From Nitrospirales bacterium LBB_01 (lineage in GTDB: Bacteria; Nitrospirota; Thermodesulfovibrionia; Thermodesulfovibrionales; Magnetobacteriaceae), in contig CP049016.1 in the NCBI GenBank assembly GCA_004376055.2, positions 930,001-994,000 of the forward strand: a stretch of DNA of 64,000 nt, read 5' to 3'. The notes beneath the pieces were generated by a model that was not told where the DNA came from, ran no database searches, and was given only the letters and a program-made list of their open reading frames with translations. A program made the translations under genes and the position numbers. Below are positions 1 to 64,000 of the stretch, one piece after another (position 1 is the stretch's first letter; each line of letters begins with the position of its first letter).

Positions 1-1112
1 TGCTTAATATGGAGGACGAGCAAAGAAAAATAGAGCTGACACGAATCCACATGGAGGAGGACGCAGGGAAAAACATCCACGAAGGAATGAAGGATTTCAG
101 CTGTGTTGATTTAAACAGAGCCGGCGTACCGCTTATGGAAATTGTGACGGAGCCTCAGATACGCTCTCCCAAAGAGGCCTCAGCGTTTATGAAAAAACTG
201 CGCTCTGTTTTGCGTTATCTTGACGTCTGTGACGGTAACATGGAGGAGGGATCATTGCGCTGCGATGCTAACGTCTCACTGAGACCCGTAGGCTCAACAG
301 CGCTTGGCGTTAAAGCCGAGATCAAAAACATCAACTCTTTTAAGTTTGTTGAAAAAGCGATTGAATACGAAATATGGCGTCAGGAGGAGGTGCTGAAAGA
401 GGGTGGACGTGTTAAGCAGGAAACACGCCTCTATAACACCACAACCGGCACTACGGAGTCTATGCGCTCAAAAGAAGAGGCTCATGACTATAGATATTTC
501 CCTGAGCCTGACCTTGTTCCTATAGTAATTTCAAACGCTTTGCGTAACGAAATAAAAGCAACGATTGTAGAACTCCCTGATGAGAAAGTTACTCGCTATG
601 TTAACGATTTCGGATTACCCCTCTATGACGCTGAGCTGTTGTCACAGGAAAAGGACACGGCGCTTTGGTTTGAAGAGGCGGTAAACAAAGGCGGCAATCC
701 TAAAGCGATAAGCAACTGGATGATGGGTGAGCTGATGAGGCTGCTTAACGAAACCACGACCAGAATTGAAGACTGTAAGGTAACGCCTGAGCATCTCACT
801 GGTCTTATTAAACTGGTTGATAGTGGAGCAATAAGCGTTAAAATTGGAAAAACCGTATTTGAGGAAATGTTTAACTCCGGCGAGCAAGCTGAAAAAATTG
901 TAAAATCAAAGGGGCTTCTTCAGATAAGCAACGAGGGTGAGCTGGACAGCGTTATAGACGGCATTTTAAGCCAGTACAGCGCCGAGGTGGAAAGATTTAA
1001 GGCCGGTGAGGTTAAGCTAACCGGATTTTTTGTCGGCGAGGTTATGAAACAAACAAAGGGTAAGGCTAATCCCAAACTTGTTAATGAAATCCTGAAAAAG
1101 AAGCTCGGATAA
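1..1112 (+). CDS. gatB: Aspartyl/glutamyl-tRNA amidotransferase subunit B, 5' truncated by window edge
   Basis: GatB binds the misacylated Glu-tRNA(Gln)/Asp-tRNA(Asn) and activates the acyl group for amidation by GatA-derived ammonia in the cytoplasmic GatCAB complex. The reading frame is open to the left edge (codons in register with position 3), so about 110 N-terminal residues lie outside. What remains carries the GatB signatures: RIHMEEDAGK, VDLNRAGVPLMEIVTEP, DGNMEEGSLRCDANVSLRP, EIKNINSFKFVEKAIEYE and KEEAHDYRYFPEPDL, followed by the helical domain and the C-terminal YqeY-like tRNA-binding domain, which ends normally. The stop lies 2 nt before the next start, so the Nudix gene is probably cotranscribed. 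The ATG at position 9 is internal, not the real start. Identification is firm. Confidence 0.97.
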   Translation, partial: LNMEDEQRKIELTRIHMEEDAGKNIHEGMKDFSCVDLNRAGVPLMEIVTEPQIRSPKEASAFMKKLRSVLRYLDVCDGNMEEGSLRCDANVSLRPVGSTALGVKAEIKNINSFKFVEKAIEYEIWRQEEVLKEGGRVKQETRLYNTTTGTTESMRSKEEAHDYRYFPEPDLVPIVISNALRNEIKATIVELPDEKVTRYVNDFGLPLYDAELLSQEKDTALWFEEAVNKGGNPKAISNWMMGELMRLLNETTTRIEDCKVTPEHLTGLIKLVDSGAISVKIGKTVFEEMFNSGEQAEKIVKSKGLLQISNEGELDSVIDGILSQYSAEVERFKAGEVKLTGFFVGEVMKQTKGKANPKLVNEILKKKLG

Positions 1113-1114
1113 TC

Positions 1115-1630
1115 ATGAACGATGTTGGAGAAGAGCTGCTTGAAGTTGTAACCCCAGATGGCGATATAATCGGAAAAGCGCTCCGCAAAGAGGTTCACGG
1201 CAATAACACACTTTTGCACCGCGTGGTGCATGTGTTTGTGTTTAACAGCGCAGGAGACCTGCTTCTTCAACAAAGAGCACTAAATAAAGACGTGGCTCCG
1301 GGCAAATGGGACACATCAGTAGGAGGTCACGTTGATTTTGGCGAGACCATAGAAGCTGCAATGAAAAGAGAAATGGAGGAGGAACTGGGAATCAAATCCG
1401 GTAAAAAAGCCCCAGTGTTCCTCTATAAATACATTCACTCAAACGCTTTTGAATCTGAACTTGTATATTCGTATTCTTTCACTTATGACGGACAAATTGC
1501 ATTTAATAAAGAAGAGATAGAATCGGTAAAATTCTACCCGATAGCAGAGATTGAGGAAAAACTTGGCACAGAGCTATTTAGCGATAATTTTGAACATGAG
1601 TTTCAACAATTTTTGAGATATAAGGGATAA
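1115..1630 (+). CDS. Nudix hydrolase, YfcD/IPP-isomerase-like group
   Basis: This 171-residue protein is a cytoplasmic Nudix hydrolase. The complete Nudix box runs from G71 to I93: G71-x5-E77-x7-R85-E86-x2-E89-E90-x-G92, so the Mg2+-binding glutamates are all present. The region before it (HRVVHVFVFNSAGDLLLQQR) is typical of the YfcD group and the isopentenyl-diphosphate isomerase-like Nudix proteins, which act on nucleoside or other diphosphate compounds; the true substrate cannot be read from the sequence. The gene follows gatB by 2 nt, suggesting a shared message. True type I IPP isomerase is less likely because the protein lacks that family's extended N-terminal region and its characteristic Cys motif. 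Confidence 0.85.
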   Translation: MNDVGEELLEVVTPDGDIIGKALRKEVHGNNTLLHRVVHVFVFNSAGDLLLQQRALNKDVAPGKWDTSVGGHVDFGETIEAAMKREMEEELGIKSGKKAPVFLYKYIHSNAFESELVYSYSFTYDGQIAFNKEEIESVKFYPIAEIEEKLGTELFSDNFEHEFQQFLRYKG

Positions 1631-1645
1631 AGAGAGTTAACACCT

Positions 1646-2080
1646 ATGAGATTAGATTTAAGCAGTTTTAAAATGGCAATAACCTCTATGCAGCAGGCTT
1701 TAGATGTATTAAAGCCTGACAGCATTTCTCAGTTTAATGAGGCAACACAGAGCGTCATTAAAGCAGGGGTCATACAAAACTTTGAGTTTACTTATGAATT
1801 ATCTCATAAAATACTTAAGCGATACCTCGTAAAAACCTTGCCAAACCCCTCAGATGTTGACGAGATGTCTTTTGCTGACATGATTCGTACAGGCTCTGAA
1901 CTTGGGCTATTGGCAAGTGGGTGGGATGTTTGGAAAAAATACAGAGCAGCCCGAGCAATCACCAGTCACACGTATGATGAGGATAAAGCCGATGTTGTAC
2001 TAAGTATAACTTACGAATTTTTACAAGAAGCGCAGTACTTACTTGCTCAACTGGAGAGACGCAATACCGGAGCCGATTGA
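1646..2080 (+). CDS. HEPN-family protein (HI0074-like), putative toxin of a HEPN-MNT module
   Basis: A 144-residue, mostly helical protein matching the 'nucleotidyltransferase substrate-binding' (HI0074) group. The segment IQNFEFTYELSHKILKRYL is characteristic of this group. It carries the HEPN ribonuclease motif Rx4HxY as R103, H108 and Y110 (sequence RAITSHTY). In characterised HEPN-MNT type VII systems the HEPN protein is the RNA-cleaving toxin and the MNT partner AMPylates the motif tyrosine to silence it; that activity is inferred here from family knowledge. Its 3' end overlaps the MNT gene by 38 nt, the normal arrangement. A weak purine-rich AGAGAG precedes the ATG. Start choice is supported by the usual family length. 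Confidence 0.85.
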   Translation: MRLDLSSFKMAITSMQQALDVLKPDSISQFNEATQSVIKAGVIQNFEFTYELSHKILKRYLVKTLPNPSDVDEMSFADMIRTGSELGLLASGWDVWKKYRAARAITSHTYDEDKADVVLSITYEFLQEAQYLLAQLERRNTGAD

Positions 2081-2369
2081 TATAAGCCCTGACGACCTTA
2101 AAACTGTTAAGGCAATACTTACCCAATTTACGCCGATAAGGGAGGTTCGTGTCTTTGGCTCGCGGGTTAATCGGACTGCTAAGAGATTTTCAGACCTTGA
2201 CCTTGTCGTAATGGGGGATGAACCTCTCTCTCTTTCAGTATTGGCCGACCTGCAAACTGCTCTCAGCGAATCCCCCCTGCCCTTCAAGGTTGATGTGGTG
2301 GACTACGCTAAAACAAATGAAAACTTTCGGCTAATTATAGAGCAAGAATCTGTGGTGCTCCTGTTTTAA
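2043..2369 (+). CDS. Minimal nucleotidyltransferase (MNT, HI0073-like), putative antitoxin
   Basis: A 108-residue minimal nucleotidyltransferase of the polymerase-beta fold. The catalytic signature GSx10DxD is complete (G39-S40 ... D51-L-D53) and a third acidic residue lies in the later segment FKVDVVDY. In type VII toxin-antitoxin pairs such proteins transfer AMP to the partner HEPN toxin; that role is inferred from the overlapping upstream HEPN gene. The only workable start in frame is TTG at 2043, inside the upstream gene, so translation is probably coupled. It could alternatively serve an unrelated nucleotidyl transfer, but gene pairing and sizes match HEPN-MNT modules well. Confidence 0.85.
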   Translation: MLNWRDAIPEPIDISPDDLKTVKAILTQFTPIREVRVFGSRVNRTAKRFSDLDLVVMGDEPLSLSVLADLQTALSESPLPFKVDVVDYAKTNENFRLIIEQESVVLLF

Positions 2370-2522
2370 ACGTATTTTTGTCGTAAATGATGTAATCGTA
2401 CATGACCACTTAAAAAAAATACACAAACTGCCGATTATATAATAATGGAATTCAATGCGATGAATTTGCTAAAAAGTGAAAATAAACACAATCCTATGCT
2501 ACAATCAAAGGAGAGGGTTAAT

Positions 2523-2927
2523 ATGAGGATACTGATAGCGGAAGATGATTTTACAAGCCGCACACTGCTGCGAAATTTCCTGTCATCTTATGGTGAGGTG
2601 GATGTTACTGTAAACGGAGCCGAGGCAGTGGAGGCTTATGTAATGGCAATAGATGAAGGCTACAGATACGACCTTATATGTCTTGACATTATGATGCCTG
2701 AGATGGACGGCGTGTCTGCGTTGCAAAAAATCCGGACTAAAGAAAAAGCTATGGGAATAACACCTGATGAAGAGGTGAAAATTGTCATGACTACATCTTT
2801 GGATGCTCCTAAAGACGTGCTTGACTCCTACTACCGCGGTTTAAACAGATGTAATCACTATCTCACAAAACCGATTGACACACGTAAGCTGTCTGCTTTG
2901 CTTGAAAGTTACGGCCTGGTTAAATGA
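2523..2927 (+). CDS. CheY-like single-domain response regulator
   Basis: A stand-alone receiver domain of 134 residues. The acidic pocket is AEDD (residues 6-9), the phosphoacceptor is D55 in CLDIMMP, the switch Thr is at 90-91 (MTTS) and the conserved Lys is K116 (LTKPI), so it should be phosphorylatable. I chose the ATG at 2523 because a strong Shine-Dalgarno (AAAGGAGAGG) lies 7-8 nt upstream and the receiver fold begins immediately; an in-frame ATG at 2445 would add 26 residues with no domain character. No output domain is present, so it must act by protein contact. No kinase is adjacent; the nearest signalling gene is the HDOD protein downstream, which could be a partner. Confidence 0.9.
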   Translation: MRILIAEDDFTSRTLLRNFLSSYGEVDVTVNGAEAVEAYVMAIDEGYRYDLICLDIMMPEMDGVSALQKIRTKEKAMGITPDEEVKIVMTTSLDAPKDVLDSYYRGLNRCNHYLTKPIDTRKLSALLESYGLVK

Positions 2928-3109
2928 TAATGTGCGCTTGAAATCTCTGCTGCTGTTTCATTCCCATCAAATTAGATAGCAAGTTCTGCTTATTTTCTTC
3001 TGTAGCGCTAAATGTCATATTTAAGTTAAAATAGACTATGTAGTTGGCAGGTGGTTTGTTAAAGTGTTGTTGTGAAGCAGCGTAACCAAGGTAAATTAAG
3101 GATTTAGGA

Positions 3110-4021
3110 GTGATAAGAGTAATGTTGCAAAAAGATGTTGATATAAGGCAGGCAGAGGAGATAGTAAAAGGGATTGGTATTCCCGTTCAGTCAACTATAG
3201 TCAATAACTTATATAGGGAAATCAAACAAACGACTCCAGATATAAGAAAAATCGTATCATTAACAAGCAAAGACGTGGGGCTTTCCGCATCAATACTAAA
3301 AATAGCTAACTCATCCTTCTTTGGCGGCGGTGGAATCAGCTCGATAGACTATGCACTAAATATTGTTGGTTTAACCAGTTTTTTCAACATAGTCGTATCA
3401 TCTATTTTTCTCAATACGTACAAAGAAATTACAGACAAACACATATTCGCTAAGTTTTGGAATCACTCTATGTTTGTCGCTAAAACAATGAGTCTGATAG
3501 CAAAACAAACAAAAAACATAGATGAAAATGACGCCTATATTACAGGACTGTTCCATGATTGCGCCATTCCTTTGTTTTTAAAGAAATATAGCGATTATAA
3601 TACTGCGCCTGCACTTGGCAATGATGCAGACATAACAGGTAAAGAAGATGAAAAGTACCAGACAAATCACTGCATGGCAGGGTTTATCTTGACAACTTCA
3701 TGGCGGATGCCTGACGTTGTAAGCCGTGTTATAAGCAGCCACCATACTATGGATATATTATCCCATAAAAAACTATACGTCAGAAAAGTTGCCTCATGTG
3801 CTTTCCTTGCCGAGCACCTCGTCATCAATTACGGTGGTCTTCAAGACGGTGCAACATCAGAAGTGCAGGGCAAGATCGCTTCGGGGAGTGAGTCTTTAGA
3901 AGATATGGTCAGAGATAATCCCGGGTGGGAACCTTTATTTACAGAACTTGGAATTGCTGGAGCTGATTTGGCATACATCCGGCGTGAATTACAAGATACC
4001 CCTGAAACATCCGATGTATGA
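3110..4021 (+). CDS. HDOD-domain signalling protein
   Basis: A 303-residue protein whose first ~210 residues form an HDOD domain: GIPVQSTIVNNLYREI, then DVGLSASILKIANSSFFGG and SIDYALNIVGLTSFFNIVVSS follow the family pattern, and YITGLFHDCAIPL is the degenerate HD-type region. HDOD proteins lack the full metal-binding set of HD hydrolases and work as signalling adaptors in chemotaxis, motility and c-di-GMP circuits. No DNA-binding or catalytic domain is attached; the C-terminal ~60 residues have no recognisable domain. The start is either GTG 3110 or ATG 3122 (AGGAG at 3106-3110 would serve the latter with an 11-nt gap). The stop overlaps the next start as ATGA, indicating translational coupling. 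Confidence 0.85.
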   Translation: MIRVMLQKDVDIRQAEEIVKGIGIPVQSTIVNNLYREIKQTTPDIRKIVSLTSKDVGLSASILKIANSSFFGGGGISSIDYALNIVGLTSFFNIVVSSIFLNTYKEITDKHIFAKFWNHSMFVAKTMSLIAKQTKNIDENDAYITGLFHDCAIPLFLKKYSDYNTAPALGNDADITGKEDEKYQTNHCMAGFILTTSWRMPDVVSRVISSHHTMDILSHKKLYVRKVASCAFLAEHLVINYGGLQDGATSEVQGKIASGSESLEDMVRDNPGWEPLFTELGIAGADLAYIRRELQDTPETSDV

Positions 4022-4989
4022 ATAGGACGTATCCCTGCGGTTGGCTGTGTGTGAACTTTAATATGTGGGAGGTCTTTAAGATTTTTCTTAGGAAATTACT
4101 ATTTTGGAGAAAACAACCTCATACCAAGAAGCTTTTTAGTGATATAGAGATACTCTGTAAAATATTTCCACCCAAACTGATAAAAATAAGAAAAGATAAA
4201 ATAACCGTCATTTCCGACTCCGGCTCTGACATGTCAGTAGAGGTAAGCGATGACAAAATTAATGTTTATGGCGGGATTTCACTGAAAAACTGTGTGGTTT
4301 TCTTGAAAAACCATGTACTTGTTGTGAAAAAGGTTGGAAAGAAGATTTTAAATGACGGCTCACTGTGGGTAGATAACACACTTTTTATTGGAAACATTGA
4401 AGAACTATCCAGTTTAAATATAGTCTCAGGTGGGATAGTTCACTCTAATATTGACACTCTCTCTATGCTTTACGTAAAAGACGGCAGGTTTAAAGGGGAT
4501 ATTGGTAAAGTGGAAAAGTGGCTGCATATCTCAGACCCTGTCGGTTTTATTACCGGCAACGTTCACACGATTATGGAGGCCATGTATTTGGACTCTGGCG
4601 CCCTTATTACGGAGTCACTTCCTGCCGTTATTGGCGGCTATGTTGTAATTAAGGAATGTAAGGTACAAAGACCTGATGGGCAGTTGTGGAGTTGGGAGGA
4701 AATCCTGGGTAAAATCGGAGACTTGAATGAAGATCAGGAGGTTTTCTTGTTTGGTTCAGGCGGAAACATCCTCTTAGGGGCAGGTGCCAAGCATATCCTG
4801 TTTAGGGAGGGAACCGATACATACTCAAGGTATAAAACTGAGACGATTATATCTTCTAACAATTTCTTTAGACTAATAAATGGTAAAGCACAAAAGGTAT
4901 CCCTGAAAATAGCAAACAACCAGCATATAGAAGTGCCGCAGGGGAGATTTTATAGCCTGATACGATTTGAAATCTGCGATGAGACTTAG
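4018..4989 (+). CDS. Unknown protein with a bactofilin-like beta-repeat region
   Basis: A 323-residue protein I do not recognise. Its ATG overlaps the stop of the HDOD gene (ATGA), so the two are probably made together. The N-terminus has an amphipathic basic/aromatic stretch (VFKIFLRKLLFWRK) that could bind membrane. From about residue 110 to 215 the chain repeats a ~19-21-residue pattern of short beta-strands with glycines and alternating hydrophobics (for example DGSLWVDNTLFIGNI, SGGIVHSNIDTL, DGRFKGDIGKV, SGALITESLPAVIGG). This resembles a right-handed beta-helix such as a bactofilin, but spacing is loose. A C-terminal beta-rich segment follows. Bactofilin-type scaffold is an inference; no catalytic motif is visible. 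Confidence 0.6.
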   Translation: MNRTYPCGWLCVNFNMWEVFKIFLRKLLFWRKQPHTKKLFSDIEILCKIFPPKLIKIRKDKITVISDSGSDMSVEVSDDKINVYGGISLKNCVVFLKNHVLVVKKVGKKILNDGSLWVDNTLFIGNIEELSSLNIVSGGIVHSNIDTLSMLYVKDGRFKGDIGKVEKWLHISDPVGFITGNVHTIMEAMYLDSGALITESLPAVIGGYVVIKECKVQRPDGQLWSWEEILGKIGDLNEDQEVFLFGSGGNILLGAGAKHILFREGTDTYSRYKTETIISSNNFFRLINGKAQKVSLKIANNQHIEVPQGRFYSLIRFEICDET

Positions 4990-5023
4990 TATTATTACTT
5001 TAAGCGAAATGAATAAATAGTTC

Positions 5024-6316
5024 ATGATAGTTAAAACTCTTCATAGGATAATTCACGGCGACAGCAGGCAAATGACTCTTTTGACGGATAACTCAGTCCA
5101 TTTGGTCATTACATCTCCCCCGTATTGGCAATTAAAAGATTATGGAACTGATAATCAAATAGGCTTTCATGAAAGCTACGAAAGCTATATCAATAACCTA
5201 AATCTTGTCTGGAAAGAGTGTTACAGAGTATTACATCCAGGTTGTCGGCTTTGCATCAATATTGGTGATCAATTCGCACGCTCAGTGTATTATGGGCGGT
5301 ATAAAGTGATACCAATAAGAACAGAAGTTATAAAATTCTGTGAAAGTATTGGATTTGACTATATGGGGGCTGTCATTTGGCAGAAGGTCACCACGTGCAA
5401 CACTACTGGCGGGGCTACGATAATGGGCAGTTTCCCATATCCTAGAAATGGCATTTTAAAACTTGATTATGAATTTATTCTGCTTTTTAAAAAACATGGT
5501 GCTGCACCAGCTCCGACTAAAGAACAAAAGGAACTTTCAATAATAACAAAAGACGATTGGAACGCTTATTTCTCAGGGCACTGGTACTTTACAGGGGCGA
5601 AGCAGGATGGGCACATTGCTGTGTTTCCAGAGGAATTGCCTGTCCGATTGATAAAAATGTTTTCTTTTTCCGGAGAAACGGTTTTGGACCCATTCCTTGG
5701 CAGTGGCACAACTACACTTGCCGCCCGTAACTTTGGCCGTTGTTCGGTTGGCTATGAAATCAACTTGGAATTTATTCCAATAATTAAAGATAAGCTAAAA
5801 CCTGGACAATTAAACCTTACAAATGCTGAGTATGTTTTTTTAGAAGATAGAATTATAGCTGACCAAAATAGTGAGATTGAAAAATTGCCCTATATTTTTA
5901 AAGACCCTCATAAACTCGATAAGAAAATAGACCCTAAGAAGCTTCAATTCGGTTCAAAAATTGACAAACACAGTGGTGACAGAGAAAACTACTATTCTGT
6001 CTTAGGAGTAATCAGCCCTGAGTTGGTGAGGCTTAATAACGATTTGGTTGTTCGTCTCATCGGAGTAAAAGAAAAAAAAATTGCCAATGGACAGGCGGTT
6101 AAATATCTGCTTGAAAAAACAAAGGGGCAAAAGGTGTTTATGAAATTTGATCATCGAAAATATGATGATCAAAATAATTTGCTTTGCTATCTATACCTGA
6201 GAAACAAGACATTCATAAATGCTCACATTATCAAAGAGGGATTAGTTGATGTAGATGTAGATTCTAACTTTAAATACAGGGACAAGTTTCTTAAGCTGGG
6301 AGGGCAAAATGGCTAA
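5024..6316 (+). CDS. DNA methyltransferase (N4-cytosine type) with C-terminal SNase-like OB domain
   Basis: A 430-residue class beta amino-methyltransferase. Motif IV is T30-SPPYW (residues 31-35), the form typical of N4-cytosine enzymes, and the AdoMet-binding motif I is DPFLGSGTT at about residue 222, in the beta order (IV before I). Catalysis would methylate the exocyclic amine of cytosine to protect host DNA. After the methylase core, residues ~330-425 look like a Staphylococcal-nuclease/OB-fold domain (VVRLIGVKEKK ... LLCYLYLRNKTFINAHIIKEGLVDVDV), but the active-site acidic and second Arg positions seem not conserved, so it may bind rather than cut nucleic acid. It overlaps the nuclease gene by 8 nt. 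The region is visibly AT-richer than its neighbours, suggesting transfer. Confidence 0.88.
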   Translation: MIVKTLHRIIHGDSRQMTLLTDNSVHLVITSPPYWQLKDYGTDNQIGFHESYESYINNLNLVWKECYRVLHPGCRLCINIGDQFARSVYYGRYKVIPIRTEVIKFCESIGFDYMGAVIWQKVTTCNTTGGATIMGSFPYPRNGILKLDYEFILLFKKHGAAPAPTKEQKELSIITKDDWNAYFSGHWYFTGAKQDGHIAVFPEELPVRLIKMFSFSGETVLDPFLGSGTTTLAARNFGRCSVGYEINLEFIPIIKDKLKPGQLNLTNAEYVFLEDRIIADQNSEIEKLPYIFKDPHKLDKKIDPKKLQFGSKIDKHSGDRENYYSVLGVISPELVRLNNDLVVRLIGVKEKKIANGQAVKYLLEKTKGQKVFMKFDHRKYDDQNNLLCYLYLRNKTFINAHIIKEGLVDVDVDSNFKYRDKFLKLGGQNG

Positions 6317-6956
6317 AGAATGGATTCTAAACAGCGCAATGAATCGTTTTCAATTAAATTTCAAACGCAATGTAGGACCAACCTCTGAAAGTATAAGACA
6401 GTGTGCGCCAAAACAGCTTGATGAGTGGCGTGAATACTACCTTAAAAACGTTCGTTCCAAAGAACATATTGAATCCCTCGGCAGAAAGCTCTATATCAAA
6501 ATCACTGAAGTCATTCAGTCTGAAGTTGCAGAAATTACAGAGCAAGATTGTATTGATTACATGATGCAACTTGTCATTGACAGAACTTTTGACGGCTATA
6601 TGACTGAAATCAAGACCGTTTATGGACAACTTGAAAAAGAACTCAGAATTAAAATAGAACCAGCTCCTGATGAGTGGGACAGGCTTTACAATGTTGATTT
6701 CTTCATTAAAGTCAGAGATTGTCATATTGGAATACAGATAAAGCCTGTGAACCATGGCATTCAGTTATCCCAGATATTTAAGGAAAAAGACTTACAAAGT
6801 AAGACCCATGAGAGATTTACCCGGCAATATGGTGGCAACGTCTTTTATGTCTTTTCATCAAACATTGGCGATAAAAAAGAAATTAGAAACAAAGAAGTAA
6901 TTGATGAAATACGACAAGAGATAGAACGTCTTGAAAAACAAAATTCTACCCTATAA
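6309..6956 (+). CDS. MjaI-like type II restriction endonuclease
   Basis: A 215-residue protein that resembles the MjaI restriction endonuclease family: the N-terminal EWILNSAMNRFQLNFKRNVGP block, a middle VIDRTFDGYMTEI block, and APDEWDRLYNVDFFI. The likely PD-(D/E)xK-type centre is the Asp in NVDFF followed by GIQIK, where Gln stands at the usual acidic position before the Lys. MjaI cuts at CTAG, so CTAG is the predicted target, by family inference only. A clear GGGAGGG Shine-Dalgarno lies just upstream within the end of the methylase gene, and the two genes overlap by 8 nt, the arrangement of a type II restriction-modification pair. Low GC supports horizontal origin. Confidence 0.78.
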   Translation: MAKEWILNSAMNRFQLNFKRNVGPTSESIRQCAPKQLDEWREYYLKNVRSKEHIESLGRKLYIKITEVIQSEVAEITEQDCIDYMMQLVIDRTFDGYMTEIKTVYGQLEKELRIKIEPAPDEWDRLYNVDFFIKVRDCHIGIQIKPVNHGIQLSQIFKEKDLQSKTHERFTRQYGGNVFYVFSSNIGDKKEIRNKEVIDEIRQEIERLEKQNSTL

Positions 6957-7021
6957 ATAGCCAAACACAAAACTTTATACTTTACACTGATGCACATGTT
7001 ATACTTAGAGGACGGAGATTT

Positions 7022-7636
7022 GTGAAGATGGCTATCAGAGTAGATTTGACTGTTCTTATTATATTTGCTGGCGTTTTTGTGATGTCTATTGCGGCTGCGG
7101 TTTATTTGTATGTTAAGAGGGACGTCTCGCAAAAGAAACTATTGAAGGAAATGGAAACACTGAAAGAAAGTTTTAGCAATGAGTTGAAAACTCTGAGAAA
7201 GAAGGTGCTGGAATCTGAACTGGCTCTTGATGATGTTAAGAGGAAATATGGCGGACAGGTTACACTTCTTAAAAATAAACTTTCTGATACCGAAAAAGTA
7301 ACTGAACAAGTCGGTACACTTAAGGATCAAAACTCTGTAGTTAAAAATCAAGCATCTTTGATTAAAAATCAAACATCTCTGATTTATGATTTTAAAGAAA
7401 CCGTATCGGATATGATAAAGAGGTTCCACACGGTAGCCGAGTTAAACAATCACCTGACCAACCGCCACAAGGCTAAGGCTGAGAAGTCTGAAGCGATTAA
7501 AGCAATTGTGACTGATTTCCAAACCGGCAACAAGGAACTTGAGGTACTCATAGAAATTTTAGAAAAAGAGGTTTTCTCCTTAGACTCTAAACTACGCAAA
7601 GAACAACCTGTTAAATCCGAAATAAAGAAGGGATAA
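7022..7636 (+). CDS. Membrane-anchored coiled-coil protein
   Basis: A 204-residue protein with one N-terminal transmembrane helix (residues ~9-29, LTVLIIFAGVFVMSIAAAVYLY) followed by a long, charged coiled coil. Around residues 102-122 the chain contains a short internal duplication (VVKNQASLIKNQTSLI), visible in DNA as repeated AAAAATCAA units near 7340-7380. I do not recognise the family. It ends 2 nt before the HDOD-GAF gene, so it is likely to be a membrane or polar tether for that signalling protein; this is inference. The start may be GTG 7022 (GGAG 4 nt before) or ATG 7028 (same GGAG, 10 nt before), differing by two residues. Confidence 0.75.
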   Translation: MKMAIRVDLTVLIIFAGVFVMSIAAAVYLYVKRDVSQKKLLKEMETLKESFSNELKTLRKKVLESELALDDVKRKYGGQVTLLKNKLSDTEKVTEQVGTLKDQNSVVKNQASLIKNQTSLIYDFKETVSDMIKRFHTVAELNNHLTNRHKAKAEKSEAIKAIVTDFQTGNKELEVLIEILEKEVFSLDSKLRKEQPVKSEIKKG

Positions 7637-7638
7637 CG

Positions 7639-9219
7639 ATGCCTAAAAAAGAAGACACGATAGAAATACTAAGAAAGAAACTTGAGGATATAAAGGAGTT
7701 CCCAGCCGCAGCTCACACCATAAAACTAATCACCAAACAGGCCACATCTAAAAGTGACGCCACAATAACAGAGCTGACAGATACAATCCTTAACGATTTT
7801 GCCCTGACAAACAAAATCCTAAGAATCGTCAACACTGCACAATATGTAAGAGCACAGTACGGAGGGAAAATTACCACAATATCGCGGGCTGTATATATTT
7901 TAGGACTTGATCACATTCGTAATGCAGCGCTGTCTCTGATGCTGTTTGAAAATATTGAAAATAAGTCGCTTGCGCGGGAGTTAAGAAGCGTGATGATGGG
8001 GAGCTTCCTTGGCGCTATAATTGCCAGAGAGGTTTCTAAAGCCATAGGCAGGAAAGATGTCGAGGAGTCTTTCCTGTGTTCCATGTTTTTTGACTTGGGT
8101 AAAACACTGGCAACGTACTATATGCCGGATGAGGCAGCCAAAGTTGCAGAATTGTTTGACAGAGGCGGGGTGGCTGAAAACAGCGCATCACTGAATGTCT
8201 TTGGAATTTCTTATGAAAAAATAGGGATGCTTACAGGTAAGGATTGGCATCTTTCACCTCAGATAATTTACTGTATGCAGAGACTCAATGAGCCAGTAGT
8301 GGTCAAACCCGACACTGATGCTGATTCAATAAGAACCATCGTGAATTTTTCAAGTGAGCTGTGTCTTGCCGTAAAAAACGCCTCAAAGGGTCCTGATGTC
8401 TGGAAAAAAGCAATAGCAAAACTTCTGATCAAATACAAAAACTGCTTTTCCATTACTGAAGAACAGCTTATGGAAATCCTCAACAAATCATACGGCGAGC
8501 TGGACACTTACGGAAAGGATTTTAATGTAAATGTGGGGCAGATTGGTTTAGCAAAGTCACTAAAGGACCTGCTTTCCAATAAGAACCTTCTTGAGGAAAC
8601 ACCTGATGCAGCCGAGACGGCTGTAAAACAAAACGACTACAGCAGTAAAAACGGCGTTCAGATGCTTGAAATTAAAACAAACCTATTTGGCCGCGGTGAC
8701 AGCCCTGAGCTAATATTTTCAAGAGGGATTCAGGAGGTTGCCTCATCGCTGCTTGAGGAGTATTCACTAAATGATGTGCTTAGAATGATTCTTGAAATCA
8801 TGTTTAGAGGGCTTAATCCTCTGAGAATCATAATATCGATAAAGTCCCCAAGGGAAAACGTCATGGAGGGAAGATTTGGCTTTGGAGAAAACGTGTCTGT
8901 TATTATAAATAACTTCAGATTCTTCTTTGGAGATATGTACAGAGATGTTTTTAGCGAATCGCTGTTAAATAACTCCGACATCCTGGTAGATGATGTTGAC
9001 GACCACAGAGTCACAGACCGGATACCAAGCTGGTACAAAAATCTTATGGATTCAGAAACATTTATGCTGTTTCCGGTAAAGGTTAACAAAGTGCCTCTTG
9101 GCCTTATCTACATTGATAAACCCATTGCCGGTGATTTAGTTGTCGATCAAAACACGCTCAGATACCTTAAAACACTGCGTGATCAAACAATTCTTGCAAT
9201 TAAACAAAAATATAAGTGA
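7639..9219 (+). CDS. HDOD-GAF signalling protein
   Basis: A 526-residue two-domain signalling protein. Residues ~10-215 are an HDOD domain (FPAAAHTIKLITKQ ... LTNKILRIVNTAQYV ... TISRAVYILGLDHIRNAALS ... SMFFDLGKTLATYYM). A linker of about 130 residues leads to a C-terminal GAF domain (residues ~360-520: EVASSLLEEYSLNDVLRMI ... FMLFPVKVNKVPLGLIYIDK). GAF domains bind small ligands or mediate dimerisation; the ligand is not predictable here. The protein probably integrates a signal with a regulatory network, as HDOD proteins do in chemotaxis and c-di-GMP pathways. It is coupled to the coiled-coil gene upstream and overlaps the likely GTG start of kdsA by 4 nt. Confidence 0.87.
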   Translation: MPKKEDTIEILRKKLEDIKEFPAAAHTIKLITKQATSKSDATITELTDTILNDFALTNKILRIVNTAQYVRAQYGGKITTISRAVYILGLDHIRNAALSLMLFENIENKSLARELRSVMMGSFLGAIIAREVSKAIGRKDVEESFLCSMFFDLGKTLATYYMPDEAAKVAELFDRGGVAENSASLNVFGISYEKIGMLTGKDWHLSPQIIYCMQRLNEPVVVKPDTDADSIRTIVNFSSELCLAVKNASKGPDVWKKAIAKLLIKYKNCFSITEEQLMEILNKSYGELDTYGKDFNVNVGQIGLAKSLKDLLSNKNLLEETPDAAETAVKQNDYSSKNGVQMLEIKTNLFGRGDSPELIFSRGIQEVASSLLEEYSLNDVLRMILEIMFRGLNPLRIIISIKSPRENVMEGRFGFGENVSVIINNFRFFFGDMYRDVFSESLLNNSDILVDDVDDHRVTDRIPSWYKNLMDSETFMLFPVKVNKVPLGLIYIDKPIAGDLVVDQNTLRYLKTLRDQTILAIKQKYK

Positions 9220-10055
9220 CTGTGAATATATATAATAACTGTATGGACTTATACGATAAGATTCGGGCTGGGTTTTTTGTGATAGCAGGTCCCTGTGTGA
9301 TAGAAAGCCGGGAGCTTGCCATGTCGGCGGCATTTGAGCTTAAGGAAATCTGTGCCGCACTCGGAATAACATTCATCTATAAAAGCTCCTACGACAAGGC
9401 AAACCGAACCTCTATAAATAGTTTCAGAGGAGCTGGGCCGTCAGAGCACGGTCTTCAAATATTAAACGACATAAGAGAAAAATACAATGTTGCTGTTTTA
9501 ACAGATATACACTCTGCGGAGGAGGCAGCAATTGCGTCTGAGGTAGTGGATATAATCCAGATTCCGGCGCTTCTATCCAGACAAACGGATATAATCATAG
9601 CAGCCTCAAACACGGGGAAAACCGTAAATATCAAAAAAGGGCAGTTTATGGCCCCATGGGACGTTAAAAATGTTGTCGCGAAATTTACGTCAACCGGAAA
9701 CACCAAACTTCTTATAACCGAACGCGGCACCACATTTGGCTATGGCAATCTGGTGGTGGATTTCAGAGGGATTCCTATAATGAAGCAGTATGGGCATCCG
9801 GTGGTGTTTGATGCTACCCACAGTGTGCAGCTTCCGGGCGGGCTGGGGAATGCCTCAGGAGGAGAGCGTAAATATGTTCCCACACTGGCAAGGGCAGGGG
9901 TTGCGGCAGGATGTGACGGACTTTTTATGGAGGTACACCCGGAACCGGATAAGGCCCTCTGTGACGGCCCTAATATGATTAATTTTGAAACCGCTAAATC
10001 TGTGCTTAAAGTTTCAAAGTCAATATACGACCTGATTAATTCTAAGTCATCTTAA
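9216..10055 (+). CDS. kdsA: 3-deoxy-D-manno-octulosonate 8-phosphate synthase
   Basis: KdsA condenses phosphoenolpyruvate with arabinose 5-phosphate to give KDO-8-P, the committed precursor of the KDO sugar that links lipid A to the LPS core. The 279-residue protein has the full family pattern: IAGPCVIES, YKSSYDKANRTS, IIQIPALLSRQTD, NIKKGQF, ERGTTFGYGNLVVD, VFDATHSVQLPGG and GLFMEVHPEPDKALCDGP. The Cys in IAGPC corresponds to the metal-ligand Cys of the metal-dependent class (Asn in the E. coli enzyme), so this is probably a class II KdsA. Start candidates are GTG 9216, GTG 9222 and ATG 9243; none has a good ribosome site, so the first ~9 residues are uncertain. No other KDO gene is adjacent. 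Confidence 0.95.
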   Translation: MTVNIYNNCMDLYDKIRAGFFVIAGPCVIESRELAMSAAFELKEICAALGITFIYKSSYDKANRTSINSFRGAGPSEHGLQILNDIREKYNVAVLTDIHSAEEAAIASEVVDIIQIPALLSRQTDIIIAASNTGKTVNIKKGQFMAPWDVKNVVAKFTSTGNTKLLITERGTTFGYGNLVVDFRGIPIMKQYGHPVVFDATHSVQLPGGLGNASGGERKYVPTLARAGVAAGCDGLFMEVHPEPDKALCDGPNMINFETAKSVLKVSKSIYDLINSKSS

Positions 10056-10062
10056 TTTACGT

Positions 10063-10881
10063 ATGATAGCTGAGTTTCTAACCTATCTGACCACTCCGGC
10101 GCCCCCTTATGTTAAACGTATGGGTTATCTCAAAGAAGCCATTGCCATTGACGCCCGCCATAAAAGATGCAAATCCGCATGGTCGTCTCATCTGGAAAAT
10201 TCTAAAAATTTCATAATAAAATCTGTTGAGCGTTGTAAAAATTTCAGAACAGTTGTTGTGCTTGGCTCAGGGAATCTGTTGGATGTACCATTATCACAAC
10301 TCAGCGAAAAGTTTGAAAAAGTTATTTTAGTTGATATTGTTCATCTTGCTAAAACCCTCAAAATCATAAGAAAGTTTCCCAACGTGGATACACTCTCTTG
10401 TGATATTACAGGAGTGGCCGAAGACATCTTCAATTTAACCAAAAATCGGACACAAGCGCATATTGAATTACCAGAGCCTGCAAAGACCAATTTGCCGGAG
10501 ATTCAAGACAACCGTACAGACCTTGTCATATCCTTAAACATTCTTTCTCAGCTCACTGTTATGCCAAGGGAGTATATTTTAAAAAATGATGCCTGTGAGG
10601 ACGGCTCTACTTTAAAGAGATGGGAATACAACGTACTGAGAGCGCATCTTGACGCTCTCATGGCAACAAAAACAAATGTATGCCTGATTACGGATTTTGA
10701 GTTCATTGAGCGCAACCATCGCACACAATCTGTAAACCAATACTACACACTAACCGGCATTGAGCTCCCCTTGCCTGAGAAAACATGGACCTGGAATATA
10801 GCTCCAAAAGGGGAGATTTCTAAGGACATTTCTATAGAAAGAAAAGTCGCAGCATATTTTATAAAATGCTTATTGAGTTAA
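10063..10881 (+). CDS. Unknown Rossmann-fold (methyltransferase-like) protein
   Basis: A 272-residue protein of unknown function. The middle contains a Rossmann start, TVVVLGSGNLLDVPL, followed about 25 residues later by KVILVDIVHL with an Asp at the tip of the second strand, as in AdoMet-dependent methyltransferases; DLVISLNILSQL could be motif IV/post-I. The catalytic identity is not clear. The N-terminal ~60 residues (AIAIDARHKRCKSAWSSHL) are basic. The gene begins 7 nt after kdsA and may be cotranscribed. Its last codons (TGC TTA TTG AGT TAA) lie inside the left terminal repeat of a mobile-looking element, so the natural C-terminus may have been replaced. Confidence 0.65.
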   Translation: MIAEFLTYLTTPAPPYVKRMGYLKEAIAIDARHKRCKSAWSSHLENSKNFIIKSVERCKNFRTVVVLGSGNLLDVPLSQLSEKFEKVILVDIVHLAKTLKIIRKFPNVDTLSCDITGVAEDIFNLTKNRTQAHIELPEPAKTNLPEIQDNRTDLVISLNILSQLTVMPREYILKNDACEDGSTLKRWEYNVLRAHLDALMATKTNVCLITDFEFIERNHRTQSVNQYYTLTGIELPLPEKTWTWNIAPKGEISKDISIERKVAAYFIKCLLS

Positions 10882-11057
10882 CTCCGACAGAAGGTTTTTT
10901 GTCAGCAAATGATATATTTAAAGGACTGGATTCCCGCTCGTAGGCGGGAATGACAAAGAAGGGGCGCCATTGTGTTGTTTTCTTTCATTCTGTTTTCTTG
11001 TCATTCCTGCGAAAGCAGGAATCCAGTTATTTGTTTGGGAGCTAACTGCATATGCAT
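10866..11057 (+). repeat. MITE-like repeat element, copy 1
   Basis: A ~192-bp element. The left end (ATGCTTATTGAGTTAACTCC) and the reverse complement of the right end (ATGCATATGCAGTTAGCTCC) form imperfect terminal inverted repeats. Inside lie two hairpin arms: GGATTCCCGCTCGTAGGCGGGAATGACA near 10929-10955 and TGTCATTCCTGCGAAAGCAGGAATCC near 11000-11026, each self-complementary and complementary to the other. The first ~85 bp are almost identical to copy 2 at 16200. It fills the space between the unknown gene and the Bax-inhibitor gene and overlaps the last 16 nt of the upstream coding sequence. Confidence 0.8.
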
Positions 11058-11073
11058 ATTTTATAAATCCGTT

Positions 11074-11127
11074 TTTCGTGCCTTTCGTGTTTTTCGTGGT
11101 TAATATCTTTAGTTTTTTTGCTATAAT
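11074..11127 (+). promoter_or_regulatory. Short TTCGTG repeat and extended -10 promoter for the Bax-inhibitor gene
   Basis: The tract TTCGTGCCTTTCGTG followed by TTTTTCGTGGT (11077-11100) recurs in shortened form at about 52717-52737, again just beyond the right end of a repeat element. Immediately downstream is TGCTATAAT (11119-11127), an extended -10 (TG-N-TATAAT) without a good -35 at the normal distance. A GGGAGG ribosome site precedes the ATG at 11172. Promoter assignment is by inspection only. Confidence 0.5.
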
Positions 11128-11171
11128 ATAGAAGATGTACAGATAAAAAACTTTAAGGGAGGTACTCAATT

Positions 11172-11921
11172 ATGATGAGAACATCTAATCCTGCCCTGAG
11201 GGCTAATTCTCTTACGCGATATAGAAGTATATCGGGATATTCCGAGACAATGACTATTCAAGGGGCGGTGAATAAATCACTTCTTCTGATATTTATTTTA
11301 ACTTTAGCAGCAGTGTGGATGTGGAACCGGTTCTTTACGGAGGGACCTCAGGTTGTAATGCCATTTGTCATACTGGGAGCGATAGGTGGTTTAATTACCG
11401 CTATAATCACAATCTTTAAAAACAATTTTGCTACCGTAACTGCGCCTCTTTATGCACTTTTTGAGGGATTGGTTATTGGCGGCGTGTCCTCTTTAGCTGA
11501 GGCAGCATATCCTGGAATAGCCTTCCAGGCAGTGGTTTTGACAATAGGCACCCTTGTTGCTTTACTCTTTGCGTATAAGACTGGGCTTGTCAGAGCTACA
11601 CAAAAGTTTAAGTCCGGTGTGATAGCAGCCACAGGCGGCGTTTGTTTGATTTATATGACCTCTATGATTTTAGGGCTATTCCACATCCAGATACCGTTTC
11701 TGTTTAGCGGCGTTATTGGATTAGGTTTTAGCGTTGTGGTAACAGCAATAGCAGCTTTAAATCTGGTGCTGGATTTTGATCTGATAGAGCAATCTGCAGC
11801 AGCACACGCTCCTAAGTTTATGGAGTGGTACGGTGCGTTTGCGCTTTTAGTTACGCTGGTTTGGCTGTATCTTGAAATCTTACGTCTGCTTCAAATACTT
11901 AGAAGTATTGGGGACGATTAG
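11172..11921 (+). CDS. Bax inhibitor-1/YccA-type membrane protein
   Basis: A 249-residue multi-pass membrane protein of the bacterial Bax-inhibitor-1-like group. The N-terminus RTSNPALRAN and the following GYSETMTIQGAVNKSLLLIFILTL are typical of this subgroup. Seven hydrophobic segments can be traced from residue ~37 to ~245; the acidic residues late in the chain (NLVLDFDLIEQ and the final DD) lie where related proteins have proton/Ca2+-linked aspartates. Family members are proposed ion channels or stress-survival factors, with no firm enzymatic role in bacteria. Strong Shine-Dalgarno GGGAGG at 11158-11163. Its 3' end overlaps the convergent transglutaminase gene by 4 nt, so no terminator separates the two. 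Confidence 0.9.
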   Translation: MMRTSNPALRANSLTRYRSISGYSETMTIQGAVNKSLLLIFILTLAAVWMWNRFFTEGPQVVMPFVILGAIGGLITAIITIFKNNFATVTAPLYALFEGLVIGGVSSLAEAAYPGIAFQAVVLTIGTLVALLFAYKTGLVRATQKFKSGVIAATGGVCLIYMTSMILGLFHIQIPFLFSGVIGLGFSVVVTAIAALNLVLDFDLIEQSAAAHAPKFMEWYGAFALLVTLVWLYLEILRLLQILRSIGDD

Positions 11922-13876
11922 GCAGCTAAAGATGATAAAATATCTTTTAGCAGCCGCACTTTATCTGCGGTGAATTTTGTATCCTTGTAAAATATCTGTT
12001 GAAACTCCATAACGAATCTCATAGCGTGAGTTTTTAGCTGTTTATCGTCTATAGATGAGACGAATTCCTGAAGTCCCTCGCTCTCTTTTTTCACAAAACC
12101 CCGCCTGTTTAGTCTTAAATAGAACTCAGATATCAGCCTTGCCTCAACTGTAGTTTTCTTTATGAGCAAAAGGTAAGCAGCAAAGAAAACTATCGGTAAA
12201 AGCGCTAAATAAAGGAAAAACCAGCCCGGATGGATTTCCTTTATTTTAAGGTTAAAGACTGGTTTTTCTATGGCAATTCTCAGCTTGTTAAATATGCTTA
12301 GCTGCTTGTCAAAATTATAGTTGATAACAAGAGAGTTCCAGTAGTAGTTGATGCTGTCGGCAAGCAGCCGGTATGCAGAAAACTCGGCTTTTTCTGCTAA
12401 AAGCGGATTTACGCTAAGAGGCGGTGTTGGGTCGTATCTTACCCATCCCTTACCATTAATATATGCCTCCACCCAGACATGGGCATTTTTTTGGAGCACT
12501 ATGTAGTATTTGCCAACATTATTATACATTCCGCCCCTGTAACCTCCTATTACATTAGCTGGAATCCCAGCCGCTCTTAGCATAAGCGCCATAGCCGAGG
12601 CAAAGTATTCGCAGTTGCCACTTCTTTTCTTAAACAGGAAATCCGAAAGGGGAGTGTCTGTGGCCGGAAGTTTATCCAGAGAATATGTGAAAAGCCCTGA
12701 GTGCAGATACCTATAGACAGTCTTAATCGCATCATCTGTGCTGCGGCCATCTGTTAAGGATTTTGAAAGTGATGTAATTTGCTCTGGCACCCCATCAGGC
12801 AGCTGAAGGTATCTGTTTAAATTGTCCGGCACTGAGCGAGTATTGCTGTTTTGCGGGACTGTGACTTTTGAAATGACATCGTATCGTATCATGGTCTTAA
12901 CGGAATCCCTGACAGAGACGGTAAAATCCGTTGAAATTCTTGCCCCCCTGTAGGTTACCGATACCGGTCTGTCCAGTGTAAAGAGAAACTTGTTATCGTA
13001 AGGCTGTAGGTAAATAGTCTGAAGGACTGTCTTGCCCCCTTGAAGCGTGTCTTTATTTTCAGGCTTTTCATATTCTCTGAGGTTTGATTTCCATGTAGTG
13101 CCGTCAAAGTGATCAAGCACTATGCCGCGCCAGTACAGATGTTCCTCTTCAACCGGCTCCATGCTTGCCCGAAACACAGGGCTAACATCAAGCTGAATGC
13201 TTGACACACTGCCAAGAGCAATGCTGTCGGAAAACCCTGATTTTCCAACATGCCCGTGGTTTAGAAATCTGAGGAACTGGTAATTTGTTCTGGGAAGAAT
13301 CATAAATATAGCCACAGTAAGAGGGATTGAGGCAAGCGGTATAAGTATGGCACGTTTTATAATTTTTAAAAAAGCCGCTCTCTCTATAATTAGCTCCGGC
13401 GCCTCTGTGTGATACGTAAGCAGCACAATTGATTCTGCAATCAGAAAAAAGAGAATTACAAAAAACAGGAAAAAAGTAAAATCTATAGAGAGCAACGCCG
13501 AACCCATCAGCACAAAAACCGATATAAGATATATCTGCATGTAGTCTCTGAATTTCTTTGCCTCAAGAAACTTCATGGCAAGAAGTATAATCAGCGCCTC
13601 AACCGATGGCTCAACAATGTCTTCTGTCATAACCCTGTAAACCGACACTGCTATCACTAAGATGGAAATCAGATTTATTACAAGGCGTGAGATGTGGACA
13701 GGTTTTTTAAAATCAAAATAAAAAGACAGCGCAAGCAAAGCTATAAAGGCAGCAGGAAATATTGGCGAAATATGAGTAAATACAGAGAAAAAGGCAATCA
13801 GAGCTATCGTGTAGGCTGTGATTTTTACGGCACTCTCTATGCGGATGTGCGGCTTAAATAGTGCTTCAAAGGTCAC
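11918..13876 (-). CDS. TgpA-like membrane transglutaminase (DUF3488 N-terminal domain)
   Basis: A 652-residue membrane protein. About six transmembrane helices fill residues 1-205, a periplasmic domain follows, and one more helix occurs near residue 565-585 with a cytoplasmic tail, as in TgpA/DUF3488 proteins. The transglutaminase-like catalytic triad is visible: Cys in RSGNCEYFASAM, His in NAHVWVEAY and Asp in VRYDPTPP. Family members are essential or envelope-associated in some bacteria; the substrate is unknown. The start is GTG 13876, with AAGGAG 8-9 nt upstream at the end of the preceding GGDEF-EAL gene, 5 nt away, so the pair forms an operon. The common DUF58/MoxR partners of such proteins are not next to it. 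Confidence 0.9.
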   Translation of the reverse strand: MTFEALFKPHIRIESAVKITAYTIALIAFFSVFTHISPIFPAAFIALLALSFYFDFKKPVHISRLVINLISILVIAVSVYRVMTEDIVEPSVEALIILLAMKFLEAKKFRDYMQIYLISVFVLMGSALLSIDFTFFLFFVILFFLIAESIVLLTYHTEAPELIIERAAFLKIIKRAILIPLASIPLTVAIFMILPRTNYQFLRFLNHGHVGKSGFSDSIALGSVSSIQLDVSPVFRASMEPVEEEHLYWRGIVLDHFDGTTWKSNLREYEKPENKDTLQGGKTVLQTIYLQPYDNKFLFTLDRPVSVTYRGARISTDFTVSVRDSVKTMIRYDVISKVTVPQNSNTRSVPDNLNRYLQLPDGVPEQITSLSKSLTDGRSTDDAIKTVYRYLHSGLFTYSLDKLPATDTPLSDFLFKKRSGNCEYFASAMALMLRAAGIPANVIGGYRGGMYNNVGKYYIVLQKNAHVWVEAYINGKGWVRYDPTPPLSVNPLLAEKAEFSAYRLLADSINYYWNSLVINYNFDKQLSIFNKLRIAIEKPVFNLKIKEIHPGWFFLYLALLPIVFFAAYLLLIKKTTVEARLISEFYLRLNRRGFVKKESEGLQEFVSSIDDKQLKTHAMRFVMEFQQIFYKDTKFTADKVRLLKDILSSLAA

Positions 13877-13881
13877 AGAGG

Positions 13882-16062
13882 TTAGCTCCTTACTTTAAAA
13901 TGTGCCTCATCATTAAGAATGTGAAGAACGTCACCCTGGGTAAGGGCAGGTGTAAACAGCGTTCCCTGCACGGCATCACACTTAACGGCACGTAGAAACT
14001 CAAGCTGTTCATTGGTCTCAACGCCCTCAGCAACCACCTTAAGGCCCAGAGTGTGTGCCAGCGCTATTATGGCCTTTGCAATTGAGGCATAGTCGGTATC
14101 CACAGTTATGTTATTTATAAATGTTTTGTTTATTTTCAAAGTATCCGCAGGAAATCTCTTAAGGTGGCTTAATGAGGAATAGCCTGTGCCAAAGTTATCA
14201 ATGGTTATTGAAAATCCGAGATTCTTTAGTTTTTTCAGTATTGATATGGACTGTTCAACGTCTGTCATTGCAGTGTTCTCATCTATCGTGACGTCAAGCA
14301 GAGCAGGGTTGGCCCCGGTCTCTTTCAGTATCCTTTGAACGACATCCAAAAGATCACGGTGTCTGAACTGGCTTTCAAGAACTTTTATTGATACTGCTAA
14401 GTGGTTAAAACCCATGTCAGCCCACTCTTTACTTACCATACAAACCTGCCTGAACACCATCTTACCCAGAGATAAAATCAACCCGGATTCCTCAGCTATG
14501 GGGATAAACTCAAAAGATGGCACATAGCCGGACTCTTTACTTATCCACCGGACTATTACCTCCATCCCCGTAATGTTGCCGCTGTTGATACCAATCTGCG
14601 GCTGGTAAAGCACTGAAAACTCATCAGTTTTAAGCGCCTTTCTCAGTCTGTTTTCCAGATTGAGTTTGTGAATGGAGCGCTTGTTCATTGATGGAGAGAA
14701 AAACTGATAATCCCCACGCCCATGCTCTTTTACCTGATAGAGGGCAATGTCGGCGTTTTTAAGCAGTGTCACAACATCATCGGTATCGGCCGGGAACACA
14801 CTTATTCCAATGCTTGCTTCTACAGAGCACTCATGCTGCTTTATAAAAAAGGGCGCCGAAAGCGCTGTGATAATCTTAGCGGCAAGTCGTGATACATCGT
14901 CCGATCTCTGGAGGTTTGTCATTATCACTGTAAACTCATCCCCTCCCATTCTGGCAACAGTGTCGGATTTCCTTGTGCAGAGTTCAATTCTGCCGGCAGC
15001 CTCTTTTAACAGCAAATCCCCTATGTCATGCCCCAGTGTGTCGTTTATTTTCTTAAACCTATCCAAATCTATGAATAAAAGAGCCAGCATTGTATCATGT
15101 CTCCGAGCCTGCTCCATAGCCACACATAACCTGTCATTAAAGAGCATTCGGTTGGGCACATTGGTCAAAATATCGTAGTGTGCCAATTTATGCAGCTTCT
15201 CTTCTGTTTCCTTTCTTATCATGGCACTAACGAATATCTCGCTTACCATCTTTATGATGACAATCTCCTCCGGCTGCCACTGCCTGTGTTGAGTTTCAGA
15301 GGCAATAGCAATAAACCCCATTTGTCTTTCGCCATATACAAGAGATACGATAATAACAGAGTAAACATTATTAGGTGAAAACTCATTTGCCGCCACCGAT
15401 GTATCTGTTTTATCATAAAATGTAATTTTACCGATATTTGCTCTGTCTTTAAACCACAGAAGTGTGGCATCGTCCATGAGATTGGAGACAGTCGTATGAT
15501 GCCATTGATGAATAATGTCGTCATCATCGTTATATACGGCAAGGTATGCGCTCTCGGCATTTAGTGCTTCTGCTAACCGCTCCAGTGATATCTTCATTTC
15601 CGGGTAAAGTTCTGAAGAGGGTATGCTTATTAAACCGGCAGATACTGAGGCGGCAAGATTTTCCAGCGTGACTCGGTAACTTAATGTATCCGACAGGGTT
15701 TTCATCGTTGTTATGTCCCTTGAAGTAAAGACATAACCAATTACATCTCCGTCATTATTCAATACACAGGATAGTCTTGATTCAAGAAAGATATTCTGAG
15801 CGTTTTTTGTTTTTTTATGGACGTAGGAAATTTCACCGTCATCTCTGACCCTTTTTACCGCCTCTGATAATTCATCTGGAATCACAAGCCGGTTATTTTG
15901 AAGTTCCGTGAAACTCTTACCTAACGCTTCAGCCTCTGGGCAATCAAAATACCTTGCAGCCATAGGATTATAATAAATTATACGGAAATCAAGATCGCAG
16001 GCAACAACTGCCATATCCAGCGAAGAACGCAAAATATCGTCAAGAAAACAGGCTTTTACCAT
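13882..16062 (-). CDS. PAS-GAF-GGDEF-EAL protein with degenerate EAL domain
   Basis: A 726-residue cytoplasmic c-di-GMP protein. Order: PAS (residues ~10-120, DLDFRIIYYNPMAARYF), a GAF-like sensor (~140-280), GGDEF (~300-450) and EAL (~470-720). GGDEF is intact (VARMGGDEF) with the inhibitory I-site RxxD five residues before it (RKSD), so diguanylate cyclase activity with product inhibition is expected. The EAL domain has lost several catalytic residues: EVI replaces EAL, VSIKVLES has Lys at the usual Asn of VNLSA, TIDNFGTGYSS has Asn for the second metal-binding Asp, and LKINKTF has Asn for KID. Phosphodiesterase activity is therefore unlikely; it may only bind c-di-GMP. The ATG has no ribosome site of its own and overlaps a short upstream reading frame. 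Confidence 0.88.
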   Translation of the reverse strand: MVKACFLDDILRSSLDMAVVACDLDFRIIYYNPMAARYFDCPEAEALGKSFTELQNNRLVIPDELSEAVKRVRDDGEISYVHKKTKNAQNIFLESRLSCVLNNDGDVIGYVFTSRDITTMKTLSDTLSYRVTLENLAASVSAGLISIPSSELYPEMKISLERLAEALNAESAYLAVYNDDDDIIHQWHHTTVSNLMDDATLLWFKDRANIGKITFYDKTDTSVAANEFSPNNVYSVIIVSLVYGERQMGFIAIASETQHRQWQPEEIVIIKMVSEIFVSAMIRKETEEKLHKLAHYDILTNVPNRMLFNDRLCVAMEQARRHDTMLALLFIDLDRFKKINDTLGHDIGDLLLKEAAGRIELCTRKSDTVARMGGDEFTVIMTNLQRSDDVSRLAAKIITALSAPFFIKQHECSVEASIGISVFPADTDDVVTLLKNADIALYQVKEHGRGDYQFFSPSMNKRSIHKLNLENRLRKALKTDEFSVLYQPQIGINSGNITGMEVIVRWISKESGYVPSFEFIPIAEESGLILSLGKMVFRQVCMVSKEWADMGFNHLAVSIKVLESQFRHRDLLDVVQRILKETGANPALLDVTIDENTAMTDVEQSISILKKLKNLGFSITIDNFGTGYSSLSHLKRFPADTLKINKTFINNITVDTDYASIAKAIIALAHTLGLKVVAEGVETNEQLEFLRAVKCDAVQGTLFTPALTQGDVLHILNDEAHFKVRS

Positions 16063-16112
16063 TTTATCAGATATTGGCTTATCTCCCTGTTTATGTTTTT
16101 CTTATCAGACAT
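16056..16112 (-). CDS. Possible 18-codon leader peptide coupled to the GGDEF-EAL gene
   Basis: On the minus strand an excellent ribosome site (AAAGGAGGG) is followed 7-8 nt later by ATG 16112 and an 18-codon frame, MSDKKNINREISQYLIKW, whose TAA overlaps the ATG of the GGDEF-EAL gene by 7 nt in another frame. The large gene lacks its own Shine-Dalgarno, so reinitiation after this short frame is a plausible way to start it. Alternatively a one-base indel (real or from assembly) separates the true N-terminus from the rest. Either reading explains where the ribosome site lies. Confidence 0.5.
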   Translation of the reverse strand: MSDKKNINREISQYLIKW

Positions 16113-16199
16113 TTGCTCAATTCCCTCCTTTGGTTAAACAGTAAAGAATAATAGCCTGTATGTTAAATCACATTTATTATACATTAATTTAAAAAATAA

Positions 16200-16431
16200 A
16201 TGCTTAATGAGTTAACTCTGGCAGAGGGTTTTCTGTCAGCAAATGATATATTTAAAGGACTGGATTCCCGCTCGTAGGCGGGAATGACAAAAGGAGTAGG
16301 CGGGAATGACACAGGAGAGTACTCTTCTTTTTTCTGTTATTCCTTTACAGGGGAATCCCCTTTAGGGGAGTGTCATTCCTGCGTAGGCAGGAATCCAGTT
16401 TTTTGTTTGCGGAGCTAACTGCATAGGCAAT
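16200..16431 (+). repeat. MITE-like repeat element, copy 2
   Basis: A ~232-bp copy occupying most of the 371-bp gap between the divergent GGDEF-EAL and IscR-like genes; the rest of that gap is AT-rich sequence plus the IscR operator. The left end (ATGCTTAATGAGTTAACTCT) and right end (GGAGCTAACTGCATAGGCAAT) match those of copies 1 and 3. Between the outer hairpin arms it carries an extra hairpin (GGGGAATCCCCTTTAGGGG, 16349-16367) and a duplicated TAGGCGGGAATGACA. Its right end stops 10 bp before the IscR operator. Confidence 0.8.
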
Positions 16432-16441
16432 AAAAAAAATA

Positions 16442-16472
16442 ATACTTGACAAAATTAGTAAGGTATTATAAA
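16442..16472 (+). promoter_or_regulatory. IscR-type operator overlapping the promoter of the iron-sulfur operon
   Basis: Positions 16442-16466 read ATACTTGAC-AAAATTA-GTAAGGTAT, a 25-bp imperfect palindrome with ATAC/GTAT ends, the layout of the type 1 IscR site (ATAnnTGACTn...AGTCAnnTAT). It contains the -35 TTGACA (16446-16451); a -10 TATAAA lies at 16467-16472 (15-bp spacer). The regulator gene starts 11 nt later. The expected logic is feedback: the clustered regulator represses its own operon when Fe-S supply is sufficient. Confidence 0.65.
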
Positions 16473-16483
16473 ATTAAATTACT

Positions 16484-17020
16484 ATGTTGAGATTATCGAC
16501 AAAATGCCAGTACGGCGTAAGAGCTATGTATGAGATAGCGCGTGGGTATCCTGAAAACCCGCTGACCATACGGGTGATTTCAGAGCGTCAGGACGTGTCC
16601 GTGCCGTTTTTAGAGCAGATACTTGGAAGGCTGCGTAAGGTTGGACTGATAAAGAGCGTAAAGGGCCCTGGCGGCGGTTATTTATTAACAAAAGGCCCTG
16701 AGGATATTACTATAGCGGAGATATTAACCACGTTAGAGGGCCCGTTTGCAATTACACTGTGTGCATCGGCGCACTCTGAAGACCCAGCAAGCTCTAAAGG
16801 CTGTATGAAAGCCGACCACTGCGTGATACAACACTTGTGGAGAGCGCTGGGAAGGCAAATAGAAGAGTTTTTACAAACCATAACGCTCATGGATTTAGTC
16901 AAGGGTAAGCAGTTTGAGGACTTAATTTTTTCCTGTGATGCAAGTGCTGTAGGTGCGGCGTGTCCACGTGAAGTGCTACGTGCGGGCAGCAGCAAAACCG
17001 TTGGGAGCGCACTGGCATGA
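16484..17020 (+). CDS. Rrf2-family regulator, IscR-like
   Basis: A 178-residue Rrf2-family winged-helix repressor. The N-terminal DNA-binding region is standard (LRLSTKCQYGVRAMYEIA ... ISERQDVSVPFLEQILGRLRKVGLIKSVKGPGGGYLL). The cluster-binding loop carries C93, C107 and C113 with H117 close by, so a [2Fe-2S] cluster as in IscR is likely, although the first Cys spacing (13 residues between) is longer than in E. coli IscR. The C-terminal ~35 residues add two more Cys. It heads a four-gene operon for sulfur mobilisation and cluster assembly and overlaps the next gene as ATGA. An IscR-type palindrome sits in its promoter, consistent with autoregulation. Confidence 0.9.
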   Translation: MLRLSTKCQYGVRAMYEIARGYPENPLTIRVISERQDVSVPFLEQILGRLRKVGLIKSVKGPGGGYLLTKGPEDITIAEILTTLEGPFAITLCASAHSEDPASSKGCMKADHCVIQHLWRALGRQIEEFLQTITLMDLVKGKQFEDLIFSCDASAVGAACPREVLRAGSSKTVGSALA

Positions 17021-17307
17021 GTCTAAAATTTGTTGAAAACGTTAAAGCAGATGTAACAAGCGACATCGTATATATGATGTGTCCGATGCACTTGTTGAAG
17101 CTGGACGAGCAAATTAAGGAGTTGGAAGATAAGCAGGTGTTGGAACTTTTAACCGACTATGACGGAGCGCTTGAGGATGTGCCGGCATGGTGTGAAAAGA
17201 CCGGAAATGAGTTTTTGGGTATAGATGAGGAGGCGGATTATTATAAGATTTACATCAGAAAAGCCGACGGCAACTCTGCGTCAGCGCTAAAAGAGGTGAA
17301 AAAATGA
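17017..17307 (+). CDS. TusA/SirA-like sulfurtransferase
   Basis: A 96-residue protein with the TusA-like fold signature: a Cys-Pro start of the first helix (MMCPMHLLKLDEQIKEL, C22-P23), then VLELLTDYDGALEDVPAWCEKTGNEFLG and a final strand DYYKIYIRK. TusA-like proteins carry persulfide sulfur from a cysteine desulfurase on the CP cysteine to acceptors. The usual CPxP is CPMH here. The gene overlaps both neighbours by ATGA (regulator upstream, NifS-like downstream), so all are translationally coupled, and its position directly before the NifS-like gene supports a role in sulfur relay. Which acceptor it serves is not visible. Confidence 0.85.
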   Translation: MSLKFVENVKADVTSDIVYMMCPMHLLKLDEQIKELEDKQVLELLTDYDGALEDVPAWCEKTGNEFLGIDEEADYYKIYIRKADGNSASALKEVKK

Positions 17308-18500
17308 ACAAGAGACTATATTTTGACCATGTGGCTACAAATCCACTCTTACCAGAGGTGTTTGAGGTAATGGAGCCGTACTTTAAGGAGGAGTTTGGAA
17401 ATCCTCTTAGTATGTACGATTTGGGTTTTAATGCTAAGCAGGGGATAGACAAAGCAAGGGAACAGGTAGGGGCATTAATAAACGCTAAAGCATCGGAGAT
17501 AATCTTTACGTCATCGGGAGCTGAGGCAAATAACTTTGCAGTTAAAGGATTGGCTACATCAAGACAAAACGATGGCAATCACATAATAATATCAAAAGCC
17601 GAACACCATTCGGTGCTTAACACTGCCAGGTCTTTGGAAAAGCAGGGATTTGTGGTGACGTACCTGCCTTTAGATAAACACGGGCTTGTTGATCCGCAGG
17701 CCGTAAAGTCGGCAATCAACAAAGACACAGTGCTAATATCGGTCATACATGCTAACTCCGAGGTGGGGACTATTGAACCAATACAGGAAATCGCAGAAAT
17801 TGCCCGTGAGCGTAAGATAACTTTTCACACCGATGCTGTGGCAACTGTGGGCAACATGGAGGTGGATGTAAAGGCGTTGGGGGTGGATGCAATGAGTATG
17901 GCGGCGCATCAGTTTTATGGCCCAAAGGGCGCTGGGGCGCTTTATTTAAGGGGTGGACAGAGGATTTTACCTCTTATCTATGGAGGCATTCAGGAAAACG
18001 GAAGACGTGCCGGTACGGAGAATGTGCCTGCAATCGTTGGAATGGGAAAAGCTGCGGAGCTTGCTAAGGAAAAACTGCCTGAGAGGATGGCACACGTTAA
18101 AAAATTACGGGACAGGTGCATTGAGGGACTTTCTAAGGTTGAAAAGGTGCACTTAACGGGACATCCAACTCAGAGGCTTCCCGGGCTTGCCAGTTTCGTA
18201 GTAGAGTTTATTGAAGGCGAGGGAATGCTGCTTATGCTCCTATCTAAATCAATATACGCAGCAAGCGGCTCGGCATGTACATCAAAGGCTCTAAAAGCCT
18301 CTCCCACGCTTGCCTCAATGGGAGTCCCCACAAGCCTTACACACGGCTCAATTGTGTTTTCCTTTGGCATAGATAACACTATAGAGGATGTGGAGAGTTT
18401 AATTACGGAGTTTCCTGTCATTATAGGAAAGTTAAGGGCGATGTCTCCTTTTGCTAAGGAGGGTTGGCGCCCTGAGGATATGAAAACAGAGGAAAATTGA
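17304..18500 (+). CDS. NifS/IscS-like protein lacking the PLP-binding lysine
   Basis: A 398-residue class V aminotransferase-fold protein of the cysteine desulfurase family: YFDHVATNPLLPEV, TSSGAEANNFAVKG, AEHHSVLNT, HANSEVGTIEPIQEI, FHTDAVATVGNM and the catalytic-loop Cys325 in GSACTSKALKAS are all in place. However, the Schiff-base motif reads MAAHQFYGPKG where active enzymes have HK: residue 203 is Gln (codon CAG at 17910-17912). Without that Lys normal PLP-dependent desulfuration is not expected. The operon context (IscR-like, TusA-like, IscU-like) argues that it is still part of cluster biogenesis, perhaps accepting or presenting sulfide or persulfide. A. fulgidus IscS has been reported to lack this Lys too, as I recall. 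Confidence 0.9.
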   Translation: MNKRLYFDHVATNPLLPEVFEVMEPYFKEEFGNPLSMYDLGFNAKQGIDKAREQVGALINAKASEIIFTSSGAEANNFAVKGLATSRQNDGNHIIISKAEHHSVLNTARSLEKQGFVVTYLPLDKHGLVDPQAVKSAINKDTVLISVIHANSEVGTIEPIQEIAEIARERKITFHTDAVATVGNMEVDVKALGVDAMSMAAHQFYGPKGAGALYLRGGQRILPLIYGGIQENGRRAGTENVPAIVGMGKAAELAKEKLPERMAHVKKLRDRCIEGLSKVEKVHLTGHPTQRLPGLASFVVEFIEGEGMLLMLLSKSIYAASGSACTSKALKASPTLASMGVPTSLTHGSIVFSFGIDNTIEDVESLITEFPVIIGKLRAMSPFAKEGWRPEDMKTEEN

Positions 18501-18535
18501 GATAACATTTAGAAAAAATGTAAGGGAGGTTTAAC

Positions 18536-18904
18536 ATGTATAGCCAAAAATTGATGGATCACTTTACAAATCCAAGAAACGTGGGGGAGATAGCTGACGC
18601 CGATGGGGTAGGGATGGAGGGCAATCCAACTTGTGGCGATGCTATGAAACTTTTTATAAAAGTAGAAAATGAAAAAATAGTTGATATAAAATTTCAGACA
18701 TTTGGCTGTGGAGCGGCTATCGCAGTGTCCAGTATGATAACCGAAATGGCAAAAGGCAAAACGCTTGAAGAAGCGCTCCTGATAACAAAACAGGATGTGG
18801 CGGATGCCTTAGATGGGCTGCCGCCCCAGAAAATGCACTGCTCAAACCTCGGCGCCGACGCCCTTAGAAAAGCCATAGAGGACTACCGCCAGCGAGGTAA
18901 TTAG
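18536..18904 (+). CDS. Iron-sulfur cluster scaffold, IscU/NifU N-terminal type
   Basis: A 122-residue scaffold protein. The three cluster-ligand cysteines are C33 (NPTCGD, with D35 two residues later), C58 (FGCGAAIAVSSM) and C102 (MHCSNLG), in canonical spacing; the LPPxK chaperone-binding loop of IscU appears as LPPQK. It assembles a [2Fe-2S] cluster from sulfide delivered by its desulfurase partner. The GGGAGG ribosome site 6 nt before the ATG is strong, and a 35-nt gap separates it from the NifS-like gene. The transcript ends at an obvious hairpin terminator just downstream, making this the last gene of the operon. Confidence 0.95.
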   Translation: MYSQKLMDHFTNPRNVGEIADADGVGMEGNPTCGDAMKLFIKVENEKIVDIKFQTFGCGAAIAVSSMITEMAKGKTLEEALLITKQDVADALDGLPPQKMHCSNLGADALRKAIEDYRQRGN

Positions 18905-18912
18905 ATTATCAA

Positions 18913-18958
18913 AATAATAAAGGGAGGGCAAAGCCCTTTCCCTTATTATTTTTGTTTT
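18913..18958 (+). terminator. Rho-independent terminator of the IscR operon
   Basis: A long stem (AATAATAAAGGGAGGGC, 18913-18929, against GCCCTTTCCCTTATTATT, 18933-18950) with an AAA loop is followed by TTTTGTTTT. It lies 9 nt after the IscU-like stop and is the clearest terminator in the window; the A-rich upstream arm means it could also work in the opposite direction. Confidence 0.88.
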
Positions 18959-18985
18959 CTTGAAAACGAATTAGCATTATTAAAA

Positions 18986-19179
18986 ATGCTTATTGAGTTA
19001 ATTCCGGTAGAGGGGTTTCATGGTTCTAAAAAGGTAGGTTTCTATGTTTTTTAAAGTGGAAAAAAGGACTGGATTCCCGCTCGTAGGCGGGAATGACAAG
19101 AGGGGGCTTTCTTTTTTTGTCATTCCTGCGAAGGCAGGAATCCAGTTTTTTTGTTAACGGAGTTAACTGCATAGTCAAT
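18986..19179 (+). repeat. MITE-like repeat element, copy 3
   Basis: A ~194-bp copy in the 336-bp gap between the IscU-like gene and the stress-protein gene. Terminal inverted repeats: AATGCTTATTGAGTTAATTCC at the left against the complement of GGAGTTAACTGCATAGTCAAT at the right (17 of 22 positions agree allowing the next base). The hairpin arms are at 19072-19098 (GGATTCCCGCTCGTAGGCGG...) and 19119-19145. The internal left segment (19015-19065) differs from copies 1 and 2, so it is an older or recombined copy. Confidence 0.8.
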
Positions 19180-19198
19180 TTATTAAATTGTGCCTGTA

Positions 19199-19228
19199 TT
19201 GTCTTTGATTTTACAGAAGTGTTATTAT
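19199..19228 (+). promoter_or_regulatory. Promoter of the stress-protein/radical SAM cassette
   Basis: TTGTCT (19199-19204) and TATTAT (19223-19228) are separated by 18 bp. Transcription would begin near 19235, leaving only about six nucleotides before ATG 19241, so the mRNA would be nearly leaderless; consistent with this there is no Shine-Dalgarno. Read by eye. Confidence 0.5.
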
Positions 19229-19240
19229 AGTCAGATTGTG

Positions 19241-20344
19241 ATGCAGATTAAAATTAGTAAAGTGTTGCTGTGCCATGACAATGGCGATGTCTCTGATATG
19301 GCGGCGGGTGTTGCGTTAAGTATAGCAAGGGCATTTAATCTGCCGGTGCTTGGACTTCATGGTTACAATGCGGTTATGCACGAGGGCGCTTTCAGAATTA
19401 TGGAGCCGACTTTGCCCGCAGAGTACCAGACTGAGGAAATCCTTGCTAAGCAGCGGGAGGTTCACGCAAGCCTTATTCGTGTCGGTATGGAAAAAATATC
19501 TCTTTCGTATCTAAAGCCGCTTGAGCCGATATTTAGTGACGCTCAAGTCCCATTTAGCCCCAAAGTGCGCGAAGGGAAAAATTTTAAAGCCCTCCTTGAG
19601 CTGATTAATGAGGAGGATTTTGGCAGTCTTGTCATTATCGGAGACTCAGGGTTCAACCACAGTGAGTATGGTTTTGTGGGCAGTGTCTGTACGAGGGTGC
19701 TTAGGCAGTGTGATAATAAAAATATCCTAATCGTAAAAAACGATAAGATATTAGAGGGTGCTGAGTTTGTAGTCGGTTTAGACGGCAGCGCATCGGCTGT
19801 TTATTCACTTAGAGTTGCCGCAGCGTTGGCTAAGAAATTTAATGCAAAGCTCCATCTCCTATACGTCTTTGACTCAGCCCTCCATAACGATCTCTTTGGG
19901 CGCTTAAAAGACACACTAATTAACGACGACGGGTTTAAATTTAATACAAAAGATCAAGAGAAAATTCACGATGAATTTATAGATAAAGGTCTTGCACGGG
20001 TTGGACACATGATTCTAAATAAGGCGGAAAAGGATGTGTTTGGCGGCAACGGCGCAACCCATGAAGCTAAACCCGCTCACGGAGCAATGCACGGTTTTGG
20101 ACTTGTCGGAGACGGCGGGCAAAACGGTAACGGACTTAAGAAATCGGTGCTCTCCGGTCATATATATAAAAAGATATGCGATTATGCCAAAGATGTGGGC
20201 GCTGCGTTGGTCTTTACAGGGCGAACCGGACGCCATCACGCTGAGGGAATTGACATCGGCTCGGTTTGTGAAAATGTGGTGCGCTACAGCCCGTGTAACG
20301 TTATGGTTACAAGGGCTGAGGATTTCAAGGGTTGGGAACTTTAG
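19241..20344 (+). CDS. Tandem universal stress protein (UspA-like, two domains) with His-rich insert
   Basis: About 367 residues forming two UspA-like domains. Domain 1 (KVLLCHDNGDVSDMAAGVALSIARAF ... SLVIIGDSG ... VLRQCDNKNILIVK) and domain 2 (FVVGLDGSASAVYSLRVAAALAKKF ... LVFTGRTGRHHAEGIDIGSVCENVVRYSPCNVMVTR). The second domain keeps a G-rich nucleotide-binding-type segment. Between beta/alpha units of domain 2 lies an unusual Gly/His-rich insertion (THEAKPAHGAMHGFGLVGDGG). I chose ATG 19241 because the Usp fold begins there; an in-frame GTG at 19190 would add 17 residues upstream of the promoter-like -10. The gene overlaps the radical SAM gene by 13 nt, so the two are surely coexpressed. 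Usp proteins are stress-linked nucleotide binders; its specific role here is unknown. Confidence 0.82.
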   Translation: MQIKISKVLLCHDNGDVSDMAAGVALSIARAFNLPVLGLHGYNAVMHEGAFRIMEPTLPAEYQTEEILAKQREVHASLIRVGMEKISLSYLKPLEPIFSDAQVPFSPKVREGKNFKALLELINEEDFGSLVIIGDSGFNHSEYGFVGSVCTRVLRQCDNKNILIVKNDKILEGAEFVVGLDGSASAVYSLRVAAALAKKFNAKLHLLYVFDSALHNDLFGRLKDTLINDDGFKFNTKDQEKIHDEFIDKGLARVGHMILNKAEKDVFGGNGATHEAKPAHGAMHGFGLVGDGGQNGNGLKKSVLSGHIYKKICDYAKDVGAALVFTGRTGRHHAEGIDIGSVCENVVRYSPCNVMVTRAEDFKGWEL

Positions 20345-21555
20345 ATTATAAGCCGTACATTGTCTCATGGAATTTAACGCATGGCTGTAATCTCTCCTGT
20401 CCGCACTGCTATATGGACGCAGGTTGCCGCAGTGACGGAGAATTGACAACGGCACAGGCGAAAGGTGTTGTAAATTCGCTTGCTCAAATGAATCCCGCCA
20501 TGATGATAGTGCTAACTGGTGGAGAGCCTCTCCTTCGGGATGATATCATAGACATCGTGGGATACTGCTCGGATGCAGGGTTTATAACAGTACTTGGCAC
20601 AAACGGCACTCTGCTTAAGAGAGATAAATTGGCACAGCTGAAGAGTGCTGGTTTACAGGGTATCGGAGTCAGTATTGATTCCATAAAGCCGGAAAGTCAT
20701 AATGCGTTTCGCAATTTTAAGGGAGCGTGGGAACTTTCCATAGACTGTTTAAAAGCCGCAAAGGAGCTTTCTATCGAGACTCAACTTGATGTCACCCTTA
20801 CCGATGATAATTACACAGAGATTGGAGATTTCGTTGAGCTTGCGGTAAGTTTAGGTGCAAGAGCGCTAAATTTCTTTTTCCTTGTCTGCACGGGGCGAGC
20901 CATGAGGACATTTATTTCGGTTCAAAACTATGACGCTGCCATACAGGAGCTTGTTAAGCGATCTAAGACCGAGACCCGAACGATGGTCAGAGCGCGGTGT
21001 GCGCCTCACATTTATCGGGTGCTTCATGAGGATGGCGTAAGACTGCCTGAGGGCACACGCGGCTGTCTTGCAGGACGCTCTTACATGCGCATAGACCCTG
21101 TGGGAAATGTGACCCCATGTCCATATATGGAGGACAGTGTTGGAAACGTTAAGGATACAAGCATAGAGCAACTGTGGGCGGAGTCTCAGAAATTGCAAAC
21201 TATGCGGGACGGCGAGTATGGTGGCAGATGCGGCATATGTGAGTTTACAGAGATATGCGGCGGCTGCAGGGCAAGAGCATTAGCTGAGAAAGGTGACTTT
21301 ATGGCTGAGGATCCTCTGTGTCTTTATGAACCGCAGGGCAAAGGGAAACTCACGCTTACAGATGAGTCCCAATCTGATATAGAATGGGAAAGTGCCGCTA
21401 AACAGAGAATGAATAAGGTACCGGCTTTCATTAGAAAAATGGTTATAGGAGTCATAGAAAAAAAAGCAATTGAAAAGGGTGTTAGCAAAATTACTGAGGC
21501 TTTTGTAGAGGAGATAAAATCACGTGATTTTTCCAAAATGCACCGACCGGGATAA
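20332..21555 (+). CDS. Radical SAM/SPASM protein with C-terminal PCP_red domain
   Basis: A 407-residue radical SAM enzyme. The [4Fe-4S]-AdoMet motif is C19-x3-C23-x2-C26 (HGCNLSCPHCYMDAG), followed by TGGEPLLRDD and GTNGTLL. A SPASM-type auxiliary-cluster region follows (RGCLAGRS ... GNVTPCPYMED ... CGICEFTEICGGCRARAL ... DPLC). The last ~50 residues (WESAAKQRMNKVPAFIRKMV ... EKGVSKITEAFVEEI) match the PCP_red domain found at the end of the dark protochlorophyllide reductase B subunit. The segment NFFFLVCTGRA is shared with radical SAM enzymes of heme/tetrapyrrole and peptide-modification groups, so the substrate class is open. Start is TTG 20332, inside the upstream gene, with GAGG 9 nt before. 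Coupled to the stress protein upstream and 3 nt from the next gene. Confidence 0.85.
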   Translation: MGTLDYKPYIVSWNLTHGCNLSCPHCYMDAGCRSDGELTTAQAKGVVNSLAQMNPAMMIVLTGGEPLLRDDIIDIVGYCSDAGFITVLGTNGTLLKRDKLAQLKSAGLQGIGVSIDSIKPESHNAFRNFKGAWELSIDCLKAAKELSIETQLDVTLTDDNYTEIGDFVELAVSLGARALNFFFLVCTGRAMRTFISVQNYDAAIQELVKRSKTETRTMVRARCAPHIYRVLHEDGVRLPEGTRGCLAGRSYMRIDPVGNVTPCPYMEDSVGNVKDTSIEQLWAESQKLQTMRDGEYGGRCGICEFTEICGGCRARALAEKGDFMAEDPLCLYEPQGKGKLTLTDESQSDIEWESAAKQRMNKVPAFIRKMVIGVIEKKAIEKGVSKITEAFVEEIKSRDFSKMHRPG

Positions 21556-21558
21556 TTT

Positions 21559-22290
21559 ATGAAAGAACCGCTTAGTACAGGTAAATTGCCAGAGCGTAGT
21601 CTTAATTGGCTTGCCTCATCACGACTTAAATTTATAAATGAAATGAGGGATGGAAAATCGCTCAGATATTTTTCAGCCCACCTGCCTGTTATGATTACAT
21701 GGGTTGAGGGTGGAGAGTCAGAACCTTACACAAAATATCCGGTTAATATGACAGTAAAGGGAATCGGATTAATTCCTAAAACTGGGCAGCTTGAGCATTT
21801 TACTAATCTCTTTGAATCAGCCGCAGCAAATACCAAGTCAAGACCGCACATAGAAACCATCAGGGAGCGTGTTGAAGCAGTTGAAGCACTTTATAACGAC
21901 CCCTCTAATTTTGACCCTGCTTTACTTGGCGGATTAGAAATATTCAGCGGCAAAGCACTTCAAAATGTTAAAAATAACGGCCACACAAGTCTCCTGTATG
22001 TAGGGATGGAGGAGTCACCGGCACAACCCATGCAGCACCCGCACAATATGGCTCAACACCCACATGGCATGGGAGGGCATGGCGGCGGCATTTCGTATAT
22101 CAGTTTTCAGGTTAACGGCTCTATTGAAATACTTGAAAAAGACAATGTTTACTATAGATACCTGCTTGCCTCACGGAAACTGTTTGAGTTTGATAAGTTT
22201 CACATCTTTCAGCCGGATTATCCGTTTGGATACCTGATAAAGGTAGAAGAGGTGCATGACAAATCGCCGTGGTCAAGAGCTGCTAAGTAA
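21559..22290 (+). CDS. Unknown protein with a His/Met-rich segment
   Basis: A 243-residue soluble protein I do not recognise. Residues ~1-145 and ~180-243 look like ordinary globular sequence; between them lies a His/Met/Gly-rich segment (QPMQHPHNMAQHPHGMGGHG), a composition typical of copper, nickel or heme-binding stretches. There is no signal peptide or membrane helix. It begins 3 nt after the radical SAM gene and has no good ribosome site, suggesting coupled translation. Together with the His-rich insert in the stress protein it suggests that this cassette handles a metal or metallo-cofactor; that is inference. It could equally be the substrate of the radical SAM enzyme. Confidence 0.65.
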   Translation: MKEPLSTGKLPERSLNWLASSRLKFINEMRDGKSLRYFSAHLPVMITWVEGGESEPYTKYPVNMTVKGIGLIPKTGQLEHFTNLFESAAANTKSRPHIETIRERVEAVEALYNDPSNFDPALLGGLEIFSGKALQNVKNNGHTSLLYVGMEESPAQPMQHPHNMAQHPHGMGGHGGGISYISFQVNGSIEILEKDNVYYRYLLASRKLFEFDKFHIFQPDYPFGYLIKVEEVHDKSPWSRAAK

Positions 22291-22347
22291 TTATAAGTCA
22301 AATTTACTTTGATGAGCTCACTATGAGCATGGAGCATAATCAAAATC

Positions 22348-23157
22348 ATGGCGGGTGCGGTGGTGATAATCAAATTTATAAAGCGGATACTGGCGGGGTT
22401 TCAGTTTTTAACGATAGTTCCAACTCCTCGCTCTCTTTATTCTGACGATGCAACAGAAATCGGTAAAAGTTCGGCATGGTTTTCGGTTACAGGGCTATTT
22501 ATCGGGGTTATGTCGGCTTTAGTTTGGTTTGTCGCTAAGAAATTTCTCCCTGCCGATGTGTCTTGTTTTCTTGTTATTGTGGTAACAATTCTATTAACCG
22601 GAGGGCTGCATCTTGACGGCCTATCCGACACGTTTGATGCTATAGCAGCCAGAGGAAAGTCGCAAGAGGAGCGTCTTAACATTATGAAAAGCGGAGTTTC
22701 TGGCCCAATTGGAGTAGCTGCAATGATAGTTATAATTTTTCTTAAATATTTGCTTTTAAAAAATCTGACTGCTCAGAGTGCTGTATCACCCTTATATATC
22801 CTTACCGTGTTTCCTATTGCAGGGAGGTTTGCTGCCACAGCTTGTCTGTATCTGGGAAAAAGCGCAAAAGAGGAGGGGTTAGGGTTTGTTTTTATTTCAA
22901 ACACCGGTTTAGTAGAGATTCTTACTTGTGGAGTTCTCACTATATTTATAGCCTCTGGTGCTAATTTCATTTTTAATCATATTAGTGATCCGCTTAATAT
23001 CATAGGACCGCCTGTTTTAACTCATACCGGCGTGTATATTTTCAGCATGTTTGCCACAGCATTTTTACAAGGAAAATTTGGCGGAATAACCGGTGACCAT
23101 GCTGGGGCTATAATAGAGGGCGGCGAAATTATTTTCCTTTTAGCGTACAGTTGTTGA
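22348..23157 (+). CDS. cobS: Adenosylcobinamide-GDP ribazoletransferase (cobalamin synthase)
   Basis: CobS joins adenosylcobinamide-GDP to alpha-ribazole (or its phosphate) in the last steps of cobalamin assembly at the cytoplasmic membrane. The 269-residue protein has the family signatures GFQFLTIVP near the N-terminus, GGLHLDGLSDTFDAI with the metal-binding acidic residues, RLNIMKSGVSGPIGV and the final GGITGDHAGAIIEGGEI, with about six hydrophobic helices. The first 9-10 residues are uncertain because an in-frame GTG also exists at 22357. It is followed by the CobC-like phosphatase and cobQ in the same direction, forming a short cobalamin-assembly cluster; no cobalamin riboswitch is visible upstream. 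Confidence 0.93.
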   Translation: MAGAVVIIKFIKRILAGFQFLTIVPTPRSLYSDDATEIGKSSAWFSVTGLFIGVMSALVWFVAKKFLPADVSCFLVIVVTILLTGGLHLDGLSDTFDAIAARGKSQEERLNIMKSGVSGPIGVAAMIVIIFLKYLLLKNLTAQSAVSPLYILTVFPIAGRFAATACLYLGKSAKEEGLGFVFISNTGLVEILTCGVLTIFIASGANFIFNHISDPLNIIGPPVLTHTGVYIFSMFATAFLQGKFGGITGDHAGAIIEGGEIIFLLAYSC

Positions 23158-23197
23158 AATGCGGCTATATTTAGTGCTATGATTGCGCTCTGATACG

Positions 23198-23824
23198 ATG
23201 GCAACGAGAGTTTATTTGTTAAGACACGGAAAGACTGTTGGCTCCGATACGCTCAGGTATAAGGGGCAAACTGATGTGCCGCTATCTGATGAGGGCATTG
23301 CTCAGGCAGAAAAAGCGGCTCAATTTATCAGCAGTCACGTGTCATGCAACAGCGCACAACCTGCGATAGATGCCCTCTACTCATCAGACCTGTCCCGATG
23401 TGTAAAAACAGCAGAGATTGTAGGTGCGTCGTTTAATCTTACTCCTATAACAATCCCCGAATTTCGCGAAAGACACTTCGGTCAGTGGGAGGGTATGAGC
23501 TTTGATGAGATTAACGAAAAGTATCCGGAGGATTTCACCAATTGGGCGAAAAATCCGCTTAAATTTAGCCCAATTGGTGGAGAGAGCACGGAGGATGTCA
23601 GTAAGCGCACAATGCCCACACTTAAAAAACTCATCAAACGACACCTTGATAAAACCATAGCGATTGTTGCCCATGGCGGTACAAACAGAGTCATACTGTG
23701 TAATTTGCTAAAAATCCCGCTTCGGCATATTTTTCGTCTGGAACAGGATTTTGCTTGCATCAATATTATAGACATCCATGAAAACTATCCGGTGGTACTC
23801 TTACTAAACCACACACAGAGGTAA
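23198..23824 (+). CDS. Histidine phosphatase, probable alpha-ribazole-5'-phosphate phosphatase
   Basis: A ~208-residue member of the histidine phosphatase (phosphoglycerate mutase-like) superfamily. The phosphoacceptor motif is LLRHGKT near the N-terminus, followed by YKGQTDVPLSDEG, a conserved Arg region (SSDLSRCVKTAEIV), FRERHFGQWEGMSFDEI with the acid residue, and the second catalytic His in VAHGGTNRVIL. Its place between cobS and cobQ argues for CobC, which dephosphorylates alpha-ribazole phosphate during nucleotide-loop assembly, but sequence alone does not separate it from other small phosphatases. I chose ATG 23198 over an upstream TTG (23183) because the fold begins directly there; no convincing ribosome site helps decide. 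Confidence 0.82.
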   Translation: MATRVYLLRHGKTVGSDTLRYKGQTDVPLSDEGIAQAEKAAQFISSHVSCNSAQPAIDALYSSDLSRCVKTAEIVGASFNLTPITIPEFRERHFGQWEGMSFDEINEKYPEDFTNWAKNPLKFSPIGGESTEDVSKRTMPTLKKLIKRHLDKTIAIVAHGGTNRVILCNLLKIPLRHIFRLEQDFACINIIDIHENYPVVLLLNHTQR

Positions 23825-23831
23825 CTGAGAA

Positions 23832-25322
23832 TTGGCAGCGGCTATAATGGTTCAGGGAACAGGCTCAGGGGCCGGTAAGTCACTGATTGTGGCGGCACTG
23901 TGCAGACTGTTTAAAAATGCCGGATACAGCGTAGCGCCGTTTAAATCCCAAAACATGGCATTAAATTCCTACGTAACGATTGAAAGCGGTGAAATTGGAC
24001 GTGCTCAGGCGCTTCAGGCTGAAGCTGCCGGAATTCCACCCTCAATTTACCATAATCCCATACTGTTAAAATCTGAGGGCTCATCAGGTTCTCAGGTGGT
24101 AGTGATGGGAAAGCCGTTTAAGACTATGACTGCCTCCGACTATTATAAAAACAAGGAGCTTTTTTGGCCATATGTAGTGAGTGCGTGGGAGGAGTTAAAC
24201 AACCGGTACGAAATCATTGTCATAGAGGGCGCTGGAAGTCCAGCTGAGATTAACCTAACAGAGCAGGAGATTGTCAACATGGCGGTGGCAAGACTGACCT
24301 CAGCGCCGGTCTTACTTGTAGGGGACATTGACAAGGGCGGCGTGTTTGCATCTTTGTACGGCACTGCAGCGCTTCTTAAAGAAGATGTAAAGTTAATAAA
24401 GGGTTTTGTAATTAACAAGTTTCGCGGCGACGTCAATATTCTCATTCCGGGAAACGTTATGATTACTGACCTGACAGGTATTCCGGTTATCGGAGTGATA
24501 CCGTATGTGTCCGGTATTGGGCTTGAAGAGGAGGATAGTTTAGCTCTCGGCAGCCATTTTGAATCAGGTGATAGAACTGGAACGGGCGTAAAAATAACGG
24601 TTCTGCGGCTTAATTACATATCTAACTTTACGGATTTTCATGCGCTTTCCTGTGAGCCCGGTGTTGAGCTTGTCTATAGTCTAAGAGACAATGACATCTT
24701 AAATTCTGATTTGGTCATAATCCCGGGAACCAAAAACACTGTGAAGGATTTACTGTTTCTTAAAGAGACAGGTGTTTCAGGCGTATTACAAAGGGCTGTG
24801 ACACAAGGAATCCCACTTATGGGGATGTGTGGCGGGTATCAGATGCTTGGAAAAGTGATAAGCGACCCTGATATGATAGAAAGCCGACACAGAGAGGTCA
24901 GAGGACTTGGATTTTTGGACGCTGAGACGGTATTTGAGTCTTCAAAGGTAACGCTTCGTGTCACGGCCAAAAAAACAGGCGGCATCCCGTTTATAGACGG
25001 AGAGTTTGACAATCTGGATTGCTATGAAATTCACATGGGGCAAACCAAAGGCGGGAGCATTTTTAAGGTGAGGGTAGGGGACGAAACTTACATGGATGGA
25101 GAGTCAAAGGGAGGTGTGTGGGGAACATATCTTCACGGGATATTTGACAACGATACATTTCGGGCAGCCCTGCTTGATGGTCTAAGAGCAAAGCGCGGTC
25201 TAAAACAAACCAGCACAGGCATAAATTATATTAAACTCCGTAACGACGCAATAGAGTGCTGGAGCGCCACTGTCGCTAAATCTTTGGATATGGATTTAAT
25301 ATATTCGCTGCTGATAAGTTAA
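23832..25322 (+). CDS. cobQ: Cobyric acid synthase
   Basis: CobQ amidates four carboxyl side chains of adenosylcobyrinic acid a,c-diamide using glutamine and ATP. The 496-residue protein has both halves: an N-terminal dethiobiotin-synthetase-like ATPase (IMVQGTGSGAGKSLIVAALC, FKSQNMALNS, VIEGAGSPAEINL, VGDIDKGGVFASLYGT) and a C-terminal class I glutamine amidotransferase domain with the nucleophile Cys in GMCGGYQMLG and the His in GTYLHGIFDN. The start is best taken as TTG 23832, because the following AAAIMVQGT matches the usual N-terminus; ATG 23847 would cut into it. It follows the phosphatase gene by 7 nt. Confidence 0.95.
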   Translation: MAAAIMVQGTGSGAGKSLIVAALCRLFKNAGYSVAPFKSQNMALNSYVTIESGEIGRAQALQAEAAGIPPSIYHNPILLKSEGSSGSQVVVMGKPFKTMTASDYYKNKELFWPYVVSAWEELNNRYEIIVIEGAGSPAEINLTEQEIVNMAVARLTSAPVLLVGDIDKGGVFASLYGTAALLKEDVKLIKGFVINKFRGDVNILIPGNVMITDLTGIPVIGVIPYVSGIGLEEEDSLALGSHFESGDRTGTGVKITVLRLNYISNFTDFHALSCEPGVELVYSLRDNDILNSDLVIIPGTKNTVKDLLFLKETGVSGVLQRAVTQGIPLMGMCGGYQMLGKVISDPDMIESRHREVRGLGFLDAETVFESSKVTLRVTAKKTGGIPFIDGEFDNLDCYEIHMGQTKGGSIFKVRVGDETYMDGESKGGVWGTYLHGIFDNDTFRAALLDGLRAKRGLKQTSTGINYIKLRNDAIECWSATVAKSLDMDLIYSLLIS

Positions 25323-25344
25323 AAAGTATTGCGGTGGTACTGAG

Positions 25345-25418
25345 AGCCACCGAAGGGATTCGAACCCCCGACCGGCTGATTACAAATCAGCTGCTCTACC
25401 GAACTGAGCTACGGTGGC
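25345..25418 (-). tRNA. tRNA-Thr (anticodon TGT)
   Basis: On the minus strand the sequence folds as a complete cloverleaf: acceptor arm GCCACCG pairing with CGGTGGC, D-arm AGCTCAGTTCGGTAGAGC, anticodon arm CTGATTTGTAATCAG with TGT in the loop, and T-arm GGGGGTTCGAATCCC. The anticodon TGT reads ACA threonine codons. The 3' CCA is not encoded and must be added. It lies between the convergent end of cobQ and the RNase P RNA gene. Confidence 0.96.
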
Positions 25419-25492
25419 TTAGCGCTTATAGTGTATCATGTTATCGTTTAGTTTTTAAATACCCCTTTTAAGATTTCCTGTCAATTTTTTAT

Positions 25493-25871
25493 GAGCAGGT
25501 CATAAGCCGGATTCTGTTTTATATGGTCATTCATCTAAGCTCTACGGTTGCCCGTCCACTTCTGCGGTTGGTACCCGTTTGCCTTCCATATCTCTATGGA
25601 ATTGGGCGGGCAGCCCAAAATGCAAATCCTATTCAACCTTTCTCCAGAGGGGGTTTACAAACTCTCATCGTTACCGATAAAAGCGGTGAGCCCTTACCTC
25701 ACCTTTTCACCCTTACCCGCAGTCATTCATCGCAGGCGGTATCCTTTCTGTTGCACTTTCCCTAGGGTCTCCCCCGGCTGCCGTTAACAGCCCTCCTGCC
25801 CTGCGGAGCCCGGACTTTCCTCTCCCCCCAGCATTTACACCTGCCGGAGGCAGCGACCACATGACCTGCTC
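25493..25871 (-). ncRNA. rnpB: RNase P RNA, bacterial class A type
   Basis: The minus strand carries the conserved RNase P core: near the 5' end GAGGAAAGTCCGGGCTCC, internal GGTAAGGGTGAAAAGG, and near the 3' end AGAATCCGGCTTATG. The terminal P1 helix is perfect: GAGCAGGTCAT at the 5' end (plus 25861-25871) pairs with ATGACCTGCTC at the 3' end (plus 25493-25503). Length is about 379 nt, normal for class A. It begins only 3 nt after the stop codon of glgB on the same strand, so either glgB readthrough or a promoter inside the glgB 3' end must drive it. Short apparent open frames within it are not genes. Confidence 0.96.
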
Positions 25872-25874
25872 ATA

Positions 25875-28337
25875 TTATTTTTTATTCTTACCCTTGTCTC
25901 CTTTTTTTAAACTGACCAGTGATTCTTTCTTAGCCTCTACAGGTTTCTCCTTCTTAACTTCAACAGGCTTTTCCTTCTTATCCTCTACCGGTTGCTCTTT
26001 TTTGATTTCAATCGGTTGTTCTTTTTTAATCTCTAACGGTTGTTCTTTCTTAACTTCAAGAGGCATCTCTTTCTTAATTTCAACTGCTGACTCTTTAACA
26101 GTCTCAACCACTGGTTCCACATTTATTTCAACCGGCTTGATGTGTTTGAAAAATACGGCGCCTAGCGGAGGCAGCTGCACGGAAAGTGAAAACGGCCGGT
26201 TTTGCCACCACACATGATCGGCGTGGAATCCCCCCCAGTTACCGATGTTACCGCCCCAGTACCTTTCCGAATCACTGTTTAGCAGTTCTTTATAAAATCC
26301 CTCAAATGGCACTCCTATTCTATAATTTAATCTCGGAACAGGCGTAAAGTTAAATATGCAGATTATTACCTCTTCGGTATTTTTTGATTTTCTCATAAAC
26401 GACACTATACTGTTGCTGTAGTCGTTAAAATCTAACCACTCAAACCCCTCATGGCTGAAATCCACCTCATATAACGCTTTTTCTTCTTTGTAAATGTGGT
26501 TTAGGTCTCTCATGAAATTAAGAAGTTTCTTGTGAGGTTCATACTCCAGCAAATGCCAGTCAAGACTGGTCTCAAAATTCCACTCCTTCCACTGCCCAAA
26601 CTCTCCGCCCATGAACAAAAGTTTCTTACCGGGCTGTGCATACATGTAGGCATAGAGCAGCCTCAGATTAGCAAACTTCTGCCACATATCACCAGGCATC
26701 TTATCCAACATCGAGCGTTTCAGATACACTACCTCGTCATGGGAAAGCACGTTTACAAAGTTTTCCGTAAACGCATAAAGCAGCGCAAACGTCAGATTGT
26801 TATGATGATAACGCCTGTGAACCGGCTCCTTCTGAAAATACAACAATATGTCGTGCATCCACCCCATGTTCCATTTAAAGCTAAATCCAAGACCGCCCAA
26901 ATACGTCGGCCTTGATACCATGGGCCATGCCGTTGACTCCTCTGCTATCGTCAACACCCCAGGATGATAGGCATGTACAACCTCGTTAAACCTCTTAAGC
27001 ATAGCTATCGCCTCAAGGTTTTCCTTTCCTCCATACTGATTTGGAAGCCATTCCCCATGCTTTTTAGAATAATCAAGATACAGCATTGAGGCCACTGCAT
27101 CTACTCTTAAACCATCCAGATGGTATTTATCCAGCCAAAACAAGGCATTAGCTATCAAAAAGTTTGTGACCTCAACCCTGCCATAGTTAAATATCAGAGT
27201 GCCCCACTCTTTGTGCTCACCGCGTCTTGGGTCTGCGTGCTCGTAAAGCGCAGTGCCGTCAAAATATGACAGACCATGAGAGTCCCTCGGAAAATGCGCC
27301 GGTACCCAGTCCACTATGACCCCTATATTGCTTTGATGGCATTTATCCATAAAGTACATGAAATCCTCAGGAGTTCCAAAACGGCTTGTCGGAGCAAAAT
27401 ACCCAACCGGTTGGTATCCCCATGAGGCATCCAGCGGATGCTCCGTTATGGGCATCAGCTCAATGTGCGTATATCCAAGGTCGCTTACGTATGAGACCAA
27501 CTGATCAGCCAGCTCACGGTAGGTAAGCCACCGCGGCATACCATCTCCCTCAGCCTGTTTCCATGAGGAAAGATGCACCTCATAAGTGCTGCAAGGCTCC
27601 TCCATCCAGTTCTTCTTTGCTCTCTCCTCCATCCACTTATCATCATTCCACTTGTACTTGTTTATGTCATGGACGATGGAGGCGCTTTTTGGTCTAACCT
27701 CAGCATAAAATCCATACGGGTCGGCCTTTATTCCTATATAGTTATTATATTTACCACGTATCTCAAACTTATAAACATCGCCCTCTTGCAGCGCCGGTAT
27801 AAATATCTCCCATACGCCAAACACGCCGCGCAACCTCATCTGATGCCGTCTGCCATCCCAGTTGTTAAAATCCCCGATTACGCTTACTCTTGCGGCATTA
27901 GGGGCCCAAACGGCAAAAAATACGCCGCTAACCCCGTTTATTTCCATCACGTGAGCACCGAGCTTTTCATACTTTTTGTAGTGAGTACCCTCGCTGATTA
28001 AGTGCAGATCAAAATCGCTCATTACAGGCAAATATGAGTACGGATCATCATACTCTATCTCTTTGCCGTCATCTAACACAGCCTTCAATCTGTACGGGAA
28101 CACCTCTGATTCCTTCTCTATAATGGCTTCATAGAAGCCCTCTGCTCTGACCTTTGTACACTGATACACTTTTTTCTCATCTTTTCTTACTACATACAGC
28201 TCTTTGCTGCCAGGTAAGAAAGCCCTAACAGCTACAGCGTCTTTATTTTCAAATTTAATCGGATGAACTCCTAATATTGAAAACGGGTCCGCATGGCACG
28301 AACCAAGTATCGCATTAACATGCTCATTAAACTCCAT
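25875..28337 (-). CDS. glgB: 1,4-alpha-glucan branching enzyme with a repetitive Lys/Glu tail
   Basis: GlgB introduces alpha-1,6 branches into glycogen. The 820-residue protein has an N-terminal carbohydrate-binding/CBM48 region ([17 protein letters not shown]) and a GH13 catalytic barrel: [22 protein letters not shown] with the nucleophile Asp, [10 protein letters not shown] with the acid/base Glu, and NVLSHDEV. The family normally ends after ~630-740 residues; here residues ~735-820 form an added low-complexity tail of seven 8-residue units of the type VEIKKEQP and a lysine-rich end. A strong GAGGAGG precedes the ATG. The stop lies 3 nt from the RNase P RNA. glgX and malQ, on the same strand ~4.5 kb upstream, complete a glycogen toolkit. 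Confidence 0.95.
25920..26084 (-). repeat. 24-bp tandem repeat encoding the GlgB C-terminal tail
   Basis: About seven imperfect 24-bp units, each encoding an 8-residue motif (V/L/I-E-x-K-K-E-x-P). Units differ mainly at positions 1, 3 and 7 of the peptide (Q/M/K in the seventh), so it is a diverged tandem array that keeps the reading frame. The encoded tail is strongly charged and probably extended. Confidence 0.85.
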
Positions 28338-28575
28338 CGTATAACCTCCTCATTGCTGCTCACTTTATTTTATCAAACCATTAATCAGGCTTCACGTACT
28401 GCCAACTACCGTCCGTCAATACTAACCTATTTGAGACTTCATTGTCAACAAACAAACAAAAAGTAAAACAAATCTGAAATATGATAGAATACTCTTAGGT
28501 GCACATGATTAATTATGAAAAAAAGTTAAAAGTCATCTTGAGTAAAATGCTTGTGATTGTGTAAATTAACAGACT

Positions 28576-29124
28576 ATGAATATATTTACGATAAATCCGG
28601 ATGACACAGTATTGCTGATAGTTGACATTCAGGAAAAGTTAGCATCAGTTGTAGAAGATAGTGAGGCGCTGACATCAAACACCATAAATCTTGTTGAGAC
28701 AGCAAAACTTAACAATATGCCAATAGTTGTAACCGAGCAGTACCCCAAGGGCATTGGTTCTACCGTTAAAGAGCTAAAGGATGCTCTCAAAGGAATTGAA
28801 ATCTGCGAAAAAATGACATTTAGCGCATGTGGCATAAAGAATTTCTGCGAGGAAAAGCTTCACAAACGACCAAAGGTGCTGCTATGTGGTATTGAGACAC
28901 ATATTTGCGTCCTTCAGACCGCTCTGGATTTACTAAATAGTGGGTATGTGGTTCATGTTGTAAGCGATTGTGTTTCGTCAAGACGCGGCTACAATAAAGA
29001 CGTGGGGTTGCGATTTATGCACGATGCAGGGGCTGTGATAACAACGGCTGAGACAGCGATTTTTCAAATACTAAAACAGGCTGGAACTGAGAACTTTAAA
29101 GCCATATCAAAGAGGATGAAGTAG
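28576..29124 (+). CDS. Isochorismatase-family cysteine hydrolase
   Basis: A 182-residue hydrolase of the isochorismatase/YcaC-like fold. The catalytic triad appears complete: D17 (LLIVDIQEK), a Lys in ICEKMTFSAC and the nucleophile Cys in CGIETHICVLQTA. Such enzymes hydrolyse amides or related compounds (nicotinamide, N-carbamoyl compounds and others); nothing here fixes the substrate. It starts a plus-strand run, 1 nt before the SspB-like gene, within a stretch otherwise occupied by minus-strand glycogen genes. True isochorismatase is unlikely because no siderophore genes are nearby. Confidence 0.87.
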   Translation: MNIFTINPDDTVLLIVDIQEKLASVVEDSEALTSNTINLVETAKLNNMPIVVTEQYPKGIGSTVKELKDALKGIEICEKMTFSACGIKNFCEEKLHKRPKVLLCGIETHICVLQTALDLLNSGYVVHVVSDCVSSRRGYNKDVGLRFMHDAGAVITTAETAIFQILKQAGTENFKAISKRMK

Positions 29125-29125
29125 A

Positions 29126-29578
29126 ATGGGTAACGGGATAGTGGATTTTTCAAAAGATGTCGATGGACTAAAGAGCCGGGTGTTCTACGATATTTTAAAT
29201 ATCGTGGGACGAGTGTTTGTGATTGTAAAGTATGCTCCGGATGTGATAATAGGCGGCAGGGGGTTTTTGGAGACGGAAAAACACAACGGGCTTGTGCTTG
29301 TTTTTAACCAGAGAATGGATTTTACGTGGGGCCCTGATGGGCTGATTGAGGCCGTGTTACAATTTGACGGCAAATCCGAGGCCTGCCAAATTCCCTCAGA
29401 GCATGTGCTTGCCATATACTCACCGGAGGTTCAGGTTCAGTTTGTCTCCATGTACCAAAGGGATAATATAAACACCCCCGCTGAAAACATTACACCTGCC
29501 GCTGGTGAGGAGACAGGGCAACAGACCGCATACGATAACGTACTTAGGGTGGATTTCACAAAGAAAAAGAAAAAGTAG
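29126..29578 (+). CDS. SspB-like protein, possible ClpXP adaptor
   Basis: A 150-residue protein that resembles SspB-type adaptors in layout: a compact beta-rich domain ([18 protein letters not shown] ... [24 protein letters not shown]) where SspB has its substrate-tag groove, followed by a disordered acidic/Gly-poor linker and a C-terminal tail ending [12 protein letters not shown]. SspB tails end in an LRVVK-type ClpX-docking peptide; LRVDF is similar. This resemblance is only moderate, and the lysine run after it is unusual. Adaptor function (delivering ssrA-tagged proteins to ClpXP) is therefore a hypothesis. It sits 1 nt after the hydrolase gene and 2 nt before mnmG. Confidence 0.55.
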
Positions 29579-29580
29579 CC

Positions 29581-31467
29581 GTGTCTGTCGTTAAGTCTTA
29601 CGATTGTATAGTTATAGGGGGGGGGCACGCAGGGACGGAGGCCGCCCTTGCCGCAGCAAAGATGGGGCTGTCTGCGTGTCTTTTTACCATGAATCTTGAC
29701 TCTATTGGGCAGCTATCCTGTAATCCTGCCATCGGGGGGCTTGCTAAGGGTCATATTGTAAGAGAGATTGATGCTCTTGGCGGTGTGATGGCACAAGCCG
29801 CTGATTTTTCCGGTATTCAGTTTCGGCTTCTTAACCGCTCAAAGGGGCCTGCCGTGTGGTCACTGCGTGCTCAGGCTGACAGGGTGCTCTACAGGACTTA
29901 TATAAAACGTGTGCTTGAGGAAACAAAAAATCTTGACATTAAACAAGGCACAGTTACCTCTCTTACTTTAGACAAGTCCAAAAATCGGATAACCGGAGTT
30001 GTTACCTCACTCGGCACTAAATACGAAAGTAAAGCCGTCATAGTAACAACCGGCACATTTTTAAACGGTCTGATTCACATTGGGCTTCAGAGTTTCTCAG
30101 CCGGACGTGCCTGGGAATTTCCATCTGTTGGGCTTTCAGAATCATTAAAAGAGCTGGGGCTTAAAATGGGCAGACTTAAGACTGGCACGCCGCCAAGATT
30201 AGACGCTAAAACCATAGATTTTAGTAAAACAGAGCCGCAGTGGGGAGATGACCCACAGGTGCCGTTTTCTTTTTCAACGAAGGAAATACTTAACCCACAA
30301 CTACCATGCTTTATTACCTATACTAATGAGAAAACCCACGGGATAATACACAAATCTCTTGACCGCTCACCTTTGTACAGTGGAAAGATAAGCGGCACGG
30401 GTCCGCGGTACTGTCCTTCGATTGAGGACAAAGTGGTGAGGTTTTCAGAGCGGCCGCGTCATCAGGTTTTTTTAGAGCCGGATGGTCTAAACACCTCCGA
30501 ATACTATGCTAACGGGATTTCAACAAGTCTGCCGCTTGACGTACAAATTGAACTGGTACAGAGCATCGCAGGGCTTGAAGGGGCGGAGCTTATGCGACCC
30601 GGTTATGCCGTAGAGTATGACTTTGTGTATCCGGCTTGTCTTAGACACACGCTTGAGGTTAAAGACATAGAGGGGCTATATCTGGCAGGGCAGATAAACG
30701 GAACATCGGGGTATGAGGAGGCGGCGGCTCAGGGTCTTATCGCAGGAATGAATGCGGCGTTAAAAGTGAAAGGAGCATCGTCGCTTGAACTGGAGCGTCA
30801 TGAGGCATACATCGGGGTTATGATTGATGACCTTGTAACACTTGGAATCACCGAGCCATACCGGATGTTTACCTCACGGGCTGAGTACAGGCTGCTGCTA
30901 AGGAACGATAACGCCGAATTGCGCCTAAAAGAGAAAGGCTATACTGCTGGGCTTGTTGATGAGAGCAGGTATGAAGAGTTTAAAACCAAGCTAAATAGCT
31001 TTAATACCGAGATGCAGAGGTTTAAAACGCAGCGCATTAAGCCAGATGAGATAAATGCGCTCCTTACAAAACACGGGATGTCTCCGATTACCGAGTCCTC
31101 AACCCTTGAGCAGCTACTAAAAAGACCGGGCGTTGACTATGAGATGCTTGAAAGCGTCAGTGCGCCTGAGGCTAAGTTAACTCCTGATCTAAAACTCCTT
31201 ATTGAGGCTGAGATAAAGTATGAGGGATATATTAAGCAGCAGCAGGCGCTTGTTGAGAAAATGAAGCGCCTTCAAAACAAACGCATCCCCGATGATTTTA
31301 ACTATAAAGAATGCTGCGGCCTTTCAACCGAATCGCTTATGAAACTTCTTGAGGTACGGCCTGAGACTGTGGGTCAGGCTCAGAGAATACCCGGCGTCAC
31401 CCCATCCTCAATTTCCATGATTCTTGCATACCTTGAAAAACGAAAAAGAACGGAAAATGAGCGCTGA
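29581..31467 (+). CDS. mnmG: tRNA uridine 5-carboxymethylaminomethyl modification enzyme, GidA
   Basis: MnmG, with MnmE, uses FAD and methylene-tetrahydrofolate to build the cmnm5 group on wobble uridine 34. The 628-residue protein opens with the FAD-binding motif [19 protein letters not shown] and carries [42 protein letters not shown] (seen as [13 protein letters not shown]), [18 protein letters not shown], the [12 protein letters not shown] block and the helical C-terminal region ending [14 protein letters not shown]. The start is GTG 29581 and follows the previous gene by 2 nt. rsmG overlaps its 3' end, the common mnmG-rsmG arrangement. Confidence 0.97.
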
Positions 31468-32098
31468 GGCTGCTCTGATTGAGGGCCTGAGAGCGCTTTC
31501 AATTAAGCCCTCAGAAACCGTTGTTACACAATTTATGACATATCTTAAGGAGCTTAAAAAGTGGTCGGATGTTCACAATCTTACTGCAATAAAAGAGGAC
31601 TCCGATATTGTTACTAAGCATTTTCTTGACTCGCTGTTATTCCTTAAAGGGATTCCCGATGAGGCAAAAACCTTGCTTGATGTTGGCTCAGGAGCGGGTT
31701 TCCCTGGTATTCCTATAAAAATAGTCTGCCCTGAGCTTGAAGTTACGCTTATGGAGCCAAGAAAAAAGCGTGCCGTGTTTCTAAGGCACATGATACATCT
31801 TTTGAAACTCACCAACACTGACGTTTACGAAGGCAGGCTTGAGGACATGAAAATAGCCGATAAAATATCCCCATTTGACTGTATCGTAATACGTGCGGCT
31901 TTAAGTTTTTCGGATTTTACCCGACTTGCCTTGCCGCTCATTGGCACTGACAGCGTCCTTGTAATCGGAAAAGGGAAAGGGTACGAAAGTGAAATTCAAA
32001 ACTCCGATAGTTATAAAATTGACATAATCCACAGTAAGATTCCGCTTACGGATACAGATAGATTTGTTTTGTTGATAAAATCCACTAACACCATGTAG
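31457..32098 (+). CDS. rsmG: 16S rRNA (guanine527-N7)-methyltransferase
   Basis: RsmG (GidB) methylates N7 of G527 in 16S rRNA. About 213 residues with the family motif order: [26 protein letters not shown], the AdoMet-binding loop [31 protein letters not shown] and the late [10 protein letters not shown] chose ATG 31457, which overlaps the end of mnmG by 11 nt, over an upstream TTG because the family fold starts there; the ribosome site is weak, consistent with coupling to mnmG. Nothing odd is visible. A CGCCGC/GCGGCG hairpin about 85 nt downstream lacks a U-run. Confidence 0.95.
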
Positions 32099-32242
32099 CT
32101 TTCAGAAAGGTAAATTAATAAGGAATTTTAAGGATTGCAGCACTATAATTTATTCATTTTAAATCTTTTAGGGTATTATTCCTCGCCGCTTGCGGCGTGA
32201 ATGTGTGTTCAGACATATAAGTAGAGGTAGCGTTTACAGTGC

Positions 32243-32370
32243 ACTGGATTTCTGCTTTCGCAGGAATGACAAGAAAATAAGGAATGACCTTCCCTGCAAG
32301 GGGATTCCACTGTAAAATTGCTCTCCCTTGTCATTCCCGCCTCCGAGCGGGAATCCAGTCCTTTTTCTGT
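32243..32370 (-). repeat. MITE-like repeat element, partial copy 4
   Basis: The two hairpin arms are present in inverted orientation relative to copies 1-3 (ACTGGATTTCTGCTTTCGCAG... at 32243 and GTCATTCCCGCCTCCGAGCGGGAATCCAG up to 32359), but no terminal inverted repeat can be recognised on either side. It contains the extra GGGGATTCCAC-type segment also seen in copy 2. It sits immediately after the point where the toxin-like reading frame loses similarity to its family. Confidence 0.7.
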
Positions 32371-32386
32371 ATTGCTAATAGTTTTT

Positions 32387-32514
32387 TTAGTAGATAACAC
32401 GTTGTTTACGGCGGGGAGATTCAATTTTACAAGATTCTTGTAACCGAGGTTTACAAGATATTCTCCGGCAAAGTTGGATTTTCCAGCCCCGTTTGGTCCG
32501 GCTATAATCCACAT
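32387..32514 (-). pseudogene. Truncated zeta-toxin-like/AAA P-loop kinase, 5' remnant
   Basis: From ATG 32514 the minus strand encodes MWIIAGPNGAGKSNFAGEYL and then KNLVKLN: the Walker A start of the zeta-toxin-like (UMP/UDP-sugar kinase-type) family. Full-length relatives are ~190-200 residues, but after ~40 residues the similarity ends at a repeat element, so only the N-terminal fragment remains. An open frame continues through the repeat but encodes only repeat-derived sequence. The upstream small gene, 26 nt away, is the expected antitoxin partner. The locus is best read as a toxin gene inactivated by element insertion or deletion. Confidence 0.65.
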
Positions 32515-32540
32515 CCATTTTAACACAATATAGATTATCG

Positions 32541-32792
32541 CTACGAGCGGGTTGTTTTATCACGTGGCGGCGTATAGACTTCAAGTTTGCCACCTATAGC
32601 GTAGTGTGTAGGAATACCGAGAGCGTCATGTTTGGCAGCAGCCTTCCTCGCCGCTTCTGAAAACGACTTTTGTGCAAGCTCAATCAACGCATCAGCATTA
32701 TCGAAAATGCTGTCGTCATCACATAGAGGCATGTGTTTCACCGCACATTTTACAAAGCGTTTAACTTTGTTTGTTGATTTTGAAATCGTCAT
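32541..32792 (-). CDS. Small protein, probable antitoxin-like partner of the broken zeta-like gene
   Basis: An 83-residue basic protein (MTISKSTNKVKRFVKCAVKHM ...) with a helical middle (ALIELAQKSFSEAARKAAAKHDALG) and a C-terminal short beta-like HYAIGGKLEVYTPP. I do not recognise a named family, but small proteins of this shape commonly precede zeta-like kinases in chromosomal modules, and it does so here. A good promoter (TTGCAT-17-TATAGT) places the transcription start at or within a base or two of the ATG, so the message may be leaderless; no ribosome site exists. Function as antitoxin is an inference from position only. Confidence 0.6.
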   Translation of the reverse strand: MTISKSTNKVKRFVKCAVKHMPLCDDDSIFDNADALIELAQKSFSEAARKAAAKHDALGIPTHYAIGGKLEVYTPPRDKTTRS

Positions 32793-32798
32793 ATAACT

Positions 32799-32827
32799 AC
32801 TATAGCATGTTTTATAGTTTTATGCAA
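32799..32827 (-). promoter_or_regulatory. Promoter of the antitoxin-like gene, leaderless start
   Basis: On the minus strand TTGCAT (plus 32822-32827) and TATAGT (plus 32799-32804) are 17 bp apart. The ATG (plus 32792) is about 7 nt after the -10, the usual distance to the transcription start. Confidence 0.6.
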
Positions 32828-32849
32828 CTTAATTCTGCTTGTGGTATCG

Positions 32850-34958
32850 CTACTTACTCAACAAAACCACAACGGATCTTGGGGCGGCTACGTAATAGCC
32901 TTGTTCGTTTATATAAAACTCCTGTCCCACGTCCATTACATCAAGCGGCGACTCAAGGTTTGTGTCCACAACTCGGTGCCATTTTTTCCAGCATGTCGGA
33001 GCAGGCAGATTGAATCTTAGGAACTCATGGTAGCTGTTTAATATTATGTATATATCGCCGCTTACGTCACGCCCGGCTATAAACATCGCTATTGTGCGTG
33101 AATGCTGCGAAGTGTCGGGTTTATTTACCTCCACTCCGTGCCAACTGATATTTTCCGAGTGAAACCTTTCCGGTCTCAATATTTCGTGTGCTTTACGGAA
33201 TTTTATAAGCTCCCTGAAAAACCTGAACATATCGGGATTTTCCTCTAACAAGTCCCAATTCAGCCAGCTAATCTCGTTATCCTGACAGTAGGCGTTGTTA
33301 TTACCCTTCTGTGCGTGCATAAACTCATCGCCGGCTAAGATCATAGGAACCCCGTGTGAAAGAAGCAGTATGGCGGCAAAGTTTTTCATCTGACGGCGTC
33401 TTAACATGTTTATAGAGTAGTTGTCGGTTTCACCCTCCCAGCCGCAGTTCCAGCTCCAGTTGTCGTTAGCGCCATCGCGGTTATCCTCGCCGTTTCTTTC
33501 GTTATGCTTATAGTCATAAGAGACAAGATCATTTAGCGTAAAACCGTCATGGCAGGTTATAAAGTTAATGCTGTGATAGGGCTCTCGTCCGCTTACTTTG
33601 TATAGGTCGGGAGAGCCAATCAGGCGGAGCATCATAGCCGCTGCAAAGCCCTTCTCTCCACGTACAAACCGCCTTACATCGTCTCTGAATTTGCCGTTCC
33701 ATTCGGCCCACCGTCCCCAGTTTGGAAAAGTGCCGACCTGATAAAGCCCTGCAGCATCCCATGCCTCGGCAATTAGTTTTGTGTTGGCGAGTATAGGGTC
33801 AGCCGCAATACGTTCAAGAAGGGGAGGGTCAGTAAGCACTGAGCCGTCCCGACCGCGGCCTAATATGGAGGCTAAATCAAATCTGAAACCATCGACGTGC
33901 ATCTCCGTTACCCAATACCGCAGCGAGTCCAAAACCATGTTTCTTACCACAGGATGGTTACAGTTTAACGTGTTGCCACAGCCGGAGTAGTTATGATAGT
34001 CACCTGTCACTGGATCCACTATATAATAGATTGAGTTGTCAATGCCTTTAAATGAAAATGAGGGCCCAAGCTCATTACCCTCAGCCGTATGGTTAAACAC
34101 CACATCCAGAATCACCTCTATCCCTGCCTCATGCAGAGCCTTTACCATAGACTTAAACTCCAGCACCTGCGATCCATTTCTGCCGTCACATGCGTAGGAG
34201 GATTTAGGCGCAAAAAACGATATTGGCTGATAACCCCAGTAGTTAAAAAGCCGCTTTCCTGTTGTTGGGTCAATACGGTCTGAGTCAATCTCTTCAAATT
34301 CCATTATAGGAAGCAGTTCCAACGCAGTAACTCCAAGCTCTTTAAGATATGGGATTTTCTCTATAATTCCACGGTATGTGCCGGTACATTTTGTGCCTGA
34401 TGACTCGTGAACTGTAAACCCTCTGACGTGCATTTCATAAATTACGGAATCCTTGATGGGAATATTTAACTGTGTGTCATAGCCCCAGTCAAAGTCATCC
34501 TCAATGACGATAGAACGGCGAATGTTGTATGGCGTATCGGACTTATCATCCCCTCTGCGTTTATACGTCTTACCCCAGTCGGAGGAGCCGGAAAGAGCCT
34601 TAGCGTAGGGGTCTGCCAGCACGTTTCCACAGCAAAATCTGTGCACATTGGGATTGTCGTTAGGTTCTCGTTCTATTGTAAAGCCGTATCGGGTCATTGT
34701 GTAAAGGCCTTTTACAAAGACGTGCCAGATGTCTCCAGTCTTATTGTACTGAGAGTCAAGGGGAATCTCCGCAATCGGCTCTCTTTCTCCAGAGGCATAG
34801 ATAATGAGTATGACGTCGGTTGCATGTTTTGAAAAAATAGCAAAATTTATACCGTCTGCTCTGACTGTTGAGCCAAGCGGATTAGGGCTTCCTCTAAAGA
34901 TTTCAAGTCCGCCTTTTTTAGACAGTTGTTTACCTTTAGTTTTTTCAAGGGGTTTCAT
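32850..34958 (-). CDS. glgX: Glycogen debranching enzyme, GlgX type
   Basis: GlgX hydrolyses alpha-1,6 branch points of phosphorylase-limit glycogen. The 702-residue protein has an N-terminal CBM48 region (GSPNPLGSTVRADGINFAIFS) and a GH13 barrel: EVILDVVFNHTAEGNELGP, DGFRFDLASILGR with the nucleophile Asp, KLIAEAWDAAGLYQVG with the acid/base Glu, and ITCHDGFTLNDLVSYD followed by the typical KHNERNGEDNRDG. Length and domain order are standard. It lies 32 nt downstream of malQ on the same strand with AAGGAT before the ATG, so the two are likely one operon devoted to glycogen breakdown. Confidence 0.95.
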   Translation of the reverse strand: MKPLEKTKGKQLSKKGGLEIFRGSPNPLGSTVRADGINFAIFSKHATDVILIIYASGEREPIAEIPLDSQYNKTGDIWHVFVKGLYTMTRYGFTIEREPNDNPNVHRFCCGNVLADPYAKALSGSSDWGKTYKRRGDDKSDTPYNIRRSIVIEDDFDWGYDTQLNIPIKDSVIYEMHVRGFTVHESSGTKCTGTYRGIIEKIPYLKELGVTALELLPIMEFEEIDSDRIDPTTGKRLFNYWGYQPISFFAPKSSYACDGRNGSQVLEFKSMVKALHEAGIEVILDVVFNHTAEGNELGPSFSFKGIDNSIYYIVDPVTGDYHNYSGCGNTLNCNHPVVRNMVLDSLRYWVTEMHVDGFRFDLASILGRGRDGSVLTDPPLLERIAADPILANTKLIAEAWDAAGLYQVGTFPNWGRWAEWNGKFRDDVRRFVRGEKGFAAAMMLRLIGSPDLYKVSGREPYHSINFITCHDGFTLNDLVSYDYKHNERNGEDNRDGANDNWSWNCGWEGETDNYSINMLRRRQMKNFAAILLLSHGVPMILAGDEFMHAQKGNNNAYCQDNEISWLNWDLLEENPDMFRFFRELIKFRKAHEILRPERFHSENISWHGVEVNKPDTSQHSRTIAMFIAGRDVSGDIYIILNSYHEFLRFNLPAPTCWKKWHRVVDTNLESPLDVMDVGQEFYINEQGYYVAAPRSVVVLLSK

Positions 34959-34990
34959 ATAAAACGTATCCTTTCATAATTTGAATTTTA

Positions 34991-36967
34991 TCAAAACTGG
35001 CGGTTTCTGCGCTCATCAATAAAACTTTTAAGGTAGTTTGTGTAGTTATCATAATTAAGGAGCCGCTCCACATTGTCTTTCATGCGGAATGACCAGTTAG
35101 ATGCCCCAACAGTGCCCGGAACATTGACGCGTTCATCCTCAGGCTGCGGCATTCTTAAATCATCATGGATGGCAAGGAAATCCTGAAGCGGAAAGATAGT
35201 GAGCATAGAGTTTGAGCGCATGTTTCTTCTAATGATTGCCGCTGAAACCTCAGTGGTCAGGTGATGCGGAGCACCGCCATGCAAGTTAAGCAGATAGTAG
35301 TACTGATTTTTGTCCCAACCTCCCTCCTCCCACCATCCTCTTAAAACCGATGTGTCATGTACGGATGGTGAGCAGACGCTCAATCGTGGATAGTAACCCG
35401 GATCAATGTATGGTGATGACTCTATATGATAGTCACGTGCCCAGCGCTCAACCCTGAGACTCAGAATGTTAAGTTTTTCCAGCACTCCTGGCACACACTT
35501 TGGCACTGCTCCCAAATCCTCGGCACAAACAAGCATATCCGTTGTTTCACACATCATACTAAGAAGGGTCAGAGCGTTTTCCCCCCATATTTTTTCATTC
35601 TGGGCGGTAGTTCTGTCTATTAACTCACGTAACCGATAGCGCTGCCCGTCATCCATGTTGTGAAACGCACGGCTCTTGTAATATAGCCACGTTGGCTGAT
35701 AGGAATCCACATCGGGTTTGGGTTGAACCAGAAGGCGGTCACGATAGAGGTCAAGTAGTTTATTTTTAATATCATCATTGTCTTTTAAAGCTAAAATAGC
35801 TTTCTCACCATTGCTAACTGAATTAAAGGAGAAATTACCGTCTGAGTCCTCTATAAAGTATGCGTTTATGACGTATTCCGAGGAATTTCCGAAATAGCTT
35901 CTAAGGTATGATTTTGTAAAGGATGGATTAGCAAAGGAGCGAACCTGATAATCGGAAAATCCTGCATTCATGATGTTAGACAGCGACATTGATGCACAGG
36001 GGTCAAAGTGCCCAAGACGCCCAGTTGTCTCCGTCTCCGGTATCCGCCAGATGCGGAAAAACCCCAGCACGTGATCTATACGGTAGGCGTGGTAGAATTT
36101 TGCCGCTTGTTTAAGCCTTGCACGCCAAAAACTGTAGTCTTCTTTTTTAAGCACATCCCAGTTATAACACGGGAAGCCCCAGTTTTGACCGATGTCGGAA
36201 AACATATCAGGCGGGGCGCCAGCGCGTCCTTTCAAATCAAAAAGTCTTCTTTCATACCACACATCGGCGCTGTCTTCATTTATCAAAATTGGAATATCAC
36301 CTTTCAGTCTCAGTCCCATTTCTTCTATTGTTTTTGACACCAAAGTGAGCTGTTTTTCCAGCTCAAACTGTACCCATGCAAAAAACAACACCTCTGTCTC
36401 GTGTTCTTTCCAGTAATTGTTTAAATCTGACTCTGAGGGATCTTTCATTGTTTTCCAGTTAAGCCACGTGTCAAACATATATGTGTCCTTAATGGCACGA
36501 TAAACGGCATACGGCACGACCCACTTGTTTTCAGAAATCCACTTCGTTAGCAGTTTTGAGCTTTTTATTTTCTTTTCATTATGAAGATAAATTTTTTTCA
36601 GCATCGCCTCCTTAAAAGAGCGCACCTCAAGGTAGTCAACTCTGGGGAGCGCATTGAGACGTTCCTTCGCTGCAGCGATTTCGGTTGTAAAACTGTCGTC
36701 CCATTTAAGGTCGCCATCAGCCAGCGCATCAAGTCTTATGTAGATTGGATGGAGGGCAAAGGCGCTTAGTGCATTATAAGGGGAGGCATCCATTCCAGTG
36801 TCATTAACGGGAAGTATCTGAATAACGTCAAGAGAGGCCTTCTTACAGAAATGTGCAAATTTTATTAAATCGACAAAATCTCCCGTCCCGCAGTTTTCCT
36901 CCGTTTTTATGGAAAAAACAGGGATTGCAACCCCCGTCATAAACCTCGTTATTTCACCAAATTTCAT
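34991..36967 (-). CDS. malQ: 4-alpha-glucanotransferase (amylomaltase, GH77)
   Basis: MalQ transfers alpha-1,4-glucan segments between maltodextrins. The 658-residue protein shows GH77 motifs: NCGTGDFVDLIKFAHFC, IQILPVNDTGMDASPYNALSAFALHPIYI, YRIDHVLGFFRIWRIPE with the nucleophile Asp, and CAEDLGAVPKCVP with the acid/base Glu. It is longer than the ~500-residue amylomaltases because of insertions in the middle (residues ~110-210), a pattern seen in several lineages. An AGAGGTG ribosome site precedes the ATG. It begins the glgX-malQ transcript; the region upstream (36968-37323) has no convincing promoter for it. Confidence 0.95.
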   Translation of the reverse strand: MKFGEITRFMTGVAIPVFSIKTEENCGTGDFVDLIKFAHFCKKASLDVIQILPVNDTGMDASPYNALSAFALHPIYIRLDALADGDLKWDDSFTTEIAAAKERLNALPRVDYLEVRSFKEAMLKKIYLHNEKKIKSSKLLTKWISENKWVVPYAVYRAIKDTYMFDTWLNWKTMKDPSESDLNNYWKEHETEVLFFAWVQFELEKQLTLVSKTIEEMGLRLKGDIPILINEDSADVWYERRLFDLKGRAGAPPDMFSDIGQNWGFPCYNWDVLKKEDYSFWRARLKQAAKFYHAYRIDHVLGFFRIWRIPETETTGRLGHFDPCASMSLSNIMNAGFSDYQVRSFANPSFTKSYLRSYFGNSSEYVINAYFIEDSDGNFSFNSVSNGEKAILALKDNDDIKNKLLDLYRDRLLVQPKPDVDSYQPTWLYYKSRAFHNMDDGQRYRLRELIDRTTAQNEKIWGENALTLLSMMCETTDMLVCAEDLGAVPKCVPGVLEKLNILSLRVERWARDYHIESSPYIDPGYYPRLSVCSPSVHDTSVLRGWWEEGGWDKNQYYYLLNLHGGAPHHLTTEVSAAIIRRNMRSNSMLTIFPLQDFLAIHDDLRMPQPEDERVNVPGTVGASNWSFRMKDNVERLLNYDNYTNYLKSFIDERRNRQF

Positions 36968-37173
36968 AAAACACCTCTGTCTTTTAAAATTTATGCTCTC
37001 TCATGGTAAACCCCACGTGCCAGTAGTATAATACAAAGCAAGTGTTATTAGAAAGGGGTGGTTTGTGCATAAAACGATTTTCATTGGCTACAACTGTTAC
37101 CATGTTTTTTCAATATGATTTCAGGCGAAAAAAATCACTTGCTTTTAAAATTATTTTATGATAGCATTCAAAA

Positions 37174-37204
37174 TTGGCATTGAACGCAAAGCTAAAATTA
37201 TAAT
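37174..37204 (+). promoter_or_regulatory. Weak candidate promoter in the 36968-37323 gap
   Basis: The 356-bp gap between malQ and the PASTA gene is AT-rich and holds no gene, RNA or repeat that I can recognise. The best plus-strand promoter is TTGGCA (37174-37179) and TATAAT (37199-37204), with a long 19-bp spacer, giving a leader of about 110 nt to the PASTA gene. A second TATAAT at 37028 has no good -35. Confidence 0.3.
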
Positions 37205-37323
37205 TTATAGGTAGTTTTGTTGTGTGCGGCCAGCGGTATTTAACACCGGTACAAGGCGGTATCCGGCGGGGTTTATTTAGGTGATTTTGTTTTTTTAGTG
37301 TTTAAATTTGAGGGATTACGGTA

Positions 37324-38043
37324 TTGAAAGCGTTGTTAAGGGTTTTTGTATTTTTTGTTTTGTTTGTGATTGTATCTCTGGTTACAGGGTATGTCACTTT
37401 TAACGCTCTTACATCAAGTAAAAGCATAACTGTACCGGATTTAACCGGGAAAAGCCTTTTAGAAGCTACGGGGATATTAGCCGGGGTGAAATTATATCTA
37501 AAAATTGAGGGTGAAGATTACGATAACACAGTAAAGGCCGGACAGATTATGAAGCAGAATATTCCGCAGGGAAACAAAATAAAAGAGGGCAGAACTATCT
37601 CTGTTGTAATGAGTAAGGGACAGAGCTTTAGCGATTCCGACCTTAAAGGGCAAACTCTGGATAAGGCATACGAAACCGCTGCTCAGAATAAGACAAAAAT
37701 AGACCGCATACTTGAGGTACACTCTGAAACTCAGGAAAAAGGCACTGTAATTTCGCAAAGGCCTGTTTCAGATGACAAAGGCAGTGCTGAAATAGACCTG
37801 CTTGTTAGTGCCGGCCCTTTTGTGGAAAACTACCTGTGTCCGGATTTTATAGGGAAAACAACCTCTTACGCCATTAAAGTGGCAGATGCCATTGGAATCA
37901 AAACAACAGTTGAAGGCTCGGGCTCAAAAATTATCAGCCAAAAACCGCTGCCCGACACTACGATTAAACGAGGAGACTCCGTGCATCTACAAGTGGAGGA
38001 GGAGACACCAACAGATGAACAATCAAGTCAAGGGGAATTATAA
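37324..38043 (+). CDS. Membrane-anchored PASTA-repeat protein
   Basis: A 239-residue protein with an N-terminal transmembrane helix (residues ~5-28) and three extracytoplasmic PASTA domains (beginning ITVPDLTGKSLLEATGI, FSDSDLKGQTLDKAYETA and LCPDFIGKTTSYAIKVAD). PASTA domains bind peptidoglycan or muropeptides; here there is no kinase or transpeptidase domain attached, so it may be a structural or sensory partner. A disordered acidic tail ends the chain. Start is TTG 37324 with GAGGG about 10 nt upstream. It directly abuts rpe (no gap), so the genes are coupled. A PASTA protein beside rpe is also found in other bacteria near the PrkC/rpe locus. Confidence 0.88.
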   Translation: MKALLRVFVFFVLFVIVSLVTGYVTFNALTSSKSITVPDLTGKSLLEATGILAGVKLYLKIEGEDYDNTVKAGQIMKQNIPQGNKIKEGRTISVVMSKGQSFSDSDLKGQTLDKAYETAAQNKTKIDRILEVHSETQEKGTVISQRPVSDDKGSAEIDLLVSAGPFVENYLCPDFIGKTTSYAIKVADAIGIKTTVEGSGSKIISQKPLPDTTIKRGDSVHLQVEEETPTDEQSSQGEL

Positions 38044-38709
38044 ATGATACTAATAGCGCCTTCAATCCTATCGGCTAATTTTTTAGAGTTAGGTAAGGAA
38101 ATAAAAGACACAGAGGCAGCAGGGGCCGACTATCTACATATTGACGTCATGGACGGCAGTTTTGTGCCAAATATTACTATCGGGTACTTTGTTGTAGAGC
38201 AGATTAAAAGGGTGGCAACTATCCCGCTTGATGTGCATTTAATGATTGAAAAACCGGACAGATATGTAGTCAACTTTATTGAAGCTGGGGCTGATATCTT
38301 AACTATTCACCTTGAAGCTGACATCCATCTGCACAGAACCATAAACTGGATAAAACAACAGGGAGCTAAGGCCGGAGTTTCCATTAACCCTGCCACACCG
38401 CTTGCTCTGCTTGAAGATATAATCGCAGACGTTGACCTTGTGCTTATAATGAGCGTAAACCCCGGATTTGGCGGACAGAAATTTATACCGGGAACGCTTG
38501 ATAAGATAAAGCGGTTAAAGGAGATGCTGACAAAGCGTAATCTAAACCCCATCATAGAGGTAGATGGCGGAGTGTCGCCTAAAAACATTAAAACCGTTGC
38601 CGATGCCGGAGCTGACATGGTGGTTATGGGTTCGGCATTTTATACATCCGGCAACTATGTTAAAACAATATCAGATATACGGACGATTACCGGTGCAAAT
38701 ACCAAGTAG
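38044..38709 (+). CDS. rpe: Ribulose-phosphate 3-epimerase
   Basis: Rpe interconverts ribulose 5-phosphate and xylulose 5-phosphate in the pentose phosphate pathway. The 221-residue (beta/alpha)8 protein has the family motifs IAPSILSANFLELGKEI, YLHIDVMDGSFVPNITIG with the catalytic Asp and metal His, PLDVHLMIEKPD, LIMSVNPGFGGQKFIPG and EVDGGVSPKNIKTVADAGADMVVMGSAFY (quoted in parts). The end of the gene runs into an intergenic repeat; the last residues (GANTK) precede its start. It begins directly after the PASTA gene. Confidence 0.96.
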   Translation: MILIAPSILSANFLELGKEIKDTEAAGADYLHIDVMDGSFVPNITIGYFVVEQIKRVATIPLDVHLMIEKPDRYVVNFIEAGADILTIHLEADIHLHRTINWIKQQGAKAGVSINPATPLALLEDIIADVDLVLIMSVNPGFGGQKFIPGTLDKIKRLKEMLTKRNLNPIIEVDGGVSPKNIKTVADAGADMVVMGSAFYTSGNYVKTISDIRTITGANTK

Positions 38710-38808
38710 CAGTCAGAAGGATAACGAGGCGGCAAGGAGAAAGCGACGCAGGCGTACTTTTAGTACGTTGAGGAGCTTTTGACGATGCCAACGAAGTTAG
38801 GCGATAGA
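38706..38808 (+). repeat. Intergenic repeat-like segment with CGTAC/GTACG hairpin
   Basis: Between rpe and the TPR gene lies GAAGGATAACGAGGCGGCAA... with a short palindrome CGTACTTTTAGTACG (38753-38767), then GAGGAGCTTTTGACGATGCC. Similar segments occur as dispersed repeats in other genomes as I recall, but only one copy is in this window. It carries the GAGGAG that could serve an ATG at 38785 of the TPR gene. Confidence 0.45.
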
Positions 38809-39891
38809 ATGCTAATTGGTATAAATAAAATAGAAAAATACCTTGAGGAAGCCTCTGAACACACGGATGCCTCAGAGTACGGGAAAGCCCTGAGAGCTTA
38901 TGAAAAGGCACTTAAACTGTGTGAAAACGAGGATGAGTCACGCCTAAGGTGTCTTTGTGCTTTAGCTGACTGTGAAAGAATGTCTGGTAAATTTACAAAA
39001 GCCGCAGATGATTACAAATTAGCACGTGAGCTTGCAAATTCGCTTAACGACAGTGTCGGCGCACTGGATAGCACTGTAGGGTGGGGATTGGCATTGCGTG
39101 CTTTAGGGTTATGGAAAGACGCTCTTCAGAAAATTGAAGATGCCGAAGCTGGGTATGTAGAAAAGGCGGATAAATCCGGTATGGCTTTTTGCTTGTGGGC
39201 AAAGGCCGGAACTTTTAGAATCGCAGGTGATATAAAGCAGGCAGTTGAATTGTTTGAGCGCGCTAAAGATATGTTTGAACAATTAGAGGAAACCTCAGCA
39301 ATTGGCTACTGTCATACCGGTATAGGCGGTGCAAAGCGAATGGCCGGGGATTTTGCCGCATCTTTAGACAATTATAATGCAGCAAATGTAATTTTTAAAA
39401 AAGTGAAAGACCGCTTTGGACTGGCCTACTCATACTGCGGCATTGGAAATGCGCTGCGTATGACCGGGGAGTTTTCAGAGAGTAAAAAGTTTTTAAACAG
39501 AGCCGCGAAAATTTATGACCATATTGATGATATAGTAAGCTCGGCTTATACACTGTGGAGCTTAGGCGTTCTTAGTTTAATGCAAGGCAAAATTGCTGAA
39601 AGTGAAAAACGCTTTGCACAGGCTCTTAAATATTTTAAAAAGACCTCCGATGTGCGGGGGCTTGCTTATGTTTTTTTAGGGAAAGCACAGGTTGAGTTTC
39701 TCAGTAAAAGAAAACAGAAGGCAATTGTTTGTGTTAAGAAAGCGTTGGACATAACTGCCCGCTACTCCTTTAGCTTAGAGCATTGTCACGGAGCAGCAAT
39801 AATGGCGGCATTAGAGGGCAATAGTAACACTTGTCATAAGGAATCGGGGATTTACGATATTGGCAGCTCGTTCCCTTTCAACATACCTTAA
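38809..39891 (+). CDS. TPR-repeat protein
   Basis: About 360 residues made almost entirely of tetratricopeptide repeats with a 40-residue period: EYGKALRAYEKALKLCEN, FTKAADDYKLARELANSL, LWKDALQKIEDAEAGYV, IKQAVELFERAKDMFEQL, FAASLDNYNAANVIFKKV, FSESKKFLNRAAKIYDHI, IAESEKRFAQALKYFKKT and KQKAIVCVKKALDI. There is no signal peptide or other domain. TPR arrays mediate protein-protein contacts; no partner is indicated. I use ATG 38809 (MLIGINKIEK), since upstream in-frame starts (ATG 38785, TTG 38779) fall inside the repeat-like segment, although GAGGAG at 38770 fits the 38785 start. Confidence 0.82.
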   Translation: MLIGINKIEKYLEEASEHTDASEYGKALRAYEKALKLCENEDESRLRCLCALADCERMSGKFTKAADDYKLARELANSLNDSVGALDSTVGWGLALRALGLWKDALQKIEDAEAGYVEKADKSGMAFCLWAKAGTFRIAGDIKQAVELFERAKDMFEQLEETSAIGYCHTGIGGAKRMAGDFAASLDNYNAANVIFKKVKDRFGLAYSYCGIGNALRMTGEFSESKKFLNRAAKIYDHIDDIVSSAYTLWSLGVLSLMQGKIAESEKRFAQALKYFKKTSDVRGLAYVFLGKAQVEFLSKRKQKAIVCVKKALDITARYSFSLEHCHGAAIMAALEGNSNTCHKESGIYDIGSSFPFNIP

Positions 39892-39902
39892 CGGATAACA
39901 TA

Positions 39903-40454
39903 GTGGAAAAACTAAACACAAGCGTACTAAATGTTCCAAATGTATTGACTATGTTAAGGATAGTGGCAATACCTTTTTTTGCCGCTCTATTGATTTATGG
40001 AGAGTACAGATGGGCGCTTATCATATTTGTTTTGGCAGCGATAACTGACGCCCTTGACGGCTTAATAGCACGGCTTACTAAAAAACAAACACAGCTCGGA
40101 AGGTTTTTAGATCCAACCGCTGATAAGTTTTTGCTTGTCACCTCTTACGTGCTTTTTTCTTTTTATGGCTTTATTCCCACGTGGCTGACAATTTGTATAA
40201 TCAGCAGGGATTTAATCGTAGTGGTCGGATGGGTGCTCCTTTACATGGTTAGACACGTGGTTTTTGTAATGCCCTCTGTGTATGGTAAGTTTGCGATAGC
40301 GTTTCAGATGGTGCTGGTTGCCTATGTGCTTTTAAAAATTAACTTTCAAGGGATTTTTCCCGACCCAAAGCTCCTTATCATAGCAACGGCTGTGCTCACT
40401 GTGGTCTCAGGGCTTCATTATCTTTACAAGGGGTTTATTTATACTAATGAGTGA
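39903..40454 (+). CDS. pgsA: CDP-diacylglycerol-glycerol-3-phosphate 3-phosphatidyltransferase
   Basis: PgsA makes phosphatidylglycerophosphate, the committed step to phosphatidylglycerol and cardiolipin, at the cytoplasmic membrane. The 183-residue protein has the CDP-alcohol phosphotransferase motif DG-x2-AR-x8-G-x3-D-x3-D as DGLIARLTKKQTQLG followed by RFLDPTADK. Start NVPNVLTMLRIVAIPFF and five to six hydrophobic helices are typical. The start is GTG 39903. It overlaps the DUF512 gene by 8 nt. Related family members with other alcohol substrates exist, but the N-terminal pattern fits PgsA. Confidence 0.92.
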   Translation: MEKLNTSVLNVPNVLTMLRIVAIPFFAALLIYGEYRWALIIFVLAAITDALDGLIARLTKKQTQLGRFLDPTADKFLLVTSYVLFSFYGFIPTWLTICIISRDLIVVVGWVLLYMVRHVVFVMPSVYGKFAIAFQMVLVAYVLLKINFQGIFPDPKLLIIATAVLTVVSGLHYLYKGFIYTNE

Positions 40455-41745
40455 AACTGTCAGTAACAAAATTCATGCGGTAGAGGAAAACTCTCCGGCA
40501 GCTCTTTCAGACATAAGGGTCTCTGATGAGATAATATCCATAAACGGCAATAAGATATCTGACGGGATAGACCTGGCATTTTACGCTCAGGATGAGAAAC
40601 TTGATATACTTCTTAAGCGGCGAGGTAAAATCATCGGCAAACTCATAGAAAAGGAAGAGGGTGTCCCGCTTGGCGTTGAAATTGAACCTTTTAAGATACG
40701 AACATGCAAAAACCGCTGTCAGTTCTGTTTTGTATCTCAGATGCCTGCGGGCTTTAGAAAGACTCTGTACGTTAAGGACGAGGATTTTAGACTGTCATTT
40801 CTATATGGAAATTACATAACACTTTCTAACTTGACAGAATATGATAAACAAAGGATTATTGAGCAGCGTTTAAGCCCGCTCTACATATCGGTACACACAA
40901 CAAACAATGCTCTCAGAGCTAAACTTATGGGTAATCCAGCACTTGCCGACATAAACAAAGAGATACTTTTTTTTGTCAAAAACAAGATAAAACTCCACGC
41001 TCAGGTGGTGCTGTGCCCGGGCATAAACGACGGCGCCGAGCTTGACCGGACTCTGAGCGATTTGAGAAAGCACTACCCATTTATAATGTCCATAGCTGTG
41101 GTGCCAGTGGGACTTACGGTATATCATAAGAAGAAAATCTCACCTGTCAGCAAAGAGGATGCCCAAAGTGCCCTTGAAATCATAGAGTTACATCAGAAGA
41201 AGTGTATAAAAAAGCACGGAGAGCCTGTCATATATAGCGCCGATGAGTTATACATAAAATGCGGCGCCAAATTCCCACCTCTTGACCACTACGGCGACCT
41301 GCCTCAGATAGAAAACGGGGTTGGCATGGTGCCCTCATTTATTCACAAGGTCTCTCGCTTCAGAACAATTAAGCATCCTTCAAAGCGAAAATTTATCACC
41401 TACACCGGTGCCTCATTCTATCCGTATCTCCATGAATTTGCACTTAAACTACACAAAAAAACCGGCATAGATTTACAGGTTATAAAGGTGGAAAATCATG
41501 TTTTTGGCAATACCATAACCGTATGCGGTCTTCTTACCGGACGTGACATTGTGCGCTCATTGATAGACCACATAAAGGGCGACGAAATACTGCTCATACC
41601 GGATGTTTCACTGAGAACAGGTAAAAACGTATTTCTTGACGATATAACAACGGAGTTTATTTCTGAGGCGCTAAAGGTTCAAGTTAAAACAATAGAGTCC
41701 ACATTTGAGGGACTTATATCCGCTCTTGGAGACAGTGCAACATGA
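40447..41745 (+). CDS. PDZ-radical SAM-DUF512 protein
   Basis: A 432-residue protein of the DUF512 family. Residues ~8-65 form a short PDZ-like domain (AVEENSPAALSDIRVSDEIISING), followed by a radical-SAM-like barrel with C-x3-C-x2-C in RTCKNRCQFCFVSQMP, then the DUF512 region (TYTGASFYPYL ... TVCGLLTGRDI ... LIPDVSLRTGKNVFLDD). The family is widespread in Firmicutes, cyanobacteria and Nitrospirota, next to or near der/engA in many genomes; its reaction is not established. It overlaps pgsA upstream by 8 nt and aroE downstream as ATGA, so the three are coupled. Confidence 0.92.
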   Translation: MSETVSNKIHAVEENSPAALSDIRVSDEIISINGNKISDGIDLAFYAQDEKLDILLKRRGKIIGKLIEKEEGVPLGVEIEPFKIRTCKNRCQFCFVSQMPAGFRKTLYVKDEDFRLSFLYGNYITLSNLTEYDKQRIIEQRLSPLYISVHTTNNALRAKLMGNPALADINKEILFFVKNKIKLHAQVVLCPGINDGAELDRTLSDLRKHYPFIMSIAVVPVGLTVYHKKKISPVSKEDAQSALEIIELHQKKCIKKHGEPVIYSADELYIKCGAKFPPLDHYGDLPQIENGVGMVPSFIHKVSRFRTIKHPSKRKFITYTGASFYPYLHEFALKLHKKTGIDLQVIKVENHVFGNTITVCGLLTGRDIVRSLIDHIKGDEILLIPDVSLRTGKNVFLDDITTEFISEALKVQVKTIESTFEGLISALGDSAT

Positions 41746-42578
41746 TTACAGCTAAAACAAAAATCACAGGTCTTATCGGCTATCCGGTAGGACACAGTCT
41801 GTCGCCGTATATGCACAACGCTGCCTATGAACACTTGGGGCTGGACTTCTGCTACGTATGTTTTCCCGTACATCCGGATAATTTGACAGAGGCAGTTCGT
41901 GGCGTTAGGGCTATGGACTTTGCAGGGGCCAATGTAACGGTTCCGCATAAGGAACATGCTATGGCCGCCCTTGATGAGATAGATGAGGAGGCAAGGTTTA
42001 TAGGAGCAGTTAACACGATAGTAAACAGCGGCGGCAAACTTACCGGCTACAATACAGATGGCAGGGGGTTTATGAGATCGCTTGCTGAGGCAGGGATTTC
42101 ACTGAAAGGCAAAAAAGTTTTTGTCGTAGGTGCTGGTGGCGCTTCTAAAGCGATAACATATTACATTGCCAAGGAGGCAGCTTCTTTAAGCATATTTGAT
42201 ATAGATGAGCCAAAACTCACAGCTCTTACAACTCACTTAAAAACGGTAAATCCAAACGTGTTTGCTGAAAAACAAAATTGTGACGCTATAAAAAATCACG
42301 ATGTAATTATTAATGCTACCCCGCTTGGTCTTAAGTCCGATGACCCAGCGCCCTTTGATATTTCTCTCATAAGCGCCTCTCACACCGTCATTGACGTGAT
42401 ATATAAAGACACTCCGCTTATTAAAAAAGCCAAAACTCTGCACTGCCCAACGACAAATGGATTGGGAATGCTCTTTTGGCAAGGAGTGCTTGCATTTGAA
42501 CTCTGGACCCAAACAACTGCCCCTGTTGAGATAATGAGGAAAGCCCTCTTGGTGGTCTATGAAAAAACAGTTGTATGA
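41742..42578 (+). CDS. aroE: Shikimate dehydrogenase
   Basis: AroE reduces 3-dehydroshikimate to shikimate with NADPH in aromatic amino-acid synthesis. The 278-residue protein contains the substrate-binding Ser/Thr motif GYPVGHSLSPYMHNAAY, the catalytic Lys region NVTVPHKEHAM, the Asp of YNTDGRGF, the nucleotide-binding VVGAGGASKAITYYI and the final TTNGLGMLFWQG. Length is normal. The start overlaps the DUF512 stop as ATGA. Downstream the transcript probably ends before the strong promoter at 42607, though no hairpin is evident. Confidence 0.96.
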   Translation: MITAKTKITGLIGYPVGHSLSPYMHNAAYEHLGLDFCYVCFPVHPDNLTEAVRGVRAMDFAGANVTVPHKEHAMAALDEIDEEARFIGAVNTIVNSGGKLTGYNTDGRGFMRSLAEAGISLKGKKVFVVGAGGASKAITYYIAKEAASLSIFDIDEPKLTALTTHLKTVNPNVFAEKQNCDAIKNHDVIINATPLGLKSDDPAPFDISLISASHTVIDVIYKDTPLIKKAKTLHCPTTNGLGMLFWQGVLAFELWTQTTAPVEIMRKALLVVYEKTVV

Positions 42579-42606
42579 AGTATTGTTAAAAGTGTGAAAA
42601 AAACTC

Positions 42607-42635
42607 TTGACAACCATTGTTTTATGTATTATACT
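42607..42635 (+). promoter_or_regulatory. Strong promoter of the cytochrome operon
   Basis: Perfect TTGACA (42607-42612), a 17-bp spacer and TATACT (42630-42635). The transcription start would be near 42642, leaving a ~50-nt leader with GAAGGAGTGG as ribosome site before ATG 42694. Confidence 0.8.
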
Positions 42636-42693
42636 GACCAAAAATAAAGTTTAAGGTACACAACGTGCAGTTGACAACAGAAGGAGTGGAAAG

Positions 42694-43215
42694 ATGAAAA
42701 TGAGCCATGCGTGGCGTCCGGTGATATTGGTAGTAGGAGCAGCGGTATTTCTATTGATCTTTAGGACAATTTATGTACCGAGTGATTTTACTGCCAAAAA
42801 CGGCGATTATAAGTACCAGTGGCACAGTTTAAGAGATGAGAAGTACTGGATGGATTATCCGGTAAAACACATGGGACAGGAGTTCTGTGGTCAGTGCCAC
42901 CCAGATAAGGTGGAAAAGATAACAGCCTCCGGGCATCAGAAGGTGCAGTGTGAAAGCTGCCACGCCATGACTTCAAAGCCCGCCACAAAACATCCTGTAG
43001 ATTTGAAGGAGGATTTTAAGTATTTGCTTGAGATTGGAGTTGACAGCTCACGAGAGCTTTGTAAAAGGTGTCATGCAAAGCTGCCATACAGACCGGCTGA
43101 GTACTCAGAGTCTTCAAAGGGAACTGTAAAATTTAAGATGATAGACCCAAAAATTCACAATGCCGGCATAGAGTGTGTGACTTGCCATGATGTGCACACT
43201 GCGGGATTTAAATAG
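42694..43215 (+). CDS. Membrane-anchored tetraheme cytochrome c
   Basis: A 173-residue protein with an uncleaved N-terminal membrane anchor (residues ~8-27) and a periplasmic domain carrying four CxxCH heme sites: CGQCH (65-69), CESCH (86-90), CKRCH (123-127) and CVTCH (161-165). Additional His (for example HQK at 81 and HPV at 100) can act as distal ligands. It is the first gene of a three-gene operon with a 4-cluster ferredoxin and an NrfD-like membrane protein, so it should pass electrons between that membrane module and a periplasmic partner. It is not a NapC/NrfH by spacing; DsrJ-like or NrfB-like are alternatives. Confidence 0.92.
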   Translation: MKMSHAWRPVILVVGAAVFLLIFRTIYVPSDFTAKNGDYKYQWHSLRDEKYWMDYPVKHMGQEFCGQCHPDKVEKITASGHQKVQCESCHAMTSKPATKHPVDLKEDFKYLLEIGVDSSRELCKRCHAKLPYRPAEYSESSKGTVKFKMIDPKIHNAGIECVTCHDVHTAGFK

Positions 43216-43263
43216 CCCAGCCTAAAGGCTGTGTTTGCTAAAGCATAAAGGAGATTGCAGGTA

Positions 43264-44037
43264 ATGGTAACAAGAAGAGATTTTATTAAGGCCGGGTTGC
43301 TTACCGTAGCTGGTATGGCAATTCCAATAAGCGCTCTTGAAATGTTTAAACCGGAGGCGATGGCTTCTTTGGTTCGGTCGTTTAGCGAAAAGAAGAGATG
43401 GGCCTTTGTGGTGGACACAAACAAATGCGTTGGCTGCGGGATGTGCGCTAAGGCATGTAAACTGGAAAACGAAATTCCCTTTGACGCTGATGTTCAGCGC
43501 ACATGGGTGGAAAGATACATACAATTAAAGGACGGCGATGTGGTGATAGACTCTCCTAAGGGCGCACGCCTCGGTTTCACTTCTAATGACCCTTATGGAC
43601 ACGAGATTAAAGATGAAGAGATAACTAAAGAGTTCTTTGTTCCCAAACTCTGTAACCAGTGCGAAAAGCCATCCTGCGTGCAGGTTTGCCCAGCAGGAGC
43701 GACGTATAAGACAGAGGACGGCGTATCTCTGGTTGACCGCTCGTGGTGCATAGGTTGCGGCTATTGTATAACAAACTGTCCGTATTATGCCAGATTTTTC
43801 AATCCGGTAACCAACACGGCTGATAAATGCACGTTTTGTTACCACAGGATTACTAAAGGCAAAAACACCGCTTGTATAGATGCTTGCGCTTTTGGAGTCA
43901 GAAAAATTGGCTATATTAATGACCCCAAGAGTGAGGTTTTTAAAATAATCAGCACTCAGAGAGTTGCAGTGCTGAAACCTGAGTATGGCAACGAGCCACA
44001 CGTGTTTTATTTAGGCCTTGACCACATCGTAAGATAA
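43264..44037 (+). CDS. TAT-exported four-cluster ferredoxin (DsrO/NrfC/PsrB type)
   Basis: About 257 residues. The N-terminus VTRRDFIKAGLLTVAGMAIP is a twin-arginine signal. The mature part carries four [4Fe-4S] motifs: CVGCGMCAKAC, CNQCEKPSCVQVCP, CIGCGYCITNCP and the split CTFC ... ACIDAC. This is the electron-relay subunit that sits between an NrfD-type membrane quinone-reactive protein and a redox partner. ATG 43264 is preferred because AAGGAG lies 11 nt before and the signal motif starts at once; TTG 43255 would add three residues. It lies 48 nt after the cytochrome gene and 13 nt before the NrfD-like gene. Confidence 0.93.
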   Translation: MVTRRDFIKAGLLTVAGMAIPISALEMFKPEAMASLVRSFSEKKRWAFVVDTNKCVGCGMCAKACKLENEIPFDADVQRTWVERYIQLKDGDVVIDSPKGARLGFTSNDPYGHEIKDEEITKEFFVPKLCNQCEKPSCVQVCPAGATYKTEDGVSLVDRSWCIGCGYCITNCPYYARFFNPVTNTADKCTFCYHRITKGKNTACIDACAFGVRKIGYINDPKSEVFKIISTQRVAVLKPEYGNEPHVFYLGLDHIVR

Positions 44038-44050
44038 AGGAGATTAAGTA

Positions 44051-45280
44051 ATGGATGAGCATACACTCGCACACGGTGCGTATTGGACAGTAAAAGAGAT
44101 GTTTACATACCCTAATGAGTACATATATTGGGGAATCCATATAGTTATATATCCTTATATAACTGGTCTTGTAGCAGGAGCGTTTGTGCTTTCCTCATTG
44201 TATCATGTCTTTGGAAAGGATGAGCTTAAGCCGGTAGCTAAGTTTTCACTGGTGTTTTCACTTGCGCTTTTGATTATGGCGCCCGTTCCCCTACTTTTTC
44301 ACTTGACACAGCCTTTTAGGTCTATTAACATAACGATGACGCCTCATTTTTATTCTGCGATTTCAGCCTTTACGTTTATTTACATGACCTATATGGCAAT
44401 AGTCCTATCTGAGATATGGTTTGTCTTCAGGCCGTTTATCATTAAACAAGCCCAGGAGAGATCTGGTCTAATGGGATTATTTTACAAGGTGCTGACTCTG
44501 GGCAGCTATGACGTCAGCGAGAAGGCACTTCACCTTGATGAAAAAATAGTAAAAATACTCGCAACAGCTGGAATTCCAGCAGCCTCAATACTACATGGAT
44601 ATGTTGGATTTATATTTGGTTCGGTAAAAACCGTTCCGCTTTGGAAGACCCCGCTGATGCCGTTCATTTTTCTTATGTCAGCGGTTATTTCCGGCATTGC
44701 CATCTGTATTGTCACTTATATAGCTGGAATGGCTTTTAAGAAGCACTTTATATGTTTTGTACCTATAAAGAGTATGTGCAAAGTGCTCTCCTATTTCTTA
44801 GCGATAGCGTTTCTTTTAGAGGGAATAGACATCGTGTTTCACGCATACACGGCAGAGGAGTTCTGGGGCATAATGAGCGAATTGTTGTTTAAACGCTTTG
44901 CCTTTAAGATGATAGTAATTCAGTGGATATGCGGAATGATACTGCCCTTTATTCTTCTGACGCTGCCTCGTCTTACCATGCTTAGAGGATTTATCGCCGG
45001 TTCTTTGGTTTTGATGGGTGTGTTTACGATGCGTTGGGATGTCGTCATTGGCGGACAGTCTATGTCCAGAAGCTTTGCAGGGTTTTTAGACTTTCACTTA
45101 CCGGTGTTTTCCAGTAATATTGAGATATTTAAAGAGGGGCTTTTCCCTGCTATTTTCCTTCTTAGCGCCCCGTTTTTCCTCCTTTACATATTCAACAAGG
45201 TGCTGCCTGTATTTAAGGACATCTTTACTGAGCAGGAGTGTGCGGAGGCAGAGGACAGACTCTCACAGAGGCTCTTTTAG
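44051..45280 (+). CDS. NrfD/PsrC-like membrane protein
   Basis: A 409-residue integral membrane protein with about ten helices, matching the NrfD/PsrC/DsrP family: WGIHIVIYPYITGLVAGAFVLSSLYHVFG in the first two helices, FHLTQPFRSINITMTPHFYSAIS, and later GGQSMSRSFAGF. The family oxidises or reduces menaquinol and passes electrons to the attached FeS subunit. AAAGGAG precedes the start. No molybdopterin, sulfite- or nitrite-reductase catalytic gene is adjacent, so the terminal partner is unknown. A hairpin terminator follows ~75 nt downstream. Confidence 0.93.
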   Translation: MDEHTLAHGAYWTVKEMFTYPNEYIYWGIHIVIYPYITGLVAGAFVLSSLYHVFGKDELKPVAKFSLVFSLALLIMAPVPLLFHLTQPFRSINITMTPHFYSAISAFTFIYMTYMAIVLSEIWFVFRPFIIKQAQERSGLMGLFYKVLTLGSYDVSEKALHLDEKIVKILATAGIPAASILHGYVGFIFGSVKTVPLWKTPLMPFIFLMSAVISGIAICIVTYIAGMAFKKHFICFVPIKSMCKVLSYFLAIAFLLEGIDIVFHAYTAEEFWGIMSELLFKRFAFKMIVIQWICGMILPFILLTLPRLTMLRGFIAGSLVLMGVFTMRWDVVIGGQSMSRSFAGFLDFHLPVFSSNIEIFKEGLFPAIFLLSAPFFLLYIFNKVLPVFKDIFTEQECAEAEDRLSQRLF

Positions 45281-45353
45281 TGTTAAGCTCTCTGTATGTG
45301 ATACGCACGTCATAAGTGCGCTGTTACACTATAGGATAACTTGCTGAGCGCGA

Positions 45354-45394
45354 GAAACCCCGTTTTGTGTACTTGGCTGAAGCGGGTTTTCTTT
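45354..45394 (+). terminator. Probable terminator of the cytochrome operon
   Basis: GAAACCCCGTTT (45354-45365) pairs with GAAGCGGGTTTTC (45379-45391) through about 11 pairs with one mismatch, and the right arm runs into TTTTCTTT. The loop is 13 nt. Confidence 0.55.
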
Positions 45395-45410
45395 GTGAAC
45401 GTTATTCCGA

Positions 45411-45439
45411 TTCAAATAAGAACATTTTTATGGTATAAT
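45411..45439 (+). promoter_or_regulatory. Promoter of the hybrid sensor kinase gene
   Basis: TTCAAA (45411-45416), 17 bp, then TGG-TATAAT (extended -10; TATAAT at 45434-45439). The kinase ATG is ~70 nt further; the ribosome site there is weak. Confidence 0.55.
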
Positions 45440-45510
45440 AGGCGTGGTGTGCGGCTTGGCTGCGAGTTTTTTAGGAATGTTACGTAAAGAATAAACGATA
45501 TAAAGCGATC

Positions 45511-47604
45511 ATGCAGAAGAAGAGTATTCTCGTTGTTGATGATGAGGCGGTGGTATCGCTGCATACCAAAAATTTGCTTCAGAGTTGGGGCTATAAGGTT
45601 GCTGGGACAGTTAGTACTGGAGTGGATGCTATCAAAGTTGTTGAGGAATCTCCCCCCGATCTGATTTTAATGGATATTAACATCAAAGGAGATATTGACG
45701 GCATAGAAACTTCAAAGCTAATAAGGATAAAGCACAATATACCTGTTATATATCTGACGGCTTACGCTGATGAGGCGATACTTAGGCGTGTTGAAAGAAC
45801 AAACCCCTACGGCTATATTTTAAAACCATTCCATGACAGCGCTCTATATGCTGCGATAAAGATTGCGCTGTATAACAACATGGTTGAAAAAGATCATGTG
45901 TTTCAGTATCAAATCCAGAGCGTACTAAATACCATTCTGAGAATCTCGCTTGAACCGATTACTCTTGTTGAGCAAATGGACAGAATTTTAGAGACAATAA
46001 TAACTCTGCCGTGGTTAAAATTTGAATCCAAAGGAGCTATCTTTCTTGTCAAAGAAAATGCTGAGATTCTACAGTTAAAGGTTCACAAAGGTTTTTCGGA
46101 TGAGTTGTTAGTGGCATGTGACGAGGTGCCATTTGGTAAATGTCTATGTGGTAAGGCGGCAGCGAGCCATAAGATGGTCTTTGCAGACTGTATAGATGAC
46201 AGACATGATATTACATTTGATAAAATGACTCAACATGGGCATTTTTGTGTTCCTATAAAACTTGAAGGTAAACTTCTTGGCATCTTTAACCTCTACTTAA
46301 AGGATGGACACAAAAAGGCCCACATAGAGGAGGAGTTTTTAACAGCAGTGTCAAACACACTTGCCGGTATTATAGCCAGAAGGGGAGCTGAAGAGGCACT
46401 GGTCAAGCTAAAGATGCAGCACGAGTTGATACTCAACTCAGCCGGTGAGGGAATCTACGGACTCAACAGTAACGGGATAATTTCATTTGTCAACCCAGCT
46501 GCTGCTAAGATGATTGGGTGGACTCCGGATGAGTTGCTTGGACGTCACAACCATGGTATTATTCACCACAATTACTCCGGTGCTCTGAACTGTGCCGATA
46601 ATGATTGCTACATCTATAAGACTTTTAAGGATGGCGTGGTTTACCGCGTAAACGACAGAGTGTTCTGGAGAAAGGACGGCACAAGCTTTCCGGTAGAATA
46701 CGTGTCAACACCGATTTTTGATGAAAATCAGCAATTAGCCGGAGCTGTTGTCGTATTTAATGATACATCTGAACGGAAAGAGGCCGAGGAAAAGCAGATA
46801 CGTCTTCTTGAAGAGTTGAAGCAAACAAACGACAAACTAAAACTGAGCACTGAGAAAATCATACAGTCAGAGAAAATGGCAGCCCTTGGTCAGCTTGTCT
46901 CAGGGGTGGCGCATGAGATAAACACCCCTATTGGCTCAAGCGTGCTCTCTGCCTCTCACCTGCTTGAAAAAACTCAGGAAATTACTCAATTATTTCATGA
47001 CAACAAACTCTCAAAATCTAAAATAGAACAATATCTGGATGTGGCTTCAGAGGACAGCGATATTATTATAAAAAATCTCCTGCGCTCCTCTGCTATGGTA
47101 AAGAGTTTTAAGATGGTATCAGGCGACCAGACAAGTCACCAGAGACGGATATTTAAACTTAAGGAGTATGTGGAGGAAATCATTATGAGTTTAAAGCCTA
47201 TGATTAAAAAAACTCCTCATCAGATACACATTAGCTGTGAAAGGGAAGTAGCGTTGGATAACTACCCGGGAGCAATTGCTCAGATAGTAACTAATCTTAT
47301 CATAAATTCTTTTACGCACGGTTTTGACAAAGATTTTAAAGGTACAATTGACATCAGCATCATAGAAAACTTTAATAATGTAGTTTTAATGTTTAAAGAC
47401 AATGGCAAAGGGATTCCGGAGGGTGCGTTGGGTAAAATCTTCGACCCGTTTTTTACAACTAACCGCAAGGCCGGTAACAGCGGGCTTGGTTTGCATATTG
47501 TTTATAATATAGTTGCACAGACACTGAAAGGCGATATATACTGTGAGAGTGTGGAGGGTAATGGAACAAGTTTTGTTATCACTATACCGAAGGAGGTTTC
47601 TTGA
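45511..47604 (+). CDS. Hybrid sensor: REC-GAF-PAS-HisKA-HATPase histidine kinase
   Basis: A 697-residue cytoplasmic sensor kinase. Domain order: receiver (residues 1-120, VVDDEAVVS, acceptor Asp in LILMDINI, Lys in LKPF), GAF (~145-290, with Cys-rich GKCLCGKAAA), PAS (~300-425, NSAGEGIYGLNSNGIISFVNPAA), a coiled-coil linker, HisKA-type dimerisation with the H-box MAALGQLVSGVAHEINTPIG, and a HATPase domain (N-box NLIINSFTHGF, DNGKGIP, FDPFFTTNRK, SGLGLHIV). The N-terminal receiver means it is both phosphorylated by, and a source of, phosphotransfer. It lacks transmembrane helices, so the signal is internal. Two further two-component genes follow at once. Confidence 0.93.
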   Translation: MQKKSILVVDDEAVVSLHTKNLLQSWGYKVAGTVSTGVDAIKVVEESPPDLILMDINIKGDIDGIETSKLIRIKHNIPVIYLTAYADEAILRRVERTNPYGYILKPFHDSALYAAIKIALYNNMVEKDHVFQYQIQSVLNTILRISLEPITLVEQMDRILETIITLPWLKFESKGAIFLVKENAEILQLKVHKGFSDELLVACDEVPFGKCLCGKAAASHKMVFADCIDDRHDITFDKMTQHGHFCVPIKLEGKLLGIFNLYLKDGHKKAHIEEEFLTAVSNTLAGIIARRGAEEALVKLKMQHELILNSAGEGIYGLNSNGIISFVNPAAAKMIGWTPDELLGRHNHGIIHHNYSGALNCADNDCYIYKTFKDGVVYRVNDRVFWRKDGTSFPVEYVSTPIFDENQQLAGAVVVFNDTSERKEAEEKQIRLLEELKQTNDKLKLSTEKIIQSEKMAALGQLVSGVAHEINTPIGSSVLSASHLLEKTQEITQLFHDNKLSKSKIEQYLDVASEDSDIIIKNLLRSSAMVKSFKMVSGDQTSHQRRIFKLKEYVEEIIMSLKPMIKKTPHQIHISCEREVALDNYPGAIAQIVTNLIINSFTHGFDKDFKGTIDISIIENFNNVVLMFKDNGKGIPEGALGKIFDPFFTTNRKAGNSGLGLHIVYNIVAQTLKGDIYCESVEGNGTSFVITIPKEVS

Positions 47605-47647
47605 CTTTTTATGCAGGAGTTTTGGCTTTAACTAAAGAGCATAAGTT

Positions 47648-48940
47648 ATGAAAGACACAGAAGATACATATTCATTTTACGAGGGAGAGGACGCTGTAGG
47701 AGCGGCTTGCCTCATCAGGGATTCATGGAAGGTGCTTGTTGTTGACGATGACGCCGAGCTTCAAAGGGCTACAAAGTCTGCGCTTGCCGGTTTTGTATTT
47801 CAGGACAAGGAGCTTCAACTTCTGTTTGCATTTTCCGCTGCAGAGGCAAAACAGGTGCTCTGCGATAATGTGGACATTGCAGTTATCCTTCTTGATGTGG
47901 TCATGGAGGATGATTTGGCTGGTTTAAATCTTGTTAAGTATATTCGTGATGAACTAAAAAATCGTTTTGTCAGAATTTTGCTAAGAACCGGGCAGCCTGG
48001 TATTGCTCCTGAAAAATCAGTAATCGTTGATTATGATATTAACGGATTCTTAGAAAAAAGCGATCTAACCATACAAAAGTTATATACGGCCATTATTACC
48101 TGCTTACGTTCCTACAGAGACATTACGGATTTAGAGAAAGTCAACCATGCTCTTGCCGAGGAATTCCAAAGGCGTCTTGAAGCGGAAAAAGCGGCATCGC
48201 AGCAAGCGCAACAAGCCGCACTTGGCCTTGCAATATCACAGATAATGCACGGCGCTAAGAACATTCTTAACGCCCTTAAAGGCGGTAAATACTTAATAGA
48301 TTCCGCACTAAAAAACAACAGCTTAGATTTAGTAAAACAGGGATGGGATATAACAAAAATCGGTATTTCCAGAATGGAAACCTTGACAGGCGATTTGCTC
48401 AGCCTGTCACGATTTAACAAACTTCAGCTTAACCCTGGCTCAGTTAACTCTTTAATTGTTGAAATTGTCCAATCATATGAAATTAATCACACTTGTACGG
48501 AGTGTAAACCCATTGAGATAAGCATTGAAATTGATGAGTCTCTGCCGGAGGTGATGTTTGACCAGTATGCGCTTCACACTGCGGTGCTAAATCTGCTGTC
48601 AAATGCCGTGGATGCCTGTAAGGATAAGATATACCCTGAGGATGATTATGATGGTGGACATGTATCTGTGCGTACTTATACGTGTGGCGACGGCTGTGCT
48701 ACCATAGAGGTGGAGGACAACGGGTGCGGGATAAAACCAGATGAAATCTCCCGTGTCTTTAACCTGTTTTACTCTACAAAACACACAAGGGGTAACGGAC
48801 TTGGGCTTTCCATAACGCAGAAAATAATAAAAGAACATGGCGGAAACATTGATGTATTTTCGGAGGCTGGTAAAGGAACAAAGTTTCGGATAAAGCTTCC
48901 TCATATAAAAAATAGGACTTTTAGGACTTCAAAAAAATGA
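47648..48940 (+). CDS. REC-histidine kinase with an unusual H-box
   Basis: A 430-residue receiver plus kinase protein. Residues ~28-160 are a receiver-like domain (VLVVDDDAELQ, VILLDVVMEDD, LEKSD instead of a KP-type Lys site), ~180-250 a coiled-coil dimerisation region, and ~300-425 a HATPase (NLLSNAVDAC, VEDNGCGIKPDE, FYSTKHTRGNGLGLSI). The phosphoacceptor would be H200-like in SQIMHGAKNILNALKGG, not a standard HE-box, resembling the kinases in which H is followed by x-x-K/R-N. The receiver is atypical as the KP Lys is part of LEKSD. Located 43 nt after the first kinase and 42 nt before the response regulator, it is probably the middle relay of one pathway. Confidence 0.87.
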   Translation: MKDTEDTYSFYEGEDAVGAACLIRDSWKVLVVDDDAELQRATKSALAGFVFQDKELQLLFAFSAAEAKQVLCDNVDIAVILLDVVMEDDLAGLNLVKYIRDELKNRFVRILLRTGQPGIAPEKSVIVDYDINGFLEKSDLTIQKLYTAIITCLRSYRDITDLEKVNHALAEEFQRRLEAEKAASQQAQQAALGLAISQIMHGAKNILNALKGGKYLIDSALKNNSLDLVKQGWDITKIGISRMETLTGDLLSLSRFNKLQLNPGSVNSLIVEIVQSYEINHTCTECKPIEISIEIDESLPEVMFDQYALHTAVLNLLSNAVDACKDKIYPEDDYDGGHVSVRTYTCGDGCATIEVEDNGCGIKPDEISRVFNLFYSTKHTRGNGLGLSITQKIIKEHGGNIDVFSEAGKGTKFRIKLPHIKNRTFRTSKK

Positions 48941-48982
48941 GTTTAAATAATAATCAAAAAATTATGCAAAAGGAGGATTACT

Positions 48983-49525
48983 ATGAGTAAACGAGTGCTG
49001 GTAGTGGACGATGACGAGGCTGCAAGGAAATTCCTTTCAATAGTGTTGGAGCAAAACGGATATGCTGTGCTTACAGCTGAAAACGGCGAGGTTGGTTTAA
49101 AAAAAGCAAAAGAGGAAAAGCCTGACATTATCATATTGGATATAATGATGCCAAGGAAAAATGGAATAAGCACACTGCAGGATTTAAAAAGCAAAAAAGA
49201 ATTGAGAGACATTCCTGTCATCATTCTAAGCTCTGCCCTCAGCTTTATAGAGCAGGCACGAAATGAGATAGATAACGAGGACATAATAAAGGAAATGCAG
49301 GGGCTGCTGGACCGCGTAGATAGTAAGATAGACAAGTTTTTCCTGCGTTTTACATCGTACCGCAAAATGCTGCTCTTTGAGAGAGAACGTATGCTTGAAC
49401 AGTTTAGGGATAAAGACGCAAAAATAATGCCATACATATCTCTACCGGAGTTGTTTATGGATAAGCCTGTAAATCCTGATGAGCTGTTAGAGGTGCTCAA
49501 AGAGCTGCTTGACGAGTTGAAATAG
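48983..49525 (+). CDS. CheY-like receiver with a ~60-residue insertion
   Basis: A 180-residue protein built as one receiver domain (VLVVDDDEAARKF; acceptor Asp in IIILDIMMP; switch Ser in VIILSSAL; Lys in FMDKPVNPDEL) that is split by about 60 extra residues between the switch Ser and the conserved Lys. The insertion (IEQARNEIDNEDII ... KIDKFFLRFTSYRKMLLFERERMLEQF) is helical and strongly charged, possibly a coiled-coil arm. No output domain is fused. AAAGGAGG precedes the ATG. It ends the kinase-kinase-regulator set, so it is the likely target of the two upstream kinases. Confidence 0.85.
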   Translation: MSKRVLVVDDDEAARKFLSIVLEQNGYAVLTAENGEVGLKKAKEEKPDIIILDIMMPRKNGISTLQDLKSKKELRDIPVIILSSALSFIEQARNEIDNEDIIKEMQGLLDRVDSKIDKFFLRFTSYRKMLLFERERMLEQFRDKDAKIMPYISLPELFMDKPVNPDELLEVLKELLDELK

Positions 49526-49557
49526 GGAGTGCGTTCATTATAAAAAAAGAAATGGCC

Positions 49558-49617
49558 AATGCAGTTAACTCCGCTAATAAAAAACTGGATTCGCATTTTC
49601 ATAGGAATTACAGAAAA
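49558..49617 (-). repeat. MITE-like repeat element, decayed end fragment (copy 5)
   Basis: AATGCAGTTAACTCCGCTAA followed by AAAAAACTGGATT matches the right end of copies 1-3 in inverted orientation; the hairpin arm itself is mutated (CGCATTTTCATAGGAATTACAG). Only the terminal repeat plus one arm remains. Confidence 0.6.
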
Positions 49618-49628
49618 AGTAAGTATTA

Positions 49629-49692
49629 ATCCGCAGATGACGCAGATGGACACAGATGAAAAAATCTGCGAGAATCTGTGCAATCTGCGGAT
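49629..49692. repeat. 64-bp imperfect palindrome (CCGCAGATG type)
   Basis: ATCCGCAGATGACGCAGAT at the left and ATCTGTGCAATCTGCGGAT at the right are near inverse complements, with ACAGATG...CATCTG-like inner pairs. Such 'CCGCAGATGACGCAGAT' palindromes are widespread dispersed repeats of unknown function in bacteria. It lies in the gap after the response regulator, next to the element fragment. Confidence 0.6.
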
Positions 49693-49747
49693 AAGATCTT
49701 TTTCTGTATCCTATATTATGATTTTTTTATGTTATAGAAAAACTTTG

Positions 49748-50683
49748 TCAGACAGCCCATACGTTTTCTTTTTTATAGGTTTTCCATCTGTTGTGAATCC
49801 ATAGGTACTGTTCCGGGTATTCTCTGATTATAAGTTCCATAGCTTTTGTTATCTCACCTGTAATTCGGTGTATTTCACCTTTTTCGCTGCCAAAGCTGCT
49901 TAGCGGCAATATTGGGTCACATACAAATCCGGTAAATTCACCATCTTTTTGCCGAACGCAGGCACAGACCACTATGGGTTTTTTGTACATCACAGAGAGC
50001 ATTGCAGGGATTGGTGTTGCAGTAGCTTTACGTCCAAAATAATCGACAGAGATTCCTTTTGATGTACTTTGATCAGGGAGCATTCCGATTGATTTACCGC
50101 GTCTCAGTGTCTCCTGAAGTTTAAACATTGCGTTTGTTTTAGCGATAAACATCTGACCGGTTTCCGTGCGCCGGGAGTATAGTAATTTCTCAAGATACGG
50201 GTTATCAAGAGGCCGTGCTACGACAACAAGATTAATACCCACAAGAGCGCTTACGTGAGGCAGAAGTTCCCAGTTACCAATGTGTGGTGTTAAAAATATG
50301 CAGCCACCGTGTGAGTCATGCAGGTCTTTTGCTTTCTTAAAGAGTCCCTCTACGTGGGAGGTGCTTCTGTGTGTTTTTCTAAAAGCTTCAGCTGTTTTAA
50401 AAGAGCTGTGGGTTTTTATCATTTCAAGAAAAGACATTATAAAAGACCGGCAGCTTTCTTTTGCTATGGCTGCTGCATCTTCTTGAGTTTTCTCAGGGAA
50501 AGCCGATGATATGTTGTTAATTGCAATATTTCTTCTTTTTGGTACGAGCGTAAATAGCATATCGCCTAAAACTCTGCTTAAAATCCTGATTCCCCAATTT
50601 GGTAGTAGTCCAGCTAATGTAAAGAGCACTACAACTGCGAGGTATTCTATAAGCCATCTGAGTTTAGATTTTTTCTTTGCCAT
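49748..50683 (-). CDS. Lysophospholipid/lipid A acyltransferase, LpxL/HtrB-like
   Basis: A 311-residue inner-membrane acyltransferase of the lauroyl/myristoyl-ACP:lipid A family. One N-terminal helix (residues ~10-32) anchors it; the catalytic Hx4E motif is HIGNWE in FLTPHIGNWELLPHV, followed by GMLPDQSTSKGISVDYFGR and a late IREYPEQYLWIHNRWK, all typical of LpxL/LpxM. It probably adds a secondary acyl chain to lipid A (consistent with a KDO-lipid A organism), but members also act on other lipids. It lies 13 nt downstream of obgE on the minus strand. Confidence 0.88.
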   Translation of the reverse strand: MAKKKSKLRWLIEYLAVVVLFTLAGLLPNWGIRILSRVLGDMLFTLVPKRRNIAINNISSAFPEKTQEDAAAIAKESCRSFIMSFLEMIKTHSSFKTAEAFRKTHRSTSHVEGLFKKAKDLHDSHGGCIFLTPHIGNWELLPHVSALVGINLVVVARPLDNPYLEKLLYSRRTETGQMFIAKTNAMFKLQETLRRGKSIGMLPDQSTSKGISVDYFGRKATATPIPAMLSVMYKKPIVVCACVRQKDGEFTGFVCDPILPLSSFGSEKGEIHRITGEITKAMELIIREYPEQYLWIHNRWKTYKKENVWAV

Positions 50684-50696
50684 TTCAGTAAAACAT

Positions 50697-51698
50697 CTAC
50701 ATTTTTTTCAGTCTTTCCGATATGTAGGCGACAAGTGCATTTATACCCTCATGTGTGACAGCTGATATGGGGAAAAAAGGGATTTCGTTACTACGGCAAA
50801 AGTCTGCTAAAGCTTCAGTATGTATGCCGTCGCCTCTAACATCAATCTTAGAGGCCGCTATAATCTGTGGTTTTTGTGAAAGCTCTGAGCTATAAAGAGA
50901 GAGTTCACGGTTAAGTTTTTCGTAAGTCTCCATCGGATTGCCATCAACATCCTGAGAGATGTCAATCATGTGAATCAGAAGCTTTGATCTCTCTGCGTGT
51001 CTTAGAAACTGTAATCCTAAACCTGCTCCAAGGTGAGCGCCCTCGATAATTCCAGGAATATCAGCAACAATGAAACTTGAATAATCATTGAGCTTTACGA
51101 CTCCCAGGTTTGGTACTAAAGTTGTGAAAGGGTAGGGCGCTATTTTTGCTTTTGATTCTGTTATAGATGAAATTAATGTTGATTTGCCGGCATTAGGCAT
51201 ACCAATGATGCCTACGTCAGCGATGAGTTTAAGTTCCAGAATGAGATTGGCCTCTTGTCCACCCTCACCGGGCTGCGCAAACTTAGGAGCTTGAAACGTA
51301 GAGGATTTAAAATGCGCATTTCCTTTACCGCCTCTGCCGCCTTTTAAAATTACAGCCTGCATACCATCTTCGGTTAAATCGGCTAATGTCTCCCCTGTAT
51401 CTAAATTTTTAATTACCGTGCCTACTGGAACATCTATGACCACATCAGGGCTGTCGTAGCCGTGCTTGTCCTTACCCATGCCATGCCCGCCGCGTTTTAC
51501 GCTGTAGTGTTTTCTGTATTTGTGGTCTAAGAGGGTATTTAGATGAGTGACAGCTCTAAAAACAATATCGCCGCCCTTACCGCCGTCTCCGCCGTCTGGG
51601 CCGCCTCTTGGCTTAAATTTCTCTCTGCAAAAACTTACGGCGCCGGCGCCGCCATCCCCTGCCTTACAGTAAACAGTTACGAGATCTACAAACTTCAC
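50697..51698 (-). CDS. obgE: GTPase Obg
   Basis: Obg is a large-ribosomal-subunit assembly and stress GTPase. The 333-residue protein has the glycine-rich Obg fold (AGDGGAGAVSFCREKFKPRGGPDGGDGG) and a G domain with G1 GMPNAGKSTL, G2 TLVPNLG, G3 DIPGIIEGA and a G4 that reads ASKID in place of NKxD. The C-terminal OCT domain is missing, as in many Obg proteins. It is in a minus-strand cluster with rplU and rpmA, a conserved arrangement (rplU-rpmA-obg). A weak ribosome site precedes the ATG. Confidence 0.96.
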   Translation of the reverse strand: MKFVDLVTVYCKAGDGGAGAVSFCREKFKPRGGPDGGDGGKGGDIVFRAVTHLNTLLDHKYRKHYSVKRGGHGMGKDKHGYDSPDVVIDVPVGTVIKNLDTGETLADLTEDGMQAVILKGGRGGKGNAHFKSSTFQAPKFAQPGEGGQEANLILELKLIADVGIIGMPNAGKSTLISSITESKAKIAPYPFTTLVPNLGVVKLNDYSSFIVADIPGIIEGAHLGAGLGLQFLRHAERSKLLIHMIDISQDVDGNPMETYEKLNRELSLYSSELSQKPQIIAASKIDVRGDGIHTEALADFCRSNEIPFFPISAVTHEGINALVAYISERLKKM

Positions 51699-51782
51699 GA
51701 TTTACCTGAAAAAATGCGAAACTGCCCTGCTTGCTGTGTTATAGCTGTGTGGTTAAGGACGCCACTATAAGAACCAGGTATT

Positions 51783-52052
51783 TTAAGCCTGAGCCTGAAG
51801 TACCGGATATACGCTCACTTTAGTTCTGGTTTTATCTTTGCGTTCAAACTTAACGACGCCCGTGATTTTAGCAAAAAGGGTGTCATCAGAGCCGATTCCG
51901 ACATTAGAGCCGGGATGCAGTTTTGTGCCCCGCTGTCTGACTAAAATGCTGCCAGCAGTGACAGCCTGTCCGCCATAGCGCTTGACGCCAAGTCGTTTTG
52001 AGTTACTGTCTCGCCCATTTCGTGTGCTTCCCACACCTTTTTTATGTGCCAT
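51783..52052 (-). CDS. rpmA: 50S ribosomal protein L27
   Basis: L27 lies at the peptidyl-transferase centre. The 89-residue protein starts [20 protein letters not shown] with no N-terminal extension, so no proteolytic maturation is expected, and continues [23 protein letters not shown]. It is 5 nt downstream of rplU, in the standard rplU-rpmA order. Both share the promoter upstream of rplU. Confidence 0.98.
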
Positions 52053-52057
52053 TGTGA

Positions 52058-52372
52058 TTAGCCTCCGATTATCTCATTAATTTTTATCTTTGTGAAATGC
52101 TGTCTGTGGACGTGCATTTTCCGTGTAGCTTTGCGCGGTTTCATTTTAAAAACATCCACTTTTTTGGTTTTGCCTTTTTCCAGTATTTCGGCTTTTACGG
52201 AAACACCGTCAAGATACGGCTTACCAACCGATAATTTTGTGCCGTCAAAAAAAGCAAGCACCTTATCTATTGTCACAGACTCCCCAACAGCGTTTTCCAG
52301 TCTATCTACTCTCAATGTCTCATCGGGCGTCACTCTCACCTGCTTGCCCCCCGTCAGCACTATCGCATACAT
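52058..52372 (-). CDS. rplU: 50S ribosomal protein L21
   Basis: L21 binds 23S rRNA domain II. I place the start at ATG 52372 ([20 protein letters not shown]) because the family begins there and GGAGGA lies ~9 nt upstream; a longer reading from 52414 would add 14 atypical residues. The end [20 protein letters not shown] and [15 protein letters not shown] is typical. It leads the rplU-rpmA-obgE transcript. Confidence 0.97.
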
Positions 52373-52421
52373 CAGCTTAATCCTCCAAATCCTTAATATA
52401 TTATCAACACGCAATTTATAG

Positions 52422-52449
52422 TCTATATTATTTATTTTGGGTTTGTCAA
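52422..52449 (-). promoter_or_regulatory. Promoter of the rplU operon
   Basis: On the minus strand TTGACA (plus 52444-52449) and TATAGA (plus 52422-52427) with a 16-bp spacer. The distance to the rplU start is about 50 nt. Confidence 0.65.
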
Positions 52450-52550
52450 ATATAAAAAATATTTATGCAAAAAATCTATACTATATAGAATTAGTTTTCG
52501 TGCCTTTATAGCAAGTAGCAGACAAAAAGGTACTCTAATAATGGAGAAAA

Positions 52551-52683
52551 AGGACTGGATTCCCGCTCGTAGGCGGGAATGACAAAGGTGGGCCATTTCT
52601 TTTTTTTGTCATTCCTTTTTTTTTGTCATTCCTGCGAAGGCAGGAATCCATTTTTTTGTTTGCGGAGCTAACTGCATAGGCAT
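52551..52683 (+). repeat. MITE-like repeat element, 5'-truncated copy 6
   Basis: The two hairpin arms (AAGGACTGGATTCCCGCTCG... and TTGTCATTCCTGCGAAGGCAGG...) and the right terminal repeat TTTGCGGAGCTAACTGCATAGGCA are present; the left end with its terminal repeat is replaced by other sequence. A segment TTTTTTTTGTCATTCC is duplicated in the middle. It fills most of the 446-bp gap between rplU and ftsZ; the remainder holds the rplU promoter, a short TTCGTG-type tract at 52717 and a GC-rich hairpin near ftsZ. Confidence 0.75.
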
Positions 52684-52773
52684 TTCCATTTTTTTATTTA
52701 TGTCTTTGAACGCAACTCGGTATTCGTGTTTTTCGTGGTATAATCTTTATCTCTTTTTAATTTAATTGGAGGG

Positions 52774-52807
52774 GGGCAGGGGACGTCATGGGGGTTGTCC
52801 CCCGCCC
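52774..52807 (-). other. GC-rich hairpin downstream of ftsZ
   Basis: GGGCAGGGGAC and GTCCCCCGCCC face each other across a 12-nt loop, 12 bp beyond the ftsZ stop. There is no U-run on the minus-strand side (AATTAAATTAAAA follows), so it may be a pausing or 3'-protecting structure rather than a classical terminator. Confidence 0.4.
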
Positions 52808-52818
52808 TTTGGGAAGAC

Positions 52819-53991
52819 CTATAATCTATCTTCTTTTTGCTTTCTTATAAATGTAGGAATATCCATGTCGTCATCGTAATTCATTAAGTCAGTGGTCGGG
52901 ATTTTGTCCTCTTTTGAGAAATCAAACAAAGACTTTGACAGTATCCTGTCAGCGCTTCTTGTATAAACCCGCTCTTTTTCCACAGGGGTTTTCCACCTGT
53001 GCATCTCAGGCATCGCTGTAATTTTGTTGTCTTTCTTTTCTTCAAAACCTGTTGCGATTACGGTTACTTTTACCTCGCCGTTTAGGTTAGGGTCAATGAC
53101 AGCTCCAAAGATAATGTCTGCCTCATCGTGTGCCGAGTCAAAAACCAGCTCCGATGCTCCCTGTACAGCATCCAGAGATAAATCCGTCCCTCCGGTTATG
53201 TTGATTAGAATTCCGCGTGCTCCATCTATTGAGGTCTCCTCAAGCAGCGGATTTGAAATGGCTTTTTTAGCAGCCTCAATGTGACCCTGTTCGCCCTTAC
53301 CCTTTCCTATTCCCATAACCGCCTTACCTGAGTACTGCATAATGGTCTTAACATCGGCAAAATCTAAATTAATAAGTCCCGGCACAAGGATTAAATCGGT
53401 TATTCCCTGTACGGCGTCTCTTAAAACATCATTTGCAATTTCAAATGATTTAATCAGTGAGGTTCCCTTTTCTACGACCAGTTGAATCTTATCGTTTGGT
53501 ATCACTATTGTGGTGTCCACAAATTGGTTCAGTTCTTTGATACCTGTTGCGGCATTACTAAGACGTTTACGTCCTTCATAGAAAAACGGTTTTGTTACAA
53601 CCGCTACCGTAAGCGCTCCCAGTGACCTTGCAATTTCGGCTATTACAGGGGCTGCTCCGGTTCCTGTACCGCCTCCCATCCCGCCTGTTACAAACACCAT
53701 GTCGGCACCTTCAAGTATCTCGCGTATCTTGTCGCTGTCTTCAAGTGCTGCCTCACGGCCCACTTGAGGATTTGACCCCGCTCCCAGACCCCTTGTTATC
53801 TTTGTCCCTATCTGAAGTCTGTTTTCCGCTATTGATGAGTTCAGCACCTGTGCATCCGTATTGATTGCTATAAACTCAACATTACGCAAGGACGAGGCTA
53901 TCATATTGTTTATGGCATTGCCCCCAGCTCCTCCTACGCCTACCACTTTGATATTGGCTTTACCATCGGTACTCTCCACCAATTCAAACAT
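52819..53991 (-). CDS. ftsZ: Cell division protein FtsZ
   Basis: FtsZ is the tubulin-like GTPase that forms the division ring. The 390-residue protein has [18 protein letters not shown], the tubulin signature [16 protein letters not shown], the synergy-loop region [19 protein letters not shown] and the C-terminal partner-binding peptide DIPTFIRKQ. It ends the mur-fts cluster and starts 27 nt after ftsA. AAAGGAGGG precedes the start. Confidence 0.98.
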
Positions 53992-54018
53992 ACTGTTTCC
54001 CTCCTTTAATATTTATTC

Positions 54019-55242
54019 TTAATTTATTCTGAAAAACTTACCAACTAATCCCTTAAACCATCGTTTCATGCCTCGGCAGTCCCCTGTAAGACCATTGACG
54101 GATATCTCAAATGTGCTCTTATGTCCATAGTAAAGAAGTCCCATAAGAGTTGAAAAAATCGGATTTTGCACCTTTTCTATTACATCTTTGCCCTCAGGTA
54201 CTCCTATTCTAACAGGCATATTAAGCAGAGACTGCACATGAGCCTCAAACCCTTTCATCTGCGACACCCCTCCGGTTATAACAACTCTCTGGTGCAGAGC
54301 TCCAGATCCAGCAAGCTTTCTCATCTCATCTGAAATCATGCCGATTAACTCCTCGCTTCTGTCCATTATTATTTTAGTTATAAAAGATTTTGCTACCTTT
54401 TTCTCACTGCGGCCGGATACCCCAATAAGTATAGACTCATCCTCATAGTCCTCAGGAAATGCAGGCATTCCATACGCTTTCTTTATCTTTTCAGCCTCAG
54501 GCGGAGATACACTAAGCCCTACAGCCAGATCATTTGTAAACTGATTGCCGGCTATGTCTAAAACAGTGGCGCCTTGAAACCGGTTATTTTTGAAAAATGC
54601 TATATCGGTTGTTCCGCCCCCAATGTCAATGAGAAACACCCCAAGCTCTAACTCATCATCCCTAAGCACTGCCATCGAGGATACTATCGGCGTATGTACC
54701 AGCTCTGCCACAGTCAACCCTGCCATTTCGCAGCATTTTAAAAGGTTGTGGATTGAGTTTGTCGCTGCTGTCACTATTTGTACATTTGCCTCAAAGCATG
54801 TCCCCTTCATCCCCTGCGGGTTATAAATCTCTGTTTCACCATCTACGTTGTAGTTTAGCGGGATTACGTGGAGAATCTCCTTATCAAGCGGCACGTAAAT
54901 TGTCTGAGCATTCTCCATGACCTCATCTATGTCATGTGCTGTAACTGCTCCGTTTGGTAAAACAACAGCACCTGTGCTCTTTGTAGTTTTTATGTGACTG
55001 TCTGATATGCCTACGTATACCTCTTTTATCTCTACTCCTGAAATCTCAGTAGCACGCCTCACTGACTCCTTTATAGCGCCAAGTGTGCTTTCAATGTCAA
55101 CAATTACACCTTTGCGCACTCCAGCAGATGTAACCGTGCTTACTGCTATGATTTCCAGCGAGTCATGTCTTGCCTCAGCTACCATCGTGCTGATTTTGGT
55201 AGTTCCTATATCCAGACAAGCTAAAAAGATTGTCCCTGCCAC
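54019..55242 (-). CDS. ftsA: Cell division protein FtsA
   Basis: FtsA is an actin-like ATPase that tethers FtsZ to the membrane. The 407-residue protein opens with LACLDIGTTKISTMVAEA (phosphate 1), contains the extra SHS2-like 1C region (SVRRATEISGVEIKEVYVGIS), the phosphate 2 IDIGGGTTDIAFF, the adenosine motif VITGGVSQMKGFEAH, and a basic amphipathic end (MKRWFKGLVGKFFRIN) that binds the membrane. It overlaps ftsQ by 1 nt. Confidence 0.97.
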   Translation of the reverse strand: MAGTIFLACLDIGTTKISTMVAEARHDSLEIIAVSTVTSAGVRKGVIVDIESTLGAIKESVRRATEISGVEIKEVYVGISDSHIKTTKSTGAVVLPNGAVTAHDIDEVMENAQTIYVPLDKEILHVIPLNYNVDGETEIYNPQGMKGTCFEANVQIVTAATNSIHNLLKCCEMAGLTVAELVHTPIVSSMAVLRDDELELGVFLIDIGGGTTDIAFFKNNRFQGATVLDIAGNQFTNDLAVGLSVSPPEAEKIKKAYGMPAFPEDYEDESILIGVSGRSEKKVAKSFITKIIMDRSEELIGMISDEMRKLAGSGALHQRVVITGGVSQMKGFEAHVQSLLNMPVRIGVPEGKDVIEKVQNPIFSTLMGLLYYGHKSTFEISVNGLTGDCRGMKRWFKGLVGKFFRIN

Positions 55243-55994
55243 TATATGTCTCCCTTTAACGGCTTAACTATTAATCTGTGTGAAAATCTCAGGTCTATGT
55301 AATCCACCGGTATATTTCTTTTTACTATTTCATCTTTCAGCGATATGTAACTTGTCAGCTTTCTGTCAAAATCTCCAAATCCAACATAAACCGGAACCCC
55401 GTTAATACGGATTGATATGTCCTCCGGTTTTGTGCCGTCAATCTCTTCGACCATTCCCCTCATTTTGGGATTTTTGCTTATTGCCAACGATAGTTTTATT
55501 GCCTCAAGATATGCCTTTTTGTTTGAACCAGTAATTTTTATAACTGGCAGTTCCTCTGGTTTTCTGCCAAGCCTCTGAAGTTTAATTCCATTCTCATCGA
55601 CAAGATAAATGACGTCTTTGTCAAGCGCCGCTGCCACTGGAACTTTTTCAACAATCCTGATTGCAAGAGAATTGGGTAACTCCTTCCGCATATACACTTT
55701 TTTCACCCACGGCGATATAAACAGACGTCTTGACAACTTATCCATATCCGCAGTTACGATGCTTTGTCCGTTTACATCTAAAAGTCTGCTCACATCAGAG
55801 TCCTCTATGTGTGTATTTCCCTCTATGTAAAGATTTTTAATCATTAAAGACTCTGCCTTTGCCAGTTTGAAAAGTCCTAACCCGGAAAGCACCGACACCG
55901 CGCAAAGCAAAGTAAGCACAAGGATAAGCTTTACCGGAATCTTTGTCCTTTCCTGCGTTACAGTCTGTTTTTTCAATTTTAACTTTGTCTGCAT
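55242..55994 (-). CDS. ftsQ: Cell division protein FtsQ/DivIB
   Basis: FtsQ is a bitopic divisome protein. The 250-residue protein has a cytoplasmic N-terminus rich in Lys/Thr, a transmembrane helix (residues ~23-43), then the POTRA domain (IKNLYIEGNTHIEDSDVSRLL) and the beta domain (WVKKVYMRKELPNSLAIRIVEKVPVA ... YLVDENGI). It lies between ddl and ftsA as is usual. ATG 55994 follows ddl by 24 nt. Confidence 0.93.
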   Translation of the reverse strand: MQTKLKLKKQTVTQERTKIPVKLILVLTLLCAVSVLSGLGLFKLAKAESLMIKNLYIEGNTHIEDSDVSRLLDVNGQSIVTADMDKLSRRLFISPWVKKVYMRKELPNSLAIRIVEKVPVAAALDKDVIYLVDENGIKLQRLGRKPEELPVIKITGSNKKAYLEAIKLSLAISKNPKMRGMVEEIDGTKPEDISIRINGVPVYVGFGDFDRKLTSYISLKDEIVKRNIPVDYIDLRFSHRLIVKPLKGDI

Positions 55995-56018
55995 ACTTTT
56001 AATTGTCGTACGTCCTGA

Positions 56019-56969
56019 TCAACTCTCAGTGAGCATGTTTCTATTTTTATTAATTGCCTCGATAAGCATTTCTTCAATCAACTCTAAAAAAGACAAGCCC
56101 GCATTTTTTGCTATCTTAGGTACAAGCGACGTTTCAGTCATACCTGGAAGTGTGTTGACTTCAAGTACAAACACAGTGTCAGTTTGAAGCTCATAAATAG
56201 TGTCAATACGGGCAATTCCACTGCAACCTACAGCCTCATACGCCTTAAGTGAAACCTCTGATAACTTTTCATACTGATTAGGCGTTAGTTCCGGAGGGAG
56301 AATATAACGTGTTTCGACGCTTAAGTATTTGGCTTCATAGTCATAAATTTCGCCCTTTGGCCTTACCTCAACCGCACCCAGCACCCTGCCGTTTAGCACA
56401 GCCGTATGTATCTCCTTACCACCAATAAATTTCTCTATGATTGACACATTACCGTAACTAAAACAGCGGCTTGAGGCCTGTTTCAGCTCATCCTTGTTTT
56501 TGATAAGACACACTCCGACACTTGATCCCTCAGCGCTTGGTTTAACAACCAAAGGGAGATCAATAGGCATCCTGGTTAAAATGTCATCAAGTTCCTCTTG
56601 TCTGAATATCACATACGGGGGCACGCTAAGCCCGGCGCTAATAAAAATTCTCTTAGACATACCCTTATCCATAGCCAATGCGGATGCAAGCACTCCGGAG
56701 CCTGTGTATGGATAGCCCATAACGTCAAGAAGACCCTGAATGCCGCCGTTTTCACCAAAACCGCCATGAAGTGCTATAAAAACCACATCAGGGCTTAGAC
56801 CCCTCAGTTTCTCTGCTACATCACTCATAGCGTCAACCTCGTGGAAATTGTAACCTCCATTTCTCAGAGCTTCACACACGGCCGCACCACTTTTTAAGGA
56901 AATTGCTCGCTCCGATGATACGCCGCCCATAAGTACGGCTATCATCTTATTTTTCAATTGTTCTTTCAT
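56019..56969 (-). CDS. ddl: D-alanine-D-alanine ligase
   Basis: Ddl joins two D-Ala for the UDP-MurNAc pentapeptide. About 316 residues, ATP-grasp fold: VLMGGVSSERAISLKSGAAV, HGGFGENGGIQGLLD, DLPLVVKPSAEGSSVGV and VLEVNTLPGMTETSLVPKIA. I chose ATG 56969, which overlaps the murC stop by 1 nt (TAATG), over a longer ATG at 57005 that would extend into murC. A VanA-type D-Ala-D-Lac specificity is not suggested. murB, often between murC and ddl, is absent here. Confidence 0.96.
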   Translation of the reverse strand: MKEQLKNKMIAVLMGGVSSERAISLKSGAAVCEALRNGGYNFHEVDAMSDVAEKLRGLSPDVVFIALHGGFGENGGIQGLLDVMGYPYTGSGVLASALAMDKGMSKRIFISAGLSVPPYVIFRQEELDDILTRMPIDLPLVVKPSAEGSSVGVCLIKNKDELKQASSRCFSYGNVSIIEKFIGGKEIHTAVLNGRVLGAVEVRPKGEIYDYEAKYLSVETRYILPPELTPNQYEKLSEVSLKAYEAVGCSGIARIDTIYELQTDTVFVLEVNTLPGMTETSLVPKIAKNAGLSFLELIEEMLIEAINKNRNMLTES

Positions 56970-58330
56970 TAGCCTTGTCCTACAAACTCCTCTCCTACTT
57001 TCCAAACATCGCCAGCGCCAAATGTTACAAGTGTGTCACCCTCTGCTGCCTCCTTACGGAGAGTGTCTGAAAGCCCATCACCCTTACCGACATAGACAAC
57101 ATCAACCCCCCTTGCACGCAGCCTTTCAGCCAGCGTATGAGATGTTGCACCTTCTATAGGTTTCTCACCTGCTGGATAGATATCCAGAAGATAAAGCCTT
57201 GACGCCTCTGTAAAGCAGCCCGAAAACTCATCCATCAAATCTGCCGTCCTTGAATACCTGTGGGGTTGAAACACTATCAAAAGACGCTTATCTACGTGGT
57301 GTTTTATGCCACTAATTGTTGCTTTAATCTCTGTTGGATGATGCCCGTAGTCGTCAAAAACTCTGACGCCTGCTTTATGTCCTTTAAACTCCATCCGACG
57401 TTTTATTCCAGAAAAGGCTGCTAATGCAGCACTACTAACCGCATGAGGGATGTTTAGAAAAGATGCGGCTGCGATGGCTGCCAGTGTGTTCAGCACGTTG
57501 TGTTTACCGGAGAGATTTATTGTAAATGTACCGGCTGATATACCAGCCGAAATGACTTCAAACTCAGTTTTTTGAAAACTATATTTTATGTTATGAGCGG
57601 AAAAGTCCGCCGCCTCTGTTAACCCATAAGTAACGTACTTTCTGTTAACATCGGGCAGAATATCTCTGATGTTAGGATCATCAGCACATACCACACCTAA
57701 TCCATAAAAAGGCACTTTATTAAGAAAATTTACATACGCTGATTTTAAGTTTTCCATATTTGAATAAAAATCCATATGTTCTCTGTCAATGTTAGTGCAA
57801 ATTGCAACAGTGGGATTTAGTTTTAGAAACGAGCCGTCGCTCTCATCGGCCTCAGCAACAAAAAACTCTCCCTTACCCACACGTGAGTTACTGTTTGTGT
57901 CGTTGAGTTTTCCGCCAAGCACAACAGTGGGGTCAGAGCCGGCTTTAATTAAAATTCCGGCAAGCAGCGACGTCGTTGTAGTTTTGCCGTGAGAGCCTGC
58001 AACAAGGATGCCATACTTAAGCCTCCCAATCTCTGCCAGCATCTCAGCCCGTGGTATTACTGGAATGCTGCGTCTCTTTGCCTCCTCCACCTCAGGATTT
58101 GCTCCGTTTACAGCAGAGGTAACAACCACAACATGAGCGCTGTCCACATTTTCGGCCTTATGCCCGATGTAAACCTTTATGCCCTCACTGATAAGCACAT
58201 CGGTTGTGGCTGAGGATTTAAGGTCTGAGCCTGTGACGTCATAGTTAAGGCGTTTAAGCACACGCGCTATACCGCTCATTCCAATGCCGCCTATGCCCAC
58301 AAAGTGGATTACTCTGTATCGGTTAAGCAT
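56969..58330 (-). CDS. murC: UDP-N-acetylmuramate-L-alanine ligase
   Basis: MurC attaches L-Ala to UDP-MurNAc. The 453-residue protein begins HFVGIGGIGMSGIARVL, has the P-loop GSHGKTTTTSLLAGIL, the Mur ligase pattern DESDGSFLKLNPTVAICTNIDREHMD (in parts), the DDYGHHPTEIKATISG motif and the C-terminal YSRTADLMDEFSGCF. Its start is 22 nt inside the end of murG, so the two are coupled. Normal length. Confidence 0.97.
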   Translation of the reverse strand: MLNRYRVIHFVGIGGIGMSGIARVLKRLNYDVTGSDLKSSATTDVLISEGIKVYIGHKAENVDSAHVVVVTSAVNGANPEVEEAKRRSIPVIPRAEMLAEIGRLKYGILVAGSHGKTTTTSLLAGILIKAGSDPTVVLGGKLNDTNSNSRVGKGEFFVAEADESDGSFLKLNPTVAICTNIDREHMDFYSNMENLKSAYVNFLNKVPFYGLGVVCADDPNIRDILPDVNRKYVTYGLTEAADFSAHNIKYSFQKTEFEVISAGISAGTFTINLSGKHNVLNTLAAIAAASFLNIPHAVSSAALAAFSGIKRRMEFKGHKAGVRVFDDYGHHPTEIKATISGIKHHVDKRLLIVFQPHRYSRTADLMDEFSGCFTEASRLYLLDIYPAGEKPIEGATSHTLAERLRARGVDVVYVGKGDGLSDTLRKEAAEGDTLVTFGAGDVWKVGEEFVGQG

Positions 58331-59469
58331 CTTTCATACTCCTGATTGACAACTAATGTTTTATCTTTTATTAGAAGCAATGATATACAAACAACTTTCC
58401 TTGCTGCCTCGGGTCTGCCAAAAGACATGCTCTCACGCTTCAGACGATTTCTCATGTTCTCATCCATATAGAGTTTCTTTATGTGCTCAGCCAACACGAT
58501 GCCGTTTAAATCTGAATCCTTAATCATAATGGCTGCGCCGCTTACGGCAAGACGTGAGGCATTTACCTCTTGATGGGATGCTGTTGCGTATGGAAACGGC
58601 ACAAGGATTGACGGCATTCCAAGAGCGGTTATCTCGGCAAGCGTTGTAGCCCCTGCTCTACACACTATCATATCTGAGGCGGCATAAGCCTCTGGCATAT
58701 TATAAATAAACGGAGCCACAGTGCCCGCCATGCCCCATCGCTGATACACCGAGCGTACATGTTCGTAGTCCTTATCTCCTGTTTGATGCAAAAACTGTAT
58801 CCTGTCTTTATAAGGAAGAAGATGCTCAAGGGCGTCCATAGCAGCCGTGTTAAGACTTCTTGCGCCAAGAGAGCCGCCAAATATAAACACTGTAAACATA
58901 TTGTCTTTAAGCGAAAACTTAAGAGCGCCTTCTTGTTTCCCGACTTTTAGGATTTTCTCTCTTACCGGGTTTCCGGTAAGGACGGTTTTATTTTTTGGGA
59001 AAAACGACAGAGAGCTTTCATACGTTATACAGACTTTTTGAGCCAGACGTGACAACATTCGGTTGGCAACCCCTGGGATTGAGTTCTGTTCATGTATAAC
59101 TATCGGTATTGAAAGAAAAAACGCAGCCGCAACCGGAATAAACGAGGCATAACCGCCGGTGCCTATCATAAGGTCAGGATTAAGTTTTTTCAAGAAAGAG
59201 TAAGCCTCAAAAAACGCTAAAATTGTCCTATACAGAGCTCGTATTTTTCTAAATATTGAGACTCCGACAAATCCCTCGGTTTTAAGCAGTTTTACATAAT
59301 ACTTCTCAGCGGGCAGTACCTTTGCCTCTATTCCCTTAAGTGTGCCCATAAAGACTATTTCAGCGTCGTCCAACCGCTTCTTTATTTCCTCTGCGATAGC
59401 AATGCCTGGGTACAGATGGCCTCCCGTGCCGCCGCCGGCTATGACGATTTTATGTTTTCCACTTGACAT
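58309..59469 (-). CDS. murG: UDP-N-acetylglucosamine-undecaprenyl-PP-MurNAc-pentapeptide transferase
   Basis: MurG adds GlcNAc to lipid I to give lipid II at the cytoplasmic face of the membrane. The 386-residue GT28 protein has the G-loop IVIAGGGTGGHLYPGIAIAEEI, IGTGGYASFIPVAAAFFL, IPIVIHEQNSIPGVANRML and FGGSLGARSLNTA, then ADMIVCRAGATTLAEITALGMPSILVPFP (in parts). It overlaps ftsW upstream by 20 nt and murC downstream by 22 nt. Confidence 0.97.
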   Translation of the reverse strand: MSSGKHKIVIAGGGTGGHLYPGIAIAEEIKKRLDDAEIVFMGTLKGIEAKVLPAEKYYVKLLKTEGFVGVSIFRKIRALYRTILAFFEAYSFLKKLNPDLMIGTGGYASFIPVAAAFFLSIPIVIHEQNSIPGVANRMLSRLAQKVCITYESSLSFFPKNKTVLTGNPVREKILKVGKQEGALKFSLKDNMFTVFIFGGSLGARSLNTAAMDALEHLLPYKDRIQFLHQTGDKDYEHVRSVYQRWGMAGTVAPFIYNMPEAYAASDMIVCRAGATTLAEITALGMPSILVPFPYATASHQEVNASRLAVSGAAIMIKDSDLNGIVLAEHIKKLYMDENMRNRLKRESMSFGRPEAARKVVCISLLLIKDKTLVVNQEYERCLTDTE

Positions 59470-60694
59470 CAGATATTATCCTCCCTCGTTGTCTCATAAT
59501 TTTTTCTCTCATACCGGAGTAGATGTCAACCTGAGGATTGACCACAGGTATATGCTCCTCACTGTCACCCTTAGCAATATTAAGCAAAATCCCAACCTCT
59601 ATAAGGTTCATTATCATAGAGGTGCCTCCATAGCTTATGAATGGAAGCGGAAGCCCTTTTGTTGGCATTAGCCCTGTAACTACCGACAGATTCAACACCG
59701 CCTGAACCCCTATCAGCGTTGTAAACCCAGCTGACAAGTAATAGAGGTACGGTTCTTTCTGCCGTCCTGTTATAAGCACTCCGCGTATAAAGACAATCAG
59801 AAACAGAATCACAACAACCGTTGCCCCTATGAAACCGATTTCTTCTCCCACTATAGAAAATATGAAGTCAGTTTTTGCCTCAGGCAAAAAGAACAATTTT
59901 TGAGTACTCTTTCCGACACCAAGTCCTTTAAGTCCACCGTTACCAAACGCCACAAAGGATTGAATAAGCTGAAACCCTGTGTTTTTCTCATCTGCCCACG
60001 GATCTAAAAACACCATAATACGCTGCAGCCTGTACGGCTTCATAATCAACTTTATGACCACAGGGATAAGCAGTATTCCCAAAGAGAGTATGAATTTGAC
60101 TCTGACACGTGCCGCAAAAAGAAGTGAAAACGTTATAATTCCCAGTATGACACTTGAACCAAAATCAGGCTGAAGGAGTAAAAGCCCCTGAAGCACACCC
60201 ATCATGGCAATCGGTATCATAAACGACTTAAAACTGTCTGGATTAAAGGTTTTACTTGACAGGTACCTGGCAAGGAAAATAATAAGTGCAGGTTTTACAA
60301 GCTCTGAGGGTTGAAAAGTAAAATGAGCTATATGTATCCATCTCCTTGCTCCATTTACGGTAAGTCCTATAAAGGGCATCTTAACGGCAATCAACAAAAG
60401 CGCAGCAAGCCCTAAAAGCACAAACGCCGACCTCTTTAGAGCCACAAGTGGAAGTTTGTAGAACACCGTCATAAGCACTATGCCAAGCAGCACAGATACC
60501 ACATGCTTTTTCAGATACCTTAGATCTATAAGGGATGTGGAAACACTGGAAACGACTGATGTACCACCTCTTGAGGGCGCAACTATAGACGTTGTGCTAT
60601 AAACCATGACAGCGCCTACAAAGACAAGCATCATGGTTGTTATCAAAAGCACTCTGTCAAATTGCTTTGTCTTGACTGACCGCGTTTCGCCCAT
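59450..60694 (-). CDS. ftsW: SEDS peptidoglycan polymerase FtsW
   Basis: FtsW is the septal SEDS glycosyltransferase that polymerises lipid II with a class B PBP. The 414-residue protein has about ten transmembrane helices and the SEDS motifs: GARRWIHIAHFTFQPSELVKPALI, LLQPDFGSSVIL, FGNGGLKGLGVGKSTQKLFFLPEAKTDFIFSIVGEE (in parts) and LPLPFISYGGTSM. The N-terminal residues are charged and cytoplasmic. Neighbours murD upstream and murG downstream are standard. Confidence 0.96.
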   Translation of the reverse strand: MGETRSVKTKQFDRVLLITTMMLVFVGAVMVYSTTSIVAPSRGGTSVVSSVSTSLIDLRYLKKHVVSVLLGIVLMTVFYKLPLVALKRSAFVLLGLAALLLIAVKMPFIGLTVNGARRWIHIAHFTFQPSELVKPALIIFLARYLSSKTFNPDSFKSFMIPIAMMGVLQGLLLLQPDFGSSVILGIITFSLLFAARVRVKFILSLGILLIPVVIKLIMKPYRLQRIMVFLDPWADEKNTGFQLIQSFVAFGNGGLKGLGVGKSTQKLFFLPEAKTDFIFSIVGEEIGFIGATVVVILFLIVFIRGVLITGRQKEPYLYYLSAGFTTLIGVQAVLNLSVVTGLMPTKGLPLPFISYGGTSMIMNLIEVGILLNIAKGDSEEHIPVVNPQVDIYSGMREKIMRQRGRIISDVKWKT

Positions 60695-60724
60695 TATTTT
60701 CCGATTGACCCTATTAGCATAATT

Positions 60725-62191
60725 TTATGATGTAAGACTGAGGACTGCCTCTTTAAACACTCTCCCTCTCTCCTCAAAATCCTTAAACATATCAAAGCTT
60801 GCACAGGCCGGAGACAACAAAACCACATCACCAGCAGCAGCTAATCCCTTTGCGCACTTTGCCGCCTCATGCATATCACCGGTAAAATGCACATCCGTAA
60901 CATCCCCTAACGCCTCGCTTAACTTCTTTCCTGCCTCACCTATTAAAACAAGAGCCTTGACCCTTTCCTTAACAAGATGCTTAAGGGGTGAAAAATCTCC
61001 TGACTTATCCCTTCCACCTGCTATCAACACTATCGGCTCACTGAAACTTTCCAGCGATTTAACCACAGACCAGACATTTGTGCCCTTTGAGTCGTTAAAA
61101 TACTTTACGCCATCAATTTCTGTGACAAGCTCAAGCCTGTGCTCTAGTCCTTTAAAGGAAATAAGAGTGTTCCATATATCTGTAACCTTACAGCCGCTGA
61201 CAAGAGCCATTAGGGCTGCCGCCATAGCGTTTTCTATGTTGTGACCGCCTTTTATGTGGAAATTTGCCGTGTTAAAGGTAAATGGGCTGGTACTATCACT
61301 TGTGCCATCCACAAGTTCAGGGCAGAGGATTTCAAGCTCAGGAATGTTAAAGTAAATAACTCCGTCTTTATAAAAAGCTCCTCTTACCCGTTCCTTTCTA
61401 CTAAAGTACAGCACATCGGGGCCATTTTTACCAACCCTCTCTGCTAAACCCCTTGTCAGAGGGTCATCGGCATTTAAGATAAGGAAATTCATAGCGTCCT
61501 GATTTAAGAAAATCCTGGCTTTAGCCTCCACATATGAATCCATAGTCTCATGCCTGTCCAGATGATCCGGCGTTATGTTTAAAATAGCTGAGACTTTTGG
61601 CTTAAACTTATCTATTGATTCCAGTTGAAAACTTGACACCTCAGTGACTATATAATCCGGGCTTACGAATTCCCTTGGTTTTTCAAAGTTTTTAACAAGT
61701 TTACTAATCTCTTCAGTAATTGCAAAACCGATGTTGCCGCCTATTATGGTTTTAAACCCACTGTTGCGAAGTATTTCATAGAGCAGGGTGGTTGTTGTTG
61801 ATTTCCCGTTTGTACCTGTTATCGCCAAATATGCAGCGGCTCCAACCTTTCGTAACTCCTCTAAAACCAGATACGCTAACTCAAGTTCGCCAATTATCCT
61901 GACCCTTTGGGCTTTAGCACGGATAAGAGACGGGATATTTAGCGGCACACCAGGACTTACTATCACGATGTTAAACGATGTGAATGCATCCTCAGCAAAA
62001 TTACCGCACTTTATTTCCACCTGTGAATCAAGTTTTTGAATGAAGTTTTCCAGCTCCTCACAAGGTTTTAAATCAAAAACAGTAACCTTTGCCCCCAGTC
62101 TTACACAGAGGTTTGCAGCTCCCACTCCGCTTCTGGCCAATCCCACAACCGCAACAGCCTTATCTTTGAAGTTCTTATACATTGTTGTCAC
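60725..62191 (-). CDS. murD: UDP-N-acetylmuramoylalanine-D-glutamate ligase
   Basis: MurD adds D-Glu to UDP-MurNAc-L-Ala. The 488-residue protein starts AVAVVGLARSGVGAANL, has the P-loop ITGTNGKSTTTTLLYEIL, SSFQLESIDKFKPKVSAILN and ITPDHLDRHETMDSYVEAKARIF (in parts), then GLEHRLELVTEIDGVKYFNDSKGTN. The start is GTG 62191 if GGGGGA seven nt upstream is used, or ATG 62182; the difference is three residues. It follows dacA by 27 nt rather than mraY directly. Confidence 0.96.
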   Translation of the reverse strand: MTTMYKNFKDKAVAVVGLARSGVGAANLCVRLGAKVTVFDLKPCEELENFIQKLDSQVEIKCGNFAEDAFTSFNIVIVSPGVPLNIPSLIRAKAQRVRIIGELELAYLVLEELRKVGAAAYLAITGTNGKSTTTTLLYEILRNSGFKTIIGGNIGFAITEEISKLVKNFEKPREFVSPDYIVTEVSSFQLESIDKFKPKVSAILNITPDHLDRHETMDSYVEAKARIFLNQDAMNFLILNADDPLTRGLAERVGKNGPDVLYFSRKERVRGAFYKDGVIYFNIPELEILCPELVDGTSDSTSPFTFNTANFHIKGGHNIENAMAAALMALVSGCKVTDIWNTLISFKGLEHRLELVTEIDGVKYFNDSKGTNVWSVVKSLESFSEPIVLIAGGRDKSGDFSPLKHLVKERVKALVLIGEAGKKLSEALGDVTDVHFTGDMHEAAKCAKGLAAAGDVVLLSPACASFDMFKDFEERGRVFKEAVLSLTS

Positions 62192-62218
62192 TTGTGCATC
62201 CCCCGCTCAATCTATTTG

Positions 62219-63514
62219 TCAGTAAGCAACAGGCTTGCATTTAGGGTCATAAGAGGCTATCTCAAACCCCCTGCCTTTTATCAGCTTACAGACTTTAGTT
62301 TTATTTGCTTTTTTAGCCGCTATATAACGCTTTGATTTTGAAGAGGCATATTTATGCGCTGCCTTTTTGTTCTCAGTCCTTAACGCCTTTGCTTTGTTGT
62401 GTTTCAAGGAAGCCTTTGCAGTAAATTTTCCTCTTCTGTGAGCAATCCTTGATTTATGAGTGCTGGCATAGAGTGTATGTTTAGATTTTGATACTGTGTC
62501 ATTACTCTTATCTGCGGAGTAGTTCTTAGCAACATTAGCTAGCTTACTTTTCTTACTGGTTTTTTGGGCGGCATAGTGTTTGGTTTTTGACGCCTTTGAA
62601 TAATTGCGATGATGCTTTCCTTGTAATTTTTTTAATTTTGCCTCGTTTTTACCGTCACTGAAATGTATCTCAGGTTTTGTGTGTGATTCGGATATATTGT
62701 AACCCTTATTAAGAACGGTTTCGGCACTTCTCCAAAGGTTTGACCTCTGAGAGTCCCCAAGCACGGCGGCAACAAAGGTGTTTTCCCCGTGTTCTGCTGC
62801 AAAAGCCAGACAATGCCGCGCAGCCTTTGTGTAGCCGGTTTTCCCGCCAAGTAAATCATCATCTTTCCACAGGAGTTTGTTTGTATTTGTCAGTGAGGCA
62901 GTTGAGCCGTCTATAGAAGAAACAGTTTTAGTTTTTTTGATAATTATGTTTTTTATTACAGGGTACTGAAGTGATTCTCTCATAACAATAGCAAGGTCGT
63001 ATGCGGTTATGTACTGTCCGCCACCGGGAAGACCATGTGAGTTTATATATCTTGTATTATTAGCGCCTACTCTTTTAGCCTTTTTGTTCATGAGATTAAC
63101 AAAAGCTCCCTCAGAGCCGCTTACCGCCTCGGCTAATGCAACCGCTGCACCATTTACAGATTTCATAAGCATAATGTGCAGCAAATCGCCTATGTAGTAT
63201 CTGTCTCCCTCTCTCAACTCCACGCTTCCGCTGCTAAGCTCAGCCGCATTAGCGGATATAGTCGTAACATCCATTGTATCTAGATTATCCAAAACAACCA
63301 TAGCGGTTACAAGCTTTGCTGTGCTTGCAGGGGGCTGCTTAAGAAGCGGATTTTTGGCATATAATACCTGGTCAGAATCTGTGTCCATTATAACTGCGCT
63401 TCTTGCCGTTATATCGGCTGCACCGGCACCTGTGCAAATTAAAAAAATAATTAAAAAAGCCGTTACAAATTTGATAAAACACAAACTGCGTAAAAACTTT
63501 TCACTTTTTCTCAT
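62219..63514 (-). CDS. dacA: D-alanyl-D-alanine carboxypeptidase with a long basic tail
   Basis: A 431-residue exported S11 penicillin-binding protein. A signal peptide (residues ~14-33) precedes the catalytic domain with SxxK (PASTAKLVTAM), SxN (KSVNGAAVALAEAVSG) and KTG (LLGGKTGYTKAA). It trims the terminal D-Ala of pentapeptides. Instead of the usual PBP5 beta domain and membrane anchor, residues ~290-431 are a low-complexity, Lys/His/Ser/Ala-rich segment and a short end with two Cys (KVCKLIKGRGFEIASYDPKC). The basic tail could bind peptidoglycan or polyanions. The gene sits between mraY and murD with GAGG inside the mraY stop region, an unusual position for a dacA. Confidence 0.93.
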   Translation of the reverse strand: MRKSEKFLRSLCFIKFVTAFLIIFLICTGAGAADITARSAVIMDTDSDQVLYAKNPLLKQPPASTAKLVTAMVVLDNLDTMDVTTISANAAELSSGSVELREGDRYYIGDLLHIMLMKSVNGAAVALAEAVSGSEGAFVNLMNKKAKRVGANNTRYINSHGLPGGGQYITAYDLAIVMRESLQYPVIKNIIIKKTKTVSSIDGSTASLTNTNKLLWKDDDLLGGKTGYTKAARHCLAFAAEHGENTFVAAVLGDSQRSNLWRSAETVLNKGYNISESHTKPEIHFSDGKNEAKLKKLQGKHHRNYSKASKTKHYAAQKTSKKSKLANVAKNYSADKSNDTVSKSKHTLYASTHKSRIAHRRGKFTAKASLKHNKAKALRTENKKAAHKYASSKSKRYIAAKKANKTKVCKLIKGRGFEIASYDPKCKPVAY

Positions 63515-63517
63515 TTG

Positions 63518-64000
63518 TCACCTCAATTTAATAGTCGCTAAGCTTAGCAATGCAAGCATAAAACCAATAATCCAAAACCTTACAACCGTTTTAGGCTCTA
63601 ACCATCCCTTTAGTTCAAAATGGTGGTGTATTGGAGCCATCCTGAAGATTCTCTTGCCGGTTAACTTAAATGACCCTACCTGCAGGATTACAGATATTGT
63701 CTCTATCACAAAAATCCCGCCAACAACCACTAACACAATCTCATGCTTTGTTAGGGTTGCCAAAGTGCCAAGAGCGCCTCCCAGACCAAGCGAGCCAACA
63801 TCTCCCATAAAAACCTCAGCCGGGTGAGTGTTGTACCATAAAAAACCCAGTGATGCCCCAAATATAGCGCCGCAACAGACCGTTAGTTCGCCAATTCCGT
63901 TTATATAAATCACTTGCAGGTACTGTGCAAGGCCTGCGTGCCCTGATATATAGACAAGCACGCCTGTTGCAAAAACCGCTATCGCAACAAGCCCAGAGGC
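63518..64000 (-). CDS. mraY: Phospho-N-acetylmuramoyl-pentapeptide transferase, 5' truncated by window edge
   Basis: MraY makes lipid I from UDP-MurNAc-pentapeptide and undecaprenyl phosphate. About 160 C-terminal residues are inside the window; the frame is open to the right edge, and the in-frame GTG at 63961 is internal. Visible motifs: [31 protein letters not shown] (in parts), the HHHFELKGW loop in [19 protein letters not shown], and the last helix. The dacA ribosome site GAGG overlaps its TGA stop, so transcription continues into dacA, murD and the rest of the cluster. Confidence 0.96.

Follow-up and report, generated by a model that had tools for sequence, protein, structure and literature searches.

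The nifS-like gene of the window (the whole stretch of 64,000 nucleotides from Nitrospirales bacterium LBB_01 analysed here) encodes a protein that has lost the lysine to which PLP is normally bound. In the clade to which the protein belongs this lysine and further pocket residues are gone, the cysteines of a possible sulfur relay and the operon rrf2-tusA-nifS-iscU are conserved, and the IscU encoded next to it is the only recognised scaffold of the genome. We propose, with a probability of roughly 0.45, that this NifS has given up desulfuration and that its Cys325 passes sulfur to IscU, the sulfur arriving via the co-encoded TusA. The confidence differs between the parts of the proposal: loss of classical cysteine desulfuration is very probable, continued service of Cys325 to IscU, by carrying a persulfide or by ligating the cluster, ranks below it, and delivery of the sulfur by TusA rather than as free sulfide is the step of which we are least confident.

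The operon, together with its promoter-like and terminator-like sites, lies at 16446-18944 of the window, with all its features on the forward strand. A sigma-70-like promoter (TTGACA-17-TAAAAT, 16446..16474, matching 11 of 12 consensus positions) is located directly 5′ of rrf2 and an intrinsic-terminator-like hairpin (18920..18944) 3′ of iscU, both being consensus matches only. The Rrf2/IscR-like regulator (16484..17020; PF02082, E 8e-38) carries conserved cysteines at positions 93, 107 and 113, and the three are kept in 97/97 Nitrospirota and in 13/13 other Rrf2 proteins near such genes. Four-base overlaps join rrf2 to tusA and tusA to nifS. The TusA-like sulfur carrier (17017..17307; PF01206, E 8e-20) contains Cys22, within a CPMH motif, and Cys59; across the linked TusA proteins Cys22 is present in 128/128 and Cys59 in 124/128, the motif reading CPMH in 99 and CPMP in 24. 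The third gene (17304..18500) encodes the 398-residue protein of the NifS/IscS group, with a class-V aminotransferase fold. It is followed by the gene for IscU (18536..18904; 122 residues), a NifU_N protein that scores 206.5 bits against a TIGR03419 cut-off of 187.9 and whose three cysteines are conserved across the linked IscU proteins. The gene order is kept in 88 loci, and 7 further loci lack one of the four matches. The neighbours are thus those assigned by the earlier sequence-only reading, except that its label IscR is approximate: the regulator belongs to the Rrf2 proteins and has the three conserved cysteines, but it reaches 122.9 bits, below the TIGR02010 (IscR) cut-off of 207.55.

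Related inverted repeats (AAAGGACTGGATTCCCGC ... GCAGGAATCCAGTTTTTT) flank the operon at 16254-16404 and 19062-19152, possibly as a MITE-like or terminator-bearing element; the window contains 4 copies of their core motif, where 0.08 would be expected. Further downstream, positions 20332-21555 encode a radical SAM/SPASM protein whose best NCBIfam match, below cut-off, is NirJ2 and whose C-terminal domain is PCP_red (protochlorophyllide reductase 57 kD). The gene directly 3′ of it (21559-22290) encodes a 243-residue protein that matches no Pfam or NCBIfam family.

Translation of nifS reads MAAHQFYGPKG around codon 203 (CAG, 17910..17912), and in alignments to solved desulfurases Gln203 stands opposite the lysine of HKMYGPKG in 9wep and opposite Asp199 of Archaeoglobus fulgidus IscS (4eb5). 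This confirms the substitution first noticed in the sequence, and also the parallel drawn there with the A. fulgidus protein, which is free of the lysine. The mobile-loop Cys325 (SGSACTSK, codon at 18276..18278) is present. A survey of homologues had been suggested. Counting the gene of the window itself, 95 Nitrospirota homologues exceed 62% identity, and among them the position is Gln in 94 (83 CAG, 11 CAA) and Met in one, so that the Schiff-base lysine of active NifS/IscS (HKxYGPKG) is absent from all of them, and Cys325 is invariant; the NifS of the nearest named relative found (L039) is 92% identical. CAG differs from AAG by a single base, and a sequencing error or a decaying pseudogene had to be considered. 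Independent genomes carrying both glutamine codons exclude the read error. The dN/dS of nifS is 0.033-0.049 against the closest relatives and 0.057 between two relatives, denoting strong purifying selection, which together with the conserved, intact operon rules out decay, as had been argued from the operon of the window; the probability of error or pseudogene is negligible. The protein scores below both equivalog cut-offs, with 474.9 against 530.75 bits for TIGR03402 and 386.4 against 643.2 bits for TIGR02006. Its sequence lacks the feature that defines an active cysteine desulfurase, so that annotation as such should await an assay.

The suggestion that a substitute lysine might occupy the PLP pocket did not hold, as no candidate was found among the fully conserved lysines of the close homologues. 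K113 and K208 are fully conserved but also present in Lys-bearing homologues, and K331 sits in the Cys loop, not in the pocket. The rest of the pocket was compared in 141 distinct homologues, including 113 Lys-less TusA-linked and 18 Lys-bearing ones without TusA. The 18 Lys-bearing proteins all have Gln180 and Asn151/152, and 17 of them Thr73. The 113 Lys-less proteins have mostly Ala180 (109), Ala73 (91), Ser151 (82) and Ser152 (77), and every one keeps His101, Asp177, Thr238 and Cys325, the last being found also in 18/18 of the Lys-bearing TusA-free proteins and in 4/4 of a third group. The window NifS follows this pattern: the DAVQ glutamine, the phosphate-cup threonine and the NNE asparagine are replaced by Ala180 (codon at 17841..17843), Ala73 and Ser152, and His101, Asp177 and Thr238 are retained. 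We take the E. coli IscS equivalents to be Gln183, Thr76 and Asn155 for the residues lost, and His104, Asp180, Thr243 and Cys328 for those kept.

Since several pocket residues have changed together, Lys-based chemistry is very unlikely; PLP is normally held by His101, Asp177 and Thr238, and as these are retained, the Lys-less NifS may still bind the cofactor without a Schiff base. The same three residues would also serve a protein that is still a PLP-dependent desulfurase, in which another base, for example K331 or a lysine of a partner, acts on an external aldimine formed directly from free PLP. K331, kept as a weak candidate for this role, is shared by 95/95 close homologues and by most TusA-linked proteins, and is absent from most Lys-bearing TusA-free ones. 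We consider such a desulfurase improbable, given that Gln180, Thr73 and Asn151/152 are lost as well, that the lysine site drifts (Q, L, M, P, S, G, E, R or T across the wider clade), unlike an active catalytic position, and that 9wep carries the K331 equivalent together with the normal lysine. The entries 9wep, 9wer, 9wew, 9wf8, 9wfb, 9wfe and 9wfy, a cysteine desulfurase variant series, are the closest solved sequences; 9wfy has Leu at the lysine position, and the series looks like engineered pocket variants.

The AlphaFold model of the protein (mean pLDDT 88.9) adopts the class-V (IscS) fold, with TM scores of 0.90-0.91 to A. fulgidus IscS (4hvk/4eb5) and of 0.91 to E. coli IscS. For residues 324-329, which form the Cys loop, pLDDT falls below 50, as fits a mobile loop. 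The likeness to the archaeal protein, 42-44% in sequence identity, leads to the main alternative, that NifS contributes no more than Cys325 as a ligand and a surface for docking, free sulfide being the sulfur source and TusA belonging to another pathway or having a regulatory role. According to PMC7585200, A. fulgidus IscS, with Asp for Lys, is inactive as a desulfurase and provides its cysteine as a ligand to the [2Fe-2S] cluster on IscU. In E. coli without IscS, H2S can supply IscU with sulfur (PMC13015791), and dsrAB is present in the genome of the window and in most relatives. As dsrA matches (E 0.001) occur in 37/40 relatives, the gene does not discriminate. The pairing is moreover broken by G019, listed as 100% complete, in which a Lys-less NifS is found with no dsrA match, and by G026 and G027, which have dsrA and no Lys-less NifS, so that sulfate reduction was rejected as the explanation. 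The archaeal mode also leaves the persistent tusA and dsrE2 neighbours unexplained. We regard it as a real possibility, at clearly less than even odds.

The genome of the window consists of one contig and is 99.87% complete. Its only match to NifU_N, the domain of NifU/IscU-type scaffolds, is the operon IscU, and no match to the SufB/D core was found in it. Among 25 genomes tested, four are without a Lys-less NifS, and each of these gives a strong SufB/D match (E 1e-39 to 1e-42). Of the 21 that have the protein, only G022 gives a strong match and four give weak ones. In 11 genomes that gave no SufB/D match, there is a single IscU, encoded directly next to the Lys-less NifS. A second NifS of the genome (L159) has Lys and Gln180 and scores 575.2 against the TIGR03402 cut-off of 530.75, and a Lys-bearing NifS is kept in 10/10 genomes checked (this one and nine more). 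These proteins could deliver the sulfur to IscU themselves, the Lys-less copy being a regulatory or holding partner that stabilises IscU or throttles delivery. The second NifS is however not linked to IscU; it adjoins two half-length Sulf_transp proteins (PF04143, YeeE/TsuA-like; L159 6468-9157), and a pure holding role would need no invariant Cys325, which leaves this explanation at best faintly probable. A DsrE-like gene lies some 5 kb from the second nifS, and L164, the genome's third class-V protein, resembles by inspection an ordinary aminotransferase rather than a desulfurase. Taking into account the sole recognised scaffold, the lack of SufB/D matches and the lysine kept in the other NifS, the pair of Lys-less NifS and IscU should be working Fe-S machinery.

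The lysine is also absent from homologues in Actinomycetota, Chloroflexota, Smithella, Elusimicrobia/Endomicrobiales and other Nitrospirota families, in a non-systematic sample of phyla, and these Lys-less proteins are mostly paired with IscU. Their loci run nifS-iscU-tusA, in many cases with an interposed gene, that of DsrE2 (PF13686), whose Cys121 is invariant (12/12). The 18 Lys-bearing homologues with a normal pocket have no TusA nearby. The link of TusA or DsrE2 to the Lys-less proteins suggests that a carrier delivers sulfur to NifS, rather than sulfur being made there. There are exceptions on both sides: four TusA-linked members keep the lysine (L119, L120, L122 and L130), Gln180 being already lost in them, and four Lys-less members have no TusA within about 9 kb (L135, L139, L140 and L153). 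L135 (G060:C32:34450-35592) belongs to a second Lys-less NifS-IscU pair, with Asn at the lysine site and an altered Cys loop (SSASTCT), in the genome that also encodes the TusA-linked Lys-bearing L130.

In the tree, one large group of 59 rows (SH-aLRT 97) unites the TusA-linked with the Lys-less proteins; it grows to 61 rows with A. fulgidus IscS and L135 (SH-aLRT 91). The archaeal protein is located at the edge of this larger clade on a long branch (1.02). L119, L120, L122, L130 and 9wep fall inside the TusA-linked/Lys-less group, and loss or regain of the lysine requires at least 3-4 changes. An independent-pairs test of TusA against lysine loss counted 4-5 changes in all, with no independent replication, too few to inform. 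Hence the TusA link is a conserved trait of the clade, with rearranged gene order, and not a replicated correlation.

In E. coli, sulfur flows from IscS to TusA, so that a route from TusA to NifS would be a reversal. Taking into account that: (i) TusA Cys22 is conserved; (ii) TusA or DsrE2 neighbours the Lys-less genes across phyla; (iii) the IscS of E. coli has separate docking sites for TusA and for IscU, which compete (PMC11302665), and (iv) DsrE and TusA proteins transfer sulfur groups among themselves (PMC4175335), we infer that TusA is the donor and not the acceptor, and that a persulfide is involved. In the relay that we propose, NifS would act as the partner of IscU without PLP chemistry. 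TusA would supply sulfur to Cys325, and the resulting persulfide would be handed to IscU; Cys325 may also, for a time, ligate the [2Fe-2S] cluster as it forms. TusA would be charged elsewhere, by the separate Lys-bearing NifS, by DsrE-type carriers or from the dissimilatory pathway, with sulfide or sulfane sulfur. It counts against the relay that the flow in E. coli runs the other way, that the tree gives no independent replication of TusA linkage with lysine loss, that TusA-free Lys-less and Lys-keeping TusA-linked members exist, and that the protein may still bind PLP. The cells probably load the sulfur of their Fe-S clusters by a different route, perhaps through TusA.

Textbook Fe-S assembly starts with a PLP desulfurase for which cysteine is the source of sulfur. 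In the near-complete genome studied here, the only recognised scaffold has a partner in which the usual desulfurase chemistry is very unlikely, and the same extends across the order and to several other phyla. The sequence-only reading was right about the loss of the lysine and understated it: the loss is clade-wide and cross-phylum, more pocket residues have changed, and the genome's only recognised scaffold is concerned. If the relay through TusA and DsrE2 operates, it would constitute a distinct route of sulfur entry into Fe-S clusters, and the series formed by Lys-bearing to Lys-less relatives makes its origin testable. More tentatively, there might be a widespread bacterial ISC branch without cysteine desulfuration at the IscU partner, in which TusA, fed by DsrE-type carriers or a separate desulfurase, charges a PLP-silent NifS with persulfide, and which in some bacteria would be the only recognised scaffold system.

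Several known systems share parts of this arrangement. The NifS/IscS desulfurases (TIGR03402, TIGR02006) have the same fold, Cys loop and IscU partner, and differ in the lysine and in the equivalents of Gln180 and Asn151/152, all replaced in the window NifS, which scores under both family cut-offs. The TusA-DsrE systems of sulfur oxidisers, such as dsrE3A-dsrE2B-tusA of Metallosphaera cuprina, employ the same carrier families with conserved cysteines (PMC4175335), but serve dissimilatory sulfur oxidation, whereas in the Lys-less operons the carriers neighbour an Fe-S scaffold. Closest is A. fulgidus IscS (4eb5, 4eb7, 4hvk; D199K variant 4r5f), with which the window NifS shares the class-V fold, the replaced lysine, the retained Cys loop and the pairing with an adjacent iscU; it is archaeal and has Asp where the window protein has Gln. 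Methanosarcina acetivorans IscS1, likewise archaeal, resembles the window NifS by published description, being reported to lack the catalytic lysine and proposed to be like A. fulgidus IscS (PMC7585200). In the literature searched, no paper joining a Lys-less NifS with TusA or DsrE2 was found, which is not proof of novelty. The principle of a Lys-less IscS working with IscU is already known from A. fulgidus, and the case described here is therefore a bacterial variant of it; what looks new is its clade-wide and cross-phylum breadth in bacteria, the linkage to TusA and DsrE2 and the status of its partner as sole scaffold.
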